The notes under the pieces: generated by a model
What the model was told of the DNA's origin: nothing
The model's database searches: none
Seen by the model: the letters and a program-made list of their open reading frames with translations, nothing else
DNA from: Thiomicrorhabdus sediminis
GTDB lineage: Bacteria; Pseudomonadota; Gammaproteobacteria; Thiomicrospirales; Thiomicrospiraceae
Reading direction: 5' to 3'
NCBI RefSeq assembly: GCF_005885815.1
Contig: NZ_CP040602.1
Location: 1,379,630-1,443,629 of the forward strand
DNA length: 64,000 nt
Part shown: positions 1-64,000 of the stretch, one piece after another
How positions within the stretch are numbered: position 1 is the stretch's first letter
Layout of the letters: every line of letters starts with the position of its first letter
Made by a program: the position numbers and the translations under genes

Positions 1-112
1 GTGGATTTTTAATCAGTTCCACCAATTGCGCTGTCTGTTCAGCATCCAATGGTAAAGCCGGAATACCTTCAGCTTCGCGTTCTGCCACATGGCTGCGATA
101 TGCATCTAACAT
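1..112 (-). CDS. acnB: Aconitate hydratase B, N-terminal fragment
   Basis: Partial gene running off the left edge; only the first 37 codons are visible. The translation begins MLDAYRSHVAEREAEGIPAL and continues to a LVELIKNP segment, which matches the start of the AcnB HEAT-like N-terminal domain. AcnB interconverts citrate and isocitrate in the TCA cycle. The ATG at 112-110 is preceded by a good Shine-Dalgarno (TTAGGAGA) about 9 bases upstream. The gene is divergent from purB, and the shared 240-base intergenic region holds both promoters. The catalytic Fe-S domains lie outside the window, so the call rests on the N-terminus alone. Confidence 0.85.
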   Translation of the reverse strand, partial: MLDAYRSHVAEREAEGIPALPLDAEQTAQLVELIKNP

Positions 113-1753
<1,641 letters not shown>

Positions 1754-1768
1754 TTCTTTAAAGTGAAC

Positions 1769-1856
1769 CTTTAGCGCGCTGTTATCTGCGTTGAGCAACG
1801 GTCACGTATGACTTATACGCTCCCTTTTGCTCGCCTTGATACCAGCGCACCAAAGA
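1769..1856. repeat. ~80-bp imperfect palindrome after purB
   Basis: The core arms are GCGCTGTTATC (1776-1786) and GATACCAGCGC (1838-1848). Inside them lie GAGCAA (near 1793) and TTGCTC (near 1827), and in the centre a near-palindrome GTCACGTATGAC (1801-1812). Outside the core the symmetry continues weakly (AACCTTT / AAAGAACC). This is far more structured than an ordinary terminator, which follows separately at 1878. No second copy was seen in the window. It resembles a dispersed intergenic palindrome, but family membership cannot be shown from here. Confidence 0.5.
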
Positions 1857-1877
1857 ACCACCTCGAATTTATCTGTG

Positions 1878-1915
1878 AAAACCACCGACTGCATTTGCTT
1901 TCGGTGGTTTTTTAT
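1878..1915 (+). terminator. purB intrinsic terminator
   Basis: A 10-bp perfect stem, AAACCACCGA (1879-1888) with TCGGTGGTTT (1901-1910), and a 12-base loop run into a T-tract. It lies between purB and roxA, so the two genes are probably separate transcripts. Confidence 0.85.
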
Positions 1916-1955
1916 TACAATATTCTCACCTTAATTTCGTGCCACGGGGCTAATA

Positions 1956-3125
1956 ATGATTCAGTTCAATAATATCGACCTACAGACTTTTTTTAATGAT
2001 TACTGGCAAAAGAAGCCGTTGATTATTCGTAATGCATTGCCGGATTTTGTGCCGCCGGTTTCAGCCGAAGAACTGGCCGGGTTATCACTTGAAGAAGAAG
2101 TCGAAAGCCGCATCGTCGTCCAGCATGGCGAACAAGATTATGAACTGAAAAAAGGTCCGTTTGATGAACAGACCTACGCCAGCCTGCCGGAACAGAACTG
2201 GACACTGTTAATCCAAGGTATGGATCGCTTGATTCCGGAAGTCGCCGATATTCTCAATGACTTTGATTTTCTGCCGCGCTGGCGTATTGATGACATTATG
2301 GTCAGCTATGCCACAACAGGTGGTAATGTCGGTCCGCACTTTGATCATTACGATGTGTTTCTATTACAGGCTGCCGGACAACGTCGCTGGACGCTGACTT
2401 CCGAGGATTGCAACGAAGGCAATTATATTGAAGGCGTTGATTTACGTCTGATGAAAACCTTTAAGGTCGAACAGGAGGAAGTGTTTCAGCCCGGTGATAT
2501 CCTTTATATCCCTCCCAAATGGGGGCATCACGGTGTGGCGCTGGATGATGAATGCATGACCTATTCGATTGGCTATCGCAGTTATCGAGGTCAGGAGCTG
2601 TGGGACAGCTTTGGTGATCATCTCTCGGAGATGGCTCTGTTTAAAGATATCTACCAAGATCCTACTTGGCAGGTGGGTTTAAATCCAGGGGAAGTTACCC
2701 ATGCCGCGGCCCATCAGGCGCAACAACTGCTGTCTCAAATTTTAGAGGATAAAAGCCTGATGAAAACCTGGTTTGGCCGTTTTGCCACGCAACTCGATCA
2801 AACCGCCGCACAGCAACTTCCGGAACCGCTGAGTGGCGAGGAAACACCACCGCTGGAGGATTTTATCGGTGCGATGCAGGTTGAAGCCGGACTGATCAAA
2901 GATGCCGTTTGTCGTTTCGCTTATACCGATATCGACGGTAACAGCCAACTTTATATTAATGGAGCGATTTGGCAGGATTTCGGCGCCGATGCGAAGTTTA
3001 TCCAGCAACTGGCTAACCAGCCGTTTTTAACCGCCGAGGAACTGGATAAAGCGATGCAGAATCCAGCCAATATCGAGTTGCTATTTGATCTATGGAAACT
3101 GCAATATCTGGTATTTATTGAATGA
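1956..3125 (+). CDS. roxA: Ribosomal protein L16 arginine 3-hydroxylase (RoxA/YcfD-like)
   Basis: JmjC/cupin-fold 2-oxoglutarate- and Fe(II)-dependent oxygenase, 389 aa. In E. coli this family hydroxylates an arginine of 50S protein L16. The metal-binding triad is visible: H128-x-D130 in GPHFDHYDVF, and H191 in IPPKWGHHG, which aligns with the IPPGFPHEG motif of YcfD. The N-terminal QKKPLIIRNALP is also typical. A winged-helix-like C-terminal region of about 170 aa follows, matching the usual length of about 370-390. The ribosome site before the ATG at 1956 is weak. It is followed by a GNAT gene 35 bases downstream, possibly on the same transcript. Confidence 0.9.
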   Translation: MIQFNNIDLQTFFNDYWQKKPLIIRNALPDFVPPVSAEELAGLSLEEEVESRIVVQHGEQDYELKKGPFDEQTYASLPEQNWTLLIQGMDRLIPEVADILNDFDFLPRWRIDDIMVSYATTGGNVGPHFDHYDVFLLQAAGQRRWTLTSEDCNEGNYIEGVDLRLMKTFKVEQEEVFQPGDILYIPPKWGHHGVALDDECMTYSIGYRSYRGQELWDSFGDHLSEMALFKDIYQDPTWQVGLNPGEVTHAAAHQAQQLLSQILEDKSLMKTWFGRFATQLDQTAAQQLPEPLSGEETPPLEDFIGAMQVEAGLIKDAVCRFAYTDIDGNSQLYINGAIWQDFGADAKFIQQLANQPFLTAEELDKAMQNPANIELLFDLWKLQYLVFIE

Positions 3126-3160
3126 GGTAACGATAGATTTCGCCTGTAATTAAGACGCTT

Positions 3161-3682
3161 ATGGATATGGAATTAGTTCTAGCCACCCAAACCACTCATT
3201 TTAAAAGCCTGGAAAACCTGGCTCGACAAATCTGGACAGAGCATTACTGCGCCATTATTGGTCAGCAACAGGTCGACTATATGCTGGATAAATTCCAGTC
3301 GGCTGACGCTATCGCCGAACAGAGCCAGCAAGGACGCGCTTACTATCTGCTTATGGGCGCCGCAGATAACCCAGCAACCGCCGCCGGCTACTTAGCCTAT
3401 GACTTGGCCGACAGTGATTCAGATTCGGGAAAACCACAACTGTTTTTAAGCAAGCTCTATATTCATAGTGATTTTCGTGGTCAAGGCTTGGCTAAACAAG
3501 CGTTACAAGCCGTCATCGACCAGCATCCGAATCGCGATATTCTATTGACCGTCAATAAGAAGAACCACATTGCAATCAACTTCTATCTGGCACAAGGTTT
3601 TATTAAAAACCGCGAAGTGGTCGCAGACATCGGTAACGGCTATGTCATGGATGACTACGAAATGCTAAAAACAACAAACTAG
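3161..3682 (+). CDS. GNAT family N-acetyltransferase
   Basis: 173 aa. The acetyl-CoA-binding motif A is RGQGLA at 106-111, followed by a helix with TVNKKN and AINFYLAQGF (about 138-147), the usual GNAT motif B. The end (MDDYEM) resembles ribosomal-protein or small-molecule acetyltransferases, but the substrate cannot be told. It follows roxA by 35 bases on the same strand, so co-transcription is plausible. A second in-frame ATG two codons in could be the start. Confidence 0.85.
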   Translation: MDMELVLATQTTHFKSLENLARQIWTEHYCAIIGQQQVDYMLDKFQSADAIAEQSQQGRAYYLLMGAADNPATAAGYLAYDLADSDSDSGKPQLFLSKLYIHSDFRGQGLAKQALQAVIDQHPNRDILLTVNKKNHIAINFYLAQGFIKNREVVADIGNGYVMDDYEMLKTTN

Positions 3683-3766
3683 GGGTAAATCGCCCATCAG
3701 TACAATATTGACAAGTTCGCAACTCTTTGTATATTAGTAGTTACCGTCAAAGTTGAGATAAACCTA

Positions 3767-4675
3767 TTGAAGAACTCCAAACAAGAAGACATTGTCAATA
3801 TTAAGCAACTGCGCTTGGCATTGGATAATGTGCAAGCCTATGTCTATATAAAAGATAAAGACTCTGTTTATCTCTATGCCAATCAATTGACTCAGGAACT
3901 TTTTGGAATAATCAACGAAGAGGTTGTGGGGTTTCGCGATAAAGATTTTTTTCCAACGGAAACCGTTAACAAGCTTAGGCAGATCGATTTAAAAGTCTTA
4001 GCAGGCCACAGCTCCGAAGAAGAGATTGTTATTGATTACCCGGATTTGGGTAAACGTCACTATCTGGAAGTGAAAACGCCAATATACAATGATGACAAAA
4101 CCGAAATAATCGCCCTGCTCGGTATCTCGACAGATATCACCAAACAAAAACAACTTGAGGAGCAGGTTCGTCAACTTGCAATTACCGATCACCTGACTAA
4201 TCTGGCCAACCGCAGACAATTGTTTACTCAGCTCGAACAAGCCTATAACAGAAGTCGACGTCACAATACTTTTGCCGCTTTATGTTATTTGGATTTGGAT
4301 GGCTTCAAAGAGATCAATGACCAACACGGCCACCAGATCGGTGACGATCTGCTGGTGGAAATCGCCAATAGACTGGTTAGCGAAGTCAGAGACATCGATA
4401 CCGTTGCCCGCTTGGGCGGAGACGAGTTTGTCATCTTGATAGAAGATATCGGTAAAGATTTCGACTCCGCCAATAACGCCGTAATAGGGTTTAAACAAAA
4501 ACTGCAGCAAATCATTGATGAACCTTATCTGATCGACGGAAATCCTATCTCGATCAGTGCCAGTATAGGATACGAACTCTTTAACGGAGCTAATGAGGCA
4601 CGCTCCTACAATCAAATCCTAGACGTTGCCGATAGCCGAATGTATGAAGAGAAAAAGCAACGCAAACGCAGATAG
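3767..4675 (+). CDS. PAS-GGDEF diguanylate cyclase
   Basis: 302 aa, no membrane segment or signal peptide seen. A PAS domain (about 15-125) with the PAS-typical YIKDKDSVYLYAN is joined by a short coiled linker to a GGDEF domain (about 137-300). The active-site GGDEF at 217-221 is intact, with the inhibitory RxxD site (RDID, 208-211) five residues before it. It should therefore make cyclic di-GMP from two GTP and be product-inhibited. The start is TTG; no ATG lies before the PAS domain, and a GAGAT sequence sits at a fair distance upstream. The gene stands alone and is closed by the shared terminator at 4721. Confidence 0.9.
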   Translation: MKNSKQEDIVNIKQLRLALDNVQAYVYIKDKDSVYLYANQLTQELFGIINEEVVGFRDKDFFPTETVNKLRQIDLKVLAGHSSEEEIVIDYPDLGKRHYLEVKTPIYNDDKTEIIALLGISTDITKQKQLEEQVRQLAITDHLTNLANRRQLFTQLEQAYNRSRRHNTFAALCYLDLDGFKEINDQHGHQIGDDLLVEIANRLVSEVRDIDTVARLGGDEFVILIEDIGKDFDSANNAVIGFKQKLQQIIDEPYLIDGNPISISASIGYELFNGANEARSYNQILDVADSRMYEEKKQRKRR

Positions 4676-4720
4676 GCCTGAAATTACAAAAAATCGCGCA
4701 AAAAACACAACCCGAAAATA

Positions 4721-4755
4721 AAAAAGCCAGTGAGAAAATCTTACTGGCTTTTTAT
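4721..4755. terminator. Bidirectional terminator between GGDEF gene and M16 peptidase gene
   Basis: AAAAGCCAGT pairs with ACTGGCTTTT around an AG-rich loop, with an A-run on the left and a T-run on the right. It therefore works for both converging genes, the cyclase from the left and the peptidase from the right. Confidence 0.85.
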
Positions 4756-4774
4756 TTTCAAGGCGAATTAAGAA

Positions 4775-7708
4775 TTACAGTGTAAACACTTCAAAGCCAT
4801 TATCTTTAACCATATCGACCATGGCATTATTGGTCAAAACGGCATAAGAGGCTTTACTCTCATCGAAATAGCGTTCCGCGAGTTCACGCAATTCATCAAT
4901 TGTCGTTGAAATCACGCCTTGACGATAAGCCATACGAATATCCAAGCTTCTGCCATATAGCTGCTGGAAAAACGCTTTTTGCATCTCACCTGCCGGAGAA
5001 CCCGGTTTATCCATGGCACTGATCACGTTGAGAATCGCTTCATCCACTTTGGCTTGCGTGGCATCACTGCCCATCAACCATTCTTTAGCGCGAGCAAAAT
5101 CACTATAGGTTTCCATTAAACGGGGGTCGCGATACGAGTAGAAGACAAAGCCGCTGGCTTCAGCGTTATAAGCCGCACCGCCACCGTAGGCACCACCCTT
5201 TTCACGAATTGCCGAGTGCAAGAAACCGTTTCGTAAACACGCACCCAGTACCGCCAGTTTTGGCGCATCTGGGTGATCCGACATAACCGCAGGAAAAGCC
5301 ATGGCACAGAAGTTAACCTGAGTACTGGTAACCCAAGCTTGCTTGACCGCTTGCTGATTAGCCGCAAAACTAAACGCGGATTGATTAGCATCTGCTGCCG
5401 CTTCATTGCCCCAAACACGGTTTAGTGATTCGAGTGCCGTTGGCATTCCTGCTTCATCACTGATCAAAAGCCCTTGCTTATTGGCTTGGCTGATTTTGCC
5501 TTGAATCGAGGTTAAATTGGCAGTCAACTCATCCATTGCCGTGGCGTTTTCTTTGAGCGACTCATGCAATTGCTTGATTGTTTTGATGCCGGCAAAACCG
5601 CTACGGGCAAATTTCCAACTTGCAGCCGGAGTATAGTTCTGCAACGCCGCCATCATCGCATGGCCGTGACCGTTACCGGTAATACCATGATCGATTGAAG
5701 AACGAATTTGCGATAACAGGTCTTTCAGACGCTGTGTTTCATCAAACCGAGGAGATTTCAAAGTTTCATCCATTAACTCGGTCATCGCCTGTTGATTGCG
5801 ATGCAAAGCCTTCGAGGACAACATAAAATGACTGTGACAGCCATTTTTATCACCCACTTTGCTATGAATGCTGGAACGCGCCGACAACCCACCGGTCACT
5901 GCCGCTTGATGCGATTGTGTCTGCATATAATCGCGATCACCGCTACCGACCTCGGTCAAACAAGCGTTGAACAGCGGCATAACCGCCTGTTCACTGTCGC
6001 TGAGTGCCGGTAAATCGATAATCAACTGCTGGTAGGTCAAACCGTTGGTACCGCACTGGTAACTGCTGACCGGCATATCGCCAACCTTAACCGGCTCGGC
6101 ATCATAATGCTTGATAGTGGTTGGAATATCATCCTTGGTGACTTCCGGCAAAATACTCGGGTCATCATGCTGCGCTTGACGTTGCTCCAAAGCAACCGCC
6201 TGATCAATAATGGCTTGTTTCTCATCATCGCTCAACCGAGCTTGAATCTGCTCAAGCTTGGCTTTTTCTGCGGCTTCATTGTTATCCGCCAGCTCGGTAT
6301 CCGGTGACATCACATAACGTACACGATGCGGGTTATCAAGCAACAGCTTTTTAATCAGATTAGGAACGAAGTCGGCCGATTGGACTTCATCTTCCAGGTG
6401 TTTCAAAGCGCTATCGGTATCCAATAACGCAATCGGGTCACCATCATGCAAAGCACCACCAAGGGAATGTAAGATCAACTGCAAGCCATAAGGGTAGCTA
6501 TCACCGCCTACCTCTCGTTGCGACAGTTCCAATTGATGCAACATCGCTTCGACCTGCGACTGCTCGACACCCTTATCGGCAATGCGCTGCAATTCACTGA
6601 GAATCATCTGCTCAACGGCATCGGCATGCTCGACTTCCGAACCCTGCACACCGACCACAAAAGCCATCTCTTTATTGGATTCCTCAAAGCCGCAAAGTGG
6701 TGATGGCGCATCCGCCAATTCGGTATCTTCCAGAACCTTGCGTAAAGGTGAAGCGCTGTTATCAAGCAGTACCGCAGATAGTAGGTGACCGCGCAATACA
6801 TTCAATGGATCCTGGTTTTCACCCAAAAGCCACCCCAAAACAATATGGGTCTTTGCCGTGGTATCTTCTTCATCCAGCGCATAAACACCATTGATTTTTT
6901 TCGGCTCGCTATAGCGTTGCTCCAAACCGACATGAACCTGCTCAACCTTATCCTGAAAACGCGCCAAGGCGAGCTCTTCAAACTGGGTTTGGTGCTCGAG
7001 CGCGGAAATATCACCATAGGTCATGAATACCGCATTTGACGGGTGATAGTGATTTTTATGGAAATCGACCAGCTGCTGGTAGCTCAGATCAGGAATATCC
7101 TTCGGATCACCGCCGCTGTTGTAATGGTAGGTATTGGTCGGATAAAGCTCCGCCGAGAAATTCTGCCAAAGTGTCGCAATCGGCGAACTCATCGCCCCTT
7201 TCATCTCATTGAACACCACACCCTTATAGGTCAATGGCGAATTCGCATCAGTCATATCCTCAAACTCGAAACGATGTCCTTCCTGTGCGAAATCCAACGG
7301 GTCCAAATTCGGGAAAAATACTGCATCCATATAGACTTCAAGCAGATTCTGGAAATCTTTACGGTTTTCGGTCGCAAACGGATAAGCGGTCCAATCACTG
7401 GAAGTAAACGCATTCATAAAGGTATTCAATGAACGGCGGATCATCATAAAAAACGGATCACGAACCGGGTATTTTTCACTGCCACACAAGGTGGTGTGCT
7501 CTAGAATGTGGGCTACTCCGGTCGAATCCATCGGCACAGTGCGCAAGGCGACCAGAAATACATTCTGTGGATCGTCCGCCGCCAGATGGTAGTGTGCCGC
7601 TCCGGTTGTCTTATGTTCAAAATGCTCTACCGTTAAATTCAATGATTCAATGGCGTGAGAACCTTTGAATTCAAAGGCAGGATGACAGTTTGTCGAAAGC
7701 TTACTCAT
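4775..7708 (-). CDS. M16C (presequence-protease-type) zinc metallopeptidase
   Basis: 977 aa, the full length of the PreP/Cym1 type of insulinase-family peptidases that degrade short unfolded peptides. The inverted zinc motif H67-x-x-E70-H71 (HILEH) is near the N-terminus, and the downstream NEMKGAMSS segment carries the distal glutamate ligand. The second half contains EKGGAYGGGA, the Arg/Tyr substrate motif of M16 C-terminal domains. There is no obvious signal peptide, so a cytoplasmic role in peptide turnover is likely. The ATG at 7708 has only a weak ribosome site. It stands alone between the terminators at 4721 and 7764. Confidence 0.9.
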   Translation of the reverse strand: MSKLSTNCHPAFEFKGSHAIESLNLTVEHFEHKTTGAAHYHLAADDPQNVFLVALRTVPMDSTGVAHILEHTTLCGSEKYPVRDPFFMMIRRSLNTFMNAFTSSDWTAYPFATENRKDFQNLLEVYMDAVFFPNLDPLDFAQEGHRFEFEDMTDANSPLTYKGVVFNEMKGAMSSPIATLWQNFSAELYPTNTYHYNSGGDPKDIPDLSYQQLVDFHKNHYHPSNAVFMTYGDISALEHQTQFEELALARFQDKVEQVHVGLEQRYSEPKKINGVYALDEEDTTAKTHIVLGWLLGENQDPLNVLRGHLLSAVLLDNSASPLRKVLEDTELADAPSPLCGFEESNKEMAFVVGVQGSEVEHADAVEQMILSELQRIADKGVEQSQVEAMLHQLELSQREVGGDSYPYGLQLILHSLGGALHDGDPIALLDTDSALKHLEDEVQSADFVPNLIKKLLLDNPHRVRYVMSPDTELADNNEAAEKAKLEQIQARLSDDEKQAIIDQAVALEQRQAQHDDPSILPEVTKDDIPTTIKHYDAEPVKVGDMPVSSYQCGTNGLTYQQLIIDLPALSDSEQAVMPLFNACLTEVGSGDRDYMQTQSHQAAVTGGLSARSSIHSKVGDKNGCHSHFMLSSKALHRNQQAMTELMDETLKSPRFDETQRLKDLLSQIRSSIDHGITGNGHGHAMMAALQNYTPAASWKFARSGFAGIKTIKQLHESLKENATAMDELTANLTSIQGKISQANKQGLLISDEAGMPTALESLNRVWGNEAAADANQSAFSFAANQQAVKQAWVTSTQVNFCAMAFPAVMSDHPDAPKLAVLGACLRNGFLHSAIREKGGAYGGGAAYNAEASGFVFYSYRDPRLMETYSDFARAKEWLMGSDATQAKVDEAILNVISAMDKPGSPAGEMQKAFFQQLYGRSLDIRMAYRQGVISTTIDELRELAERYFDESKASYAVLTNNAMVDMVKDNGFEVFTL

Positions 7709-7763
7709 AATGACTCAGTTTGTTTTGATCTGTTTTGGCATAAACCTAAGGCTGTTCATACCG

Positions 7764-7793
7764 AAAAAAAAGGCCATTATAAAATGGCCTTTA
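7764..7793 (-). terminator. pnp intrinsic terminator
   Basis: On the minus strand AAAGGCCATT and AATGGCCTTT form a 10-bp stem with a 4-base loop, followed by a run of eight T. It lies about 50 bases after the pnp stop codon. Confidence 0.88.
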
Positions 7794-7845
7794 TAGGAGT
7801 TGTAGTGTCAAATAATGACTCAATCTTCAAATTCAAGATTAAAGC

Positions 7846-9936
7846 TTATTTATCCGCTTCAACCATAGATAGTTTGACACGGCCCTGCTTATCGACATCG
7901 ATCAGCTTGACGCGAATTGCCTGTCCTTCTTTCAAGTACTGGTTAACATCTTCAACACGCTCTTCAGCGATTTGCGAAACGTGAACCAAACCTTCACGAC
8001 CCGGCATATAGGCAACAAAAGCACCGAAATCGACGATTTTCTTAACTACCGCATCATAGGTTGTACCGATTTCCGGTTCAGCGGTAATCTCGGCAATTCG
8101 CGCTTTCGCCGCTTCAGCCGAAGCATCGTCAGTTGCCGCAATCTTAACATTGCCGTCGTCATCGATTTCAATCACACAACCGGTTTCTTCGGTTAAAGCA
8201 CGAATAGTCGAACCCCCCTTACCGATGATTTCGCGTACTTTCTCCGGTTTAACCTTAATGGTGAAGAAACGTGGTGCAGTCCCGGCTACCGATTCATTCG
8301 GTGCCGAAATAGCCTTGGCCATTTCTGCCAAAATATGCAAACGGCCTTCTTTAGCCTGCTCCAGAGCAATACTCATAATCTCTTCGGTAATACCGGTGAT
8401 TTTGATATCCATCTGTAGAGCAGTGATCCCTTCATCGGTACCGGCAACCTTAAAGTCCATATCACCCAAGTGATCTTCATCACCCAGGATATCCGACAAT
8501 ACCGCAAAACCGGATTCTTCTTTGATCAGCCCCATGGCAATACCGGCTGCAGGAGCGGCAACAGGTACACCGGCGTGCATTAACGACATAGAGGTACCAC
8601 AAACCGATGCCATAGAACTGGAACCGTTAGACTCGGTGATTTCAGAAACCACGCGGATTGTGTATGGGAATTCTTCGTCAGTCGGCAACAGTGCCGCCAC
8701 ACCACGACGTGCCAGCATACCGTGACCGATTTCACGACGCCCCGGGCTACCGGTACGACCGCACTCACCTACCGAGAACGGAGGGAAATTATAGTGCAGC
8801 ATAAAACGGTCATGATAAGCACCGGTTAATTCATCAACGATTTTCGCATCACGCTCGGTACCCAGAGTGGTGACCACCAATGCCTGAGTTTCACCACGAG
8901 TGAACAATGCCGAGCCGTGAACTTCCGGCAAGACACCTACCTGACAGTTGATGGCACGAACTGTCTTGGTATCACGACCGTCGATACGAGGTTCACCGGC
9001 AATAATACGGCCACGCACGATATCTTTTTGCAGCTTACCGAACATGCCTTCAATGTCTTTTGCATCAAAGCCGTCCGCATTGGTTTCGCTTACGGCTAGC
9101 GATTCAATCGCCTTTTGCTTGGCGGCATCCAAAGCCGCATAACGATCCATTTTGTCAGCAATGCTATAAGCCGCTTCCACATCAGAACGAATCAAGCCGA
9201 ATACCGCATCTTTAAGTTCGGTATTTTCCGCAGCAGGCTGCCAATCCCAAGTAGGCTTACCGGCATCGCTTGCAAACTCTTCAATCGCTTGGATTGCCGC
9301 CTGCATCTGCTGGTGACCGAACATTACCGCACCTAGCATTTCAGACTCTGAAAGCTCTGCCGCTTCCGATTCAACCATCAACACTGCATCTTTAGTACCG
9401 GCAACCGACAGCTCCAAATCGGACATCTCAAGTTCTTCAGGACTTGGGTTCAACAGATATTCACCGTCGCTGAAACCGACAATCGCGGCTCCGATTGGCC
9501 CATTGAACGGAATCCCGGAAATCGCCAATGCCGCAGAAGTACCCAGCATCGCCGCCACTTCGGTACCCACTTCCGGGTCCAGCGCAACCACGGTGGCGAT
9601 AATTTGCACTTCATTCAAAAAACCTTTTGGAAACAAAGGACGAATCGGACGGTCGATCAAACGTGATGTCAGCGTCTCTTTTTCTGATGGACGACCTTCA
9701 CGCTTTAAAAAGCCTCCCGGAATCTTACCGGCCGCATAGGCTTTTTCCTGGTAGTTAACTGTTAGAGGAAAGAAGTCCTGACCTTCTTTAGCCGATTTGG
9801 CAGCAACCGCGGTCACCAATAAACGGGTATTACCCATTCCAATCATTACGGCACCGTCGGCCTGACGTGCGATTTCACCGGTTTCTAAAGTAACCGTGTG
9901 TTTGCCATACTGAAACGTCTTTGTAAATTTAGCCAT
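7846..9936 (-). CDS. pnp: Polyribonucleotide nucleotidyltransferase (PNPase)
   Basis: 696 aa phosphorolytic 3'-5' exoribonuclease, a core part of the RNA degradosome. It has two RNase PH-like domains, with the first phosphorolysis core lost as usual and the second holding the SSSMASVCG and [19 protein letters not shown] motifs. These are followed by a KH domain (about 553-615, [17 protein letters not shown]) and a C-terminal S1 domain (about 620-690). The ATG at 9936 follows a strong AGAGGAAG site; an in-frame ATG 11 codons upstream lacks one and is not conserved in the family. It lies downstream of rpsO as in E. coli, separated by a terminator and a long leader stem-loop. Confidence 0.97.
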
Positions 9937-10000
9937 TGATCTTCCTCTGTCATAGCATTTTGATTTCAAACGGATTTATAAAGTCTTATGCTGTCTGAAA

Positions 10001-10071
10001 CCTGAATCCCTAAATAGCCTTCGACCGGCTCCATAATTCTTATCGAATCGCTTGCTACTTAGGGATTCAGG
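10001..10071 (-). promoter_or_regulatory. pnp leader long stem-loop, likely RNase III site
   Basis: Arms CCTGAATCCCTAAATAG (10001-10017) and CTACTTAGGGATTCAGG (10055-10071) pair over 17 positions with a single G-U mismatch. They enclose a 37-base loop that has its own small AGCC/GGCT hairpin. In E. coli the pnp leader forms a long double-stranded stem that RNase III cuts, which lets PNPase repress its own message. The position here, directly 5' of pnp, fits the same autoregulation. The pairing is seen; the function is inferred. Confidence 0.7.
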
Positions 10072-10175
10072 CTAAACGGTTAAAGCCAACTTTTTGCTTT
10101 ATAAACGAGCATCCATTCTACTCTGAATTACTGAGCAATTAAAACTAATAGATGGGTTTTTATCTAAAATTCAGG

Positions 10176-10208
10176 CAAAAAAAAACCCTGCCAGGCAGGG
10201 TTTCTTTT
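10176..10208 (-). terminator. rpsO terminator in rpsO-pnp spacer
   Basis: On the minus strand AACCCTGCC and GGCAGGGTT form a near loopless GC-rich stem followed by nine T. It lies about 15-45 bases after the rpsO stop. As in E. coli, this should end most rpsO transcripts, with some reading through to pnp. Confidence 0.88.
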
Positions 10209-10222
10209 GGAAAGCACTTGGA

Positions 10223-10489
10223 TTACTTACGTAGACCTAGGCGCTTGATAAGATCTAGGTATCTCTGACCGTCTTTACGGTGAAGATAATCTAGTAACTT
10301 ACGACGACGGCTAACCAAACGAAGAAGACCAGTACGAGAGTGGTTATCTTGTTTGTGGCTCTTGAAGTGCTCAGTCAAGTGCTTGATACGAGCAGTTAAT
10401 AGAGCTACCTGAACTTCAGGTGAGCCAGTGTCATTTTCGCAAGTTGCGTATTCTGCAACGATTTCAGCTTTTTGTTTAGCGTCAAACAT
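10223..10489 (-). CDS. rpsO: 30S ribosomal protein S15
   Basis: 88 aa, one shorter than E. coli S15. The conserved [14 protein letters not shown] and [20 protein letters not shown] segments are present. The frame is open 11 codons further, but the ATG at 10489 has a GGAGAT site and gives the conserved [11 protein letters not shown] start. S15 binds the central 16S domain early in small-subunit assembly and, in several lineages, its own message. The gene has its own likely promoter and a terminator, within the larger nusA-pnp gene order. Confidence 0.97.
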
Positions 10490-10507
10490 TATCTTAATCT
10501 CCATTGG

Positions 10508-10542
10508 ATCGGCCTTAATCAAAATCCATTTCCACAGCCGAT
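10508..10542 (-). promoter_or_regulatory. Possible rpsO leader structure
   Basis: On the transcript, ATCGGC (10542-10537) pairs with GCCGAT (10513-10508), and the right arm stands just before the AATGGAG ribosome site. S15 leaders in many bacteria fold to let S15 repress its own translation, by different structures in different lineages. The hairpin is short, so this is only a candidate. Confidence 0.3.
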
Positions 10543-10561
10543 GATAGAAATGAATTTGTGC

Positions 10562-10589
10562 ATTTTACTGATTTAGCAATCAAATACAA
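10562..10589 (-). promoter_or_regulatory. Predicted rpsO promoter
   Basis: On the minus strand TTGTAT (10589-10584) and TAAAAT (10567-10562) are separated by 16 bases. This would give a leader of about 70 bases that includes the hairpin at 10508-10542. Confidence 0.45.
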
Positions 10590-10616
10590 GCGTTTATCTT
10601 GTTTTTCGTTAAATAA

Positions 10617-11108
10617 TCAGTGTTTGCCAAAACCATGCATATAGTGGCCAAGTGCTGAAATATCATCACCCATGTGGCGCACAAGGTTATCTAGGCTAAC
10701 AATCGCGTTTTCCAGAATATTTACCGCAATAAAAGGTTCTTCAACTTTTAGACGGTCATACATAGGACGAGTCAACAACAAACATTTAACCCCTTTCTTA
10801 CCGGCGGTTAAGCGTAAGTTACGCGGCTTGCGGTCAAAGAAAGACATTTCTCCAACCAATGTCCCTTCGGACTGTTTACCGACTTCGGTAGTGTCTTGAC
10901 CGTCATTACTGGTCAACTTCACCTTGCCTTCGATAACATAGGCCAGGAAATCACCGATTTCACCTGCATCGGAAATAACCTCACCATCTTCATAACTCTT
11001 CTCTAACAGATAATGTGTCAGCTTTTCTACTTCACCAATAGTCAAAGACTCACAAATGTTATGCTCTTTAAAAAATGTTAACAACTCTTCAGCTGACATG
11101 TTAATCAT
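10617..11108 (-). CDS. Cyclic-nucleotide-binding-domain protein
   Basis: 163 aa made up almost wholly of one cNMP-binding beta-roll (about 10-125), with GEIGDFLAYVIEGKVKL and the GEMSFFDRKPRN segment in the phosphate-binding-cassette position. No DNA-binding helix-turn-helix follows; instead there is a short helical tail, so it is not a complete CRP/FNR regulator. The ATG at 11108 is preceded by GAGGAG and chosen over one five codons upstream. It may sense a nucleotide and act through a partner. It sits between the truB group and rpsO, where E. coli has nothing. Confidence 0.8.
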   Translation of the reverse strand: MINMSAEELLTFFKEHNICESLTIGEVEKLTHYLLEKSYEDGEVISDAGEIGDFLAYVIEGKVKLTSNDGQDTTEVGKQSEGTLVGEMSFFDRKPRNLRLTAGKKGVKCLLLTRPMYDRLKVEEPFIAVNILENAIVSLDNLVRHMGDDISALGHYMHGFGKH

Positions 11109-11194
11109 TAGTATTCTCCTCATCGCACGCCGGATTGCGTGTTCTCTTCAATAAATATCCATTCAATTTCGAATTTAGCGCCGCAGTGATGTTT

Positions 11195-12049
11195 TTATAA
11201 TGGCTTACGCGCTATAAAACTGGCGACCGGACGCCCGTCCGCCAATGTTTCTATTCTATCAACAATTATTTCATAGCCTGCAAAAACTTTTGCCAATTCA
11301 TTTTTTTGCAAAATGAAGTTAGGGTTTTTCGGTGAGCCGAAAGCTTCAACGCCTTCGACAAATGTCTGCACCAACACTATGCCGCCAGGCTTCACGTGAC
11401 TCTGTATATAGCCAAACAGTTCACGATTAAGGAAACGAATCATCAATATAATATCGCTGCCCTCTACAGGCAGGCAGTTGTCTTTTTTGACATCACAACA
11501 TTTGAACTTAACACTGGCACCGGACTGCGTTGCCAATTGTTTGGCGCGTTTAAGCACCTTCTGCTCATGATCGATAGCCAGTACATTCATACGCTGTTTA
11601 GCCAGAAAAATGGCATCGCGTCCACCACCGCAGCCGATATCCAAAACCTGCGCGCGCTGCGAAGGTTGCAGAGGCAACTGTATGACTTGCTGCTCCAGCA
11701 TCTCCACCAGATCTTTCACCAACGGACAGGGTTGCCATAAAGTCCTGCTCTGCTTGCCCGGTTCAAAGGCATCCGGCATGCTCTGCATCCACTGCTCGAT
11801 GGCAGCGGCAGAATCCAATACCATCGAGCCGATAACCTGATAGTTTTTACTATCGAGTAAAATGCTCGCCGCTTCGATTTCGTCTTTGCTGCCAACCAGA
11901 TACAAACTTGCCGGTGGTGCCGGTAATGCATTCAGGCTTTGCGCTAAATCGTTCCACGCCAACCAGGTCGAATTTTTAATATGCCCGGCGATAAAATCGG
12001 CACGAGAACGTAAATCCAAAATGCCGTCGGCTTTATCAAATACTCTCAT
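11195..12049 (-). CDS. Degenerate rhodanese domain fused to SAM methyltransferase
   Basis: 284 aa. Residues 1-95 are rhodanese-like (ILDLRSRADFIAGHIKNS), but the segment where the active-site cysteine loop should be reads LYLVGSKDE, with no cysteine, so sulfur transfer is unlikely. Residues about 105-280 form a class I methyltransferase with motif I VLDIGCGGGRDAIFLA at 135-150, of the TehB/UbiE-like type. The substrate is unknown. The ATG overlaps the truB stop as TGATG, which points to translational coupling; a TTG one codon earlier is also possible. The rhodanese part may serve only as a binding module. Confidence 0.82.
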   Translation of the reverse strand: MRVFDKADGILDLRSRADFIAGHIKNSTWLAWNDLAQSLNALPAPPASLYLVGSKDEIEAASILLDSKNYQVIGSMVLDSAAAIEQWMQSMPDAFEPGKQSRTLWQPCPLVKDLVEMLEQQVIQLPLQPSQRAQVLDIGCGGGRDAIFLAKQRMNVLAIDHEQKVLKRAKQLATQSGASVKFKCCDVKKDNCLPVEGSDIILMIRFLNRELFGYIQSHVKPGGIVLVQTFVEGVEAFGSPKNPNFILQKNELAKVFAGYEIIVDRIETLADGRPVASFIARKPL

Positions 12050-13077
12050 CAATGGTTTTCCGCCCCAGAGGCCTGTGCTGCAGCAGTATCAAGGTTAAAT
12101 ACGCGCTTTGGTTTGAGCACGTGTTTATCATGCATCCACTCACCGACGGCAATACAGACATCATCAAAATAAAAACGCACCAAATCGGTCTTCGGTTGCG
12201 GCAATGCCAATTTACCACCATGACGAACCAGATTGGCTTGCTCGGCATTTAAATCGATACGCTGCAAATGACTTATGGCGATATCGATCGGCTGTAAACA
12301 ATTATCCAACTGCTCTTCAATCTGCTCCAGACTGAGCATCTGGTCACCACTAATGGTACCGGTTTGGGTACGGTGTAGCGCGGTTAAGTGACCGACCGTA
12401 CCCAATGCTTTGGCGATATCCTCACCCAAAGTACGCACATAAGTGCCTTTCGAGCACTGCACATCAAACACGATCTGATCGGCGCTGAATTCAACCAATG
12501 CCAACTGATAGATATGAATGGCGCGAGGTGGTCGCTCAATTTCAATTCCCTTGCGGGCATAATAATAAAGCGGTTTACCCTGATACTTGAGTGCCGAATA
12601 CATCGGAGGAATCTGTTCAATATCGCCGAGGAATTTTGCCAAGGCTTGTTCAATCAATGGCTTGCTTAACTGCGGAACCGCCAAGGTTTCAACAATTTCA
12701 CCTTCGGTATCACCAGTATCGCTACGCTCGCCCAGTTTTAAGGTGGCGGTATAGCGTTTATTGGAGTCCAACAACAAACTGGAAACCTTGGTGGCCTCAC
12801 CCAAGCAAATTGGCAATAAGCCGGTGGCAAACGGATCCAGTGCCCCGGTATGCCCGCCTTTATTGGCGTTAAAAGCACGAATCACCTGCTGCAGAATGCC
12901 GTTGGAAGAAACGCCTGCCGGCTTGTTTAGCAATACGATACCGTTAACGTGACGGCGCGGCTTACGGCGTCTAGGCATTTGCTTGGCTTTTTTGGTCGGC
13001 TTTGTCGCCACAGCCGAGACCGGCTCATCAGAGCCGTTCTGATGCTGTTCAGAGTTCATATTTTCAGATTCAATCAT
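12049..13077 (-). CDS. truB: tRNA pseudouridine(55) synthase
   Basis: About 342 aa. Makes pseudouridine 55 in the T-loop of tRNA. The catalytic aspartate lies in GGHTGALDPFATGLLP, and the family segments LLNKPAGVSSN and KYQGKPLYYYARKG follow. It carries a basic N-terminal extension of about 30-40 residues rich in K, R and P before the conserved start region, longer than in E. coli. The exact start is unclear: ATG at 13077 is used here, but TTG at 13083 or a later ATG is possible, and none has a strong ribosome site. It lies 13 bases after rbfA and overlaps the next gene. Confidence 0.94.
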   Translation of the reverse strand: MIESENMNSEQHQNGSDEPVSAVATKPTKKAKQMPRRRKPRRHVNGIVLLNKPAGVSSNGILQQVIRAFNANKGGHTGALDPFATGLLPICLGEATKVSSLLLDSNKRYTATLKLGERSDTGDTEGEIVETLAVPQLSKPLIEQALAKFLGDIEQIPPMYSALKYQGKPLYYYARKGIEIERPPRAIHIYQLALVEFSADQIVFDVQCSKGTYVRTLGEDIAKALGTVGHLTALHRTQTGTISGDQMLSLEQIEEQLDNCLQPIDIAISHLQRIDLNAEQANLVRHGGKLALPQPKTDLVRFYFDDVCIAVGEWMHDKHVLKPKRVFNLDTAAAQASGAENH

Positions 13078-13090
13078 AATCAATTGCGAA

Positions 13091-13453
13091 TTAGGATTTC
13101 AGCGCCTTATTAATCAAATCTTCAATATACTGAGCATTCTCCGGCACTTCGTCATAATAGAAACGAATCTGCGGCACAATGCGCAAACGTAAACGGTTGC
13201 CGATTTCGGAACGGAAAAAGCCTTGTGCTTTCTGCAAAGCGGCCAAAGTTTCCTGCACCTCCGGATCGTCTTTTTTATGCCCCATCAATGCAAAATGGAT
13301 TTTAGCGATACTTAAATCCTTACTGATTTTACAATCGGTAATACTCATTTTTTTAAAACGCGGGTCTTTCGATTCATGCACCAACAATTCGGCAATGGTA
13401 CGGCGAATCTCTTGCGCCACGCGAGTTGGGCGACTGACACTTTGATTACTCAT
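13091..13453 (-). CDS. rbfA: 30S ribosome-binding factor A
   Basis: 120 aa KH-fold factor that binds the immature 30S subunit near helix 1 of 16S rRNA and aids cold-adapted maturation. The family start RPTRVAQEIRRTIAELL and the KDPRFKKMSITDCKISKDLS segment are present. The ATG at 13453 has an AGAAG site. It sits between infB and truB as in E. coli, but an intrinsic terminator-like hairpin separates it from infB. Confidence 0.96.
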   Translation of the reverse strand: MSNQSVSRPTRVAQEIRRTIAELLVHESKDPRFKKMSITDCKISKDLSIAKIHFALMGHKKDDPEVQETLAALQKAQGFFRSEIGNRLRLRIVPQIRFYYDEVPENAQYIEDLINKALKS

Positions 13454-13473
13454 AAATTTACTTCTCTTAAATC

Positions 13474-13511
13474 AAAAAAGCCCCATTGATTGTTTGGCAA
13501 TCAAGGGGCTG
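13474..13511 (-). terminator. Terminator-like hairpin between infB and rbfA
   Basis: On the minus strand AGCCCCTTGATTG and CAATCAATGGGGCT form a stem with a single bulge and a 5-base loop, followed by six T. It lies within the operon, so it probably lowers rather than stops expression of rbfA-truB relative to infB. Confidence 0.82.
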
Positions 13512-13552
13512 GAACAAACCCATAAACGGGTTCGCTAGTGTTCAAAGGTTAA

Positions 13553-16051
13553 TTAATCCAATGTACGCTTAACTTCAACGCGCTCGTAACACTCGATCTG
13601 GTCTCCAACCTTAACATCGTTGTAGTCCTTAACCCCGATACCACACTCGATACCTTTCTGTACTTCGTTGACATCGTCTTTAAAGCGGCGAAGTGACTCA
13701 AGCACACCTTCGTAGATGACCACGTTATCACGTAATACACGGATAGGGTTGCTACGCTTAACAAGACCTTCGGTGACCATACAACCGGCAATCAAGCCGA
13801 TCTTAGGCGCCTTAAAGACGTCACGAACGTCAGCCACACCAACAATGCGCTCTTGAACTTCAGGAGCCATACGACCTTCAATCGCACGTTTCACTTCATC
13901 AACGATCTCGTAGATGATGCTGTAGTACTTCAACAGGATACCTTCGTTATCGATAATGCGCTTGGCAGAGGCATCGGCACGAACGTTGAAACCGAAAATC
14001 AAGGCTTCAGACGCTAACGCCAAGTTAGCATCGGTCTCAGTGATTCCACCCACACCAGATGAGATTACGTTTACACGTACTTCATCGGTAGACAGTTTCG
14101 TTAACGCATCAGCAATCGCTTCGATAGAACCTTGTACGTCCGCTTTCAGAATGATGTTAACGTTCTGAATATCGCCTTCGGCCATCTTGTTGAACATGTT
14201 CTCAAGCTTCTGCTTCTGTTGACGGGCAATTTTCAATTCTTTGAACTTACCTTGACGGAATGAAGCCGCTTCACGCGCTTTACGCTCGTTCTCAACGGTG
14301 ATCATCTCATCACCGGCAACCGGCACACCAGATAGACCCAACAACTCTACCGGAATAGATGGACCTGCTGATTCAACGTTTTCACCCGAATCACCGATCA
14401 AGGCTCGAACACGACCGTATTCCATACCACAAAGCACGATATCGCCTTTGCGCAAGGTACCCGACTGAACCAGTACCGTTGCGACCGCACCACGACCCTT
14501 ATCAAGACGCGATTCAACCACGACACCTTTAGCATGACCTTCAACCGGCGCTTCTAGTTCAAGAATTTCCGCCTGTAGAGAGATCGCATCCAATAGTTCA
14601 TCGATACCCATACCGGTTTTCGCCGATACCGGAACGAACTGGACATCACCACCCCATGCTTCTGGAACCACCTCTTCGGCAACCAGTTCTTGCATAACGC
14701 GATCCATATTCGCGGTCTCTTTATCCATTTTGTTAACGGCAACCACAATACCGACACCCGAAGCTCTAGCATGCTGGATCGCTTCTTTGGTCTGCGGCAT
14801 TACACCGTCATCGGCGGCAACTACGATAACCACCACGTCAGTGATTTCGGCACCACGTGCACGCATGGCGGTAAACGCGGCGTGACCCGGAGTATCGATA
14901 AAGGTAACACCACCCATATCGGTATCGACATGGTAGGCACCGATATGCTGGGTAATCCCACCGGCTTCACCGTGAGCAACCTTAGCTTTACGGATATAGT
15001 CAAGCAACGAGGTCTTACCGTGGTCAACGTGACCCATAATGGTAACGATTGGCGAACGCTTAACCGTTTCACCGTCGTATTCCTGGTTAACCACTTCGTC
15101 TTCGACCGTGACTTCGTTGAAAGCGACCGGCTTATGCCCCATCTCTTCAACAATTAACATCGCCGTTTCCTGGTCAAGCACTTGGTTGATGGTCGCCATA
15201 GTACCAAGCTCCATCATCATAAACTTGATAACTTCACCGGCTTTAACCGCCATTTTTTCTGCAAGTGAAGACAAGGTAATGCTTTCAGGAACCTTAACTT
15301 CGCGAACAACCGCTTCGGTAGGCTGTTGGAAACCGTGCTGGTTTTCAGCTTGCTTGGCAAATTTCTTATTACCGCCACGACGCATTTTAGGAGTACGGTT
15401 GTCATCAACAATACTACGTCCTTTGCCCTTGCCAGCAGCTTTTTTATGACCGCCTTTTGGTGGGCCGTCATTGCCATCATTTACCTTGCGGGTTTCATGA
15501 TGTTTCTTATCTTTTGCCTTTTTGGAGGCATTCGAATGATCTTCTTTCGGGGCCTTCGGCGCAACATCAACGATGTCCTTGCTATCGACCTTGCCGTCTT
15601 TTTTAGCGTCTTTGCTATCTGTCTTTGCAGCAAAAGCTTTATCTTCGGTTGCAGCAACAACCGCTTGTTCAACAACCGGTGTTTCGACAACCGTTTCTTC
15701 AACGGCTACTTCTTCTACCGGTGTTTCTTCAACAACTTCTTCCGCCACTTCAGGCTTTTTCACGTAAGTACGCTTCTTACGTACTTCAACATTAACGGTT
15801 CGCTTACCGCTACCTGAACCTGCTGATAGATTCAAAGTCTGCTTACGGCGTAAAGTCACCTTCTTAGGCGTGTCCTCTGCCTTTTCACCGTGCAAACCTT
15901 TAAGGTAGCTTAAAAGTGTACGCTTTTCTTCTTCAGATAAAGAATCGCTTTCTTTCTTACCTTTGATACCTGATGCGTCCAGCTGTGAAACCAGTTTTTC
16001 AACAGAAAGGTTGAGAGTCTCTGCAAATTTTTTTATTGATACTTCGGCCAT
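13553..16051 (-). CDS. infB: Translation initiation factor IF-2
   Basis: 832 aa GTPase that brings initiator tRNA to the 30S subunit and promotes subunit joining. An IF2_N domain lies at the start, followed by a low-complexity charged linker (about 55-240) that includes a valine/glutamate-rich run at 101-133 and lysine-rich segments. The G-domain then has GHVDHGKT (340-347), DTPGH (about 386) and NKMD, and domains II-IV end the protein. The ATG at 16051 has AGGAAG upstream. Follows nusA by 17 bases. Confidence 0.98.
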
Positions 16052-16068
16052 TACTCTTCCTTTTATTG

Positions 16069-17556
16069 TTATTCAAACCATGGTGCACGCGCTTTAAGAA
16101 TCAATTCTCCAGCAGCCGCTTCATCCATCTCTACGTATTCTAATAATTCATCTGTGCCTAGCTCAGCCAGGTCTTCTTGAGTAATCACACCGTTTTTAGC
16201 TAACTGCTTAGCCATTTCCGGGGTCATACCTTCTAATGCCAACAAGTCTTCTGCCGGCTCAGCCATCGCGGCCTTTTCTTCTTCGGCAATCGCTTGAGTC
16301 AACAAGGCGTCTTTGGCACGCTGCTTCAATTCAGTGACCAAGTCTTCATCGAAACCGTCGATTTCCAACATTTCCGCTGCCGGAACATAAGCCACTTCTT
16401 CAATGGTTGTGAAACCTTCGGCAACCAATACGCTAGCGAAGTCTTCATCAATATCCAAAGCGTTGGTGAAAACATTGATCTGATCCTGAGATTCGGTTTC
16501 ATGTTTTTCAGCCATTTCCGACTGAGTCATCACATTCAGTTCCCAACCGGTCAGTTCCGATGCCAAACGGATGTTCTGACCGTTTTTACCGATCGCCTGA
16601 GATAGCTGTTCGTCTTCGACCGCCAAATCCATGGTGTGCTTATCTTCATCAACCATGATCTGCGTCACTTCAGCAGGCGCCATCGCATTGATGACGAACT
16701 GCGCATCGTTCACATCCCAAAGGATAATATCGATACGTTCACCAGACAATTCATTGGTAACGGCCTGAACACGACCACCACGCATACCGACGCAAGCACC
16801 GATTGGATCTAGTCGAGGATCGTTGGCACGCACCGCAATTTTCGAACGGAAACCGACATCACGCGCCGCACTCATAATATCGATCAAATCATCACTGATC
16901 TCAGGCACTTCGATCTTGAACAATTCTATAAGCATTTCATTACAAGAACGTGACATAAACAGCTGAGGGCCACGTGGACGGAATTCTACGTTCTGCAGAT
17001 AAGCACGGACGCGATCGCCGATGCGGAATGTCTCACGACCAACAAGTTGGTTACGGGGGATAATCGCATCAACGTTATCGCCCATATCCAAAATCACATC
17101 ACCACGGTCAACACGTTTCACCTGACCGGTTAGGATTTCGCCTACGCGCTTCTCGTAAATTTCAACAACCTTCTTGCGCTCGGCTTCACGAACCTTCTGG
17201 ATAATAACCTGCTTGGCCGTCTGAGCACCGATACGACCGAAATCAATCGATTCCATCGGTTCTTCGATATATTGACCTACTTCGATATTTGGATCGATAT
17301 CCACCGCATCCATTTCACGGATGTACCAGCCAACGTTGTCTTCGATCGCTGTATCGTCTTCGATAACTTCCCAACGACGGAAAGTCTCGTAATCACCTGT
17401 GTGACGGTCAATGACGACACGAGCGTCAAGTTCATCGTCATGGCTTCTGCGTGTCGCAGTTGCAAGGGCTGTTTCAATCGCGTCAAAGATAATCTCTTCA
17501 TCGACACCCTTTTCGTTTGCCATAATCTCTACAACAGCTAATACTTCTTTGCTCAT
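16069..17556 (-). CDS. nusA: Transcription termination/antitermination factor NusA
   Basis: 495 aa, matching E. coli NusA in length. N-terminal RNA-polymerase-binding domain, S1 domain (about 135-200), two KH domains ([14 protein letters not shown] and [14 protein letters not shown]) and two acidic C-terminal helix-hairpin repeats that contact the alpha subunit. It modulates pausing, intrinsic termination and antitermination. It lies 44 bases after rimP and 17 before infB, the standard order. Confidence 0.98.
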
Positions 17557-17600
17557 TTCAGTCTCACTCTAAAATCTAGTTATTTTGTGCAAATATTCTT

Positions 17601-18056
17601 TTAAAATTTCGGTACCACATTGGCCTTTTCGATCAGGTCAAATTCTATTGGATAGATTTCACCGTCGACTTCTAACTCTATACCGCTTTCGGTCACCTGA
17701 GTCATAATGCCTTTGAAACGTTTACGACCTAGTACCGCAATGCTACTGCGAACTTGAACTTCCGAACCTTGGTAGCGTTCGAACTGTTCCGGAGTGAACA
17801 ATAAACGGTCCATCCCCGGTGAAGACACTTCCAAACGGAATTCACTGCTAATAATGTCTTCAACATCCAATACAGCACTGATTTGTTTACATACAGCATA
17901 GGTCTCATCCGAGTTAATGGTGCCGTCTTCTTTTTCGATAAAAATACGCAATAACGTATGTCTACCTGCCGGAAGATACTCCATACCCCACCAAACAAAG
18001 CCCATGCCTTCTACTGTAGGCTGTAAAGCATTTTGAATTTTTTCTTCAATTGTCAC
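17601..18056 (-). CDS. rimP: Ribosome maturation factor RimP
   Basis: 151 aa, needed for 30S maturation. Family features include the N-terminal GFVWWGMEYLPAGRHTLLRIFIEKEDG segment region and VSSPGMDRLL. The start is GTG at 18056; it gives a beginning that lines up with E. coli RimP, and the next ATG would cut into the domain. No strong ribosome site is seen. It heads the nusA operon here; no tRNA gene (metY in E. coli) was found upstream. Confidence 0.93.
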   Translation of the reverse strand: MTIEEKIQNALQPTVEGMGFVWWGMEYLPAGRHTLLRIFIEKEDGTINSDETYAVCKQISAVLDVEDIISSEFRLEVSSPGMDRLLFTPEQFERYQGSEVQVRSSIAVLGRKRFKGIMTQVTESGIELEVDGEIYPIEFDLIEKANVVPKF

Positions 18057-18092
18057 TGAATTTGTCTACCAATAATTCGAAGTTTAAATAAC

Positions 18093-18164
18093 AAAAAACC
18101 CCGTAAAAACGGGGTTTTTAAAAATTCAGGCCACAGCTAAATGACTTGATTTAGCTATCCCTGA
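18093..18164 (-). promoter_or_regulatory. Two hairpins in the rimP-nusA operon leader
   Basis: Read on the minus strand, the first hairpin has an outer TCAGG/CCTGA (18164-18160 with 18130-18126) and an inner perfect 8-bp stem AGCTAAAT/ATTTAGCT (18156-18149 with 18142-18135). The second is AAAACCCCGT/ACGGGGTTTT followed by T-rich sequence (18120-18093), a textbook intrinsic terminator some 40 bases before the rimP start. Either they end a transcript from upstream or they form an attenuator for the operon that encodes NusA itself. The hairpins are seen; attenuation is inferred. Confidence 0.6.
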
Positions 18165-18336
18165 GAAAACTTTTTAAAAAATCTGCGGAAATTGTAAAGC
18201 CTTTTCCCGTTTTGTCAAGGCTTATCATGCGCAGGACAACCCTTACCGCAAACAAAAAACATTATATTTTAATAACTTAGAAAATAACAAGGATTAAATA
18301 AAATATAAAATTCACGCTTTTCTGCTGAAAACAGGT
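18165..18336. other. Gene-free spacer upstream of the rimP operon
   Basis: Together with the leader this makes a 280-base gap between rimP and the exonuclease gene. It is AT-rich and must hold the rimP promoter. No tRNA cloverleaf or other RNA gene could be recognised here. Confidence 0.4.
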
Positions 18337-18993
18337 TTATCTTAACCCCATCTTTTGCAGTTTAACAAAAATCAACGCCGTCATTAACGCATCATTAGCG
18401 GCGTCATGCTGGCCGAAATTCGGCAGCTGCAAATGCTTTAGAATGCTATCAAAACGCAAATCGATATTCGGTTCTATACAGCTGCGCTTAGCCTCCCGTC
18501 TGGCATATAAATAATACAGCTCGGACACTTCTATTTTAGGGTTGGGCAGCTCAATACCGAGCCAAGGCTTAATCACGCGATTGACCATAGCGACATCGAA
18601 TTCCAAATAATACCCCACCAGTGTCGCACCGCGAATAAACGCCAAAAACGCTTTGATCGCATCTTGCTCGGTTGCATAAGCACTCTTGCTATCCTCAACA
18701 TCGATATTACGAATCTGATGCACCAAAATGCTTTGCTCGGCAATTTCCTGTTCTTGTTTAACCACCAGATTCAAACCTTGACTGGTAAGAATTTCATCGC
18801 CAACGATTTTCACCGCACTTAAAGTGATAATACGGTCATTATTGCGATCTAAACCGGTGGTTTCGCAATCAAAGCAGACAAAGCACCCAGCTTGAGCCGG
18901 TTCAAACAGATAAGCGTAGGCATCATCTTTTAGCGCGGCCTTTTGTTGATTGAGGCGCCGTTCATTTAACCAGGACTTGATCGTGTTGAACAT
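18337..18993 (-). CDS. 3'-5' exonuclease, DnaQ/DEDDh family
   Basis: 218 aa. The catalytic acidic residues are visible: D42 and E44 in FDCETTGL, D133 in EFDVAMVNR, and H196/D201 in GQHDAANDA, the DEDDh arrangement of the polymerase III epsilon type. It is shorter than DnaQ and lacks a clear clamp-binding tail, so a separate repair or RNA-trimming exonuclease is more likely than the replicative proofreader. Its start overlaps the stop of the DUF294 gene (TAATG), so the two are coupled; this pairing is common for DUF294/CBS proteins. Confidence 0.9.
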   Translation of the reverse strand: MFNTIKSWLNERRLNQQKAALKDDAYAYLFEPAQAGCFVCFDCETTGLDRNNDRIITLSAVKIVGDEILTSQGLNLVVKQEQEIAEQSILVHQIRNIDVEDSKSAYATEQDAIKAFLAFIRGATLVGYYLEFDVAMVNRVIKPWLGIELPNPKIEVSELYYLYARREAKRSCIEPNIDLRFDSILKHLQLPNFGQHDAANDALMTALIFVKLQKMGLR

Positions 18994-20855
18994 TACATCA
19001 TGCTCTCAAGCTTAAAGTGCTGAACAATGCGCTTTTTAAAGACATCAACCACCGCAAAGCTTTGCTTAAGGATATCCTGCTGGCGATGATTCAAGCTCGC
19101 CAAGCGCACTTTGTTATCCGGAATTTCCACACCTTCTGCGACCTGCGCCAACATCGACTCTAAACGCAAGGTATTCAGGTAGTTAAGGGTTTCCCCAAGC
19201 TCGATACCGAACTCCTGCTTGAAAATCCCCCTATCCATCAATGCCTTGATGCGCCAATGGGTATTGGTCTGCTCAATCCCGGCTTCCAGCGCATAACAAC
19301 GTACCCCATGGACTATCGGGAAAATCCCGCCTTTTTTAATATCGATCAGATTCTGTTCGCGATCTTTACCGCTATCAGCCTGCAAGCCACCAAAAAAACC
19401 CACCGGAGTATTAAATTGCAAAGCGCCTACGGCAAAATGGCGTAAAAAAACAGGATAGTCTTCCTGTTTTTGTCGCAATGTCTGCTTTATTTCGGTTAAC
19501 CACTCGTGCTGCCCATAAACCGCTTCACCATCCAACAAAATGGCTGCATACATAAAATTGGTGTCCGAGGGGTTCTTGAACCAGTTTTCGACTTTGAGCT
19601 TAAAATCGCTGATACTCATACGCCATTCGGGGTTAGACAACATGATATTGCCCGGACAAGGCGGAAAACCGATTTTCTGCATCGCCGCAGTAAAATCGGC
19701 TGCAAATTGGTCAAGCAACGACAACTGATCTGCAGCCAAATCGTCACTGTAAACCAAGGCGTTATCCTGGTCGGTGCGAATCACCTGCTCGGAGCGGCCT
19801 TCACTCCCCATGACAAAAATACAAACCTCATCTTGCAAAACTTGCGGCAGTAAAATCTCAATCAGTTTATGAATCATCTTGCGATGCAACTCGTTGACCA
19901 GCTTGGCGATATAGTGCGTTTTAATACCCTTACGGTTCAAACTGTTAATCAATTCGTCAATCTGTGGGCCGATGACCACCAAATCATCAATCGATTCGAC
20001 CTTCTCGACCTTAAGCAATACTAAGCCAGGCTGATTGGCAAACAGCGTCATTAAATCTTTCTGATGCAAAAAACCGGCAAAGCCATCATCGCGTCGCACC
20101 ACCAAACGGTCGATTTGGTAACGGGTCATTTTTAATAACGCATTAAACAGGTAATCGAATTCATGCACCGAATGCACCGGTTTATTAGCGATTTTACCGA
20201 CCACACCGGGTTCGGTTAACAAGCCATGGGGTTCGCAGGCAACCATACGTAGGATATCGGCATTGGTGACAATTCCCACTGAACCATCATCATATTCCAC
20301 CAAGCAGGCATCGGAACGCACCGCCAGCATTTTTTGCGAAACCTGCAAAATCGTGGCTTGTTCCTTAACACTGACGTGCTTTTGAATCGGAGCATTGCAC
20401 ACCGTATTCATCATCATTTCAGTGGATGCTGCCGCTTGCATGGTTTGGTGAACACGATTAAGTTTATCGACAATCGAAGTATTGAAGAAGCCGCTGAACT
20501 TAGCATGGCCTTCAAGGTTTTTTAAAAAAATGGCCGCAGGCATTTTATAGGCAATGGTTTCTTCCAACACTTCATAAAAAACCTTTTTATCGGCTTTGGC
20601 GAAAATCTCCGCATCACCAAAAAAACCGCGCACACTGTAATGCGAAATAATCGCACCATCCCTTATTTCGGCCACCTTACCTTTGATAATGATATACAGA
20701 TAACCGCCATGCGCTGAAGAGGTTAAATCAATTTTGCTATGTTCAGGAAAATAGCTGACATCCATGCTGTCGGCCAGCTTGTATAAATCGGCTTGCGGCA
20801 GTTCGTCAAAAGGTGTGATTTGGGAAAGAAAATCGCGTTGTTGTGCTTGAGCCAT
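18993..20855 (-). CDS. cNMP-binding/CBS/DUF294 putative nucleotidyltransferase
   Basis: 620 aa. Order of domains: cyclic-nucleotide-binding beta-roll (about 10-125), two CBS repeats (about 155-280), a nucleotidyltransferase-like DUF294 domain with the GSEGRSEQVIRTDQDNAL motif near residue 350 (the G-S...D-x-D type), then a helical substrate-binding DUF294 C-terminal domain. It resembles GlnD-like transferases fused to sensor domains. The target is unknown. It is coupled to the downstream exonuclease and follows the actP terminator, so it likely has its own promoter in the 113-base gap. Confidence 0.88.
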   Translation of the reverse strand: MAQAQQRDFLSQITPFDELPQADLYKLADSMDVSYFPEHSKIDLTSSAHGGYLYIIIKGKVAEIRDGAIISHYSVRGFFGDAEIFAKADKKVFYEVLEETIAYKMPAAIFLKNLEGHAKFSGFFNTSIVDKLNRVHQTMQAAASTEMMMNTVCNAPIQKHVSVKEQATILQVSQKMLAVRSDACLVEYDDGSVGIVTNADILRMVACEPHGLLTEPGVVGKIANKPVHSVHEFDYLFNALLKMTRYQIDRLVVRRDDGFAGFLHQKDLMTLFANQPGLVLLKVEKVESIDDLVVIGPQIDELINSLNRKGIKTHYIAKLVNELHRKMIHKLIEILLPQVLQDEVCIFVMGSEGRSEQVIRTDQDNALVYSDDLAADQLSLLDQFAADFTAAMQKIGFPPCPGNIMLSNPEWRMSISDFKLKVENWFKNPSDTNFMYAAILLDGEAVYGQHEWLTEIKQTLRQKQEDYPVFLRHFAVGALQFNTPVGFFGGLQADSGKDREQNLIDIKKGGIFPIVHGVRCYALEAGIEQTNTHWRIKALMDRGIFKQEFGIELGETLNYLNTLRLESMLAQVAEGVEIPDNKVRLASLNHRQQDILKQSFAVVDVFKKRIVQHFKLESMM

Positions 20856-20914
20856 CCTAACCTCTTTGTCCGTAACAATAGACCAATCATAACGTGAAAC
20901 GATTTTGTTAGGGT

Positions 20915-20943
20915 AAAAAAAAAAGGGTGCCGAAGCACCCTCT
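20915..20943 (-). terminator. Terminator of the acs-actP cluster
   Basis: On the minus strand GGGTGC and GCACCC form a stem closed by a stable UUCG tetraloop (CTTCGG), followed by ten T. It lies about 25 bases after the symporter stop codon. Confidence 0.92.
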
Positions 20944-20968
20944 TTTTCATCAGATAATAATCGAGTGA

Positions 20969-22579
20969 TTATTTTCCGTGAGCTTTCGCCATGAACTCTT
21001 CTGTGTCACCACGATCACTTGTCATCAAGCTGACAACAACAGTAACCAATACCGCAGCAGGAACAGAATAAAGTGCTGGGTTAACCAGTACGTCTAGTCC
21101 TAGCATTGTTGTTTCACCGAAGAACTTACTGAATGTGAACAGTAGAGATAGAACAAGACCAACAGCCATACCCCAGATAACAGCTTGGCTAGTTAGCTTC
21201 TTCCACCATACAGCAAATACCAGAGCCGGAGCAAAAGTAGAAGCGGCAATACCGAAACACATACCAACAAGCATCGCTACGTTTTCAGACTTCAACCATA
21301 CAGACATCGCGATAGCAACGATTGCCAGGAAGAAAGCACCCATTTTAGCGAACTTAAGTTCTTGCTCATCAGTTGAATCAGGGTTGATAACACCTTTATA
21401 TAGGTCGTGCGCCAACGAAGATGTCGCAGAAATCAATAGACCTGCAGAAGTGGAAAGCATCGCTGCCATCGCACCGGCTGCAATCACACCCATCAGGATC
21501 TGACCACCCAACATGTCACCCAACATAGGCATTGTCATGTTTTTCGCTTTACCAACTTCACCCGCAGCAATCATTTTTAGTAGCTCAGGGTATAGCGCAT
21601 ACATAGCGATCAGACCTACGAAGAAGATAGCTGCATAAAAGATCGCTAGACCCCAGATAGTGATTTCAGCTGATTTACGAGCTTCAGTCGCATTAGATAC
21701 GGTATAGAACTTGATCAGGATGTGAGGAAGACCCAACACACCCAAGAACAATGCAAGCACCAGAGACGCTTGGTTAGCGAAGTCACGCAGACCGACACCC
21801 GGAGTTACCGCAGAAGCCGCTTCTGGCATCAATGCACGAACTGCATCTACCGCTGCACCGGGATCAGACGCTGCCGCCGCTGCCGCTACTGCTGCTGGGT
21901 TAGCTGCTGCCAATTTAGCTGGAACCATGTGCTCAGACGCTTCGATAACACCCGCTGGGTTACCACCGAATAGGTGAATAATACCGAATATCAATAAGAA
22001 CAGCATCGCACCGAAAAGGATCGCGCCCTGAATCGCTTGGTTATAAGAAGTCCCTTTCATACCACCAACGATTACGAATAGCGCCATCAAAGAACCTGTT
22101 ACCAATACAGTCGGCAGGTAATCCCATCCAAGTAGTAGACCAAACAGGTGACCGGCACCAACGATCTGAGGAACAAGATACATTACACAAAGTACTAATG
22201 TTGAAAGCATGGCAACAGTACGGATTTGCTTGGCGTTATTACCGAAACGCGCATTCAGTACATCTGCAACGGTAAATTTACCAACGTTTTTCAACGGGCT
22301 GGAGATCGCAATCAAAACCACAATCCAAGCCGCGAAGAAACCGATAGCAAGCCACCAGCCATCTACACCAGACAACGCAACCGCACCGGCCACACCCAAG
22401 AAACTTGCCGCAGAAGCATAGTCACCCAGCATAGCTAGACCGTTAACTTTTGGCGAAAGTCCGCCCCCAGCAACATAATAGTTAGCTGTTGAAGCCGTAG
22501 AACGACGGTGATAAAAACTGATGTAGACAGATAGTAAAATACCCAGACCTACAATGGTCAATGCAACCAAATTTTCCAT
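20969..22579 (-). CDS. actP: Sodium:solute symporter, probable acetate permease (ActP-like)
   Basis: 536 aa inner-membrane protein of the SSS family with about 13 hydrophobic segments. Family features are the NYYVAGGGLSPKVNGLAMLGDYASAASFLG region near the N-terminus and GMKGTSYNQAIQGAIL. A small insert rich in A and P (about 220-260) lies in a loop. The assignment to acetate rests on context: a DUF485-like partner is coupled to its start (TAATG) and acsA lies upstream, matching acs-yjcH-actP in E. coli. Another monocarboxylate is possible. Confidence 0.85.
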   Translation of the reverse strand: MENLVALTIVGLGILLSVYISFYHRRSTASTANYYVAGGGLSPKVNGLAMLGDYASAASFLGVAGAVALSGVDGWWLAIGFFAAWIVVLIAISSPLKNVGKFTVADVLNARFGNNAKQIRTVAMLSTLVLCVMYLVPQIVGAGHLFGLLLGWDYLPTVLVTGSLMALFVIVGGMKGTSYNQAIQGAILFGAMLFLLIFGIIHLFGGNPAGVIEASEHMVPAKLAAANPAAVAAAAAASDPGAAVDAVRALMPEAASAVTPGVGLRDFANQASLVLALFLGVLGLPHILIKFYTVSNATEARKSAEITIWGLAIFYAAIFFVGLIAMYALYPELLKMIAAGEVGKAKNMTMPMLGDMLGGQILMGVIAAGAMAAMLSTSAGLLISATSSLAHDLYKGVINPDSTDEQELKFAKMGAFFLAIVAIAMSVWLKSENVAMLVGMCFGIAASTFAPALVFAVWWKKLTSQAVIWGMAVGLVLSLLFTFSKFFGETTMLGLDVLVNPALYSVPAAVLVTVVVSLMTSDRGDTEEFMAKAHGK

Positions 22580-22797
22580 TAGTTAGACTCCTCTTCATCC
22601 ATCTTTTTCAGATAAAGACGGGTAATGATGACACCTGTGACAATCACCACCAGGCCTCCCCAGATTGCTAGTGGAAGACCAGCAACATCAGCCGCTGCAA
22701 CATCTTTGAAGCTAGCACTTACCATCAGCGCAACCCCAAAGTACAGGACTGTGTAAATAGCCAATAAAATGGCTCCATACTTCACTTTACTTTGCAT
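22579..22797 (-). CDS. DUF485-like small membrane subunit
   Basis: 72 aa with two hydrophobic helices (about 6-25 and 40-60) and a charged C-terminus (RLYLKKMDEEE). The ATG at 22797 has a strong AGGAGC site and is preferred over an in-frame start 17 codons upstream. Such small proteins (YjcH in E. coli) sit directly before actP-type symporters and probably assist or stabilise them. The stop overlaps the symporter start as TAATG. Confidence 0.8.
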   Translation of the reverse strand: MQSKVKYGAILLAIYTVLYFGVALMVSASFKDVAAADVAGLPLAIWGGLVVIVTGVIITRLYLKKMDEEESN

Positions 22798-23087
22798 AAA
22801 GCTCCTCTCCTCGTAAACAATTGTTTTTATAGTGATTAAGTCCATCAATCAGCCTTCAGGGCATTACCCCAAAAACCAATGGACGCACTTAAAGACCATA
22901 CAATTATGGCTTTTAAAAATACGTAGTTAAAATAAGTATTTTTAATCTATAGATATATCCGGCATCGGAAAATTTACGTAATCCACCAATTTAGGATATA
23001 ACAGCTCAAACCCGCCTGTATGCACAGGCAGATTCTTGCATTCTTTTGACAGCTAAAGACGTTACTCTCAAGCTATTAGGAAATCTC
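22798..23087. other. Spacer between acsA and the symporter genes
   Basis: 290 bases without a gene. On the minus strand a GCCTGTGCATACAGGC hairpin (about 23012-23036) follows acsA but has no T-run, so it is not a clear terminator. The AT-rich half near 22920 may contain a promoter for the small subunit and symporter. No other feature was recognised. Confidence 0.35.
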
Positions 23088-25034
23088 CTACTTTTGAAAT
23101 TGTTCCAGAATGGATGGATCTTCTAAAGTAGAAGTGTCTTGCGTGATCTCTTCGCCTTTGGCGATAGTTCTCAGCAGACGTCGCATGATTTTACCGGAGC
23201 GCGTTTTCGGCAAGTTGGTACCGAAACGGATATCATCCGGTTTAGCAATCGGACCAATCTCTTTGGCAACCCAATTGCGTAGTTCTTGAATCAGTGCATC
23301 ACGTTCAGCGCCTTTTGGGATATCGACATTCAATACCACAAAGGCTGCAACCGCTTCACCTTTCACATCGTGAGGTCGACCCACTACCGCCGCTTCCGCG
23401 ACCTTTTCATGGGCAACAAGTGCCGACTCGATTTCCATGGTTCCCAGACGGTGACCGGAGACGTTCAATACGTCATCGACACGACCTAGAATCCAGAAAT
23501 AACCGTCCTCATCCTGGTAAGCGCTATCGCCAACCACATAATAAGGCACGTTTTCCAACGGGAAATAAGTCGATTTATAACGTTCAGGCTGACCCCAAAC
23601 GTTACGAATCATTGATGGCCATGGTTTTTTGATAACCAATAGACCACCTTCACCACGGCCCAGCTCATTGCCCTCTTCATCAAGAATAGCGGCATCGATA
23701 CCTGGTAATGGCTGCGTACATGAACCTGGTTTTAACGGTGTGACCGGGAAAGGGGCAATCATATGAGCACCGGTTTCCGTCTGCCACCAAGTATCGATAA
23801 TCGGACATTCACCGCGTCCGATAACATCGTGATACCACATCCAGGCTTCAGGGTTGATTGGCTCCCCTACCGTACCAAGCAAGCGCAATTTAGACAGGTC
23901 ATACTTGTTCGGCAGATCGGCACCGAATTTCATCAAAGCACGAATCGCAGTTGGCGCTGTATAGAAAACCGTCACATTATGGTCTTCACAGACTTGCCAG
24001 AAACGGCCTGCATCAGGATAGGTCGGCACACCTTCGAAAATCACAGTTGTCGCCCCCACAGACAGAGGACCATAGGCAACATAGGAGTGACCGGTAATCC
24101 AGCCCACATCGGCGGTACACCAGAAAACGTCATCGTCTTTCAGGTCAAACATCCATTCATTGGTCAAATGGGCATTTAATAAATAACCACCGGAACTGTG
24201 CTGAACACCTTTTGGTTTACCGGTAGAACCGGATGTATAAAGTAGGAACAATGGATGTTCGGCATTGACTGGAACCGGATCATGGTAGTTGCTCATACCG
24301 GCTTCGGCTTCCATCCAATCCATATCACGGCCTTCTTGCATCGGCACATCCAGATCGGTACGGCGATAAACGATCACCTTCTTAACATGGTCACAGCCTT
24401 TTTCCAAAGCTTCATCAACCGCGTCCTTCAAAGGAATTGTCTTACCACCACGCAAACTGGCGTTAGCGGTAATCACCATTTTGGCACCGGCATCTTCAAT
24501 ACGGTCACGCAAGGCTTCAGCGGAAAAACCACCGAACACCACCGAATGGATCGCACCGATACGCGCACAAGCCTGCATAGCGAATACGGCTTGCGGGATC
24601 ATCGGCATATAGATGACAACGCGATCACCTTTTTCAACGCCCTGCGCTGTCAAAGTGTTGGCAAAACGGCAGACCTGATCATGCAGTTCTTTATAGGTAT
24701 AGGTTTCCACGCCGCCCTGATCACCTTCGAAGATAATCGCGTTCTTGTCGCTCTTGGTAGCCAAGTGGCGATCGATACAGTTATAGGAGACGTTCAGTTC
24801 ACCGTCAGTGAACCATTTGAAAAAAGGAGCTTCGGATTCATCCAATCCGACTGTGAAAGGTTTTGTCCAAGACAGTTTTTCTTTAGCTAAATCCGACCAA
24901 AAACCAACATTATCCTGTTCAGCTTTGGCCCTCATTGCCGCTAAGGTGTCTTCATCTATCGCGACCGTCTGTTTGACTTTCTCATTTGGCTGAAAAAGAC
25001 GAGTTTCGGTTAAGATCGATTCAATATTAGACAT
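23088..25034 (-). CDS. acsA: Acetyl-CoA synthetase, AMP-forming
   Basis: 648 aa, the usual length. Activates acetate to acetyl-CoA via acetyl-AMP. The adenylate-forming core motif [13 protein letters not shown] is present, followed by [10 protein letters not shown] and the C-terminal [13 protein letters not shown] with catalytic K615, which is the residue controlled by reversible acetylation in this family. The ATG at 25034 follows a GGAG ribosome site held in a short inverted repeat. With the downstream symporter it forms an acetate uptake and activation cluster. Confidence 0.97.
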
Positions 25035-25036
25035 GG

Positions 25037-25069
25037 GGTCTCCTGCAATAATTATTCTTATATGAGACC
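25037..25069 (-). promoter_or_regulatory. acsA leader hairpin covering the ribosome site
   Basis: On the transcript GGTCTC (25069-25064) pairs with GAGACC (25042-25037); the right arm contains part of the AGGAG ribosome site and ends 2 bases before the ATG. The loop is 21 bases and AT-rich, so the stem is weak. It could dampen translation or respond to a factor. Seen as sequence symmetry only. Confidence 0.4.
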
Positions 25070-25582
25070 AGCAAGAAATATCGAAAGAGGAGATTGGTAG
25101 CAGTCTAAGTTACACCACCGAATACCCTATTATAACCACTCGACTATTCTGTTAGCGCCGAGCGTTATATCCTTCAACGTCTCAGTGCTAAGTCTCCTAA
25201 TTATATTTAGGATACTCGGACCAGCTACTTAGGACTTGGAGAATCACTTCAAATTGTAATGCGTGATTAATTGGCTTTTTCGCCAAAAATTTAACTTCAC
25301 GCGAAATTAGTGCAAAGTTTACCATCGAAAATTTAAATTGAAAGAGCAAGCCGCGACTTTCTCCCTGTTAATTCAAGGCTTTTCAACAAAAATAATTTAT
25401 CCGCTAAGAAAACTTTTTAAGTCCAACCGCCAAACTTTTTGTTGATTAGCCTTTATCTCGACCATAAGTAAGTTATCATTTATTGCATTAACCCCATGAT
25501 TCAACTAGCTTTAAACAATCTTTAAACGACTAAAACACTGCACTTCCAATTAATTATCAGTAAAAAGAGTTCAGGATTTTTT
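25070..25582. other. Long structured acsA/thpR intergenic region
   Basis: More than 500 bases without a gene between divergent acsA and thpR. The part near acsA (about 25150-25240) has several overlapping inverted repeats: CCGAG/CTCGG with TATCC/GGATA inside, TCCTAA/TTAGGA, and CTAAGT/ACTTAG. They cannot all form at once, which suggests alternative RNA folds or protein-binding sites. The part near thpR is AT-rich and presumably promoter. No known riboswitch could be recognised by eye. Confidence 0.4.
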
Positions 25583-26155
25583 ATGCGTTGCTTTATTGCC
25601 CTACCCATTGACCCTAACACCCGTGGCACTTTGCATAATTGCTCCCTGCGACTGCAAACCCAACCCTGGGCACACCATATCAAATGGTTCAACGCCGACA
25701 ACTATCATCTGACTTTACAGTTTATCGGTAGCAAGGTTACGGCTGATAAAGTCGACCAAATCACGCAAGCAATGGATAACTGGCTAGAGAACATTCCCGC
25801 CTTTGAGATTCGCATTAAGCGCATCGAGCTGTTTCCCGATAACAGCGCCCCGCATACCATTACTGCAACAATTGAAAACAATCCCCGCTTGAACCGGCTC
25901 GCCAAATTAATCGCAGACAAACTCTCCACCATCGGTTTACAACCAAGCCAAAAAAGCTTTCGTCCGCATATTAGTCTGGGACGAATAAACACTAAAGCCG
26001 GTAGCAAAGACTTTTTGATTCCGCCAGCGCTTAATCAAGTAAGCCAATTTGATTTAGCCTTAAGAGTCGATACAATCACCCTCTATCGAAGTGAGCTGAC
26101 GCAAACAGCGCCAATTTACACCGAACTGAAAAGCATTTATTTAAACAACCATTAA
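25583..26155 (+). CDS. thpR: RNA 2',3'-cyclic phosphodiesterase (2'-5' RNA ligase family)
   Basis: 190 aa, 2H phosphoesterase superfamily. The two catalytic HxTx-type motifs are HLTL (42-45) and HISL (129-132). These enzymes open 2',3'-cyclic phosphate ends of RNA and can join some tRNA halves in vitro. The N-terminal RCFIALPI and the RPHISLGR context are typical of the bacterial family. The ATG at 25583 follows AGGAT. A nitroreductase gene follows by 26 bases, probably in the same transcript. Confidence 0.9.
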   Translation: MRCFIALPIDPNTRGTLHNCSLRLQTQPWAHHIKWFNADNYHLTLQFIGSKVTADKVDQITQAMDNWLENIPAFEIRIKRIELFPDNSAPHTITATIENNPRLNRLAKLIADKLSTIGLQPSQKSFRPHISLGRINTKAGSKDFLIPPALNQVSQFDLALRVDTITLYRSELTQTAPIYTELKSIYLNNH

Positions 26156-26181
26156 TCAACAAAATCATTAGGCCTATATCC

Positions 26182-26847
26182 ATGAATGTTAGCCAAGCCA
26201 TCAAACAACGTCACTCCTGTCGCGCCTTTACCGAACAAAGCGTTGCTATTGATACCATTAAAACGATTATCGATACCGCCAAATACGCGCCATCCGGTGT
26301 TAATACTCAGCCTTGGCAGGTAGCGGTGTTAAGCGGTGAGAGCAAACAAAAGCTGTCCGAAAAAATGGTCGAGGCGTTTCGCAATAAACAAACCGAGAGC
26401 ATGGATTATCACTATTACCCGCAAACCTGGACCGAGCTCTACAAAAAACGTCGTGTCGCCACCGGTATCAAACTTTATGAAGCCTTGAATATTCAACGAG
26501 AAGATAAAGCGCGTAGATTGACGCAATGGGAAGCCAACTATCGCGCTTTCGATGCCCCGGTGATGTTATTGTTCTTTATCGACAAATCACTCGAGACCGG
26601 CTCTTATCTGGATTACGGTATGTTTTTACAGAACATTATGCTACTCGCCGAAGAACAAGGCCTAGCGACTTGCCCACAAGGTGCTTTAGGAGAGTTTCCA
26701 AGCATTGTCAAAGCGCACTTGGAGATTGCCGAGAACTGGAATCTTTTAGGCGGCATGGCATTGGGTTATGAAGATAAAGAACATCCGGTCAACTCTTATC
26801 GAACCGATCGTGTCGAATTGGAAGAGTTTTGTCAGTTCTTCGAATAA
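26182..26847 (+). CDS. Nitroreductase family flavoprotein
   Basis: 221 aa FMN-dependent, NAD(P)H-using oxidoreductase. The start RHSCRAFTEQSV and APSGVNTQPWQV form the FMN phosphate and ring-binding segments; GLATCPQGALGEFP and the ALGYEDKEHPVNSYRTDR tail are typical of the NfnB/FRP-like fold, which works as a dimer. The substrate is unknown: nitroaromatics and quinones are common activities in vitro. Second gene of a probable thpR operon. Confidence 0.9.
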   Translation: MNVSQAIKQRHSCRAFTEQSVAIDTIKTIIDTAKYAPSGVNTQPWQVAVLSGESKQKLSEKMVEAFRNKQTESMDYHYYPQTWTELYKKRRVATGIKLYEALNIQREDKARRLTQWEANYRAFDAPVMLLFFIDKSLETGSYLDYGMFLQNIMLLAEEQGLATCPQGALGEFPSIVKAHLEIAENWNLLGGMALGYEDKEHPVNSYRTDRVELEEFCQFFE

Positions 26848-27024
26848 AAAGTAAACCTCTTAAACTTCTCTTTTTATTTTTTAAGGAAAAACAATCGCCT
26901 CACACAGTTTGAATTTATTCGAGAAATTTGATGAAATCGAGGTTAGCAGCCTGTTTTTTTATATCAAAAAAACGATTTATCTGCATCAGCGTAAATTCCA
27001 TTTAAATAAACTGGGAGTTTAAAG

Positions 27025-27504
27025 ATGAGCAAAAAATCAACCCTTAGCAACCTTCAAAAAGCTTTATCAATGGAGTTAACTGCAGCACACCAATATCAGT
27101 TACACGCCAGCGTTTTATCTGATTGGGGAATTGATATCCTCTCTGAACAGATGCGTAAAGAGATGAGCGAAGAGCTCGGACATTCAGACGCATTTATGGA
27201 ACGCATCATGTTCTTGAAAGGCAAACCAGTTCTCAAAATGGCGAATACACCTGTTATGGCGGAATCTCTGGTTCAGATGTTCAAGACCGATTTAGCGGAT
27301 GAAAAAGAAGCGATTAAGTTTTACACCAAAGCCGCACAGCAAGCTGCCGAAGAAGGAGATATCGGAACAAGAACCCTGTTTGAAAAGATCGTCATGGATG
27401 AAGAAGGTCACATGAGCTGGTTAGAACTACAGCTAGACCTAATCAAACGCATGGGTGAGCCGGCCTATATAGCTAAACATATGTCGGCTATAAACAACCA
27501 TTAG
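27025..27504 (+). CDS. Bacterioferritin-like protein without the haem methionine
   Basis: 159 aa four-helix ferritin. Di-iron ligands are visible: E17 in MELTAAHQY, E50 and H53 in SEELGHSD, E93 in DLADEKEA, and E126/H129 in DEEGHMSW. The protein aligns with Bfr over its whole length, including ERIMFLKGKP, but where E. coli Bfr has Met52 for haem binding this one has leucine (EELGH in place of DEMKH). It may therefore store iron without haem or pair with a haem-binding partner subunit. A GGGAG ribosome site precedes the ATG at 27025. It stands alone. Confidence 0.88.
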   Translation: MSKKSTLSNLQKALSMELTAAHQYQLHASVLSDWGIDILSEQMRKEMSEELGHSDAFMERIMFLKGKPVLKMANTPVMAESLVQMFKTDLADEKEAIKFYTKAAQQAAEEGDIGTRTLFEKIVMDEEGHMSWLELQLDLIKRMGEPAYIAKHMSAINNH

Positions 27505-27510
27505 ACATAG

Positions 27511-27694
27511 TTGTGAAGCCCTTTAAAACTTAGACACAACCACTAAGTTAATCTAACGGGCTTCTCCTTACCTTTTCTCGATTCTTCAGCCGAGTTCGTT
27601 GTTTGGTCACTTTATTTGGGCAAACAAATAAAGTAACGTGAAGCCTATTCGGTTCAGCTAAGACAAAGAAAGAAAATTAAAAAAGACTTCGCAA
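27511..27694. mobile_element. Short fold-back element (copy A-short)
   Basis: 184 bases. The left end TTGTGAAGCCCTTTAAAA (27511) is a near inverted repeat of the right end AAAAAAGACTTCGCAA (27694). Near the right side, GTCACTTTATTTG (27606-27618) and CAAATAAAGTAAC (27625-27637) form a 13-bp hairpin with one mismatch, followed by GTGAAGCC. The left 60 bases match the left end of the copy at 50393. It looks like a deletion derivative of the longer element next door. No coding sequence, and no clear target duplication. Confidence 0.65.
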
Positions 27695-27742
27695 CCAACA
27701 CACCAAATTTAATTGTACTCTTATCCTAATTGTCTAAGTTCG

Positions 27743-28304
27743 TTGCGAGGGCTTTTTAATATTTTTAGAACCTTGATTTTATCTAAAGCCCTCACCTTAC
27801 TTTGTTGCTTGTCCAACAAAGTAAGCAAAAAAAGACACCCTGCTCCATAAATAGGCAGGTTCTAAAACTCATTCACTGAAAATCCTGAACTCGCTTCGCT
27901 CGGACAGCAGGATTTTTAATCGTTCATTTCATTAAGAACTCTGCACTATTTATTCCAAAGGGACGAGGTCGTCAAAGTCATTTTTCTTAGACGGTTAAAA
28001 ACCAACCAATCCAAAACCCATGATGAAATAAATGACGTTGAACCAAAATTGAGTGCGAGGAAACGGGTCCCCTTTTGTAAGCAATCGTCATTTCACTTAA
28101 CGTAGGGCGCGTTTAAGAAATCCTGCTGTTTGAGGCGAACTTGTTCGCCGAGTTCAGGATTTTCAGCGAACAAGTTTAGGGAAATAGACTGTGTCAGCAG
28201 GGTGCCCTTTTTGTGGTTACTATTTTTGGGCATGCAAAAATAGTAACGTGAAGCCTATTGGATAAAAATTAAGGCAACGCAAAAAATTTAAAAAGGCTTC
28301 GCAA
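27743..28304. mobile_element. Long fold-back element (copy A-long)
   Basis: 562 bases with ends TTGCGAGGGCTTTTTAA and TTTAAAAAGGCTTCGCAA. Inside each end is a hairpin: CTTACTTTGTTG/CAACAAAGTAAG (27796-27825) on the left, and a GTTACTATTTTTG/CAAAAATAGTAAC hairpin (about 28216-28247) on the right. A second inverted repeat, GACACCCTGCT (27834-27844) and AGCAGGGTGCC (28197-28207), is nested inside. Deeper in, CCTGAACTCG...CAGCAGG (about 27884-27912) is mirrored by CCTGCTGTTTG...GAGTTCAGG (about 28122-28159). Much of the element is thus one imperfect palindrome. It encodes nothing recognisable and is probably a non-autonomous mobile element or structured RNA. Confidence 0.7.
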
Positions 28305-28312
28305 ATAGCGAC

Positions 28313-28969
28313 TCAAGTTTTATTTACAATAAAACCACCGTCAACTTTAGCATTAATTAACGAAGGCACTGAACCATCTTTTGGTACACATACAACCCAC
28401 ACACCTTTGTATTCAGGAGTTTTAATAAAGGTTGCGTGCAACTCTAATAACTCTCTAGCTTCATTAATCGTGCGCTCAATTTCAGAAACAAGGTTTTGAG
28501 GATTTTTATTATTATCCCACGGATTATCAGCATGAAGGAATTTACCAAGTCTGTCGTAGATTTTTACAAAACGTTTATCAGTTAAATAATCGACTGCTTT
28601 TCTATCATAATGCCAAGTACCATCACCTTTTTGTATAGCTGGAATTAAGGGCAAAGGATAAAAATCAACATTTATACGCTTAAGCGCTTGGAGAATGCTT
28701 GAAGCCTTATAATCTTTTTTATAATCATTCTGTTTTTCAGCATTCGATCTGAAAGCTTGGTATGCATTCTTATTTGGAGCAATCGATGCATAAGCAAGGG
28801 CTTCAAGCGCCTTTCTTAATTGAAGGACACATGAATCAAAATCCATTTCATTATTACTTTTTTTATAAGCATCCAGAAATACCAAAACGGCATCACATCT
28901 TTTAGTTACCTCTTCCATTTGCCCGAGATAAATTTTATGTAGTTTTGATTCTGTATTTATCATAGGCAT
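28313..28969 (-). CDS. Hypothetical protein with HEPN-like Rx5H motif
   Basis: 218 aa, not recognised as a named family. It is mostly helical and more AT-rich than its neighbours. An N-terminal helix LRKALEALAYAS (51-62) and a later RLGKFLH (140-146) fit the R-x(4-6)-H motif of HEPN domains, many of which are ribonucleases in toxin, abortive-infection or CRISPR systems. No antitoxin or nucleotidyltransferase partner lies beside it. It starts 11 bases after the dnaE stop without a good ribosome site (ATG at 28969 or 28963), so it may ride on the dnaE transcript. It ends 9 bases from the fold-back element, which suggests an acquired patch. The domain call is inference from one motif. Confidence 0.55.
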   Translation of the reverse strand: MPMINTESKLHKIYLGQMEEVTKRCDAVLVFLDAYKKSNNEMDFDSCVLQLRKALEALAYASIAPNKNAYQAFRSNAEKQNDYKKDYKASSILQALKRINVDFYPLPLIPAIQKGDGTWHYDRKAVDYLTDKRFVKIYDRLGKFLHADNPWDNNKNPQNLVSEIERTINEARELLELHATFIKTPEYKGVWVVCVPKDGSVPSLINAKVDGGFIVNKT

Positions 28970-28980
28970 CTAACAGATTT

Positions 28981-31900
28981 TTAAACCACCACCGGATTCC
29001 AACTATGCGCATTCAGCGCTTCGAGCAGATCATCATCCGGGAAATACTGAATATCTCCACCGGTTTTCATCTGCACCGTCGCCTGCTGATTAGTGTAATC
29101 AATCACAATCGGCAAACCGATATCGCCGGCAAACGGCGTCAATAACTGCTGTAACTGGCTAATCGCCTGATTATCCAATTGACGTTCGCTTTGATTGACC
29201 ATCAATTTAATCGCGCGCGCTTTTTCAACTCGCGCTTCGGCAAGCGTGACCACCATTTTGGCATCCATCTTAATACCGCCGTTAAAGGTGTCCTCGGCGA
29301 CCTCTCCTTTAACAATCACCACCGTATCCGGACGCAAGGTGTCTTTGATCTCTTCGTAGACGCCCGGCCCCATTACCACTTCTAGACGACGGGTTTTATC
29401 GTCAATCGCAGCAAAGCCCATGCGTCGACCGGTTCTAGTGATTTTGGAACGCAATTCCACCACCAGACCTGCGGCCATGACTTCTTTGTATTTTTCCGGT
29501 TTCAGGCTGACCAGCTTATGGCCGACCAAGGTTTCCAGCTCTTTCTCGTACATATCGATCGGATGACCGGTGACATACAACCCAAGCGTTTCCTTTTCAC
29601 CTGACAGACGAATTTTCTCCGGCATTTGCGGTACATCCAGCAACTTGGATTCGCCGGATTCTTCCACCGATAACACATCGCCAAAGAGGTCGTTTTGGCC
29701 GACTTCATCATTTTTCTGCTGTTGTTCGGCCTGCTGCATCGCCATCGGAATACTCTCCAACATGGCATTACGATTATCGTGCAGCTTATCGAAAGCACCG
29801 GAGCGCACCAAAGCCTCCATAACACGACGATTGACCTTTTTACCGGCACGCAAACAGAAATCGAACAGGTCCTTGAATTCACCATTAGCGTTGCGTTCTT
29901 CAATGACACCGACAAGTGCGGCCTCACCAACGCCTTTAATGGCTCCGAGACCATAATTGACAGTGCGCTCTCCGGCCGGTTTGAAATGCACCTGACCGGT
30001 ATTGATATTTGGCGGCAATACCGTCAAGCCCATCGCATAACATTCATTAACCATATGCACGACTTTTTCGGTGTTATCCATATCCGATGAAATCTGCGCG
30101 GCCATAAACTCGGCCGGATAATGGGTTTTCAGCCAAGCCGATTGATAAGAGACCAAGGCATAGGCGGCTGAGTGGGATTTGTTGAAACCGTACCCGGCGA
30201 ACTTTTCCACCAAGTCGAAGATCTTCATCGCCAACTCGCCATCGATACCGTTATTGATCGCACCCTCTTCAAATACCGAACGCTGTTTGGCCATCTCTTC
30301 GGGTTTTTTCTTACCCATGGCTCGACGCAACATATCCGCACCACCGAGCGTATAACCCGCCAGAATCTGCGCGATCTGCATAACCTGTTCCTGGTAAAGG
30401 ATAACCCCGTAGGTCGGTGCCAAGGTTTCTTTCAACGATTCATGCTGCCAAGTGGCATCCGGATAAGAGACTTTTTCCTTACCGTGCTTACGCGCGATAA
30501 AGTTATCCACCATCCCCGATTCCAATGGCCCCGGACGGAACAGCGCCACCAAAGCGATAATATCTTCAAAACAGTCGGGACGCAGACGGACGATCAAGCT
30601 CTGCATCCCGGAGGATTCGAGCTGGAAGACCCCGGTGGTCTTACCGGTTTTGATCAGATCAAAAGTCGGCGCATCGTCCAATGGGATACGCGCGATATCG
30701 ACGAAACCTTCATCTTCTGGGTTTTTATCACCGTTGATTGATTGCAATGCCCAGTCGATAATGGTCAGGGTTCGTAGACCCAAGAAGTCGAACTTAACCA
30801 GACCGGCGGTTTCCACATCGTTTTTATCCAGCTGGGTGACCACACTGGAACCATCCGGTTCACACAATACCGGACAGAAATGATCCAAAGGTTTCGGCCC
30901 GATAACCACCCCACCGGCGTGCTTACCGGTGTTACGTACCGTACCTTCAAGCTTCAATGCCAAATCCAATAGCTGGCGCGCGTCTTCATCATTATCGTAT
31001 TTGTCTTGCAGGTCCTGTTCCTGCTCCAAGGCGCCGGATAGTTTGATCCCCAATTCATTCGGAATCAGCTTAGCGATACCATCCACCACGCCGTAACCCA
31101 AGCCCAATACTCGCCCGACATCACGCACCACCGCTTTGGCGGCCATGGTACCGAAGGTAACGATCTGCGATACATGGTCGCGGCCATAGTGACGCGAGAC
31201 ATAGTCGATGACCTCGTCTCGGCGGTCCATACAGAAATCGACGTCGAAATCGGGCATGGAAACACGTTCCGGGTTCAAGAATCGTTCGAAAAGCAGGTCG
31301 TATTCGATTGGATCCAAATCGGTGATTTTCAGCGCATAAGCCACCAAGGAACCGGCACCGGAACCACGCCCAGGCCCGACCGGAATACCGTGGTTTTTAC
31401 CCCATTGGATAAAGTCGGCAACGATCAGGAAATAACCCGGGAACCCCATCTGCAGGATAATATCGAGCTCGAACTTGATACGCGCGTAATACTCGTCGCG
31501 CTTGGCTTGCTGCTCTTCGGCAGACAGATGACCGAACAGAAACGCAAGACGCTCATCGAGACCTTTATGACTCTCCTCAACAAAGAACTCGTCTATAGTC
31601 ATGCCTTCCGGCACCGGAAAATCCGGTAGGAAATAAGTTCCCAGCGTCAAGCTCAGAGTACAGCGACGGGCGATTTCAACGGTGTTTTCAATCGCTTCGG
31701 GAATGTCGGCAAACAGCTCGATCATCTGCTCGCTGGTTTTAAAATATTGCTCTTCAGAGTAACGTTTCGGACGATTCAGATCTTCCAGGACATAACCATC
31801 ATGAATACAGGTACGCACTTCATGAGCTTCAAAATCTTCGGCCTTGGCAAAACGTACATCATTGGTCGCGACCACGGGGACTTCGTAACGTAACGCCACC

Positions 31901-32460
31901 TCAATCGCCTGAGCGATATAACGCTCTTCATTGTCTCGGTTGGTACGCACCAGCTCAAGATAAAAGCGATCGGCAAAATGTTCTTGCCACCATTTGACAC
32001 GCGAGGCGACCAAGTTCGGCTTTTGCGCCAGAATCGCACTACCGACATCCCCCTCTCGGCCACCGGACAGCGCTATCAGACCATCATTAAATTCGGCCAG
32101 CCATTCGCGTTTGATCAGGGCGTTATCGTCGTTATCGTAAAGTTTCTGGTTGCGCAGATAACCTTGAGAAATCAAGTGTGAAAGATTCAGGTAGCCTTGG
32201 TCGTTCTGACACAATAAAACACAGCGAAACACCTCGCCGTTATCATCTTCGATATAGACATCGGCACCGATAACCGGCTTGATGCCAGCTGCCATCGCCG
32301 ATGAATAGAATTTAACCAAGGCAAACAGGTTGCTTTGGTCGGTCAATGCCATAGCCGGTTGCTGGCACTCTTTGACTAGTGAGATCAGAGGTTTAATACC
32401 CAGGGTTCCATCAACCACCGAGTATTCAGAGTGAACATGTAAATGAACGAATTGGCTCAT
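28981..32460 (-). CDS. dnaE: DNA polymerase III alpha subunit
   Basis: 1159 aa, matching E. coli DnaE (1160). An N-terminal PHP domain (HLHVHSEYSVVDG), the C-family polymerase palm with PDFDVDF near residue 400 that holds two catalytic aspartates, and the fingers, helix-hairpin-helix, OB-fold and C-terminal tau-binding regions follow in order. The clamp-binding motif region QNDLFGD lies near residue 920. It is the replicative polymerase subunit. The ATG at 32460 has a weak ribosome site. A small HEPN-like gene follows in the same direction. Confidence 0.98.
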   Translation of the reverse strand: MSQFVHLHVHSEYSVVDGTLGIKPLISLVKECQQPAMALTDQSNLFALVKFYSSAMAAGIKPVIGADVYIEDDNGEVFRCVLLCQNDQGYLNLSHLISQGYLRNQKLYDNDDNALIKREWLAEFNDGLIALSGGREGDVGSAILAQKPNLVASRVKWWQEHFADRFYLELVRTNRDNEERYIAQAIEVALRYEVPVVATNDVRFAKAEDFEAHEVRTCIHDGYVLEDLNRPKRYSEEQYFKTSEQMIELFADIPEAIENTVEIARRCTLSLTLGTYFLPDFPVPEGMTIDEFFVEESHKGLDERLAFLFGHLSAEEQQAKRDEYYARIKFELDIILQMGFPGYFLIVADFIQWGKNHGIPVGPGRGSGAGSLVAYALKITDLDPIEYDLLFERFLNPERVSMPDFDVDFCMDRRDEVIDYVSRHYGRDHVSQIVTFGTMAAKAVVRDVGRVLGLGYGVVDGIAKLIPNELGIKLSGALEQEQDLQDKYDNDEDARQLLDLALKLEGTVRNTGKHAGGVVIGPKPLDHFCPVLCEPDGSSVVTQLDKNDVETAGLVKFDFLGLRTLTIIDWALQSINGDKNPEDEGFVDIARIPLDDAPTFDLIKTGKTTGVFQLESSGMQSLIVRLRPDCFEDIIALVALFRPGPLESGMVDNFIARKHGKEKVSYPDATWQHESLKETLAPTYGVILYQEQVMQIAQILAGYTLGGADMLRRAMGKKKPEEMAKQRSVFEEGAINNGIDGELAMKIFDLVEKFAGYGFNKSHSAAYALVSYQSAWLKTHYPAEFMAAQISSDMDNTEKVVHMVNECYAMGLTVLPPNINTGQVHFKPAGERTVNYGLGAIKGVGEAALVGVIEERNANGEFKDLFDFCLRAGKKVNRRVMEALVRSGAFDKLHDNRNAMLESIPMAMQQAEQQQKNDEVGQNDLFGDVLSVEESGESKLLDVPQMPEKIRLSGEKETLGLYVTGHPIDMYEKELETLVGHKLVSLKPEKYKEVMAAGLVVELRSKITRTGRRMGFAAIDDKTRRLEVVMGPGVYEEIKDTLRPDTVVIVKGEVAEDTFNGGIKMDAKMVVTLAEARVEKARAIKLMVNQSERQLDNQAISQLQQLLTPFAGDIGLPIVIDYTNQQATVQMKTGGDIQYFPDDDLLEALNAHSWNPVVV

Positions 32461-32791
32461 GTATTCTTAAGTGCTTCTTAAATAGGTTTGAATTCTGTGT
32501 TTAGCGCGTTGAATCTTATCGTTGGATTTGACATAGCGTCTTGACGTTTTGCCAACAAACAACCAAGCCTTTAGGCATTGGATAGCGGCTCAATGAAACA
32601 GCGCAAAGTATTCGCTTATTCTAGCCCATCTGAAAAACTCTAGGGGAGTAGTTACGCAAAAACTTCTTGGCTTTGAATTAATAACTTTTAGGCTCTCTAA
32701 ACGACAAAGCACGTCACTTTTATCGGCACTGTTCTATAATGCTAAGTATCCGTTATTGATAAGAACTTCATAACACAGACAAAGAACGCAA
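32461..32791. other. Divergent dnaE/aat spacer with a likely aat -10
   Basis: 331 bases without a gene. A TATAAT at 32735-32740 on the plus strand is a fair -10 element for aat, about 50 bases before its ATG, but no good -35 is seen. The dnaE promoter must also lie here. No other structure was recognised. Confidence 0.4.
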
Positions 32792-33541
32792 ATGACGCAG
32801 CACAATATCACCATGCCGTTTTGGCTGGACCCACAACCGGTCTTTTTCCCGCCGACTCATTTGGCGATGATTGAGCCAGATGGACTGCTCGCGGTTGGTG
32901 GAGACTTGACGCCGGAATGGCTGTTACACGCCTACAGCAAAGGGATTTTTCCGTGGTTCAATCCGGAAGAACCGATTCTCTGGTGGACCCCGAATCCACG
33001 CAGCGTTTTGTTTCTTGACGATGTCAAATTACGTAAAAGCCTGAAAAAGCGGCTCAGACAACTGCTGAAAAATCCGGGCTTTAGCGTCAAGTTTGATTGC
33101 AATTTCAAAGAAGTCATGTCGCAATGCGCGCAAATGCCACGCCACGGACAAGACGGCACCTGGATCAGCAACGCCATGATCAAAGCCTATGAAAAACTGC
33201 ATCAGGCAGGCCATGCGCATAGCGTTGAGGTTTATCTTGATGATCAATTGATTGGCGGCCTTTATGGCGTGGCGATCGGCAAGATGTTTTATGGTGAATC
33301 CATGTTTGCCAAACAAACCGATGCCTCAAAAATCGCCTTGATTGTCCTGGCAAACCAACTCAAGGAATGGGGGTTTCGTGCTATCGACACTCAGGTTGAG
33401 ACCGCCCATCTGAACAGCCTTGGGGCACAATGTATCAGCCGCCTCGCATTTGAGGGCTTGATTGCGCAACAGACCGCAAAGCCGTTTCCTGCAAAAAAAT
33501 GGCATCTCGATAGTCAGTGGCATCAAAAACTACTGGGTTAA
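32792..33541 (+). CDS. aat: Leucyl/phenylalanyl-tRNA--protein transferase
   Basis: 249 aa. Adds Leu or Phe to the N-terminus of proteins starting with Lys or Arg, creating N-degrons for ClpS-ClpAP. The signature DGLLAVGGDLTPEWLLHAYSKGIFPWF and the GGLYGVAIGKMFYGESMF segment are clear. clpS and clpA, which use the product, lie about 4-7 kb away in the window but are not in the same operon. The start at 32792 keeps the family's short N-terminal tail. Confidence 0.97.
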   Translation: MTQHNITMPFWLDPQPVFFPPTHLAMIEPDGLLAVGGDLTPEWLLHAYSKGIFPWFNPEEPILWWTPNPRSVLFLDDVKLRKSLKKRLRQLLKNPGFSVKFDCNFKEVMSQCAQMPRHGQDGTWISNAMIKAYEKLHQAGHAHSVEVYLDDQLIGGLYGVAIGKMFYGESMFAKQTDASKIALIVLANQLKEWGFRAIDTQVETAHLNSLGAQCISRLAFEGLIAQQTAKPFPAKKWHLDSQWHQKLLG

Positions 33542-33700
33542 GGGCAGCAAGCTTAGCCTATATCGGTTAGGCAAAACACGATAACCAACGGCGATAAGCA
33601 TTAGCATTTACTTTTATGCTTTTTTTTCTTTGTGAATTAGCGTTAGAATGTTGCTTAACACTACGACCGCCGCTAAGGGTTTTTAACCTAGGGAGTGACC

Positions 33701-34081
33701 ATGTATCAACACCCTGATGACCGACCTCGCTTCTTGAGTCTGACAGCTTTTCGCTTTCCGCTGAATGCCAAACTTTCTGCCGGACACCGAATTACCGGCG
33801 CCCTGTTAATCGTTTGCCTTATCAAGATACTGGCACTGACCCATCTTCTAATTCTCAGTCCCGACTTGGACTTTTATAGCATCCAGCAACACTGGATAAC
33901 CCAAACACTGATCAAAACCTTTTGGGTTTTACTGGCGTTTCACTGGCTTTCCGGGCTGCGCCACTTGTTGGCAGAACATTTTATCGATGCCAAACCCTAT
34001 GCCATTATCAACCAAACAAGCATCAGCTATCTGCTGATCGGCTTGTGGTTGGTGATCACTCTATTGATATTGCTTAGTTAA
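33701..34081 (+). CDS. sdhC: Succinate dehydrogenase cytochrome b556 subunit
   Basis: 126 aa membrane anchor with three hydrophobic helices. The SdhC signature SAGHRITGALL lies at 27-36 and the haem b ligand is likely H81 in AFHWLSGLRH, matching the spacing around H84 of E. coli SdhC. Together with SdhD it binds haem and ubiquinone. The ATG at 33701 is preferred to a GTG two codons earlier because GGGAG stands at the right distance. First gene of sdhCDAB-sdhE. Confidence 0.95.
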   Translation: MYQHPDDRPRFLSLTAFRFPLNAKLSAGHRITGALLIVCLIKILALTHLLILSPDLDFYSIQQHWITQTLIKTFWVLLAFHWLSGLRHLLAEHFIDAKPYAIINQTSISYLLIGLWLVITLLILLS

Positions 34082-34110
34082 GTTACAAACCATCTAAAAG
34101 AGGTCGTGCA

Positions 34111-34452
34111 ATGAATTTAACCGGAGTCAAAGCGCATAAATGGCAACGCATCAGCGCGGTTTATCTATTGCTGTATTTCAGTTTTGCCATTTTCACGCTT
34201 TATTTTCAAAGCAGCGCCCATCAATTTATTCATTTTAACGACTGGTTCAGCCAGCAATTCAATTCGCTTTTCGGTCTTTTCAGCTTGATTGCCGTACTAC
34301 TGTTGCTGGTGCATGCCTGGGTGGGCGGACGCGACATTATGATCGATTATTTACCCAGAAAGCGACTCAAGCTATGGTTGAAACTCTATCTCGGTTTTTT
34401 ATGGCTGATCGCCATTGATGTTATCTGGCTTGCCAGCCGAGTATTAGCTTAG
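34111..34452 (+). CDS. sdhD: Succinate dehydrogenase membrane anchor subunit
   Basis: 113 aa with three membrane helices. HAWVGGRDIMIDY at 68-80 holds the conserved H68 and the D79-Y80 pair that shapes the quinone site (D82-Y83 in E. coli). An AGAGG ribosome site precedes the ATG. It lies 29 bases after sdhC and 44 before sdhA. Confidence 0.94.
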   Translation: MNLTGVKAHKWQRISAVYLLLYFSFAIFTLYFQSSAHQFIHFNDWFSQQFNSLFGLFSLIAVLLLLVHAWVGGRDIMIDYLPRKRLKLWLKLYLGFLWLIAIDVIWLASRVLA

Positions 34453-34496
34453 TTCAACTGATATCGACAACACTGACAAAGACAAAGGGTCACCCT

Positions 34497-36308
34497 ATGA
34501 CAACAACGGATCCATTTAGCTCCAATGCTCTGCAATCAACCAGCTTTGATGCCATTGTAATTGGTGCCGGTGGTGCCGGTTTAAGGGCTGGCTTGTTATT
34601 GGCCGAAGCCGGTCATAAGGTAGCGATTGTCTCCAAGGTCTTTCCCACCCGCTCCCATACCGTAGCGGCACAAGGAGGCATCAACGCCGCTTTGGGTAAT
34701 GTCACACCGGATAATTGGCAATGGCATATGTATGACACCATCAAGGGCAGTGACTATTTAGGGGATCAGGATGCGATTGAATTCATGTGTGAACAGGCAT
34801 CCCATATAGTCAGAGAGCTGGAACATTTTGGCGTGCCCTTCTCGCGTTTGGAAAACGGTAAAATCTATCAACGCGCCTTTGGCGGGCAAAGCCAGAATTT
34901 TGGCGAAAAACAGGCACATCGAACCTGCGCCGCCGCCGACAGAACCGGGCATGCCATTTTGCATTCACTTTATCAGCAGAACATTCGCCTCGGCACGACC
35001 ATTTTCGATGAACATTATGCTATCGATCTACTGCATAACGATGGCGGAGCGATCAATGGCGTGGTGACCATGAATATGCAAAACAGTGAATACCAGATCC
35101 TGCAAAGCCCGCACATCATGCTCGCCACAGGTGGCGCCGGCCAAGTATTTAGAACCAACACCAATGCCAGCATCAATACCGGTGACGGTCTGGGCATGGT
35201 GGCAAGAGCCGGTTATCCCCTACAGGACATGGAGTTCTGGCAATTCCATCCGACCGGTGTTGCCGGCAAGGGCATGCTGATTTCCGAAGCGGCGCGTGGT
35301 GAAGGCGGCGTGTTGCGCAATGCCGAAGGCGATGCTTTTATGAAAAAGTATGCCCCCAATGTCAAAGACCTCGCCTCTCGCGATGTGGTATCAAGAGCGA
35401 TTGCCATTGAAGTCAATGAAGGCCGCGGCTGTGGTCCCAACAAAGACCATGTACTGCTTGATTTGACTCATTTGGACGGCGACATCATCAAAAAACGTCT
35501 GCCGGGGATTCGTGATATCAGCATGACCTTTGTCGATATCGATCCGGTTGAAGAACCCATACCGGTATTCCCGACCTGTCATTATATGATGGGTGGCATC
35601 CCCACCAATATCAACGGCGAGGTATTAACGCAAAATGCCGAAGGCCAAAGCGAAGTGGTTCAAGGGCTTTATGCGGTGGGTGAATGCGCTTGTGTTTCGG
35701 TGCATGGCGCCAATCGTCTAGGTGGTAACTCGCTATTGGATATAGTGGTTTTCGGACGTCAGGCGGCAAAAGTGATCAGTGAAAAGCTCAGTGACAACCC
35801 GGCACAGGATCTGCCACAAAATCAAGACAGCCTGCATAAGGTCTACACCCGAATTAAAAACTGGTACAACGCTAGCAATCGCAAACACGGCAGCACTGAT
35901 GACGACATCTATAAAATCAAACATGATTTGCAACGTATTATGGAGCAAGGCTGTGGCGTGTTCCGCGAACGAGAATCCATGCAAAAGGCCTTGGGTGCGC
36001 TGCCAGCGATTGAAGAACGTCTGGAAAGGGTCGGGTTAAAGGATACCAGCAATATATTCAATATTGAACGCCTTGCCGCCTTTGAACTGGAAAACCTAGT
36101 ACCGATCGCCTATGCGACCATCGCCTCGGCTTTAGCCAGAGAAGAGAGTCGCGGCGCCCACTCTCGCATTGATTTTGAAGAACGCGACGATGACAACTGG
36201 CTGAAACACAGTTTGTATTTTTATCAAAACCGTCAACTCGACTTCAAGGCGGTTAACCTGCAACCGAAAAGCCATGAACCGTTTGAACCGAAAAAACGTG
36301 TCTATTAA
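34497..36308 (+). CDS. sdhA: Succinate dehydrogenase flavoprotein subunit
   Basis: 603 aa. Oxidises succinate to fumarate and passes electrons to SdhB. The FAD-binding GAGGAGLRAG is at 23-32 and the covalent flavin histidine is H54 in TRSHTVAAQGG. The active-site region HPTG and RGEGGVLRN, and the HGANRLGGNSLLD motif, follow. Length and order match the proteobacterial enzyme of complex II, at the inner side of the cytoplasmic membrane. Confidence 0.98.
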   Translation: MTTTDPFSSNALQSTSFDAIVIGAGGAGLRAGLLLAEAGHKVAIVSKVFPTRSHTVAAQGGINAALGNVTPDNWQWHMYDTIKGSDYLGDQDAIEFMCEQASHIVRELEHFGVPFSRLENGKIYQRAFGGQSQNFGEKQAHRTCAAADRTGHAILHSLYQQNIRLGTTIFDEHYAIDLLHNDGGAINGVVTMNMQNSEYQILQSPHIMLATGGAGQVFRTNTNASINTGDGLGMVARAGYPLQDMEFWQFHPTGVAGKGMLISEAARGEGGVLRNAEGDAFMKKYAPNVKDLASRDVVSRAIAIEVNEGRGCGPNKDHVLLDLTHLDGDIIKKRLPGIRDISMTFVDIDPVEEPIPVFPTCHYMMGGIPTNINGEVLTQNAEGQSEVVQGLYAVGECACVSVHGANRLGGNSLLDIVVFGRQAAKVISEKLSDNPAQDLPQNQDSLHKVYTRIKNWYNASNRKHGSTDDDIYKIKHDLQRIMEQGCGVFRERESMQKALGALPAIEERLERVGLKDTSNIFNIERLAAFELENLVPIAYATIASALAREESRGAHSRIDFEERDDDNWLKHSLYFYQNRQLDFKAVNLQPKSHEPFEPKKRVY

Positions 36309-36351
36309 AAGCATGTCAAAGATGCATCGCCATAGCGCCTAAGGAGCGATT

Positions 36352-37053
36352 ATGAAAATTATCATTCAACGCTACAACCCGGAAACCGATCGCGTACCTT
36401 ACGATGAATTGTTTGAAATCGATGACGCCCAGATTCAACACGACACCATGTTGCTCGAAGTGTTATTGATGTTAAGAGAAAACGACAGCACCCTGGCATT
36501 TCGCTCCTCTTGCCAGGAAGGCGTTTGCGGATCAGACGGTATGAACGTCAATGGCAAAAACCATTTGAGCTGCATCACACCAGTATCGTCATTAACGCAG
36601 CCGATTACTATCAGGCCTTTACCGGGCTTGCCGATTATCAGAGACTTAATTATTGATTTGAACCTGTTTTATCAGCAATACCAATCAGTCAAACCCTATT
36701 TGCAAAGCGAACCGCTTGATAGCGAGCACGAACACCTGCAAACACCCGAGCAACGTGCCCAACTTGATGGCAGCTACGAATGCATTCTCTGCGCCTGCTG
36801 TTCGACCAGCTGCCCTTCTTTTTGGTGGAATCCCGACCAGTTCGCCGGTCCTGCGGCGCTTTTGGCGGCGCAACGTTTTGTTATCGATTCACGAGATATC
36901 AAGCATATCGACCGTTTGCAAGAACTCGACAGCCCAACCAAGACCTTTCGTTGCCGCCATATCCAAAATTGCACCGATGCCTGTCCTAAAGGACTGAACC
37001 CAAGCCGAGCCATTCAAGAACTGAAATCCATTATGGTTAAGGAACTGCCTTAA
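36352..37053 (+). CDS. sdhB: Succinate dehydrogenase iron-sulfur subunit
   Basis: 233 aa. The [2Fe-2S] ligands are C54, C59, D62 and C74; the aspartate in the third position is the same variation as in E. coli. The [4Fe-4S] and [3Fe-4S] ligands lie in CILCACC (C144, C147, C150), C154, C201, C207 and C211. It carries electrons from the flavin to quinone. It lies 43 bases after sdhA; sdhE follows after 8. Confidence 0.97.
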   Translation: MKIIIQRYNPETDRVPYDELFEIDDAQIQHDTMLLEVLLMLRENDSTLAFRSSCQEGVCGSDGMNVNGKNHLSCITPVSSLTQPITIRPLPGLPIIRDLIIDLNLFYQQYQSVKPYLQSEPLDSEHEHLQTPEQRAQLDGSYECILCACCSTSCPSFWWNPDQFAGPAALLAAQRFVIDSRDIKHIDRLQELDSPTKTFRCRHIQNCTDACPKGLNPSRAIQELKSIMVKELP

Positions 37054-37061
37054 AACCGGTT

Positions 37062-37391
37062 ATGACAAACAACAAGCAACATCTGAAAACCGAACAGTTT
37101 GAGCTTTGGCGCAAACGAATTCTCTGGCAATGCAAACGCGGCAATCTGGAAACCGAGTTATTGCTCGATCACTATATCAAACAACTAGAGCCCATTGCTC
37201 CGCCACAACAGCAGTTGATCGAACAGCTGCTGGCCGAATCCGAACAAGATCTGTTCCATTGGTTAATTGGCGAGCATGCCGCCACCTCTCGCCAAGATTG
37301 CCCCCGCTCTCAGGTAGCAACCGTTATAAAAAGCCCGATAAAAACTCAATATTTGCCACTTATCGCCGATATAAAAGCTAGTTACCAATAA
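37062..37391 (+). CDS. sdhE: FAD assembly factor SdhE
   Basis: 109 aa. The family motif RGNLE (26-30) within CKRGNLETELLLDHY is present; its RGxxE glutamate helps covalent FAD attachment to SdhA. SdhE is usually about 85-95 aa; here a tail of roughly 20 residues extends the C-terminus. It closes the sdh operon, directly after sdhB, which supports the function. No clear terminator was found after it. Confidence 0.9.
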   Translation: MTNNKQHLKTEQFELWRKRILWQCKRGNLETELLLDHYIKQLEPIAPPQQQLIEQLLAESEQDLFHWLIGEHAATSRQDCPRSQVATVIKSPIKTQYLPLIADIKASYQ

Positions 37392-37578
37392 TTTTTTAAT
37401 GCATTTGTGCCTGATTTTAAGACAACGGGTCTGGATTTAAGCCTTAGCGGTTACCGGCAAACAACTTATCGGCAAACCTCACCCAGAGACAACCCGTTTA
37501 ATTGCGTAATTTATGGGTTCAACTATTGATTCAATTTGACAACAAAACAAAGTCCATAACAATCAAATGGATAATTAT

Positions 37579-37608
37579 TTGAATTTAAAAAGTTAATTTT
37601 GTTATAAT
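37579..37608 (+). promoter_or_regulatory. Predicted infA promoter
   Basis: TTGAAT (37579-37584) and TATAAT (37603-37608) are separated by 18 bases, followed by CCGCGC. This gives a leader of about 35 bases before the infA start. The upstream 180 bases after sdhE are AT-rich and hold no gene. Confidence 0.7.
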
Positions 37609-37648
37609 CCGCGCACAAATTTTATCTAGAAAGGGTTTTTATAAGCTT

Positions 37649-37867
37649 ATGGGAAAACAAGACGTAATTGAATTCGATGGTGTGGTACTTGAGACTCTAC
37701 CTAATACTATGTTCAAAGTAGAGTTGGAAAACGGCCACCAGATTTTGGCGCACATCTCTGGACGTATGCGCAAAAACTACATCCGAATTCTTGCCGGTGA
37801 CCCAGTTAAGGTTGAGTTGACTCCTTACGATTTGACTAAAGGTCGTATCACTTACCGCGGTAAGTAA
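37649..37867 (+). CDS. infA: Translation initiation factor IF-1
   Basis: 72 aa single OB-fold protein that binds the A site of the 30S subunit. The whole family sequence pattern is present ([49 protein letters not shown]). An AAGGG ribosome site lies before the ATG. It is a single gene, between its own promoter and terminator, next to clpA as in E. coli. Confidence 0.98.
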
Positions 37868-37907
37868 GCGCAGACTGATTGCTCTAATCAGCAAACCTTT
37901 CTAAACA

Positions 37908-37943
37908 AAAAAGCCCCGCCAGTTGAACCGGCGGGGCTTTTTT
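37908..37943. terminator. Bidirectional terminator between infA and clpA
   Basis: AAAAGCCCCGCC and GGCGGGGCTTTT form a 12-bp stem with a 9-base loop, flanked by A-rich sequence on the left and a T-run on the right. It serves both converging genes. Confidence 0.93.
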
Positions 37944-37967
37944 ATTGCCGCTAACAAGCAAAACCGC

Positions 37968-40217
37968 TTACTTTTCAATACTGAAAGTCAGCGCATCCTC
38001 CTGACAATCAATCAATACCTTGCCGCCTTGTTGTAAATCACCGAATAACAAACGTTCGGCCAAAGGCTGTTTAAGTTTTTCTTGCACCAAACGCTCCATG
38101 GGGCGCGCACCCATTAAAGGATCATAACCGTTGGTCGCCAGCCATTGACGGGCGGCATCGGTTAAAGTGATGGAGACTTTTTTATCGGCCAAAGCGTTTT
38201 CCAATGCATAAACAAACTTGTTGACCACCGAGACCATCGAATCTTCCGATAAACGGTTGAAATGCACAATGCCATCCAAACGGTTGCGGAATTCAGGGGT
38301 AAAGACCTTTTTCAATTCCGACTCGAAATCCAATGAATGGTCTTGAACGGTAAAGCCCATACTGCTGCGCGCCATCTGTTCGGCTCCGACATTCGACGTC
38401 ATAATCAAAATGACGTTTCTAAAGTCGGCCTTGCGACCGTTATTATCGGTCAAGGTACCGTTATCCATCACCTGCAATAACAAGTTGAAAACATCCGGGT
38501 GCGCCTTTTCAATCTCATCCAGCAAGACCACCGAATGCGGGTTTTTCGATACCGCTTCGGTCAACAACCCACCCTGATCATAACCGACATAACCCGGAGG
38601 TGCACCGATCAGACGCGATACGGTGTGACGTTCCATATATTCGGACATATCGAAACGCAACATTTCCACGCCAAGGTGATTTGCTAGCTGCTGGGTAAGC
38701 TCTGTTTTACCGACCCCGGTCGGACCGGCGAATAAGAACGATGCGGTCGGTTTATTCGGGTTATTCAACCCCGAACGTGCCAAGTGAATCGCCGCGGTCA
38801 GTTTCTCAACTGCTTTATCCTGACCGAAGACCACACGTTTCAGATTGGCTTCCAAATCGTGCAGCTTGTCTTTTTCTTTTTGGGTAATCTGCGATACCGG
38901 AATACGGGCGATGCTTGCCACAACCTGTTGAATCTCACCGACACCGATCTGCTTTTTACGGCGACTCACCGGCATTAGAGCTTGCTTGGCGCCGGCTTCA
39001 TCGATAATATCAATCGCCTTATCCGGCAGATGACGATCGTTAAGATAACGTGCCGATAAGGCAACTGCCTCCTTAATCGCCGGTAAGGTGTATTTGACCT
39101 GATGATGGCTTTCGTATTTTGATTTCAAACCTTTAAGGATTTCGACCGTCTCATGCTCTGAAGGTTCACGGATATCGACTTTTTGGAATCGGCGCGCCAA
39201 GGCACGGTCTTTTTCAAACACGCCACGATATTCTTCATAGGTCGTCGCACCGATACAGCGTAACTTACCTGAGGATAATGACGGCTTCATCAAATTCGAT
39301 GCATCCATAGCGCCGCCTTGAACCGCACCGGCACCGACAATGGTGTGAATCTCATCGATAAATAAAATGGCGTGATCTTGCTGTTCAAGATCTTTTAACA
39401 GGGCTTTAAATCGTTTTTCAAAATCACCACGATAGCGTGTTCCGGCGAGTAACGCCCCCATATCCAAACTATAGACGACGGCGTTTTCTAACTGCTCCGG
39501 CACCTTGTGATGGACAATCTGATAAGCCAGCCCTTCTGCCACAGCGGTCTTACCGACGCCTGGCTCACCGACCAATAATGGATTGTTTTTACGGCGACGG
39601 CTCAAGACTTCAAGCGTACGGTTTAATTCCCAATCACGACCGATAATCGGATCGATTTTGCCATCCATCACGGACTCGTTGAGGTCGGTGGTAAAGCGCT
39701 CTAAAGGAGACTGTTTTTCCTGTACATCCTGTTCGCTTTCTTCTTGAACATTACCACTGCCCCCGGCTTCTGAAGGCAAAAAACCATCGGCGTCTGCGGC
39801 AGTCACACCATGCGACAGATAACTTAAGACATCAACACGTTCGACACCGTTACTTTCCAGCAAATAGACCGCCTGAGAATCCTGTTCGGCATAAAGAGAT
39901 GCCAACACATGCACCGCGGTGACTTCGGTATAACCGTTTGACTGCACCAGATAGATGGCGCGTTCGATAACACGCTGAAAACTCATGGTCGGCTGCAGCT
40001 CATCCGGCTTGCGTGAAACCATTTCCGACTCAAGGAATTTTTCCAGGCCTTCTTCAATGACACCAACATCCACACCACAAGCCTGAATCACTTCACGCAC
40101 GGACGGTACACCCAATAGTTCCAATAATAGGTGCTCCAGCGTGACAAACTCATGCTCATACTCATGGGCAACACTGAATGCGTTGCTCAAGGTCATTTGT
40201 AGCTCTTTACTCAACAT
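37968..40217 (-). CDS. clpA: ATP-dependent Clp protease ATPase subunit ClpA
   Basis: 749 aa AAA+ unfoldase that feeds ClpP. Two N-terminal Clp repeats (about 1-140), a short acidic linker (about 150-170), the first ATPase domain with Walker A GEPGVGKT (217-224), and the second with GPTGVGKT near residue 500, then the ClpP-docking region. It follows clpS with no spacer, so the adaptor and unfoldase are made together. Confidence 0.98.
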   Translation of the reverse strand: MLSKELQMTLSNAFSVAHEYEHEFVTLEHLLLELLGVPSVREVIQACGVDVGVIEEGLEKFLESEMVSRKPDELQPTMSFQRVIERAIYLVQSNGYTEVTAVHVLASLYAEQDSQAVYLLESNGVERVDVLSYLSHGVTAADADGFLPSEAGGSGNVQEESEQDVQEKQSPLERFTTDLNESVMDGKIDPIIGRDWELNRTLEVLSRRRKNNPLLVGEPGVGKTAVAEGLAYQIVHHKVPEQLENAVVYSLDMGALLAGTRYRGDFEKRFKALLKDLEQQDHAILFIDEIHTIVGAGAVQGGAMDASNLMKPSLSSGKLRCIGATTYEEYRGVFEKDRALARRFQKVDIREPSEHETVEILKGLKSKYESHHQVKYTLPAIKEAVALSARYLNDRHLPDKAIDIIDEAGAKQALMPVSRRKKQIGVGEIQQVVASIARIPVSQITQKEKDKLHDLEANLKRVVFGQDKAVEKLTAAIHLARSGLNNPNKPTASFLFAGPTGVGKTELTQQLANHLGVEMLRFDMSEYMERHTVSRLIGAPPGYVGYDQGGLLTEAVSKNPHSVVLLDEIEKAHPDVFNLLLQVMDNGTLTDNNGRKADFRNVILIMTSNVGAEQMARSSMGFTVQDHSLDFESELKKVFTPEFRNRLDGIVHFNRLSEDSMVSVVNKFVYALENALADKKVSITLTDAARQWLATNGYDPLMGARPMERLVQEKLKQPLAERLLFGDLQQGGKVLIDCQEDALTFSIEK

Positions 40218-40535
40218 TTAAGCCACCTCTAGCTGACACATCAACGGATGTTTATTTTGTCGTGAAAAACTGTTCACCTGCTGCACTTTCATTTCTGCCA
40301 CCTCGCGACTGAATACGCCACAAACGCCTTTTCCTTGATGATGCACGGCAAGCATGACCGCATTGGCTTTCGCCTCATCCATAGAAAAGAAACGCTGCAG
40401 TACCTCAACAACAAAATCCATCGGCGTGTAATCATCATTCATCAACACCACCTGATAACGTTTAGGTGGTTTAACTTTTGGTTTGGCTGTTTCTAGCAGC
40501 AGATTACCATCATCATAATCTGGTGAATAAGGCAT
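40218..40535 (-). CDS. clpS: ClpS adaptor protein
   Basis: 105 aa. Binds N-degron residues and delivers substrates to ClpA. The core YQVVLMNDDYTPMDFVVEVL with the substrate-pocket aspartates, and AVHHQGKGVCGVFSREVAEMK, are clear. A flexible N-terminal tail of about 25 residues precedes it. The stop codon directly abuts the clpA start. Confidence 0.97.
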   Translation of the reverse strand: MPYSPDYDDGNLLLETAKPKVKPPKRYQVVLMNDDYTPMDFVVEVLQRFFSMDEAKANAVMLAVHHQGKGVCGVFSREVAEMKVQQVNSFSRQNKHPLMCQLEVA

Positions 40536-40569
40536 TCAGGTTACTCTATCAATTCTTTAATCTTTACTA

Positions 40570-40598
40570 TATATATCGGCACAACAGGCAAAATTCAA
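40570..40598 (-). promoter_or_regulatory. Predicted clpS-clpA promoter
   Basis: On the minus strand TTGAAT (40598-40593) and TATATA (40575-40570) are separated by 17 bases, about 30 bases before the clpS ATG. Confidence 0.55.
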
Positions 40599-40857
40599 GC
40601 CGCTGCATCGATAGCAAACACTCTGTTAAAGCAGTGTTCAGCTTTTTTATTTCTGTTAGGTTTATTTTACCCACAATAGAACAAGAATTCTGGCTGAAAC
40701 AGAAATTATTCATACTTTTGTCAAAATAGCGTTAAGCTTGGCTGGAAAGGTTTTCTGATATGGGTTAATGGATTCAAGGCTTATGGCCACACAGCACCGA
40801 TGCGCCATTGATAACCATTAAAAACCCACCGCATAATGCGACTGTAACGAGAAAAAA
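40599..40857. other. Spacer between DnaJ-domain gene and clpS
   Basis: Gene-free. An AACACT...AGTGTT hairpin (40617-40638) followed by CAGCTTTTTT looks like a plus-strand terminator, but no plus-strand gene leads into it. Nothing else was recognised; the DnaJ-domain gene ends here without a clear terminator. Confidence 0.35.
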
Positions 40858-41757
40858 TTAGCCCAGCAATAACCGGGCGTAAAAATCCCCGGCCTTATGC
40901 TCTTCATCGGCAGGCAAGCCCATGCCTTTTATTTTGATGAATTTTTCCGCACTGTAGTTTTTCGGCACTACGACATCAAGTTTGCCTGCAACCGTATCCA
41001 AGCTGATTTTTTTACCCGGTTGAAGCATTGATTTCGGCACCACAAAAGTGCCGTAAATGTCGCCTTGATCGAGCTTATATCGGCTGCTGTCGATTTTGAT
41101 ATTGAATTTCACCAGATAATCGCCCGGAACACCGCCAAACAATCCACTGTAGCCCTTACCTTCCAATCTAAAGGTTTTTTCATCGAATGCCTGGCGGTTG
41201 AATTTCATTTTCACCTTTAAGCCGGGAATATAAAAACTGCCTAAATTCAATAGGCGGATCGCGTAACGCAAGGTCAAAGGATAAGTAATGACCCGGTTCT
41301 TGCCGTTAATCGGTTTTTGATATTTAAAGGCTGACTGGTAATCACTTGAAGAATACTGATATTGCTTGCCGTCATCGGTTTGTTTATCGGCATCCTCAGC
41401 ATACTGCTTTTGTTCAGTTCTGGATGATGTTTTCTGGTTCGCCGAAGAACGCTTATGGCTATCGGCTTGGGTATGAGTTTTATTACGCGGAGAGGCTTGT
41501 TGGTAGCCGGTTCGACGACGCTGCTGATTTCGCCTTAAATCAAACTCACGGCAATAGGCATCGCGATATTTACTGAGAATTTCATAGGCGGCGGCGATTT
41601 CCTGAAAACGTGCTTGCGCATCGTGAATTTTGGAGACATCAGGATGGTAACGCCGTGCCATCTTACGATATGCTAATTTTACCGTTTTGGAGCAAGCACC
41701 ATAATGTACTCCCAAAATGGCAAAATAATCGATATTGATATCGTAATTAGGTCGCAA
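40858..41757 (-). CDS. DnaJ-domain protein (CbpA-like)
   Basis: 299 aa. N-terminal J-domain (about 8-75) with the HPD motif at 38-40, which stimulates DnaK ATPase. A polar linker rich in Q, K and S (about 78-145) replaces the glycine-rich region; there is no zinc-finger. The C-terminal part (about 155-299) fits the DnaJ substrate-binding beta-domains, as in CbpA, although PGDYLVKFNIK is the only strongly typical stretch. It stands alone. Confidence 0.85.
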   Translation of the reverse strand: MRPNYDINIDYFAILGVHYGACSKTVKLAYRKMARRYHPDVSKIHDAQARFQEIAAAYEILSKYRDAYCREFDLRRNQQRRRTGYQQASPRNKTHTQADSHKRSSANQKTSSRTEQKQYAEDADKQTDDGKQYQYSSSDYQSAFKYQKPINGKNRVITYPLTLRYAIRLLNLGSFYIPGLKVKMKFNRQAFDEKTFRLEGKGYSGLFGGVPGDYLVKFNIKIDSSRYKLDQGDIYGTFVVPKSMLQPGKKISLDTVAGKLDVVVPKNYSAEKFIKIKGMGLPADEEHKAGDFYARLLLG

Positions 41758-42038
41758 AATTTTCTCGTATTGTTGAGGGATTTTTAATGAATAAAAAAAT
41801 CAATTTCGGCTTCAATTCTACTCTTATCCCCTATAAAAAAAAAGCCTCAAAATATAACTATTAAACACCGTAAAATTACCCGTTGACCGATAAAAACAAA
41901 AGTTATCAAAACACAATAAACATAATCCAATAGTTATGACAAAAACCGATATTTAGTTCATAATAGTGGGCTTTTATTTTGACCCGGCCTAGTCAGTTAG
42001 GCTAACTTGGTTATTTTCACCGCAAGAGGACAAAGATA
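41758..42038. other. Spacer upstream of phnA-like gene
   Basis: 281 AT-rich bases between divergent genes. Close to the phnA-like gene a GCCTA...TAGGC hairpin (41987-42002) lies in the leader, and AGTTAGGCTAACT (41996-42008) is a small palindrome. Promoters for both genes must be here, but no clear hexamers were chosen. Confidence 0.35.
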
Positions 42039-42608
42039 ATGAGTGTAGAACAGGACTTAATCGAACGTAGTAACAACCAGTGCGAACTATGTTCAGCAAC
42101 AGAGGCTCTTGAGGTATTCGCGGTCGAACCGAGTGATGGCTCAGCAGAGCAATCGATTCTGGTTTGCGGCAATTGTCGTTCTCAGATTGAAAACCCTGAA
42201 ACCATGGACAGTAACCACTGGCGCTGTTTGAATGACAGCATGTGGTCACCGGTTGCTGCCGTGCAAGTCATGTCATACCGTCTACTGCATCAATTGCGTC
42301 ACGAGGGCTGGCCAATGGATCTGCTTGATATGATGTATCTGGAAGACGATACCCGTAAATGGGCTGAAGCAGGTATCAGCGAAGAAGAAGAGCGCACACC
42401 AACCTTAGACAGTAACGGTACAGCTCTTAACGAAGGTGATGATGTCACCTTGATCAAGGATCTGGATGTTAAAGGGGCTAACTTTACCGCTAAGCGCGGT
42501 ACTATGGTGAAAAACATTCACCTGACCGACAACCCTTTACATATCGAAGGCAAAGTCAATGGCACTCAAATCGTGTTGGTTGCCGCCTACCTGAAAAAGT
42601 CTAATTAA
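42039..42608 (+). CDS. PhnA/YjdM-type zinc-ribbon protein
   Basis: 189 aa. N-terminal zinc ribbon C15-x2-C18 ... C43-x2-C46, then a helical middle, and a C-terminal PhnA domain (about 129-188: GDDVTLIKDLDVKGANF and KVNGTQIVLVAAYLKKS). Despite its name the family is not shown to degrade phosphonates as part of C-P lyase, and its role is unclear. No phosphonate genes are nearby. A strong AAGAGGAC ribosome site precedes the ATG. Confidence 0.85.
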   Translation: MSVEQDLIERSNNQCELCSATEALEVFAVEPSDGSAEQSILVCGNCRSQIENPETMDSNHWRCLNDSMWSPVAAVQVMSYRLLHQLRHEGWPMDLLDMMYLEDDTRKWAEAGISEEEERTPTLDSNGTALNEGDDVTLIKDLDVKGANFTAKRGTMVKNIHLTDNPLHIEGKVNGTQIVLVAAYLKKSN

Positions 42609-42620
42609 TCGATTTAAATT

Positions 42621-42708
42621 GCCAGCCCGGTTAGTCCGCTGGCCAATTGACTTTACCCCAACCCGCAACAGACCCAAGCTCTACTATTAAGGTTGGGGCG
42701 CGGGTAAA
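42621..42708. repeat. Inverted repeats between converging phnA-like and DsrE-like genes
   Basis: GCCAGC/GCTGGC (42621-42643) follows the phnA-like stop. Then TTTACCC (42652-42658) with inner CAACC pairs with GGTTG and GGGTAAA (up to 42708), reaching into the end of the DsrE-like gene. Neither has a T-run, so they are weak candidates for terminators of the two genes. Confidence 0.35.
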
Positions 42709-43280
42709 TACTCCTGCGGAGACTCAAACAGGCTTTTGCGTTCTGGGTCTGTCAGGCTGTGAATGGTGATCACTCTATAGCCAATGGCTTTATAGTCATT
42801 GAGTTGCGCCATACCTGAATCGGAAAAACTGACGAATTCCGGAAAATCCTCTTTCGACAACTTGCCCAAACCGGCTACCGCGCCACAAACATGGACGCTC
42901 ACCCCTTCAGAATCCACCAACTTGCTGAAATTACTGTGTAGCTTAGAGTATTGTTGTTGGGCCTGCTTTTGTAAGGCAAACTCTTCCACACCATGACTGA
43001 CAATGGCAATATCGACATCGGGAAAAGTCTGTTTTAACCGTTTGACCTGAAAACTGACATAACCCGCCAGACCAGACAAGGCATTTTTATCCAGCGTTTC
43101 AATATCGAAAACAATGCCATCGGGTATATCTTCGCCTTGCAATAAGGCTTCGACCTGAGGATGAACCCCCATTTCATGATGAGTGCTTTGCGATTCGGCC
43201 AACGCCAGCGAAAAAATGGCGCTCACCAGCCATACAATCAACCAATGGAAGCTATGGAAAGATTTCAACTGAGTACGCAT
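42687..43280 (-). CDS. Secreted DsrE/DsrF-like protein
   Basis: 197 aa. A signal peptide with a hydrophobic core (about 12-28) and likely cleavage after ALA28 is followed by a DsrE-like fold: VFDIETLDKN, QVKRLKQTFPDVDIAIVSHGVEEF, and VSVHVCGAVAGLGK with C132 at the position of the sulfur-carrying cysteine of DsrE-family proteins. Periplasmic members occur in sulfur-oxidising bacteria, where a sulfur-carrier role is suspected. That fits the suggested organism but is inference. An AAAGGAG ribosome site precedes the ATG. Confidence 0.78.
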   Translation of the reverse strand: MRTQLKSFHSFHWLIVWLVSAIFSLALAESQSTHHEMGVHPQVEALLQGEDIPDGIVFDIETLDKNALSGLAGYVSFQVKRLKQTFPDVDIAIVSHGVEEFALQKQAQQQYSKLHSNFSKLVDSEGVSVHVCGAVAGLGKLSKEDFPEFVSFSDSGMAQLNDYKAIGYRVITIHSLTDPERKSLFESPQEYLPAPQP

Positions 43281-43352
43281 TAGATAACTCCTTTAAGAGT
43301 AATTTCTGCAACCAATCAAACACCCAAAGTCACGGTCACGGCTTCAACCAAA

Positions 43353-43517
43353 TCAATGCGATGGGTTGTTTTCCACCGCTGCACTTTGCTCTTGTTCGGC
43401 GATTTTCTGCCTTTCCGCCTTACTGATATAGGGTTCTTTTTTATTTGGGTTCAGTTTTGCACGAGCCTTTTTAAGCCGCGCAGTGACTTTTTGTCTAAGT
43501 TTCTTTTGTCTATTCAT
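43353..43517 (-). CDS. DUF2986-type small basic protein
   Basis: 54 aa: starts MNRQKKLRQKVTARLKKARA and continues KLNPNKKEPYISKAERQK before an acidic, glutamine-rich tail. The basic helical start and the PYISKAER segment match the DUF2986 family of gammaproteobacteria, whose function is unknown. The ATG at 43517 has an AGAGAT ribosome site. It reads in the same direction as the DsrE-like gene, 72 bases upstream of it. Confidence 0.7.
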   Translation of the reverse strand: MNRQKKLRQKVTARLKKARAKLNPNKKEPYISKAERQKIAEQEQSAAVENNPSH

Positions 43518-43654
43518 ATCTCTATTGTGCCACTAATTTAGTCGAAACATGATTTTATCTTGGTGAAAAGTAGGCATTTTTGGTGAAAAGCCTCCTATCA
43601 AAACGCGGAATTGTGTAAAATTTACGCTTTCAAAAATCTCAATGGAGCAAAACG

Positions 43655-44371
43655 ATGGGAAGAGCCTTTCAAAACCGTAAAGAGTCGATGGCGAAAACCT
43701 CTGATCAAAAAGCTAAGGTTTATAGTAAATACAGCCGTGAAATCTATGTATGTGCTAAATCCGGTGGTGCGGAAACCTCAAGCAACCTGGCACTAGCCGG
43801 ATTAATCGAGCGCGCTAAAAAAGAACAGGTTCCTGCCCACGTTATCGATAAAGCCATTGATAAAGCCACTGGCGGTGCCGGTGAAGATTTTGCTCCAGCG
43901 CGATACGAAGGTTACGGGCCGGGAAACACCATGGTGATTATCGAATGTTTGACCGATAACCCGAACCGTACTTTTGGTGATGTACGCCACTGCTTCACTA
44001 AACACAACTGCAAAATCGGTACACAAGGCAGTGTCGCGCACATGTTTGACCACTCTGCGATTTTCGTTTTCAACGGTGAAGATGAAGAAGCGGTTTTGGA
44101 AGCTCTGCTAATGGCTGATGTTGAAGTCAATGATATCGAAGCCGAAGAAGGCAAAATCAGCGTATTCACACCACACACAGAATACGCCAAAGCGAAAAAT
44201 GCACTGCTCGAAGCTTTTGAAGGTATTGAATTCGATGTTGATGAAATCCAGTTCCTGGCAAAAATGACCAAGCCACTGGAAGGTGAAGAGCTTGAATCCT
44301 TTGAAAAGTTCCTTGCCATGGTTGAAGATTTGGATGATGTGCAAAACGTCTATTACGACGCCGAATTCTAA
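43655..44371 (+). CDS. YebC/TACO1 family protein
   Basis: 238 aa. The start [20 protein letters not shown] and [21 protein letters not shown] place it in the YeeN-like branch rather than the MAGHSKWANIKHRK branch. The [17 protein letters not shown] segment is the family hallmark. YebC proteins were called transcription regulators; recent work links the family to relief of ribosome stalling, so translation support is a fair guess. A GGAG site precedes the ATG at 43655. It is closed by its own terminator. Confidence 0.9.
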
Positions 44372-44384
44372 TCCTTGCTCTACA

Positions 44385-44412
44385 AAGCCATGTTTCAGGC
44401 ATGGCTTTTTTC
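44385..44412 (+). terminator. yebC-family gene terminator
   Basis: AAGCCATG and CATGGCTT form an 8-bp stem with a short loop, followed by a T-run. It begins about 14 bases after the stop codon. Confidence 0.9.
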
Positions 44413-44547
44413 TCTTATTTCCTGTCTGAACCTGTTAACCCGGCAAACAAAACGACTTTTACCTACTTTGGCTTAGTCTTTCCTCCCTTTGTCTTTTAGA
44501 ATATCTACCATTGATTCATAGCACAAAATTTAAAAACGGTTATCACA

Positions 44548-45504
44548 ATGCTAAAAAACAACCATGTCGACAGTAAAAAGCTGATTAGCGAACTAGAGCA
44601 GTTGCTGGACGATATGCACCGTTACTCGACCACTGTCGATCGTTATGTCATCACCTCATCAACCGATATTCACGGTAAAATCACCAGTGTTAGCCAAGCT
44701 TTTTGCCAACTGACCGGTTATAGTGAAAAAGAGCTGATCGGCAACAAACACAATATCTTACGCCACCCTGATACACCGACTGAGTTCTTCGCAGAGATGT
44801 GGCAGACCATTACTTCCGGTCAATCATGGCGTGGTGAGCTCAGAAACATCAATAAATCGGGTGAATGTTTCTGGGTCCAACTGCAGATTGATAGCATTCG
44901 TGATGAAAAAGGCAATACCGTAGGCTATATCTCGATTGAGCAGAATATCACCGACCGCAAATATATCGAATTGCTTACCATTCGAGACGAGCTCACCGGA
45001 GCCTTCAATCGTCGACATTACAATCATGTATTGCCGATCGAGATTGAGCGCGCCAAACGTGATAACAAACAGCTCTGTTTTATGATGATTGATGCCGATA
45101 ATTTTAAAAAATATAACGATACTTATGGTCATCAGGAAGGCGATGAGGTGTTAAAAAACATCGTCGCCACGCTGAAAAACACCTTCAAGCGAGCCGATGA
45201 TTTCATATTCCGTTTAGGCGGCGAAGAGTTTGCTGTACTCTACCGCGCCGAAAATGAAAGCTATGCACAAAGCATCGCTGACATTTCTCGCAGCAAGATC
45301 TATGATTTGAATATGCCCCACTCCGGTAACCCTCCCTATGGTCGCGTTACCGTTTCATCGGGCGTAATGATACTCAAGCCGGATCAACAGTACATTTTAG
45401 AAGAAATCTATAAGTACGCCGATGAAGCACTCTACAAAGCCAAACACAACGGCCGTAACTTCGTGTCATTCCACGATACTGAGGATGATATCGAGCTTTT
45501 CTGA
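44548..45504 (+). CDS. PAS-GGDEF diguanylate cyclase
   Basis: 318 aa, soluble. A PAS domain of the aerotaxis-receptor type (about 30-140: SVSQAFCQLTGYSEKELIG, HPDTPTEFFAEMW, YISIEQNITDRK) suggests flavin or haem redox sensing, but the cofactor is not shown. The GGDEF domain (about 145-310) has GGEEF at 224-228 and an RxxD inhibitory site (RADD, 215-218) five residues before. It probably makes cyclic di-GMP in response to the PAS signal. Its stop is only 8 bases from the converging selU stop, with no terminator between. Confidence 0.9.
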   Translation: MLKNNHVDSKKLISELEQLLDDMHRYSTTVDRYVITSSTDIHGKITSVSQAFCQLTGYSEKELIGNKHNILRHPDTPTEFFAEMWQTITSGQSWRGELRNINKSGECFWVQLQIDSIRDEKGNTVGYISIEQNITDRKYIELLTIRDELTGAFNRRHYNHVLPIEIERAKRDNKQLCFMMIDADNFKKYNDTYGHQEGDEVLKNIVATLKNTFKRADDFIFRLGGEEFAVLYRAENESYAQSIADISRSKIYDLNMPHSGNPPYGRVTVSSGVMILKPDQQYILEEIYKYADEALYKAKHNGRNFVSFHDTEDDIELF

Positions 45505-45512
45505 TTGGAACC

Positions 45513-46643
45513 TTAAGCGAGGGTTTGCAGAAACGCTTTGACCTCTTCTGCGGTTCCAACAAAACTCACTTTTCGTTGATGTTTTTGCATCTGATAGTCA
45601 TACATAGGGTCATAGTATTCTTGTAACAGCGTGGCGATCCAACCCTGATGAGCTTGAACCCCACCTTGCGACAACTGCTCTTTCATGGCACTGTCAAACT
45701 GCTCAAGCACTCTTTTTTGACGTTCGCCTCCCAAACGCTTGGCGATACGTGAAAAAGCATTATGCATGAACTCCTGCCAGGATTCGATATCCGGATACTC
45801 TTGCTGCGCTTCGATCACATACTCTTGCAAAGTAATATCTATGCGCTCCTCAATCGGTGTATCCAGCACCACCCGCAAATCATTTTTAAGCTCATCAAAC
45901 AACGGCTTCGGTAAATTCACCGAGCCGATATTACGCCCTTCATCCTCGACCACTAAATAATTAGGCTGCTGTTCCAGCAGCCGCATAAACGCCATGGACA
46001 GGTTATTTTCAAAATCGATTTGTGAGGGTTGAGGACTATAGTGTCTGCCAAACGCCGAACCGCGATGATTGGCCAGACCTTCCAGATCGATTTGATTATC
46101 CAGCTTGTGCAGCAACTGCGTTTTCCCCGAACCGGTGCGCCCGGCAATAACAACCGAACGTACGCCCTGCTCACCGATCAATCCCGGTAGCTTATCGAGG
46201 TAATCGATTAAAAAACGGCGAAACGCTTTATAACCACCTTTTAAACGGACAATATCGGTACCGTGATCAGATAACCACTGCTGGGCAATCTTCGAACGCA
46301 TACCACCACGAAAGCAGTACAGCATCGCTTGCGGATGCTCGGCGATAAACTGCTGCCAAGCATGGATACGGGGTTCTCTGATGATCTCGTTGACCAGTTG
46401 ATGACCTAACTTGACTGCAGCTTTATTGCCGCGCACCTTATACTCGATACCGACTTGGCGACGTTCTTCATCATCCATTAAAGGCAGGTTGATACTGCTA
46501 TCAAAAGCACCTTGCTCAAATTCAACCGGAGCACGCACATCAATCAGCGGTATCTTTTCTATAACGATATGCTTAAAATCATCGCTCAAAGCCAGATTAT
46601 CATTAAATTCCGTTAACAATGACTGTTTTTGTCGCATGATCAT
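45513..46643 (-). CDS. selU: tRNA 2-selenouridine synthase
   Basis: 376 aa (SelU/MnmH). Replaces sulfur of 2-thiouridine at the wobble position of certain tRNAs by selenium from selenophosphate, through a geranyl intermediate. An N-terminal rhodanese domain has catalytic C110 in CFRGGMRS, and a C-terminal P-loop domain has GRTGSGKT (168-175). The ATG overlaps the selD stop as TAATG, so the two are coupled; a TTG six codons upstream is less likely. Confidence 0.96.
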   Translation of the reverse strand: MIMRQKQSLLTEFNDNLALSDDFKHIVIEKIPLIDVRAPVEFEQGAFDSSINLPLMDDEERRQVGIEYKVRGNKAAVKLGHQLVNEIIREPRIHAWQQFIAEHPQAMLYCFRGGMRSKIAQQWLSDHGTDIVRLKGGYKAFRRFLIDYLDKLPGLIGEQGVRSVVIAGRTGSGKTQLLHKLDNQIDLEGLANHRGSAFGRHYSPQPSQIDFENNLSMAFMRLLEQQPNYLVVEDEGRNIGSVNLPKPLFDELKNDLRVVLDTPIEERIDITLQEYVIEAQQEYPDIESWQEFMHNAFSRIAKRLGGERQKRVLEQFDSAMKEQLSQGGVQAHQGWIATLLQEYYDPMYDYQMQKHQRKVSFVGTAEEVKAFLQTLA

Positions 46644-47719
46644 TAGACGACCTCTATCCAATATTCGGGCTGTTGAGTTGTCGCTAACGCTTGGGTTGAA
46701 CCTATCGCCTGCAATTCAAGCCCTTTGGCAGAACAGAGTGCCAAAAACTCATCCACCGAGTCTTTATCCACCACCGCCAATAGCCCACCCGAGGTTTGCG
46801 GATCACATAACAAATGACGTTGGACATCATCAAGCTGCTCGCCGTTTTTGATCTTATGGCCATAGCTGGCATAGTTGCGTTCAGTACCACCCGGCACACA
46901 GCCTTGTTGCAAATAGTGCATGACATTTGCCAATTGCGGTACCTTGGCAAATTCGACCTGCGCCTGAATACCACTGCCTTCACAAATCTCGATCAGATGG
47001 CCAAGCAGGCCAAACCCGGTGACATCGGTCAAGGCACTGACACCTTCTAACTGGGAAATCTCGCTACCGATCTTATTCAAGGTGGTCATCGCATCAATCG
47101 CGTTCTGCAAATCTTGTGGTGCCACTTTTTTCTGTTTTTGCGCGGTGGTCAAAATCCCGATGCCTAACGGCTTGGTCAAAAACAGCAAACTGTCTTCACG
47201 CGCCGAGGCATTGCATTTGAGATGTTTGTTGTCGGCTAAACCGGTGACCGCCAAACCGAAAATCGGCTCGGGAGCATCGATGGAATGGCCGCCTGCCAGC
47301 GCGATGCCGGCATCCTCACATACCGAACGCCCACCTTCGATTACCTGCTGACCAACTTCAGCCGATAGCTTGTCGATCGGCCAACCGAAAATCGCTATCG
47401 CCATCAACGGCTTGCCGCCCATCGCATAGATATCGCTGATGGCATTGGTTGCGGCGATTTTTCCAAATGTAAACGGATCATCGACAATCGGCATAAAAAA
47501 ATCGGTGGTGCTCAATACAGAAGTGCCATTGCCCAAATCGTAAGCGGCGGCATCGTCTTTGGTGTTATTGCCCACCAATAGATTCGGTTGTGGTGCCAAT
47601 GTCAATTGTGACTGCAACAGACTATCGAGTAATTGCGGCGAGATTTTGCAACCGCACCCGGCGCCGTGGCTGTATTCGGTCAATTTGACGATTGAAGAGA
47701 AATCTTGGCTTTGAGACAT
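46643..47719 (-). CDS. selD: Selenide, water dikinase (selenophosphate synthetase)
   Basis: 358 aa. Makes selenophosphate from selenide and ATP. The N-terminal [11 protein letters not shown] holds C22 and K25, matching C17 and K20 of E. coli; the protein uses cysteine, not selenocysteine. The rest shows the AIRS/PurM-type ATP-binding fold ([22 protein letters not shown]). It is coupled to selU, its user, and follows rnhA by 9 bases. Confidence 0.97.
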
Positions 47720-47728
47720 TTTGATTAT

Positions 47729-48490
47729 TTATCCGTTTTGCATAGCAAGAATGCTTTGAATATTAATAGGCTGAGGGTAATCGGTGAAATCGGTCTGTTG
47801 CTGAGCGACCGCATACATGGACATGCGATCCGCCAATTCATTGCCTTCAACACCGACGTGACCGTTTACATGCAGAATTTGGATATCGCCTTTTAGGGTT
47901 TGATACAACTTGAAAATGGCTTGGATCAAATCGAGGTTTTTGATTTCACCACCGGATTTTTTCCAACCGTTTCTTTGCCAGTTTTGCGCCCATTGGGTAA
48001 TACATTGAATGGCATATTTGGAATCGCAAAAAATAACCACACTCAACTGTAGCGCAAGCAACTCTTGCGCCTTGATCAACGCTTGATGCAAAGCGTTTAA
48101 TTCAGCCGAATTGTTGGTGCCTTGAGGATTATAAAGCCCGTACCATAGGCTATGAATCTCATCATTTCGATAGATTGCCATGCCCGAACCGGCCTGGCCG
48201 GGATTCGGTTCACAAGCGCCATCGGTAAAAATCTTGATATCCGCTTGCAGATTCGAAACCTCGTCCGCGCTATAGGTTTTTATGCCGTTTTTTGCTGGCG
48301 CTTTTGTCTTACTGGAGCGCTTAGCAGTACCACTAACACTGCCAGAAAAAGCGGCCTGCGCTTCAGGCAAAGTTTTAAACGATTTGTATTTCGCGCCAGG
48401 AAATTTATCCACCTGCGCCAGAGTGCTCGGCCAATCCTGGTAAACACCGGGCTTTCTGCCTTGCCAAACCACATAAAACTTTGTTGCCAT
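47729..48490 (-). CDS. rnhA: Ribonuclease HI with N-terminal RHB domain
   Basis: 253 aa. The first 50 residues (KFYVVWQGRKPGVY and YKSFKTLPEAQAAF) form the RNA/DNA-hybrid-binding domain seen in eukaryotic RNase H1 and some bacteria. A lysine-rich linker leads to an RNase H domain with catalytic D90, E130, D156 and D221 and the assisting H211. It degrades RNA in RNA-DNA hybrids. E. coli RnhA lacks the RHB part, so this is the longer type. It heads rnhA-selD-selU. Confidence 0.93.
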   Translation of the reverse strand: MATKFYVVWQGRKPGVYQDWPSTLAQVDKFPGAKYKSFKTLPEAQAAFSGSVSGTAKRSSKTKAPAKNGIKTYSADEVSNLQADIKIFTDGACEPNPGQAGSGMAIYRNDEIHSLWYGLYNPQGTNNSAELNALHQALIKAQELLALQLSVVIFCDSKYAIQCITQWAQNWQRNGWKKSGGEIKNLDLIQAIFKLYQTLKGDIQILHVNGHVGVEGNELADRMSMYAVAQQQTDFTDYPQPINIQSILAMQNG

Positions 48491-48673
48491 TGAGTTACTA
48501 CCACCACCTTAAATTAGCTGACTATGATACACCGACCGGCCTTTACTTGCACAGGATTAGCCGCAAGCCACATCAGCAAATTATTCGCTTGGCAGTCCAC
48601 AAAGGTTTTGCAGGCCAACCATGAACGGCGTAGAATGAAATCAGACCCATAAATCAGCCAAAGGAGATCTCCT

Positions 48674-48919
48674 ATGGATGTACCTGCTCACGACTTACCT
48701 GCACTATTTGCCCAATTGGGATTGGCTGATAGCGCAGCCGAAATCGAACAATTCATTATGCTGCATTCGCCATTAAAACAGAGCCTGCTACTGCATGAAG
48801 CTGAATTTTGGAATCCATCGCAAGCGGCCTTTTTAAAAGAAGCGGTCGAAGAGGATGCGGACTGGGTAGATGCGGTTAATCATCTCGATACACTGCTAAG
48901 AGCCCAACCCGACGTTTAA
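48674..48919 (+). CDS. DUF2789 family protein
   Basis: 81 aa acidic helical protein. The pattern HDLPALFAQLGL...IEQFIMLHSPL...FWNPSQAAFLKEAVEEDADW matches DUF2789, which has no known function. Its ribosome site AAGGAG lies within a perfect 12-base palindrome (AGGAGATCTCCT, 48662-48673) that touches the ATG. It converges on the gamma-glutamylcyclotransferase-like gene. Confidence 0.85.
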   Translation: MDVPAHDLPALFAQLGLADSAAEIEQFIMLHSPLKQSLLLHEAEFWNPSQAAFLKEAVEEDADWVDAVNHLDTLLRAQPDV

Positions 48920-48938
48920 ATGAAGCATGGCGAGCAAA

Positions 48939-49367
48939 TTACTCAATTAAATCGCCATAGCCTTTATATTGCTGTTGAAATGCCTGCTTACCGCTCTCAA
49001 GGAACTGCTGGTAATCCCAGGCATAATCTTCCAACAGGTCATTGAACTCGGCTTTCCAAATATAGCATTGTGCCTCGACCTGACTGCCATCCGCTAACTC
49101 TACCGTCACGGCCTGTCTTTGGTATTGTTCACCCTCAAACCGATCCAAGCGCTGCCAAGCCGTTTCGGTTATACCGCAATACAATACTCCACCGACCTGT
49201 TGATCGGGCTCGACAATTAGCGCCGGATAATGCTCATTTTTAATGGCAAAACGTTGATAACCGGTTAAGTTGGCTGGCTGACAATCAAAGCTGGCACCGC
49301 TCACCTCAGTCATCACCTCATCACACATTAAACTGCCATAGGTTAATAAACAATTGGTCGTGTTCAC
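48939..49367 (-). CDS. Gamma-glutamylcyclotransferase-like (AIG2) protein
   Basis: 142 aa. The YGSLM motif (10-14) forms the gamma-glutamyl binding loop and RFEGEQYQR (about 76-84) carries the glutamate expected at the active site. Family members act on gamma-glutamyl amines or peptides; the substrate here is unknown. The start is GTG at 49367, with a good AGAGGGG ribosome site. Confidence 0.82.
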   Translation of the reverse strand: MNTTNCLLTYGSLMCDEVMTEVSGASFDCQPANLTGYQRFAIKNEHYPALIVEPDQQVGGVLYCGITETAWQRLDRFEGEQYQRQAVTVELADGSQVEAQCYIWKAEFNDLLEDYAWDYQQFLESGKQAFQQQYKGYGDLIE

Positions 49368-49423
49368 TTCGCCCCTCTGATAAACAATGGTTAGATTTCA
49401 TCATAGCCGAATGCAAAAGAGCC

Positions 49424-50299
49424 TTAAAGACTTTTCGATTTAAACCAAATAACCAAAGCGATACCACCCAAAACACAAACCGATGCCAGCCAGAAACTCC
49501 ACGTTAGTGATTCTGATAATAGCAGCCATCCACCTAAGGCGGTGATGACCGGTACACTTAATTGAATGGTCGCGGCATGGCTGGATTTCAACCATGGCAA
49601 CGCCAGATACCAAACGGCATAGCCCATACCCGAAGCGATCGCACCGGAGGCTATCGCATAGATTACACCTTGAGCATCCCAATTCAGCTGCCCAGCTGTT
49701 AGCGATAACAAAACTAACGCAAATGGCACGGCACGTAAAAAATTACCACTCGTTTGTGCTAATGGCGGTACTTTGCTGCGAGCGCCCAATAAAGAATAAA
49801 CGCCCCACGCCATACCGGCAAACACCATTAATAACGCTGCATGCCAAGGTGGTGATTCAACGCCGGGTAACAATAAAATCAATAGGCCAGCAATCGCTAA
49901 CAACAAGCCTAACCACTGTAATAAACTAAAACGCTCGCCCTGACTGAATCCATAAGCGATCATCGACAACTGCACCACTCCAAACAGCAATAAAGCCCCG
50001 GTAGCAGCGGTGAGCTCGATATAAGCAAACGAAAATGCCGCCGCATAACTAAACAAAGCCAATGCGCCCCACCAGCTACCGTTTGCAAACAGTGCTTTAA
50101 TACCGTTGTTTTCGTTGTTTCGTGATAGTTGCCAGATCAATAACAATAGCAACATTACCGCACCCGAAAACAAACGAATCATAGTAAAGCTCGCGGCATC
50201 AATCGCGGTATTGTCCAAAGCCACACGGCACAATACCGAGTTGGCGGCAAAGGCGAGCATGGCGATAGAAGTAATAAAAATCAGACGAAAACTAGACAA
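49424..50299 (-). CDS. EamA/DMT-family transporter
   Basis: 291 aa inner-membrane protein with about ten hydrophobic helices in two EamA repeats. Features such as FAANSVLCRVAL near the start and GGWLLLSESLTW near the end are typical of the drug/metabolite transporter superfamily. The substrate cannot be told. The start appears to be TTG at 50299, with AGGG upstream; the next ATG lies inside the first helix. Confidence 0.85.
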   Translation of the reverse strand: MSSFRLIFITSIAMLAFAANSVLCRVALDNTAIDAASFTMIRLFSGAVMLLLLLIWQLSRNNENNGIKALFANGSWWGALALFSYAAAFSFAYIELTAATGALLLFGVVQLSMIAYGFSQGERFSLLQWLGLLLAIAGLLILLLPGVESPPWHAALLMVFAGMAWGVYSLLGARSKVPPLAQTSGNFLRAVPFALVLLSLTAGQLNWDAQGVIYAIASGAIASGMGYAVWYLALPWLKSSHAATIQLSVPVITALGGWLLLSESLTWSFWLASVCVLGGIALVIWFKSKSL

Positions 50300-50470
50300 T
50301 TCACAGCCCTAAATAAGATTAAGTAACTATGCCTACTTTAAAATAAACTAGAGATGAATACATCAGAACAAAACGACTTACTTAGAGAATAATTGCGAAG
50401 CCCCTAAAAACTTAGCTACTCCCTCTGTATTTATCTATTGGGCTTACCCTTACTTTGTTGCTTGTCCAAC

Positions 50471-50497
50471 AAACAACGAACTCGGCGAAGAGCCGAG
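50471..50497. repeat. Short module inserted in the copy-B hairpin arm
   Basis: Twenty-seven extra bases interrupt what in copy A-long is a perfect hairpin arm. They end in a palindrome, CTCGGC-GAAGA-GCCGAG (50481-50497), and are flanked by AAA on both sides. A related sequence lies, reversed, in copy A-short (about 27572-27604). Confidence 0.5.
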
Positions 50498-50560
50498 AAA
50501 GTAAGCAAAAAAAGACACCCTGCTCCATAAATAGGCAGGTTCTAAACTTATTCACTGAAA

Positions 50561-50598
50561 CGAAGAACTCGGCTGTAGCGAAGCGGAGAGACGAGAAA
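50561..50598. repeat. Second short module inside copy B
   Basis: About 38 bases absent from copy A-long interrupt CACTGAAA|TCCTGAACTCG. The insert starts CGAAGAACTCGGC and ends GACGAGAAAT, so it resembles the module at 50471 (GAACTCGGC...CGAGAAA). Confidence 0.45.
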
Positions 50599-51040
50599 TT
50601 CCTGAACTCGCTACGCTCGAACAGCAGGATTTTTTCTACCCTCAAGGGGCACCTAGATCGTTCACTTCGTTAAGAACTCTGCACTATTTATTCCAAAGGG
50701 ATTTTTGGTGTCAAAGTCACTTTTCTTAAATCCATTAACTTCCTATTTAAATAAAACTTACGGTGAAATGAATTACTTTGTACCAAAATGGCGTGCGCGT
50801 AACAGGTCCCTTTTGTAAGCTTTCTTGATTTCACTTAGCGAAGGATGCGGTCAAAAATTTTCGCTGTCCGAACGAAGCTTGCGCAGTGAGTTCGGGAATT
50901 TGAGCAGACAAGCTTAGTGAAATAGAAAGTGTCAGCAGGGTGCCCTTTTTGTGGTTACTATTTTTGGGCAAGCAAAAATAGTAACGAGAAGCCTGATAGA
51001 ACAATCCAAGGATATACGAAAGTTCAAAATGGCTTCTCAA

Positions 51041-51332
51041 CATGAAACACTCATGATTTTCAACTATCTCCATGATCTCCCGCTAGTAGTAAAACGATAA
51101 GATAAAGCAATGACTTAACCTTAACCTTACACTTAAACTTAATCACTTTTTTAATATTCATTATTGAGTTAAACCTATAAAAATAAAGTTAACCGAAAGT
51201 CTAAATAAATATAAAAAGTGAAAACTCGATTAGAAATAATCGCAAAGCGAAATTGAAATTTAAGATACAAAAAAACCATAAAAGAAAACTTCTATGGGCT
51301 TGATTGATAAGCTTTGATTTCAAAGCAGAATA
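51041..51332. other. AT-rich gene-free stretch
   Basis: About 290 bases between the fold-back element and the DUF4242 gene. It has a short run of CTTAACC-like repeats (about 51113-51142) and, at its end, the DUF4242 terminator. No gene or RNA was recognised. Confidence 0.4.
51269..51298 (-). terminator. DUF4242 gene terminator
   Basis: On the minus strand CCATAGAAG and CTTTTATGG pair around TTTT and are followed by seven T, about 35-60 bases after the stop codon. Confidence 0.75.
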
Positions 51333-51617
51333 TCATCCTTCACCTGTCACAGGATCAATAATAGTCTTAACTTCAAATATCCGTTCTACTGGAAAACCAC
51401 TTCTTTTTGCGTGCTCATGGATTAACTCTTCATTTTCCGCCAAATAGACACAGAACGTTTTATCATCGGTTGCATAGGAATGCTCCCACTGAATATTTTT
51501 TCGCTCCGCTTTCATTTCAGCAAGCACCTTATTCGATTCTGAAGCGGCACCACAAAGCTCCTCGTGGTTCGACGAACCAATTCCGGGAACATTTCTTTCA
51601 ATAACATATCTTGGCAT
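51333..51617 (-). CDS. DUF4242 family protein
   Basis: 94 aa. MPRYVIERNVPGIGSSNHEEL and the WEHSYATDDKTFCVYLAENEELIHEHAKRSGFP region, shown in part, match DUF4242 (nickel-responsive-regulator-like SCO4226 fold); function not known. The ATG at 51617 has a very strong AAAGGAGG ribosome site and is preferred over a start 10 codons upstream. It stands alone in an AT-rich patch next to the fold-back element, so it may be a later arrival. Confidence 0.8.
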   Translation of the reverse strand: MPRYVIERNVPGIGSSNHEELCGAASESNKVLAEMKAERKNIQWEHSYATDDKTFCVYLAENEELIHEHAKRSGFPVERIFEVKTIIDPVTGEG

Positions 51618-51751
51618 AATTTCCTCCTTTGGTTGAGTAGGAGTCAAAATACTGCCCTTTTCATTATACGCTTAGCCACTCAAGTGAACTTTTAATCGTT
51701 ATAGGTATTTTTTCTAGTTGGCTATCCAAAGAAATAATCATTCGATATAAA

Positions 51752-51790
51752 AAAAGCCCGCAAAAGACTAACTCTTTCAGGCTTTTAAGG
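51752..51790 (-). terminator. icd terminator
   Basis: On the minus strand AAAAGCCTGAAAGAG pairs imperfectly with CTTTTGCGGGCTTTT and is followed by a T-run. It lies about 25 bases after the icd stop codon. Confidence 0.75.
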
Positions 51791-51815
51791 ACTTAATTAA
51801 TTTCTAAATTAAGTT

Positions 51816-54092
<2,277 letters not shown>

Positions 54093-54282
54093 TCAAAGAA
54101 TGATTGCTATTTTATCACCAGCATGCAGCGGTACAAAGCCAAAAGCGCTAAATAAAACAAGATAAATGGTGATAACAATCGCTTTGCACAGCGTTCATCG
54201 TCAACTTAGAAAATGGTGATTTGCCTTAAGTGTCTGATAGTTCATTCAAAGTTAATTTGCCCCCGGTGTTTTTGGATCCCCT

Positions 54283-54846
54283 ATGTCAAAAGTTTTGCTC
54301 TTCAATAAACCTTTCAATGTACTCTGTCAGTTTACCGATGAGGCGCAGTTTAAAAATGAGCGAGAGACTCTCGCCGATTATATCGATCAGCCGGGTTTTT
54401 ATGCCGCCGGACGTTTAGATCGGGATTCTGAAGGGCTATTGCTATTGACCGATGACGGCAAGCTGCAGCAACAGATCGCCAACCCGAATAACAAACAGGC
54501 GAAAACCTATCTGGTTCAGGTTGAGGGCGCGATTGATAAAAAAGCGATTCAACAGCTGAGTAAAGGCGTTGAACTCAAAGACGGTCTTACTCGACCGGCC
54601 AAAGCGCGTATCGTCAACGAACCGCGCTGGTTATGGGAGCGCAATCCGCCGATTCGGCAACGTAAAAACATTCCCACCAGTTGGATTGAGCTGACTATCA
54701 GCGAAGGTAAAAACCGTCAGGTTCGCCGCATGACAGCAGCGGTCGGCTTTCCCACACTAAGGTTGATCCGTACCCAAATCGGCCCTTGGAAACTCGCCGA
54801 CCTAGGCTTGGGTGAAAGCCTTCTGCTGGATAATCTGACGTTGTAA
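54283..54846 (+). CDS. rluE: 23S rRNA pseudouridine synthase, RluE type
   Basis: 187 aa. Catalytic aspartate D46 in [14 protein letters not shown]. The short form without an S4 domain, the [13 protein letters not shown] start and the RPAKARI and [23 protein letters not shown] segments fit RluE, which modifies U2457 of 23S rRNA in E. coli. Another RluB/E/F member is possible. It reads toward mnmA, with 159 bases between. Confidence 0.88.
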
Positions 54847-55005
54847 CCCCCTCTCCCGATGCCTATTTTGCCGAGCATAGTGTTCGTGCGATTTTGCAGA
54901 GTCTGGTAGAATAATCACTATCAATTTTTAATAGATTTTTTATCAGCCAATCGGTGCCTTCGGGCTTTAAGCAAAACCGGTTTGCTGCTTTTGAAGTGGA
55001 AGTTT

Positions 55006-56127
55006 ATGTCTCAGGATAATTCAAATATCAAAGTCATTGTCGGACTATCCGGCGGCGTCGATTCATCGGTTGCGGCCTTACTGCTTAAACAGCAAGGGTA
55101 CGATGTAGAAGGCCTGTTTATGAAAAACTGGGAAGGTGACGATACCGAAGACTATTGTCCGGCTGCCGAAGATTTGAAAGATGTGATGGCCGTTGCCGAA
55201 AAACTCGATATTGCCGTGCATATCGAAAACTTCTCGCAGCAATATTGGGACAACGTTTTTGAACACTTTTTAGCCGAATACAAAGCCGGTCGCACACCAA
55301 ACCCGGATATTCTGTGCAACAAAGAAGTCAAATTCAAAGCCTTTCTGCAACATGCCATGGAGCTAGGTGCTGACTATATTGCCACCGGCCATTACACACG
55401 AGTGATGCGCGATGAAAACGGTCAATGTCACCTTCTAAAAGGATTGGACGACAATAAAGACCAAAGTTATTTCCTTTACACCTTGCAGCAACATCAGTTA
55501 CAAAAATCGTTATTCCCTGTCGGCGAGCTGGAAAAACCCGAAGTACGCCGCTTGGCAGAAGAAGCCGGCTTTATCACTCATGATAAGAAAGACAGTACCG
55601 GCATTTGCTTTATCGGTGAACGTAAATTCAAGGATTTTTTACAGCAGTTCATTCCGGCTCAGCCCGGTGATATCGTCGACGATAAAGGCGCAGTGATCGG
55701 CCGCCATGACGGTTTGATGTACCACACTTTGGGACAGCGCAAAGGTCTGGGAATTGGCGGTGGTCACGGCAAGGATAATTCACCGTGGTATGCGGCAGAT
55801 AAGGATCTTGTCAATAACCGCTTGGTGGCGGTACAAGGTAAAAACCACCCGCTGCTGCAACACTCTATTCTGATTGCCAATACTCTGGACTGGGTATCGG
55901 GTCAGTGCCCGGCTTTGAATACACCTTTGAAAGCAAAAATTCGCTATCGCCAGGAAGAACAACCTTGTCAGATTATCGAAAACGAAAACGGAAAGGTCGT
56001 CGTGCAATTTGATGAAGCGCAAACGGCTATAGCACCGGGACAATCGGTGGTCTTTTATGATGGCGAAGATTGCCTCGGCGGCGGCATCATCGAACAGCGC
56101 CTACATAATCTTGATGAACGCCTTTAA
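55006..56127 (+). CDS. mnmA: tRNA-specific 2-thiouridylase MnmA
   Basis: 373 aa. Adds sulfur at C2 of wobble U34 in Lys, Glu and Gln tRNAs. The PP-loop SGGVDS lies at 15-20, the catalytic cysteines are C104 ([10 protein letters not shown]) and C201 ([11 protein letters not shown]). The product is the substrate of SelU, also encoded in the window. The ATG at 55006 with GTGGAAG upstream gives the expected start; a TTG eight codons earlier is rejected. Followed by hflD after 48 bases. Confidence 0.97.
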
Positions 56128-56175
56128 GGTCTCTTTAAACTAAGATAATTAGCAAATTTTTAGGTTTGAATTTTT

Positions 56176-56844
56176 ATGAGTGAATACAGCCAACAGGATA
56201 AAACACTGGCCTTGGTCGGCATCTATCAATGTGCGCAAATGGTTTATGAATTAGCCACCACCGGTCGTACCGATGATTTGAGCTATGCGACCAGCATCAA
56301 TACTTTATTTGTGGAAAACCCGCAACAGACAATCGATGTCTATGGCGGCGATATTCAAAATCTGCAAATGGGGGTTAATACCCTGCTGTCACAGATGAGT
56401 ACCGACCAAGCCGTACAGAACCGTAATATCGAAATTACCCGTTATGTACTCAACCTGATGGTGTTGGCGAAAAAAATCAAAGACGATGGTGAAGCCCTCA
56501 ATCGTATCTTTAATACTCTAGAAACCGCGAAAGCACAAACCGAGCAATTTGGTGAATTCCATGAGAATGTCATTGCCACCATGGCTCGCGCCTATGCCGA
56601 AAATATCAGCCCAATGTCACCACGCATTATGGTCAATGGTCAACACGGCCATCTGCAGAACAACCGTGTCGCCAATAAGATTCGCACTCTGTTATTGGCT
56701 GGGATTCGCTCCGCATTACTTTGGTATCAGGTCGGCGGCTCGCGCTGGGGATTGCTTTGGGCTCGTAAAAAGTATTTGCAGAGCGCGCAAGCTATGCATC
56801 GCCCTGATAATAGTGACGATGACAGCTATTTTAAAAAGCATTAA
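56176..56844 (+). CDS. hflD: HflD (lysogenisation regulator homologue)
   Basis: 222 aa helical protein. The pattern VGIYQCAQMVYELATTG near the start, GVNTLLSQM, and HGHLQNNRVANKIRTLLLAGIRSALLWYQVGGSRW are those of HflD. In E. coli it binds phage lambda CII and lowers lysogeny; its normal cellular role is not known. It follows mnmA, as in E. coli, and is followed 30 bases later by a cupin gene instead of purB. Confidence 0.93.
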   Translation: MSEYSQQDKTLALVGIYQCAQMVYELATTGRTDDLSYATSINTLFVENPQQTIDVYGGDIQNLQMGVNTLLSQMSTDQAVQNRNIEITRYVLNLMVLAKKIKDDGEALNRIFNTLETAKAQTEQFGEFHENVIATMARAYAENISPMSPRIMVNGQHGHLQNNRVANKIRTLLLAGIRSALLWYQVGGSRWGLLWARKKYLQSAQAMHRPDNSDDDSYFKKH

Positions 56845-56874
56845 CAAATCAGATCTAATAGAGGATTGATTATT

Positions 56875-57144
56875 ATGATTGAAGTCATTCACCAACCTAG
56901 TGATGCCGAGCTACAGCGACAAGGCATCTTCGACTGGCCTATTTGGGAAAAGGAAGTCTCCAAATTCCCATGGACTTATGATGCCAATGAGACTTGCTAT
57001 ATCCTCGAAGGTCACGTGACTGTGACCGCCGACAACGGTGAAAGCGTCGAGATCAAGGCAGGCGACTTGGTCACTTTCCCTAACGGCATGTCATGCACTT
57101 GGGATATTCACCAGGCGATCCGCAAACACTACAACTTCTTTTAA
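56875..57144 (+). CDS. Small cupin-domain protein
   Basis: 89 aa single-domain cupin of the DUF861/cupin_3 type: ETCYILEGHVTVTADNGE then IKAGDLVTFPNGMSCTWDI. The usual metal-binding histidines of motif 1 are not all present, so metal binding and enzyme activity are uncertain. The ATG at 56875 follows AGAGGA. Third gene of the mnmA-hflD transcript; closed by a strong terminator. Confidence 0.85.
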   Translation: MIEVIHQPSDAELQRQGIFDWPIWEKEVSKFPWTYDANETCYILEGHVTVTADNGESVEIKAGDLVTFPNGMSCTWDIHQAIRKHYNFF

Positions 57145-57183
57145 ACGGCGTTGTTTTTTAAGCGCTCAGCTTTTTGAAGACAA

Positions 57184-57224
57184 TAAAAAAGGCTAGCCGA
57201 AAATCTGCGGCTAGCCTTTTTTTT
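57184..57224. terminator. Bidirectional terminator between cupin gene and ppiD
   Basis: AAAAGGCTAGCCG and CGGCTAGCCTTTT form a 13-bp perfect stem with an 8-base loop, A-rich on the left and with eight T on the right. It serves both converging genes. Confidence 0.93.
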
Positions 57225-57243
57225 GTTTGCTTTATAAAAGCGT

Positions 57244-59148
57244 TTATTTAACGGTTTTATAAACCGCTTTTTTGACCACTTCAGAGTTTTCCTTTAGGCT
57301 CTTCAAACGCGCGGCCAATTCGGCACCAGCGGTCAATTCCGCAAACGCATCGTTTAACGGTGCTTTCTGTTCATCCGTTAACGCTTCGGTCTTCACTTCG
57401 CTAACCTGCATTAAAATGGTATCACCTGTAGCCAGCTTGAAATCTTGCCAGGTTGGCTTGCCATCAACCGGTTTCGGCGCCTTGAAAGCTTCGGAAATCA
57501 TCTGCGGTAAAAGGTTTTGCGAATTACGGTTCACCCAACCAACTGTGTGCCATTCAACGCCGTCTTTCATAAAGGACTCCGGCTGTTCGCCCGCAGCCAG
57601 TTTTTCCATGATCTCAGCACCTAATTTTGACGCTTCTTCGATAGCCGCTTCACGTGTCAGATCATCTTTAATGCTGGCAGACACTTCATCCAACTGCTTC
57701 TGACGCTCGGCCTGATGGTTGTTGACACGAATCACCACGGCACGATTATTACCCAAATCGATTGATGTCGAATTCAAACGCGACTTTAACACCTCTTCTG
57801 AAAAAGCGGTATTGATCACTTTGGTATTGCTCAAAACATCACCCGCGCCACCCTGGCGACTGAACAGTTCCGAAGTTTCCACTTTCACACCGATGGCATC
57901 CGCAGCCGGCTCCAGACTGTCTGATTGCTCATAGGCAACCGTATTCAACTGTTCCAATAGTTCGAAATACTGACGTTCCGCTTCTAATGACTGGTATTGT
58001 TCCTTAACATCAGACTTAACCTGCTCATAAGGCTGAGACTGTTTAGCGGTAATGCTTTCCAACTTGATCAGGTGATAACCAAATTCGGTGCGTACCGGTT
58101 CGCTGATATCGCCAACCTTCATTGAGAAAACGGCTTCATCAAATTCAGGCACCATCATTCCCTGTTCGAAAGTCCCCAAATCACCACCGGCCGGTGCCGA
58201 ACCTGGATCCTTAGAATAGGTCTTGGCGAGCTCTTCGAACTTTTCACCTTGAGCCAATTTTGCCTGAACTTCTTCTACGATTTGCATTGCCGCCGCATCG
58301 GCTGCATCGGTATTGGCATCAACGGTAATCAAGATGTGTTTGGCCTGACGCTTTTCCGGTAAAGTAAACTGCGCCTTGTGCTCTTCATAGAAACCTTTTA
58401 GTACTTCTTCATTGGTTTCGATGTTTTGCGCCAATTTTTTCTGCGACAATTCGATATAGTCGATCGACACCTTTTCCGGTTCGATATAACTTTGTGTATT
58501 TGCCTGATAGTAATCTGCAACCTGCTGATCACTCACGGTTACTGTTTTTAGGAAAGGACGCTGATCAACACGCAGGTAATTGATATTACGCTGCTGCCCC
58601 TGAAGAGCGGCTAGCTGATCGACTTCGGTCGAAGTCGCGAAAGATGATGCCAGTGTCAAATTACGATATTGCGATTCCGATAGGAATTTACGCTGTTCCA
58701 TTTCAAAACGTGCGATGTTGTAGCCGTTTCTTAACAGCACTTCTTCATATAGCTTTTGTGAGAACTGACCTTTGTCCTGAAACACATCGGCGGCATGGAT
58801 CGCGGCAGCCAACTGTTCATCACTGATTACCATACCGTTATCAGCCGCCCATTGACGAATCTCTTCAGCTTCGATTAACGCATCCAACACCTGATCTCGT
58901 AATTCCTCATCTTTCACCACCTGATCATAGAGATCGCCAAACTGCTGCTGAAGACGCTGTTGTTGTCGGTTGTATAGATTAACGAACTGAGTTGCAGAGA
59001 TATCTTCACCATTAACTTCGGCAACTACCACCGCTTTATCACCACGAGCATATTGGTCGATACCAAATAGCGCAAAAGTAAGAACGATTAATCCGACAAT
59101 CACCCAAGCAATCCAGCCTTGAGCCTGATCACGAATAGCTTGTAACAT
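57244..59148 (-). CDS. ppiD: PpiD/SurA-type periplasmic folding factor
   Basis: 634 aa. One N-terminal membrane helix (about 12-34) anchors it with the bulk in the periplasm. A SurA-N-like helical chaperone region (about 38-200) is followed by a parvulin-type prolyl isomerase domain (about 270-370: AKHILITV, PGSAPAGGDLGTFEQGMMVPEFDEAVFSM region, TEFGYHLIKLE) and a further inactive C-terminal part. It helps newly exported proteins near the Sec translocon. AAGGAAA precedes the ATG. Confidence 0.93.
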   Translation of the reverse strand: MLQAIRDQAQGWIAWVIVGLIVLTFALFGIDQYARGDKAVVVAEVNGEDISATQFVNLYNRQQQRLQQQFGDLYDQVVKDEELRDQVLDALIEAEEIRQWAADNGMVISDEQLAAAIHAADVFQDKGQFSQKLYEEVLLRNGYNIARFEMEQRKFLSESQYRNLTLASSFATSTEVDQLAALQGQQRNINYLRVDQRPFLKTVTVSDQQVADYYQANTQSYIEPEKVSIDYIELSQKKLAQNIETNEEVLKGFYEEHKAQFTLPEKRQAKHILITVDANTDAADAAAMQIVEEVQAKLAQGEKFEELAKTYSKDPGSAPAGGDLGTFEQGMMVPEFDEAVFSMKVGDISEPVRTEFGYHLIKLESITAKQSQPYEQVKSDVKEQYQSLEAERQYFELLEQLNTVAYEQSDSLEPAADAIGVKVETSELFSRQGGAGDVLSNTKVINTAFSEEVLKSRLNSTSIDLGNNRAVVIRVNNHQAERQKQLDEVSASIKDDLTREAAIEEASKLGAEIMEKLAAGEQPESFMKDGVEWHTVGWVNRNSQNLLPQMISEAFKAPKPVDGKPTWQDFKLATGDTILMQVSEVKTEALTDEQKAPLNDAFAELTAGAELAARLKSLKENSEVVKKAVYKTVK

Positions 59149-59392
59149 GAGGTTTCCTTTGTTTCCAGATAGCTATAAAAAATAGATTCCTATAATACCA
59201 AGCAATGCCTTGTGTTTCAGCTCTTTTGCGCAATATTTTGTAGAGAGTAAAACTCTTGTCAGAATTCATTGCATTGACTGTCTGGACAATTCTTTTTTGT
59301 TCATAATCATCCATTGCAAACGTCTATTGTTAATTGCACCCAATTCTGCATAGAATAGAGGTCTGGTCAAAATACTTAGTAAGCTTGTCACT

Positions 59393-59782
59393 ATGTCAAA
59401 ACCCGCCTGTAAAAAACTGCTTTATGTTGATGACGCCCGTTATATGCATCGCGTGCTCAAGCTTTCTCTGCCTGAAAACTATGCCATTGAATGCGTCGAT
59501 AATGGCCTGTCCGCTCTGGAGATTATGCAACAACAGCGGTTCGACATTATTATCAGTGACATCAATATGCCCAATATGACTGGCTTGGAACTGCTCTCCA
59601 AGATTCGTCAACTGCCCAATTATAAAAAAACGCCGGTGTTATTGATGAGTGCCGAAGAAAACCCGGATTACCGTCAGCAAGGTAAAAAACTGGGCGCTGA
59701 TGGATTCATTATCAAGCCTTTTAAGCCCGATCTCATCGAGCAATGCCTGACTACACTGCTTAACAAAAACAGCGATGCTTAA
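59393..59782 (+). CDS. Single-domain response regulator (CheY-like)
   Basis: 129 aa receiver domain only. Phospho-acceptor D56 in IIISDINMPNMTG, acid pair D13-D14, S86 in LLMSAE at the Thr/Ser switch position, and K108 in IIKPFKP. There is no output domain. No histidine kinase or chemotaxis gene is next to it, so its partner is elsewhere. It stands alone with a bidirectional terminator after it. Confidence 0.92.
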   Translation: MSKPACKKLLYVDDARYMHRVLKLSLPENYAIECVDNGLSALEIMQQQRFDIIISDINMPNMTGLELLSKIRQLPNYKKTPVLLMSAEENPDYRQQGKKLGADGFIIKPFKPDLIEQCLTTLLNKNSDA

Positions 59783-59784
59783 AA

Positions 59785-59817
59785 AACAAAAAAACCCTCG
59801 TTTAAGAGGGCTTTTTA
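59785..59817. terminator. Bidirectional terminator between response regulator and purA
   Basis: CCCTC (59795-59799) and GAGGG (59806-59810) form a short GC stem with T-run on the right and a long A-run on the left, so it can act on both strands. Confidence 0.85.
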
Positions 59818-59839
59818 AATGGTCAATCAAGCGCTTAGA

Positions 59840-61177
<1,338 letters not shown>

Positions 61178-61206
61178 TCACTAAATTAATTTGAGATACC
61201 TGAAAC

Positions 61207-62376
61207 TCAGGCCTTCTTCAAAATCCATTGGTTATTTTCTTCAACCAAAACTTGGCTACCAGAAGGCAGGCTTGGCAGGTCAAAAGATTTTACGACTCTG
61301 TATCCTTGCGACTTATAGTGCGCAATCGCTTTGCTCAATTCGGCATTCGCTTGCGCCGGCGCATGGATAGTACCTTGAATATTCAACGGCACTTCAGGCA
61401 ATAGATCCAAAGCGGAACGCAGATCCAAACTGAAACCGGTGGCAGGTAGTGCTAAACCGAACACTTCACCGATATTGTCATAACGTCCACCCATTGCCAT
61501 CGGCTGTAAAGTCCCACCGCTATAAGCGGCAAAAATCACCCCCGTGTGGTACTGATAACCGCGCATATCGGCAATATCCAAATGTACCGCCACACCCTGG
61601 TTAACTTCCACTGCCGCGACAATTGAGGCCAAATCAGCCAATGCCGCATCGACCGCATCACTGGTACCGGTTAATAAGCTAGCGGCTTGTGTCAACACGG
61701 CTTGCGCATCACCACATAGATGAATCAATGCATTGAACTTTTCCTGTAAAGCGGCAGCTAAATTCATTTCGGCGACAAAAGCCTCGTACTCAGGAATCGC
61801 TTTACGCTCAAGAATATCAATCAAGGCTGCACGCTTGGCACCGGTTACACCGGCTTGATCTAATAGCTCGGTGACGATACGGATATGACCCAAGCTCATT
61901 TTGATATCAGGAAGAGCCAGAGTCTGCATGCTTTCCAGCATCAACTCGATAATTTCAATATCGCTTTCCACACCGTTATGACCAAACAGCTCGGCACCGA
62001 CTTGAATCGGGCTACGCGAACCTTTCGCCTTATTATTGCGTGTCTTTAATACTTCACCGACATAACACAGGCGAGAGATACCTTCCGCTTTTAAACGGTT
62101 GCTGACAATACGCGCAACCTGAGGCGTCATATCAGAACGAACCCCCATCATACGTCCACTTTCCTGGTCGGTAAAACGACAAGTTTCCACGGCCATATGC
62201 CCAGCAGTACCGGTCAATAATGAGTCAGTGAATTCAGCGATTGGCGGTAAAACCAAATCAAAACCGGACAATTCAAAACCATCGATTAATTTACGACGAT
62301 AAAGTTCCAATTTCTGGGCTTGTGGAGGAAGGAGGTCTTCTAAACCTTCGGGCGTAAACCACGTAGATTGTTGCAT
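61207..62376 (-). CDS. hisZ: ATP phosphoribosyltransferase regulatory subunit
   Basis: 389 aa, class II tRNA-synthetase fold related to HisRS but without tRNA charging. It forms a complex with a short HisG for the first step of histidine synthesis, so a short-form hisG is expected elsewhere. The start (WFTPEGLEDLLPPQAQKLELYRRKL, shown in part), RSDMTPQVARI and AMGGRYDNIGEVFG motifs are typical. It lies between DUF2065 and purA, a common arrangement outside enterics. Confidence 0.95.
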   Translation of the reverse strand: MQQSTWFTPEGLEDLLPPQAQKLELYRRKLIDGFELSGFDLVLPPIAEFTDSLLTGTAGHMAVETCRFTDQESGRMMGVRSDMTPQVARIVSNRLKAEGISRLCYVGEVLKTRNNKAKGSRSPIQVGAELFGHNGVESDIEIIELMLESMQTLALPDIKMSLGHIRIVTELLDQAGVTGAKRAALIDILERKAIPEYEAFVAEMNLAAALQEKFNALIHLCGDAQAVLTQAASLLTGTSDAVDAALADLASIVAAVEVNQGVAVHLDIADMRGYQYHTGVIFAAYSGGTLQPMAMGGRYDNIGEVFGLALPATGFSLDLRSALDLLPEVPLNIQGTIHAPAQANAELSKAIAHYKSQGYRVVKSFDLPSLPSGSQVLVEENNQWILKKA

Positions 62377-62438
62377 GTTAAAAGCTTCTTTTTGTTTATT
62401 GATATCAGTTGGACTCGTTATTATAAATCAACTTGCCG

Positions 62439-62630
62439 CTATTCACTAAAAAATAGCAGCAGAGCCAGACCAATCACAATGGAAATCAATCCCATTTTAC
62501 GTAACTCGCGCTCCGACAGTAGAATGGCTTGCGCCATAATCTTGCGCCAAAGATCGGGAAACGCAAAGGGCAGCAACCCTTCGAGGATAAAAACCAGCGC
62601 GATGGCTGCGATCAAAGTTGATTCAAACAT
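62439..62630 (-). CDS. DUF2065 (YjeT-like) small membrane protein
   Basis: 63 aa with two hydrophobic helices (about 5-25 and 45-61) around WRKIMAQAILLSERELRKMGL. It matches YjeT of E. coli, which has the same neighbours (hflC and purA). Function unknown. The ATG at 62630 is chosen; a TTG three codons earlier is in frame. The leader is unusual because a terminator hairpin's T-run ends only about 8 bases before the ATG. Confidence 0.88.
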   Translation of the reverse strand: MFESTLIAAIALVFILEGLLPFAFPDLWRKIMAQAILLSERELRKMGLISIVIGLALLLFFSE

Positions 62631-62637
62631 AGGCCAC

Positions 62638-62661
62638 AAAAAAGGTGGGATGCCCCACCTT
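62638..62661 (-). terminator. Terminator between hflC and DUF2065
   Basis: On the minus strand AAGGTGGG and CCCACCTT form an 8-bp stem with a short loop, then a T-run that reaches to within 8 bases of the DUF2065 start. Genes downstream in the operon must depend on read-through or on a promoter inside hflC. Confidence 0.85.
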
Positions 62662-62685
62662 GATTAATTTAATTAAGTTAACGAC

Positions 62686-63543
62686 TTATTTTGTCGAATC
62701 GTTGAAGTAGTGGAAGAAGTCAGACTTAGGATCCACCAATAAAACATCCGACTTATCTTTGAAGGCTGTCTGATAAGCGTTGATACTATGATAGAAACCA
62801 TAGAACTCGGCATCTTTGTTATAAGCCTTAGCGTAGATATCAGCCGCTTGGGCATCACCTTTACCGCGCAAGATCTCAGCTTCGGAATAAGCCTCTGCCA
62901 AAATTACCACACGCTGACGGTCGGCATCGGCGCGAATCTTCTCAGCAGCCTCTGAACCTTTTGAACGCAAGTCCTTGGCAACACGATTACGCTCGGCTTC
63001 CATTCGACGATAAACCGATTCACTAACATCTTTGGCTAGATCGATACGCTTGATACGAACGTCTTCGATTTCAATACCGAAAGAATCCGCCGCTTTAGCG
63101 GTTGTGTTTTTGATTTTCTGTGCAATCTCAACACGCTCACCGGAAATAACTTCCTTAACGGTACGGTTACCGAATTCCGCACGCAGACCATCTTTAACAA
63201 TCTGACCTAAACGCATACCCGCTAAACGATTATCCCCGTTCATAGTGGTATAGAACTTTTCAACATCCTTAATACGCCATTTAACAAACGAATCCACCTC
63301 AAGGTTTTTCTTTTCACTGGTCAAGAAACGCTCTGCCGCGGAATCCAATGTTTGTAGACGTGAATCGAATTTGCGTACATTGTTAATAAACGGTGTTTTA
63401 AAGTGAAGACCCGGTTCAACATCCGCCTTGACGATTTCACCAAGACGTAAAACCACACCGGTTTCCCACTGGTTCACCGTATAAACTGAGCTACTACCGA
63501 TAAATAAAACGGCCGCCACAAAAATGGAAAGTAATGATTTCAT
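62686..63543 (-). CDS. hflC: HflC, FtsH protease modulator subunit
   Basis: 285 aa SPFH/prohibitin-domain protein anchored by one N-terminal helix (about 5-22), with the bulk in the periplasm. With HflK it forms a large cage around FtsH and limits its action on membrane proteins. TVNQWETGVVLRLGEIV and the DVRIKRIDLAKDVSESVYRRMEAER region, shown in part, are characteristic. Its ATG overlaps the hflK stop (TAATG). Confidence 0.97.
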   Translation of the reverse strand: MKSLLSIFVAAVLFIGSSSVYTVNQWETGVVLRLGEIVKADVEPGLHFKTPFINNVRKFDSRLQTLDSAAERFLTSEKKNLEVDSFVKWRIKDVEKFYTTMNGDNRLAGMRLGQIVKDGLRAEFGNRTVKEVISGERVEIAQKIKNTTAKAADSFGIEIEDVRIKRIDLAKDVSESVYRRMEAERNRVAKDLRSKGSEAAEKIRADADRQRVVILAEAYSEAEILRGKGDAQAADIYAKAYNKDAEFYGFYHSINAYQTAFKDKSDVLLVDPKSDFFHYFNDSTK

Positions 63544-64000
63544 TAACGTAGCTCCCTATTTCTTAAGTATTCACGAATATTCGGACGACTATTGCTTGAG
63601 CTATTGGTTGTCGAACTGTTGCTGGTTCCTGTTGCAGGATTTGACTGAGTATTGGCTTCAACCTTAAAAGGGACACTCACCTGGTTTTGATTAACCATTT
63701 TGTCCAATGGCAAATAAAGCAGGTTATTGCTGCTGTCAGAGCCGACAAATACTTTACTGGTCTTACCTAGCACTTCAGATACCGCATCGATATACAGACG
63801 TTTACGAGTTACTTCCGGTGCCTTTTGGTATTCCACCAAAATACTGCTGAAACGCGCCGCTTCGCCTCGCGCCTGAGCAATCACACGATCGTGATAAGCG
63901 CTGGCTTCTTCCAATTCACGGGCCGCTTTACCACGTGCCTTAGGCAAAATGTCATTCGCATAGGCTTCCGCTTCGTTAATCAAACGCTCGCGATCCTCAC
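63543..64000 (-). CDS. hflK: HflK, FtsH protease modulator subunit, C-terminal part
   Basis: Partial gene running off the right edge; 152 codons of the C-terminal end are visible and the frame is open to the last base (EDRERLINEAEAYANDILP). That segment and EVTRKRLYIDAVSEVLGKTSKV match HflK. The tail is rich in N, S and T (about the last 45 residues) before RPNIREYLRNREL. The SPFH domain and membrane helix lie outside the window. First gene of the cluster within view. Confidence 0.93.
   Translation of the reverse strand, partial: EDRERLINEAEAYANDILPKARGKAARELEEASAYHDRVIAQARGEAARFSSILVEYQKAPEVTRKRLYIDAVSEVLGKTSKVFVGSDSSNNLLYLPLDKMVNQNQVSVPFKVEANTQSNPATGTSNSSTTNSSSNSRPNIREYLRNRELR

Follow-up and report, generated by a model that had tools for sequence, protein, structure and literature searches.

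The window, a 64,000-nucleotide stretch of the Thiomicrorhabdus sediminis genome, carries three copies of a fold-back repeat. Two of them stand in tandem between a gene at 26182 and dnaE, where the 3′ end of a Dps/bacterioferritin-like gene (27025–27504, plus strand) abuts a short, deleted copy (27511–27694), a spacer (27695–27742) separates this from a long copy of two inverted arms (27743–28304), and a 218-aa gene with no Pfam match (28313–28969, minus strand) comes within 8 bp of the long copy at its 3′ end. The second long copy lies at 50393–51040. As the preliminary description had proposed, all three loci end in TTGNGAAGCC...GGCTTCNCAA-like sequence, reading TTGTGAAGCC (27511) and CTTCGCAA (27694) in the short copy, TTGCGAGGGC (27743) and GGCTTCGCAA (28304) in the first long copy, and TTGCGAAGCC (50393) and GGCTTCTCAA (51040) in the second. 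These terminal inverted repeats are present in nearly all copies, and, as also described, none contains a transposase. The spacer holds a decayed GGGGTCAGAGTAAAATTAA-type end that reads AATTTAATTGTACTCTTATCCTAATTG, the motif that adjoins Y1 transposase genes in congeners.

Each long copy comprises an arm A, a centre of ~100 bp and an inverted arm B, with arms of ~230 bp that contain three hairpins, H1, H2 and H3. In the first long copy, arm A (27743–27985, plus strand) has H1, H2 at 27796–27825 and H3 with the apical loop AACTCGCTTCGCTCGGACA at 27888–27906, and arm B (28039–28304, minus strand) has H2 at 28216–28247 and a variant H3 tip, TGTTTGAGGCGAACTTGTTCGCCGAGTT, at 28127–28154. The second long copy carries the loop AACTCGCTACGCTCGAACA at 50605–50623, a variant loop at 50865–50892 and small palindromic inserts near 50473–50490, 50560–50595 and 50637–50657. 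The strong hairpins and the nested inverted repeat reported earlier are confirmed, with near-perfect 12–13-bp hairpins at both H2 positions of the first long copy, at 50949–50990 and at 27606–27637 (H2 of the short copy), and GACACCCTGCT / AGCAGGGTGCC at 27828–27844 / 28196–28212 and 50508–50524 / 50934–50950. The view of a long copy as nearly one palindrome is too strong, since arms A and B are diverged relatives (about 68–77% alike, against about 72–88% between copies) and the middle ~100 bp has no mirror symmetry. The short copy, first described as keeping mainly its ends, retains H1 and H2 together with portions of arms A and B, and H3 is missing. When each copy was folded, the energies of the long copies fell far below those of dinucleotide shuffles (z −10.5 and −6.2), and that of the short copy did so moderately (z −2.8); the inverted repeats of the long copies likewise exceed chance by a wide margin.

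Palindromic inserts reading GAAGAACTCGGCTGTAGCGAAGCGGAGAGACGAGA and TACCCTCAAGGGGCACCTAGA sit within hairpin loops of the window (50560–50595, 50637–50657) and of loci L081, L086, L092, L093, L097 and L099, as if a smaller palindrome family targeted the hairpin loops of fold-back copies.

Arm anatomy and covariation

The T. sediminis genome (G000; single contig, 2.37 Mb) has nine long and about three short copies, which are mutually 72–88% alike; some of them lie close to one another, near 223 k, 1407 k and 1840 k. Searching with an arm profile locates arms on either strand, and their first position is sharp; in most copies there seems to be one arm of each type, A and B. Each arm itself folds as a hairpin, whose parts are H1 (GAAGCC..GGCTTC), H2 (a 12–13-bp stem with a loop that is mostly CTTGYC), a GGCACCCTGC box and H3. 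The apical loop of H3 is the constant 19-nt sequence TGTYTGAGCGNAGCGAGTT, of which the window loops at 27888 and 50605 are close variants.

The stems covary while the H3 loop stays constant. The RNAalifold consensus of 44 arms has 25 pairs, 16 of them with two-sided compensatory changes. This consensus misses H2 because the length of its stem varies, and H2 was counted separately: across 53 arms there are 28 different stems, with 652 Watson–Crick cells, 0 G:T, 19 A:C and 13 others. The excess of A:C over G:T in H2 (19:0), which comes from few events, may be a sign of strand-specific folding.

Distribution of the fold-back family

Blastn finds matches in 24 of 58 related genomes, all within the same bacterial family, and none for the window copy among plasmids and phages. 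An arm covariance model (R1) matches 43 of 369 class-drawn genomes, in 35 genera; its weakest matches are short and must include some due to chance, and many of the matched sequences, when read, have the same order of parts. The likeness to sequences of other proteobacteria that was noted at the outset is borne out by these matches and by those of the loop.

A scan of 84,980 species genomes for the H3 loop motif returned at least 118 matching stretches, against ~60 chance matches expected in the whole collection (an estimate from motif length), so a test of the stems was required. At least 9 of 12 flanking pairs (G:T allowed) form in 142 of 216 distinct loop matches, taken from genome, viral and class-level loci, compared with 10% of random positions. 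The N position of the loop is free (A53 C47 T34 G8), and the stems are mostly unrelated between taxa. Among 80 hairpins, all 12 of the 12 stem pairs covary (score 0.529 versus 0.204 ± 0.015); these were hand-picked from 144 for good stems, and the stem test on 216 matches gives the less biased figure. In 47 of 139 cases, Bacteroidota loci included, H2 is external to H3, compared with 24 of 400 random windows (6%).

Judged by its loop, the family occurs in Beta- and Gammaproteobacteria, Bacteroidota, Clostridia and others. Inverted loop pairs ~170–275 bp apart are found in Marinobacter, Variovorax, Herminiimonas, Haemophilus, Methylophaga and a Clostridium MAG, and elsewhere single hairpins occur between operon genes. 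In ten related P2-like proviral contigs (L270, L271, L274, L278, L282, L294, L330, L343, L345 and L362) a single arm (H3 and H2) lies between the small-terminase and head-tail-adaptor genes. Contigs L299, L311, L329 and L341, which have a Zot-like gene of the kind seen in filamentous phages, also carry the loop motif. Between the arms of Pasteurellaceae elements (L106, L221, L208) we observed the uptake-signal-like sequence AAGTGCGG. An all-versus-all comparison of 1545 ORFs near the loops, in search of a recurrent neighbouring gene, returned mainly repeats of related phages or hosts. In open-access papers, neither sequence-based nor thematic searches turned up an account of the family. This is a real, widespread and, as far as the open literature shows, previously unnamed fold-back family.

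Neighbouring genes, ends and possible modes of movement

The genes around the elements change from species to species. At the dnaE junction, the homologue of the gene at 26182 directly adjoins dnaE in three relatives and is followed by an unrelated gene in one; the Dps-like gene is absent there in the four relatives read, no homologue of the 218-aa gene lies beside dnaE in 29 relatives (30 genomes with a dnaE match), and in the congener G015 the junction is occupied by a single-arm copy. Between purK and nnrD, arms 3.2 kb apart in genome G021 enclose genes for a phospholipase A1 (PldA) and an LRR-kinase. The same junction is empty in G030, which is 97% identical to G021 in the PurK part compared; G008 has the phospholipase and no arms, and G009 has, with the element, a gene that we take to encode a GIY-YIG type nuclease. 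In G027, gltD is followed by a single arm, then by HEPN-like and Cupin_8 genes, and then by a full element and another arm. The element recurs at gltD, htpX (our own reading of a 298-aa protein), purK/nnrD and dnaE, and the accessory genes that accompany it differ between species. A gene of 132 aa stands beside it in T. sediminis (at htpX) and in G030 (apparently elsewhere), and the neighbouring genes include one of the Cass2 family of integron-cassette proteins. The comparison with empty sites suggested earlier yielded approximate empty junctions only (purK/nnrD in G030, dnaE in relatives), the species being too far apart for exact ones.

We propose, with a probability of about one half, that the repeat is a non-autonomous fold-back mobile element, moved in trans through folded (single-stranded or cruciform) DNA. 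Mobility is supported by copies at many sites with sharp ends, by the gene-bearing copies and, in G015, by the target duplications of single-arm copies. The unit would be the ~230-bp arm with its three hairpins, most copies in the genus being a diverged A and B pair in inverted orientation. Such arms may fold when DNA becomes single-stranded during replication, uptake or repair, or when it is extruded as a cruciform, and a protein supplied in trans would then read the constant H3 loop TGTYTGAGCGNAGCGAGTT, with its core GCGNAGC, and move or amplify the element. Stems could drift freely provided that pairing is kept. Copies are mostly found at gene 3′ ends, and in occasional cases two arms enclose genes.

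The mismatches in the stems bear on the folded state. RNA stems would favour G:U, and in the loop-adjacent stems G:T and A:C are equally frequent (38:51), with no wobble preference; this favours folded DNA, a signal that transcription of either strand would blur. GCGNAGC forms an extraordinarily stable DNA minihairpin for any N, which matches the free N in the loop; a folding program with DNA parameters did not reproduce this triloop. On the loop core and the lack of wobble bias, the ssDNA-folding element that was among the initial suggestions fits at least as well as a MITE.

Flanks outside the arms sort into types, and in other species some of the outer ends read AATAATTGGGGTCAGAGTAAAATTAAA or GGGACGCTACCCTTTTA. 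A TIRYT-type (GGGGTCAG-type) motif is found in 15 of 109 distinct ends in the genus (~14%), compared with about 0.6% of random 80-mers. TIRYT transposases and their GGGGWSAS repeats were named by Di Nocera and colleagues (Di Nocera 2013, PMC3733652). Since part of the outer ends carry the GGGGTCAG-type repeat, the likeliest mover in the genus would be a TIRYT/RAYT-like tyrosine transposase of the Y1 (HUH) type. Congener Y1 transposase genes adjoin the same outer motifs, which form an inverted pair around the gene in L456 (G015) and L458 (G026); only the outer motif was found there, and no arms. Against a Y1 mover, a Y1_Tnp search of T. sediminis returned no Y1 transposase, only one of ~240 broad loci with loop matches has a Y1 gene (~4 kb from the loop), and the TIRYT motifs, where seen, occupy one end per element only. 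A Y1 enzyme is therefore rejected as the local mover in T. sediminis, whose copies, given this absence and their divergence, look old and immobile. In G015, target duplications of 7 bp point to a DDE enzyme and away from HUH, and our leading candidates are Y1 in this genus and DDE in that congener.

A paired ACCAGGCCTGGT beside many ends was considered as a recombination site and rejected, as it is an abundant genome-wide 12-mer. Allowing at most one mismatch, we count 41 occurrences of the palindrome in 218 kb of sequence from the genus that was selected without regard to the element (~0.5 expected, by estimate). They fall at intergenic, terminator and coding (purK) positions (L395–L453, e.g. 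L426:2150–2180, and L143), and the palindrome was not seen in the two T. sediminis loci checked. It is possibly a DNA-uptake or chromosome-organising motif.

The closest competitor, which we nevertheless regard as unlikely, is a classical DDE MITE, in which an IS transposase would recognise terminal repeats outside the arms and the hairpins would be passengers or serve the host. G015 speaks for it: about 40 single-arm copies are present, those read have the terminal repeat TGTAAAAgcTTAGATTTAATCwGACAG at both ends and AT-rich 7-bp target duplications (e.g. CTTTATA, CCTAAAT, GTTAAAA), and at least 6 of 7 flanking bases are identical in 6 of 11 scorable single-arm copies, compared with 4.5% of mismatched pairs. 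However, end scans of G015 and T. sediminis, by spacing of end matches, reveal no apparent autonomous IS with matching ends, and no target duplication is visible at the T. sediminis copies. Furthermore, the outer ends vary by species and conservation of the arm core reaches well outside the genus, whereas MITE families usually show the reverse. The original suggestion of a MITE moved in trans is supported in part, by the sharp shared ends, many sites and lack of an internal transposase, and by G015. It fits less well with the T. sediminis copies, for which no target duplication was found, with the end scans, which gave no IS with these ends, and with those outer ends that match GGGGTCAG-type repeats beside Y1 (HUH) genes and not a classical IS.

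More doubtful is a structured RNA, whose arms would act in transcripts (at mRNA 3′ ends, in stability or processing, or as an sRNA) and spread as repeats. Strong folding with compensatory changes would suit such a role, as would the position of the ends, 58 of the 74 that have a gene within 300 bp facing the 3′ end of that gene. In one Bacteroidota locus, moreover, the catalogued sRNA Flavo-1 (Rfam RF01705) forms an inverted pair (L261:3400–3483 and 4267–4350) around a loop-bearing fold-back element. Nevertheless, no part of the window reaches an Rfam gathering score, and among the proteobacterial loci only four give matches, all far below threshold. G:T is not favoured over A:C in the stems, the arms take both orientations relative to genes, and copy number runs from none to more than 40 between congeners. 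The large structured RNA raised in the preliminary description thus gains no support from Rfam or from the mismatch types.

It is somewhat less probable again that the arms serve as attC-like sites in a cassette system that spans phyla and has so far gone unrecognised. Accessory genes followed by arms, or enclosed between them, would be exchanged at fixed hot spots by a recombinase that acts on folded ssDNA through the GCGNAGC loop. The differing accessory genes at the same sites, the 132-aa gene at two apparently different sites and the genes enclosed in G021 and G027 support this reading, and the many element ends that adjoin core genes oppose it as a general rule. We give least credence to sites for a chromosome-organising or DNA-repair protein, selected, not self-mobile and hitchhiking on gene turnover at hot spots, since occupation of the same hot spots in several species (gltD, htpX, purK/nnrD, dnaE) and a loop constant across phyla would fit, but copy numbers of 0 to more than 40 between congeners and the target duplications in G015 would not.

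Comparison with known repeats and RNAs

A fixed 19-nt loop on covarying stems across phyla implies a shared, unnamed protein that reads folded DNA (or RNA). If mobile, the family would be a phylum-spanning class of non-autonomous elements with an influence on intergenic regions and the capacity to carry genes. Its nearest likenesses include REPINs and BIMEs with RAYT (Bertels & Rainey 2011, PMC3116915; Nunvar 2010, PMC2817692), which are also intergenic inverted hairpin pairs, mostly at gene 3′ ends and with no internal transposase; some enterobacterial REPs have GCGNAGC-like tips (PMC2817692). The arms described here are far longer (~230 bp with three hairpins, against 20–40 bp), combine a constant 19-nt loop with a free stem, span phyla and can enclose genes. 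A GTAG (or CGTC) foot beside a 20–40-bp palindrome is absent from the arm alignments, and T. sediminis has no RAYT gene flanked by the same repeat.

TIRYT or TIRtron repeats (Di Nocera 2013, PMC3733652) share the GGGGWSAS-type outer motif, which lies beside Y1 genes in the genus. In contrast to their placement at both ends, the motif here marks ~14% of ends and one end per element, and the TIRYT repeats as published do not include the arm core. Bacterial MITEs (NEMIS, ERIC, Nezha) are alike in their terminal repeats, lack of coding capacity and many copies, and in the 7-bp duplications of G015, but differ in that no matching IS was found here, the core is conserved beyond the genus while the outer ends are not, and the hairpins are nested. 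Integron cassettes (an ORF with an attC hairpin) likewise place a large folded DNA site beside varying accessory genes, and Cass2 is among the neighbours here; the present arms, however, form inverted pairs, many copies stand beside core genes, and no attC core sites were recognised by eye in the arm alignments.

Flavo-1 (Weinberg 2010, PMC2864571) is linked to the family by the one Bacteroidota locus where its inverted pair flanks an element, yet it is a catalogued sRNA motif, and neither the window nor the proteobacterial loci searched contained it. The fold-back family gives a context to at least one occurrence of this orphan Rfam motif. What distinguishes the family itself, an H3 stem with the loop TGTYTGAGCGNAGCGAGTT and H2 outside it, is present in the window, across the class and more broadly.
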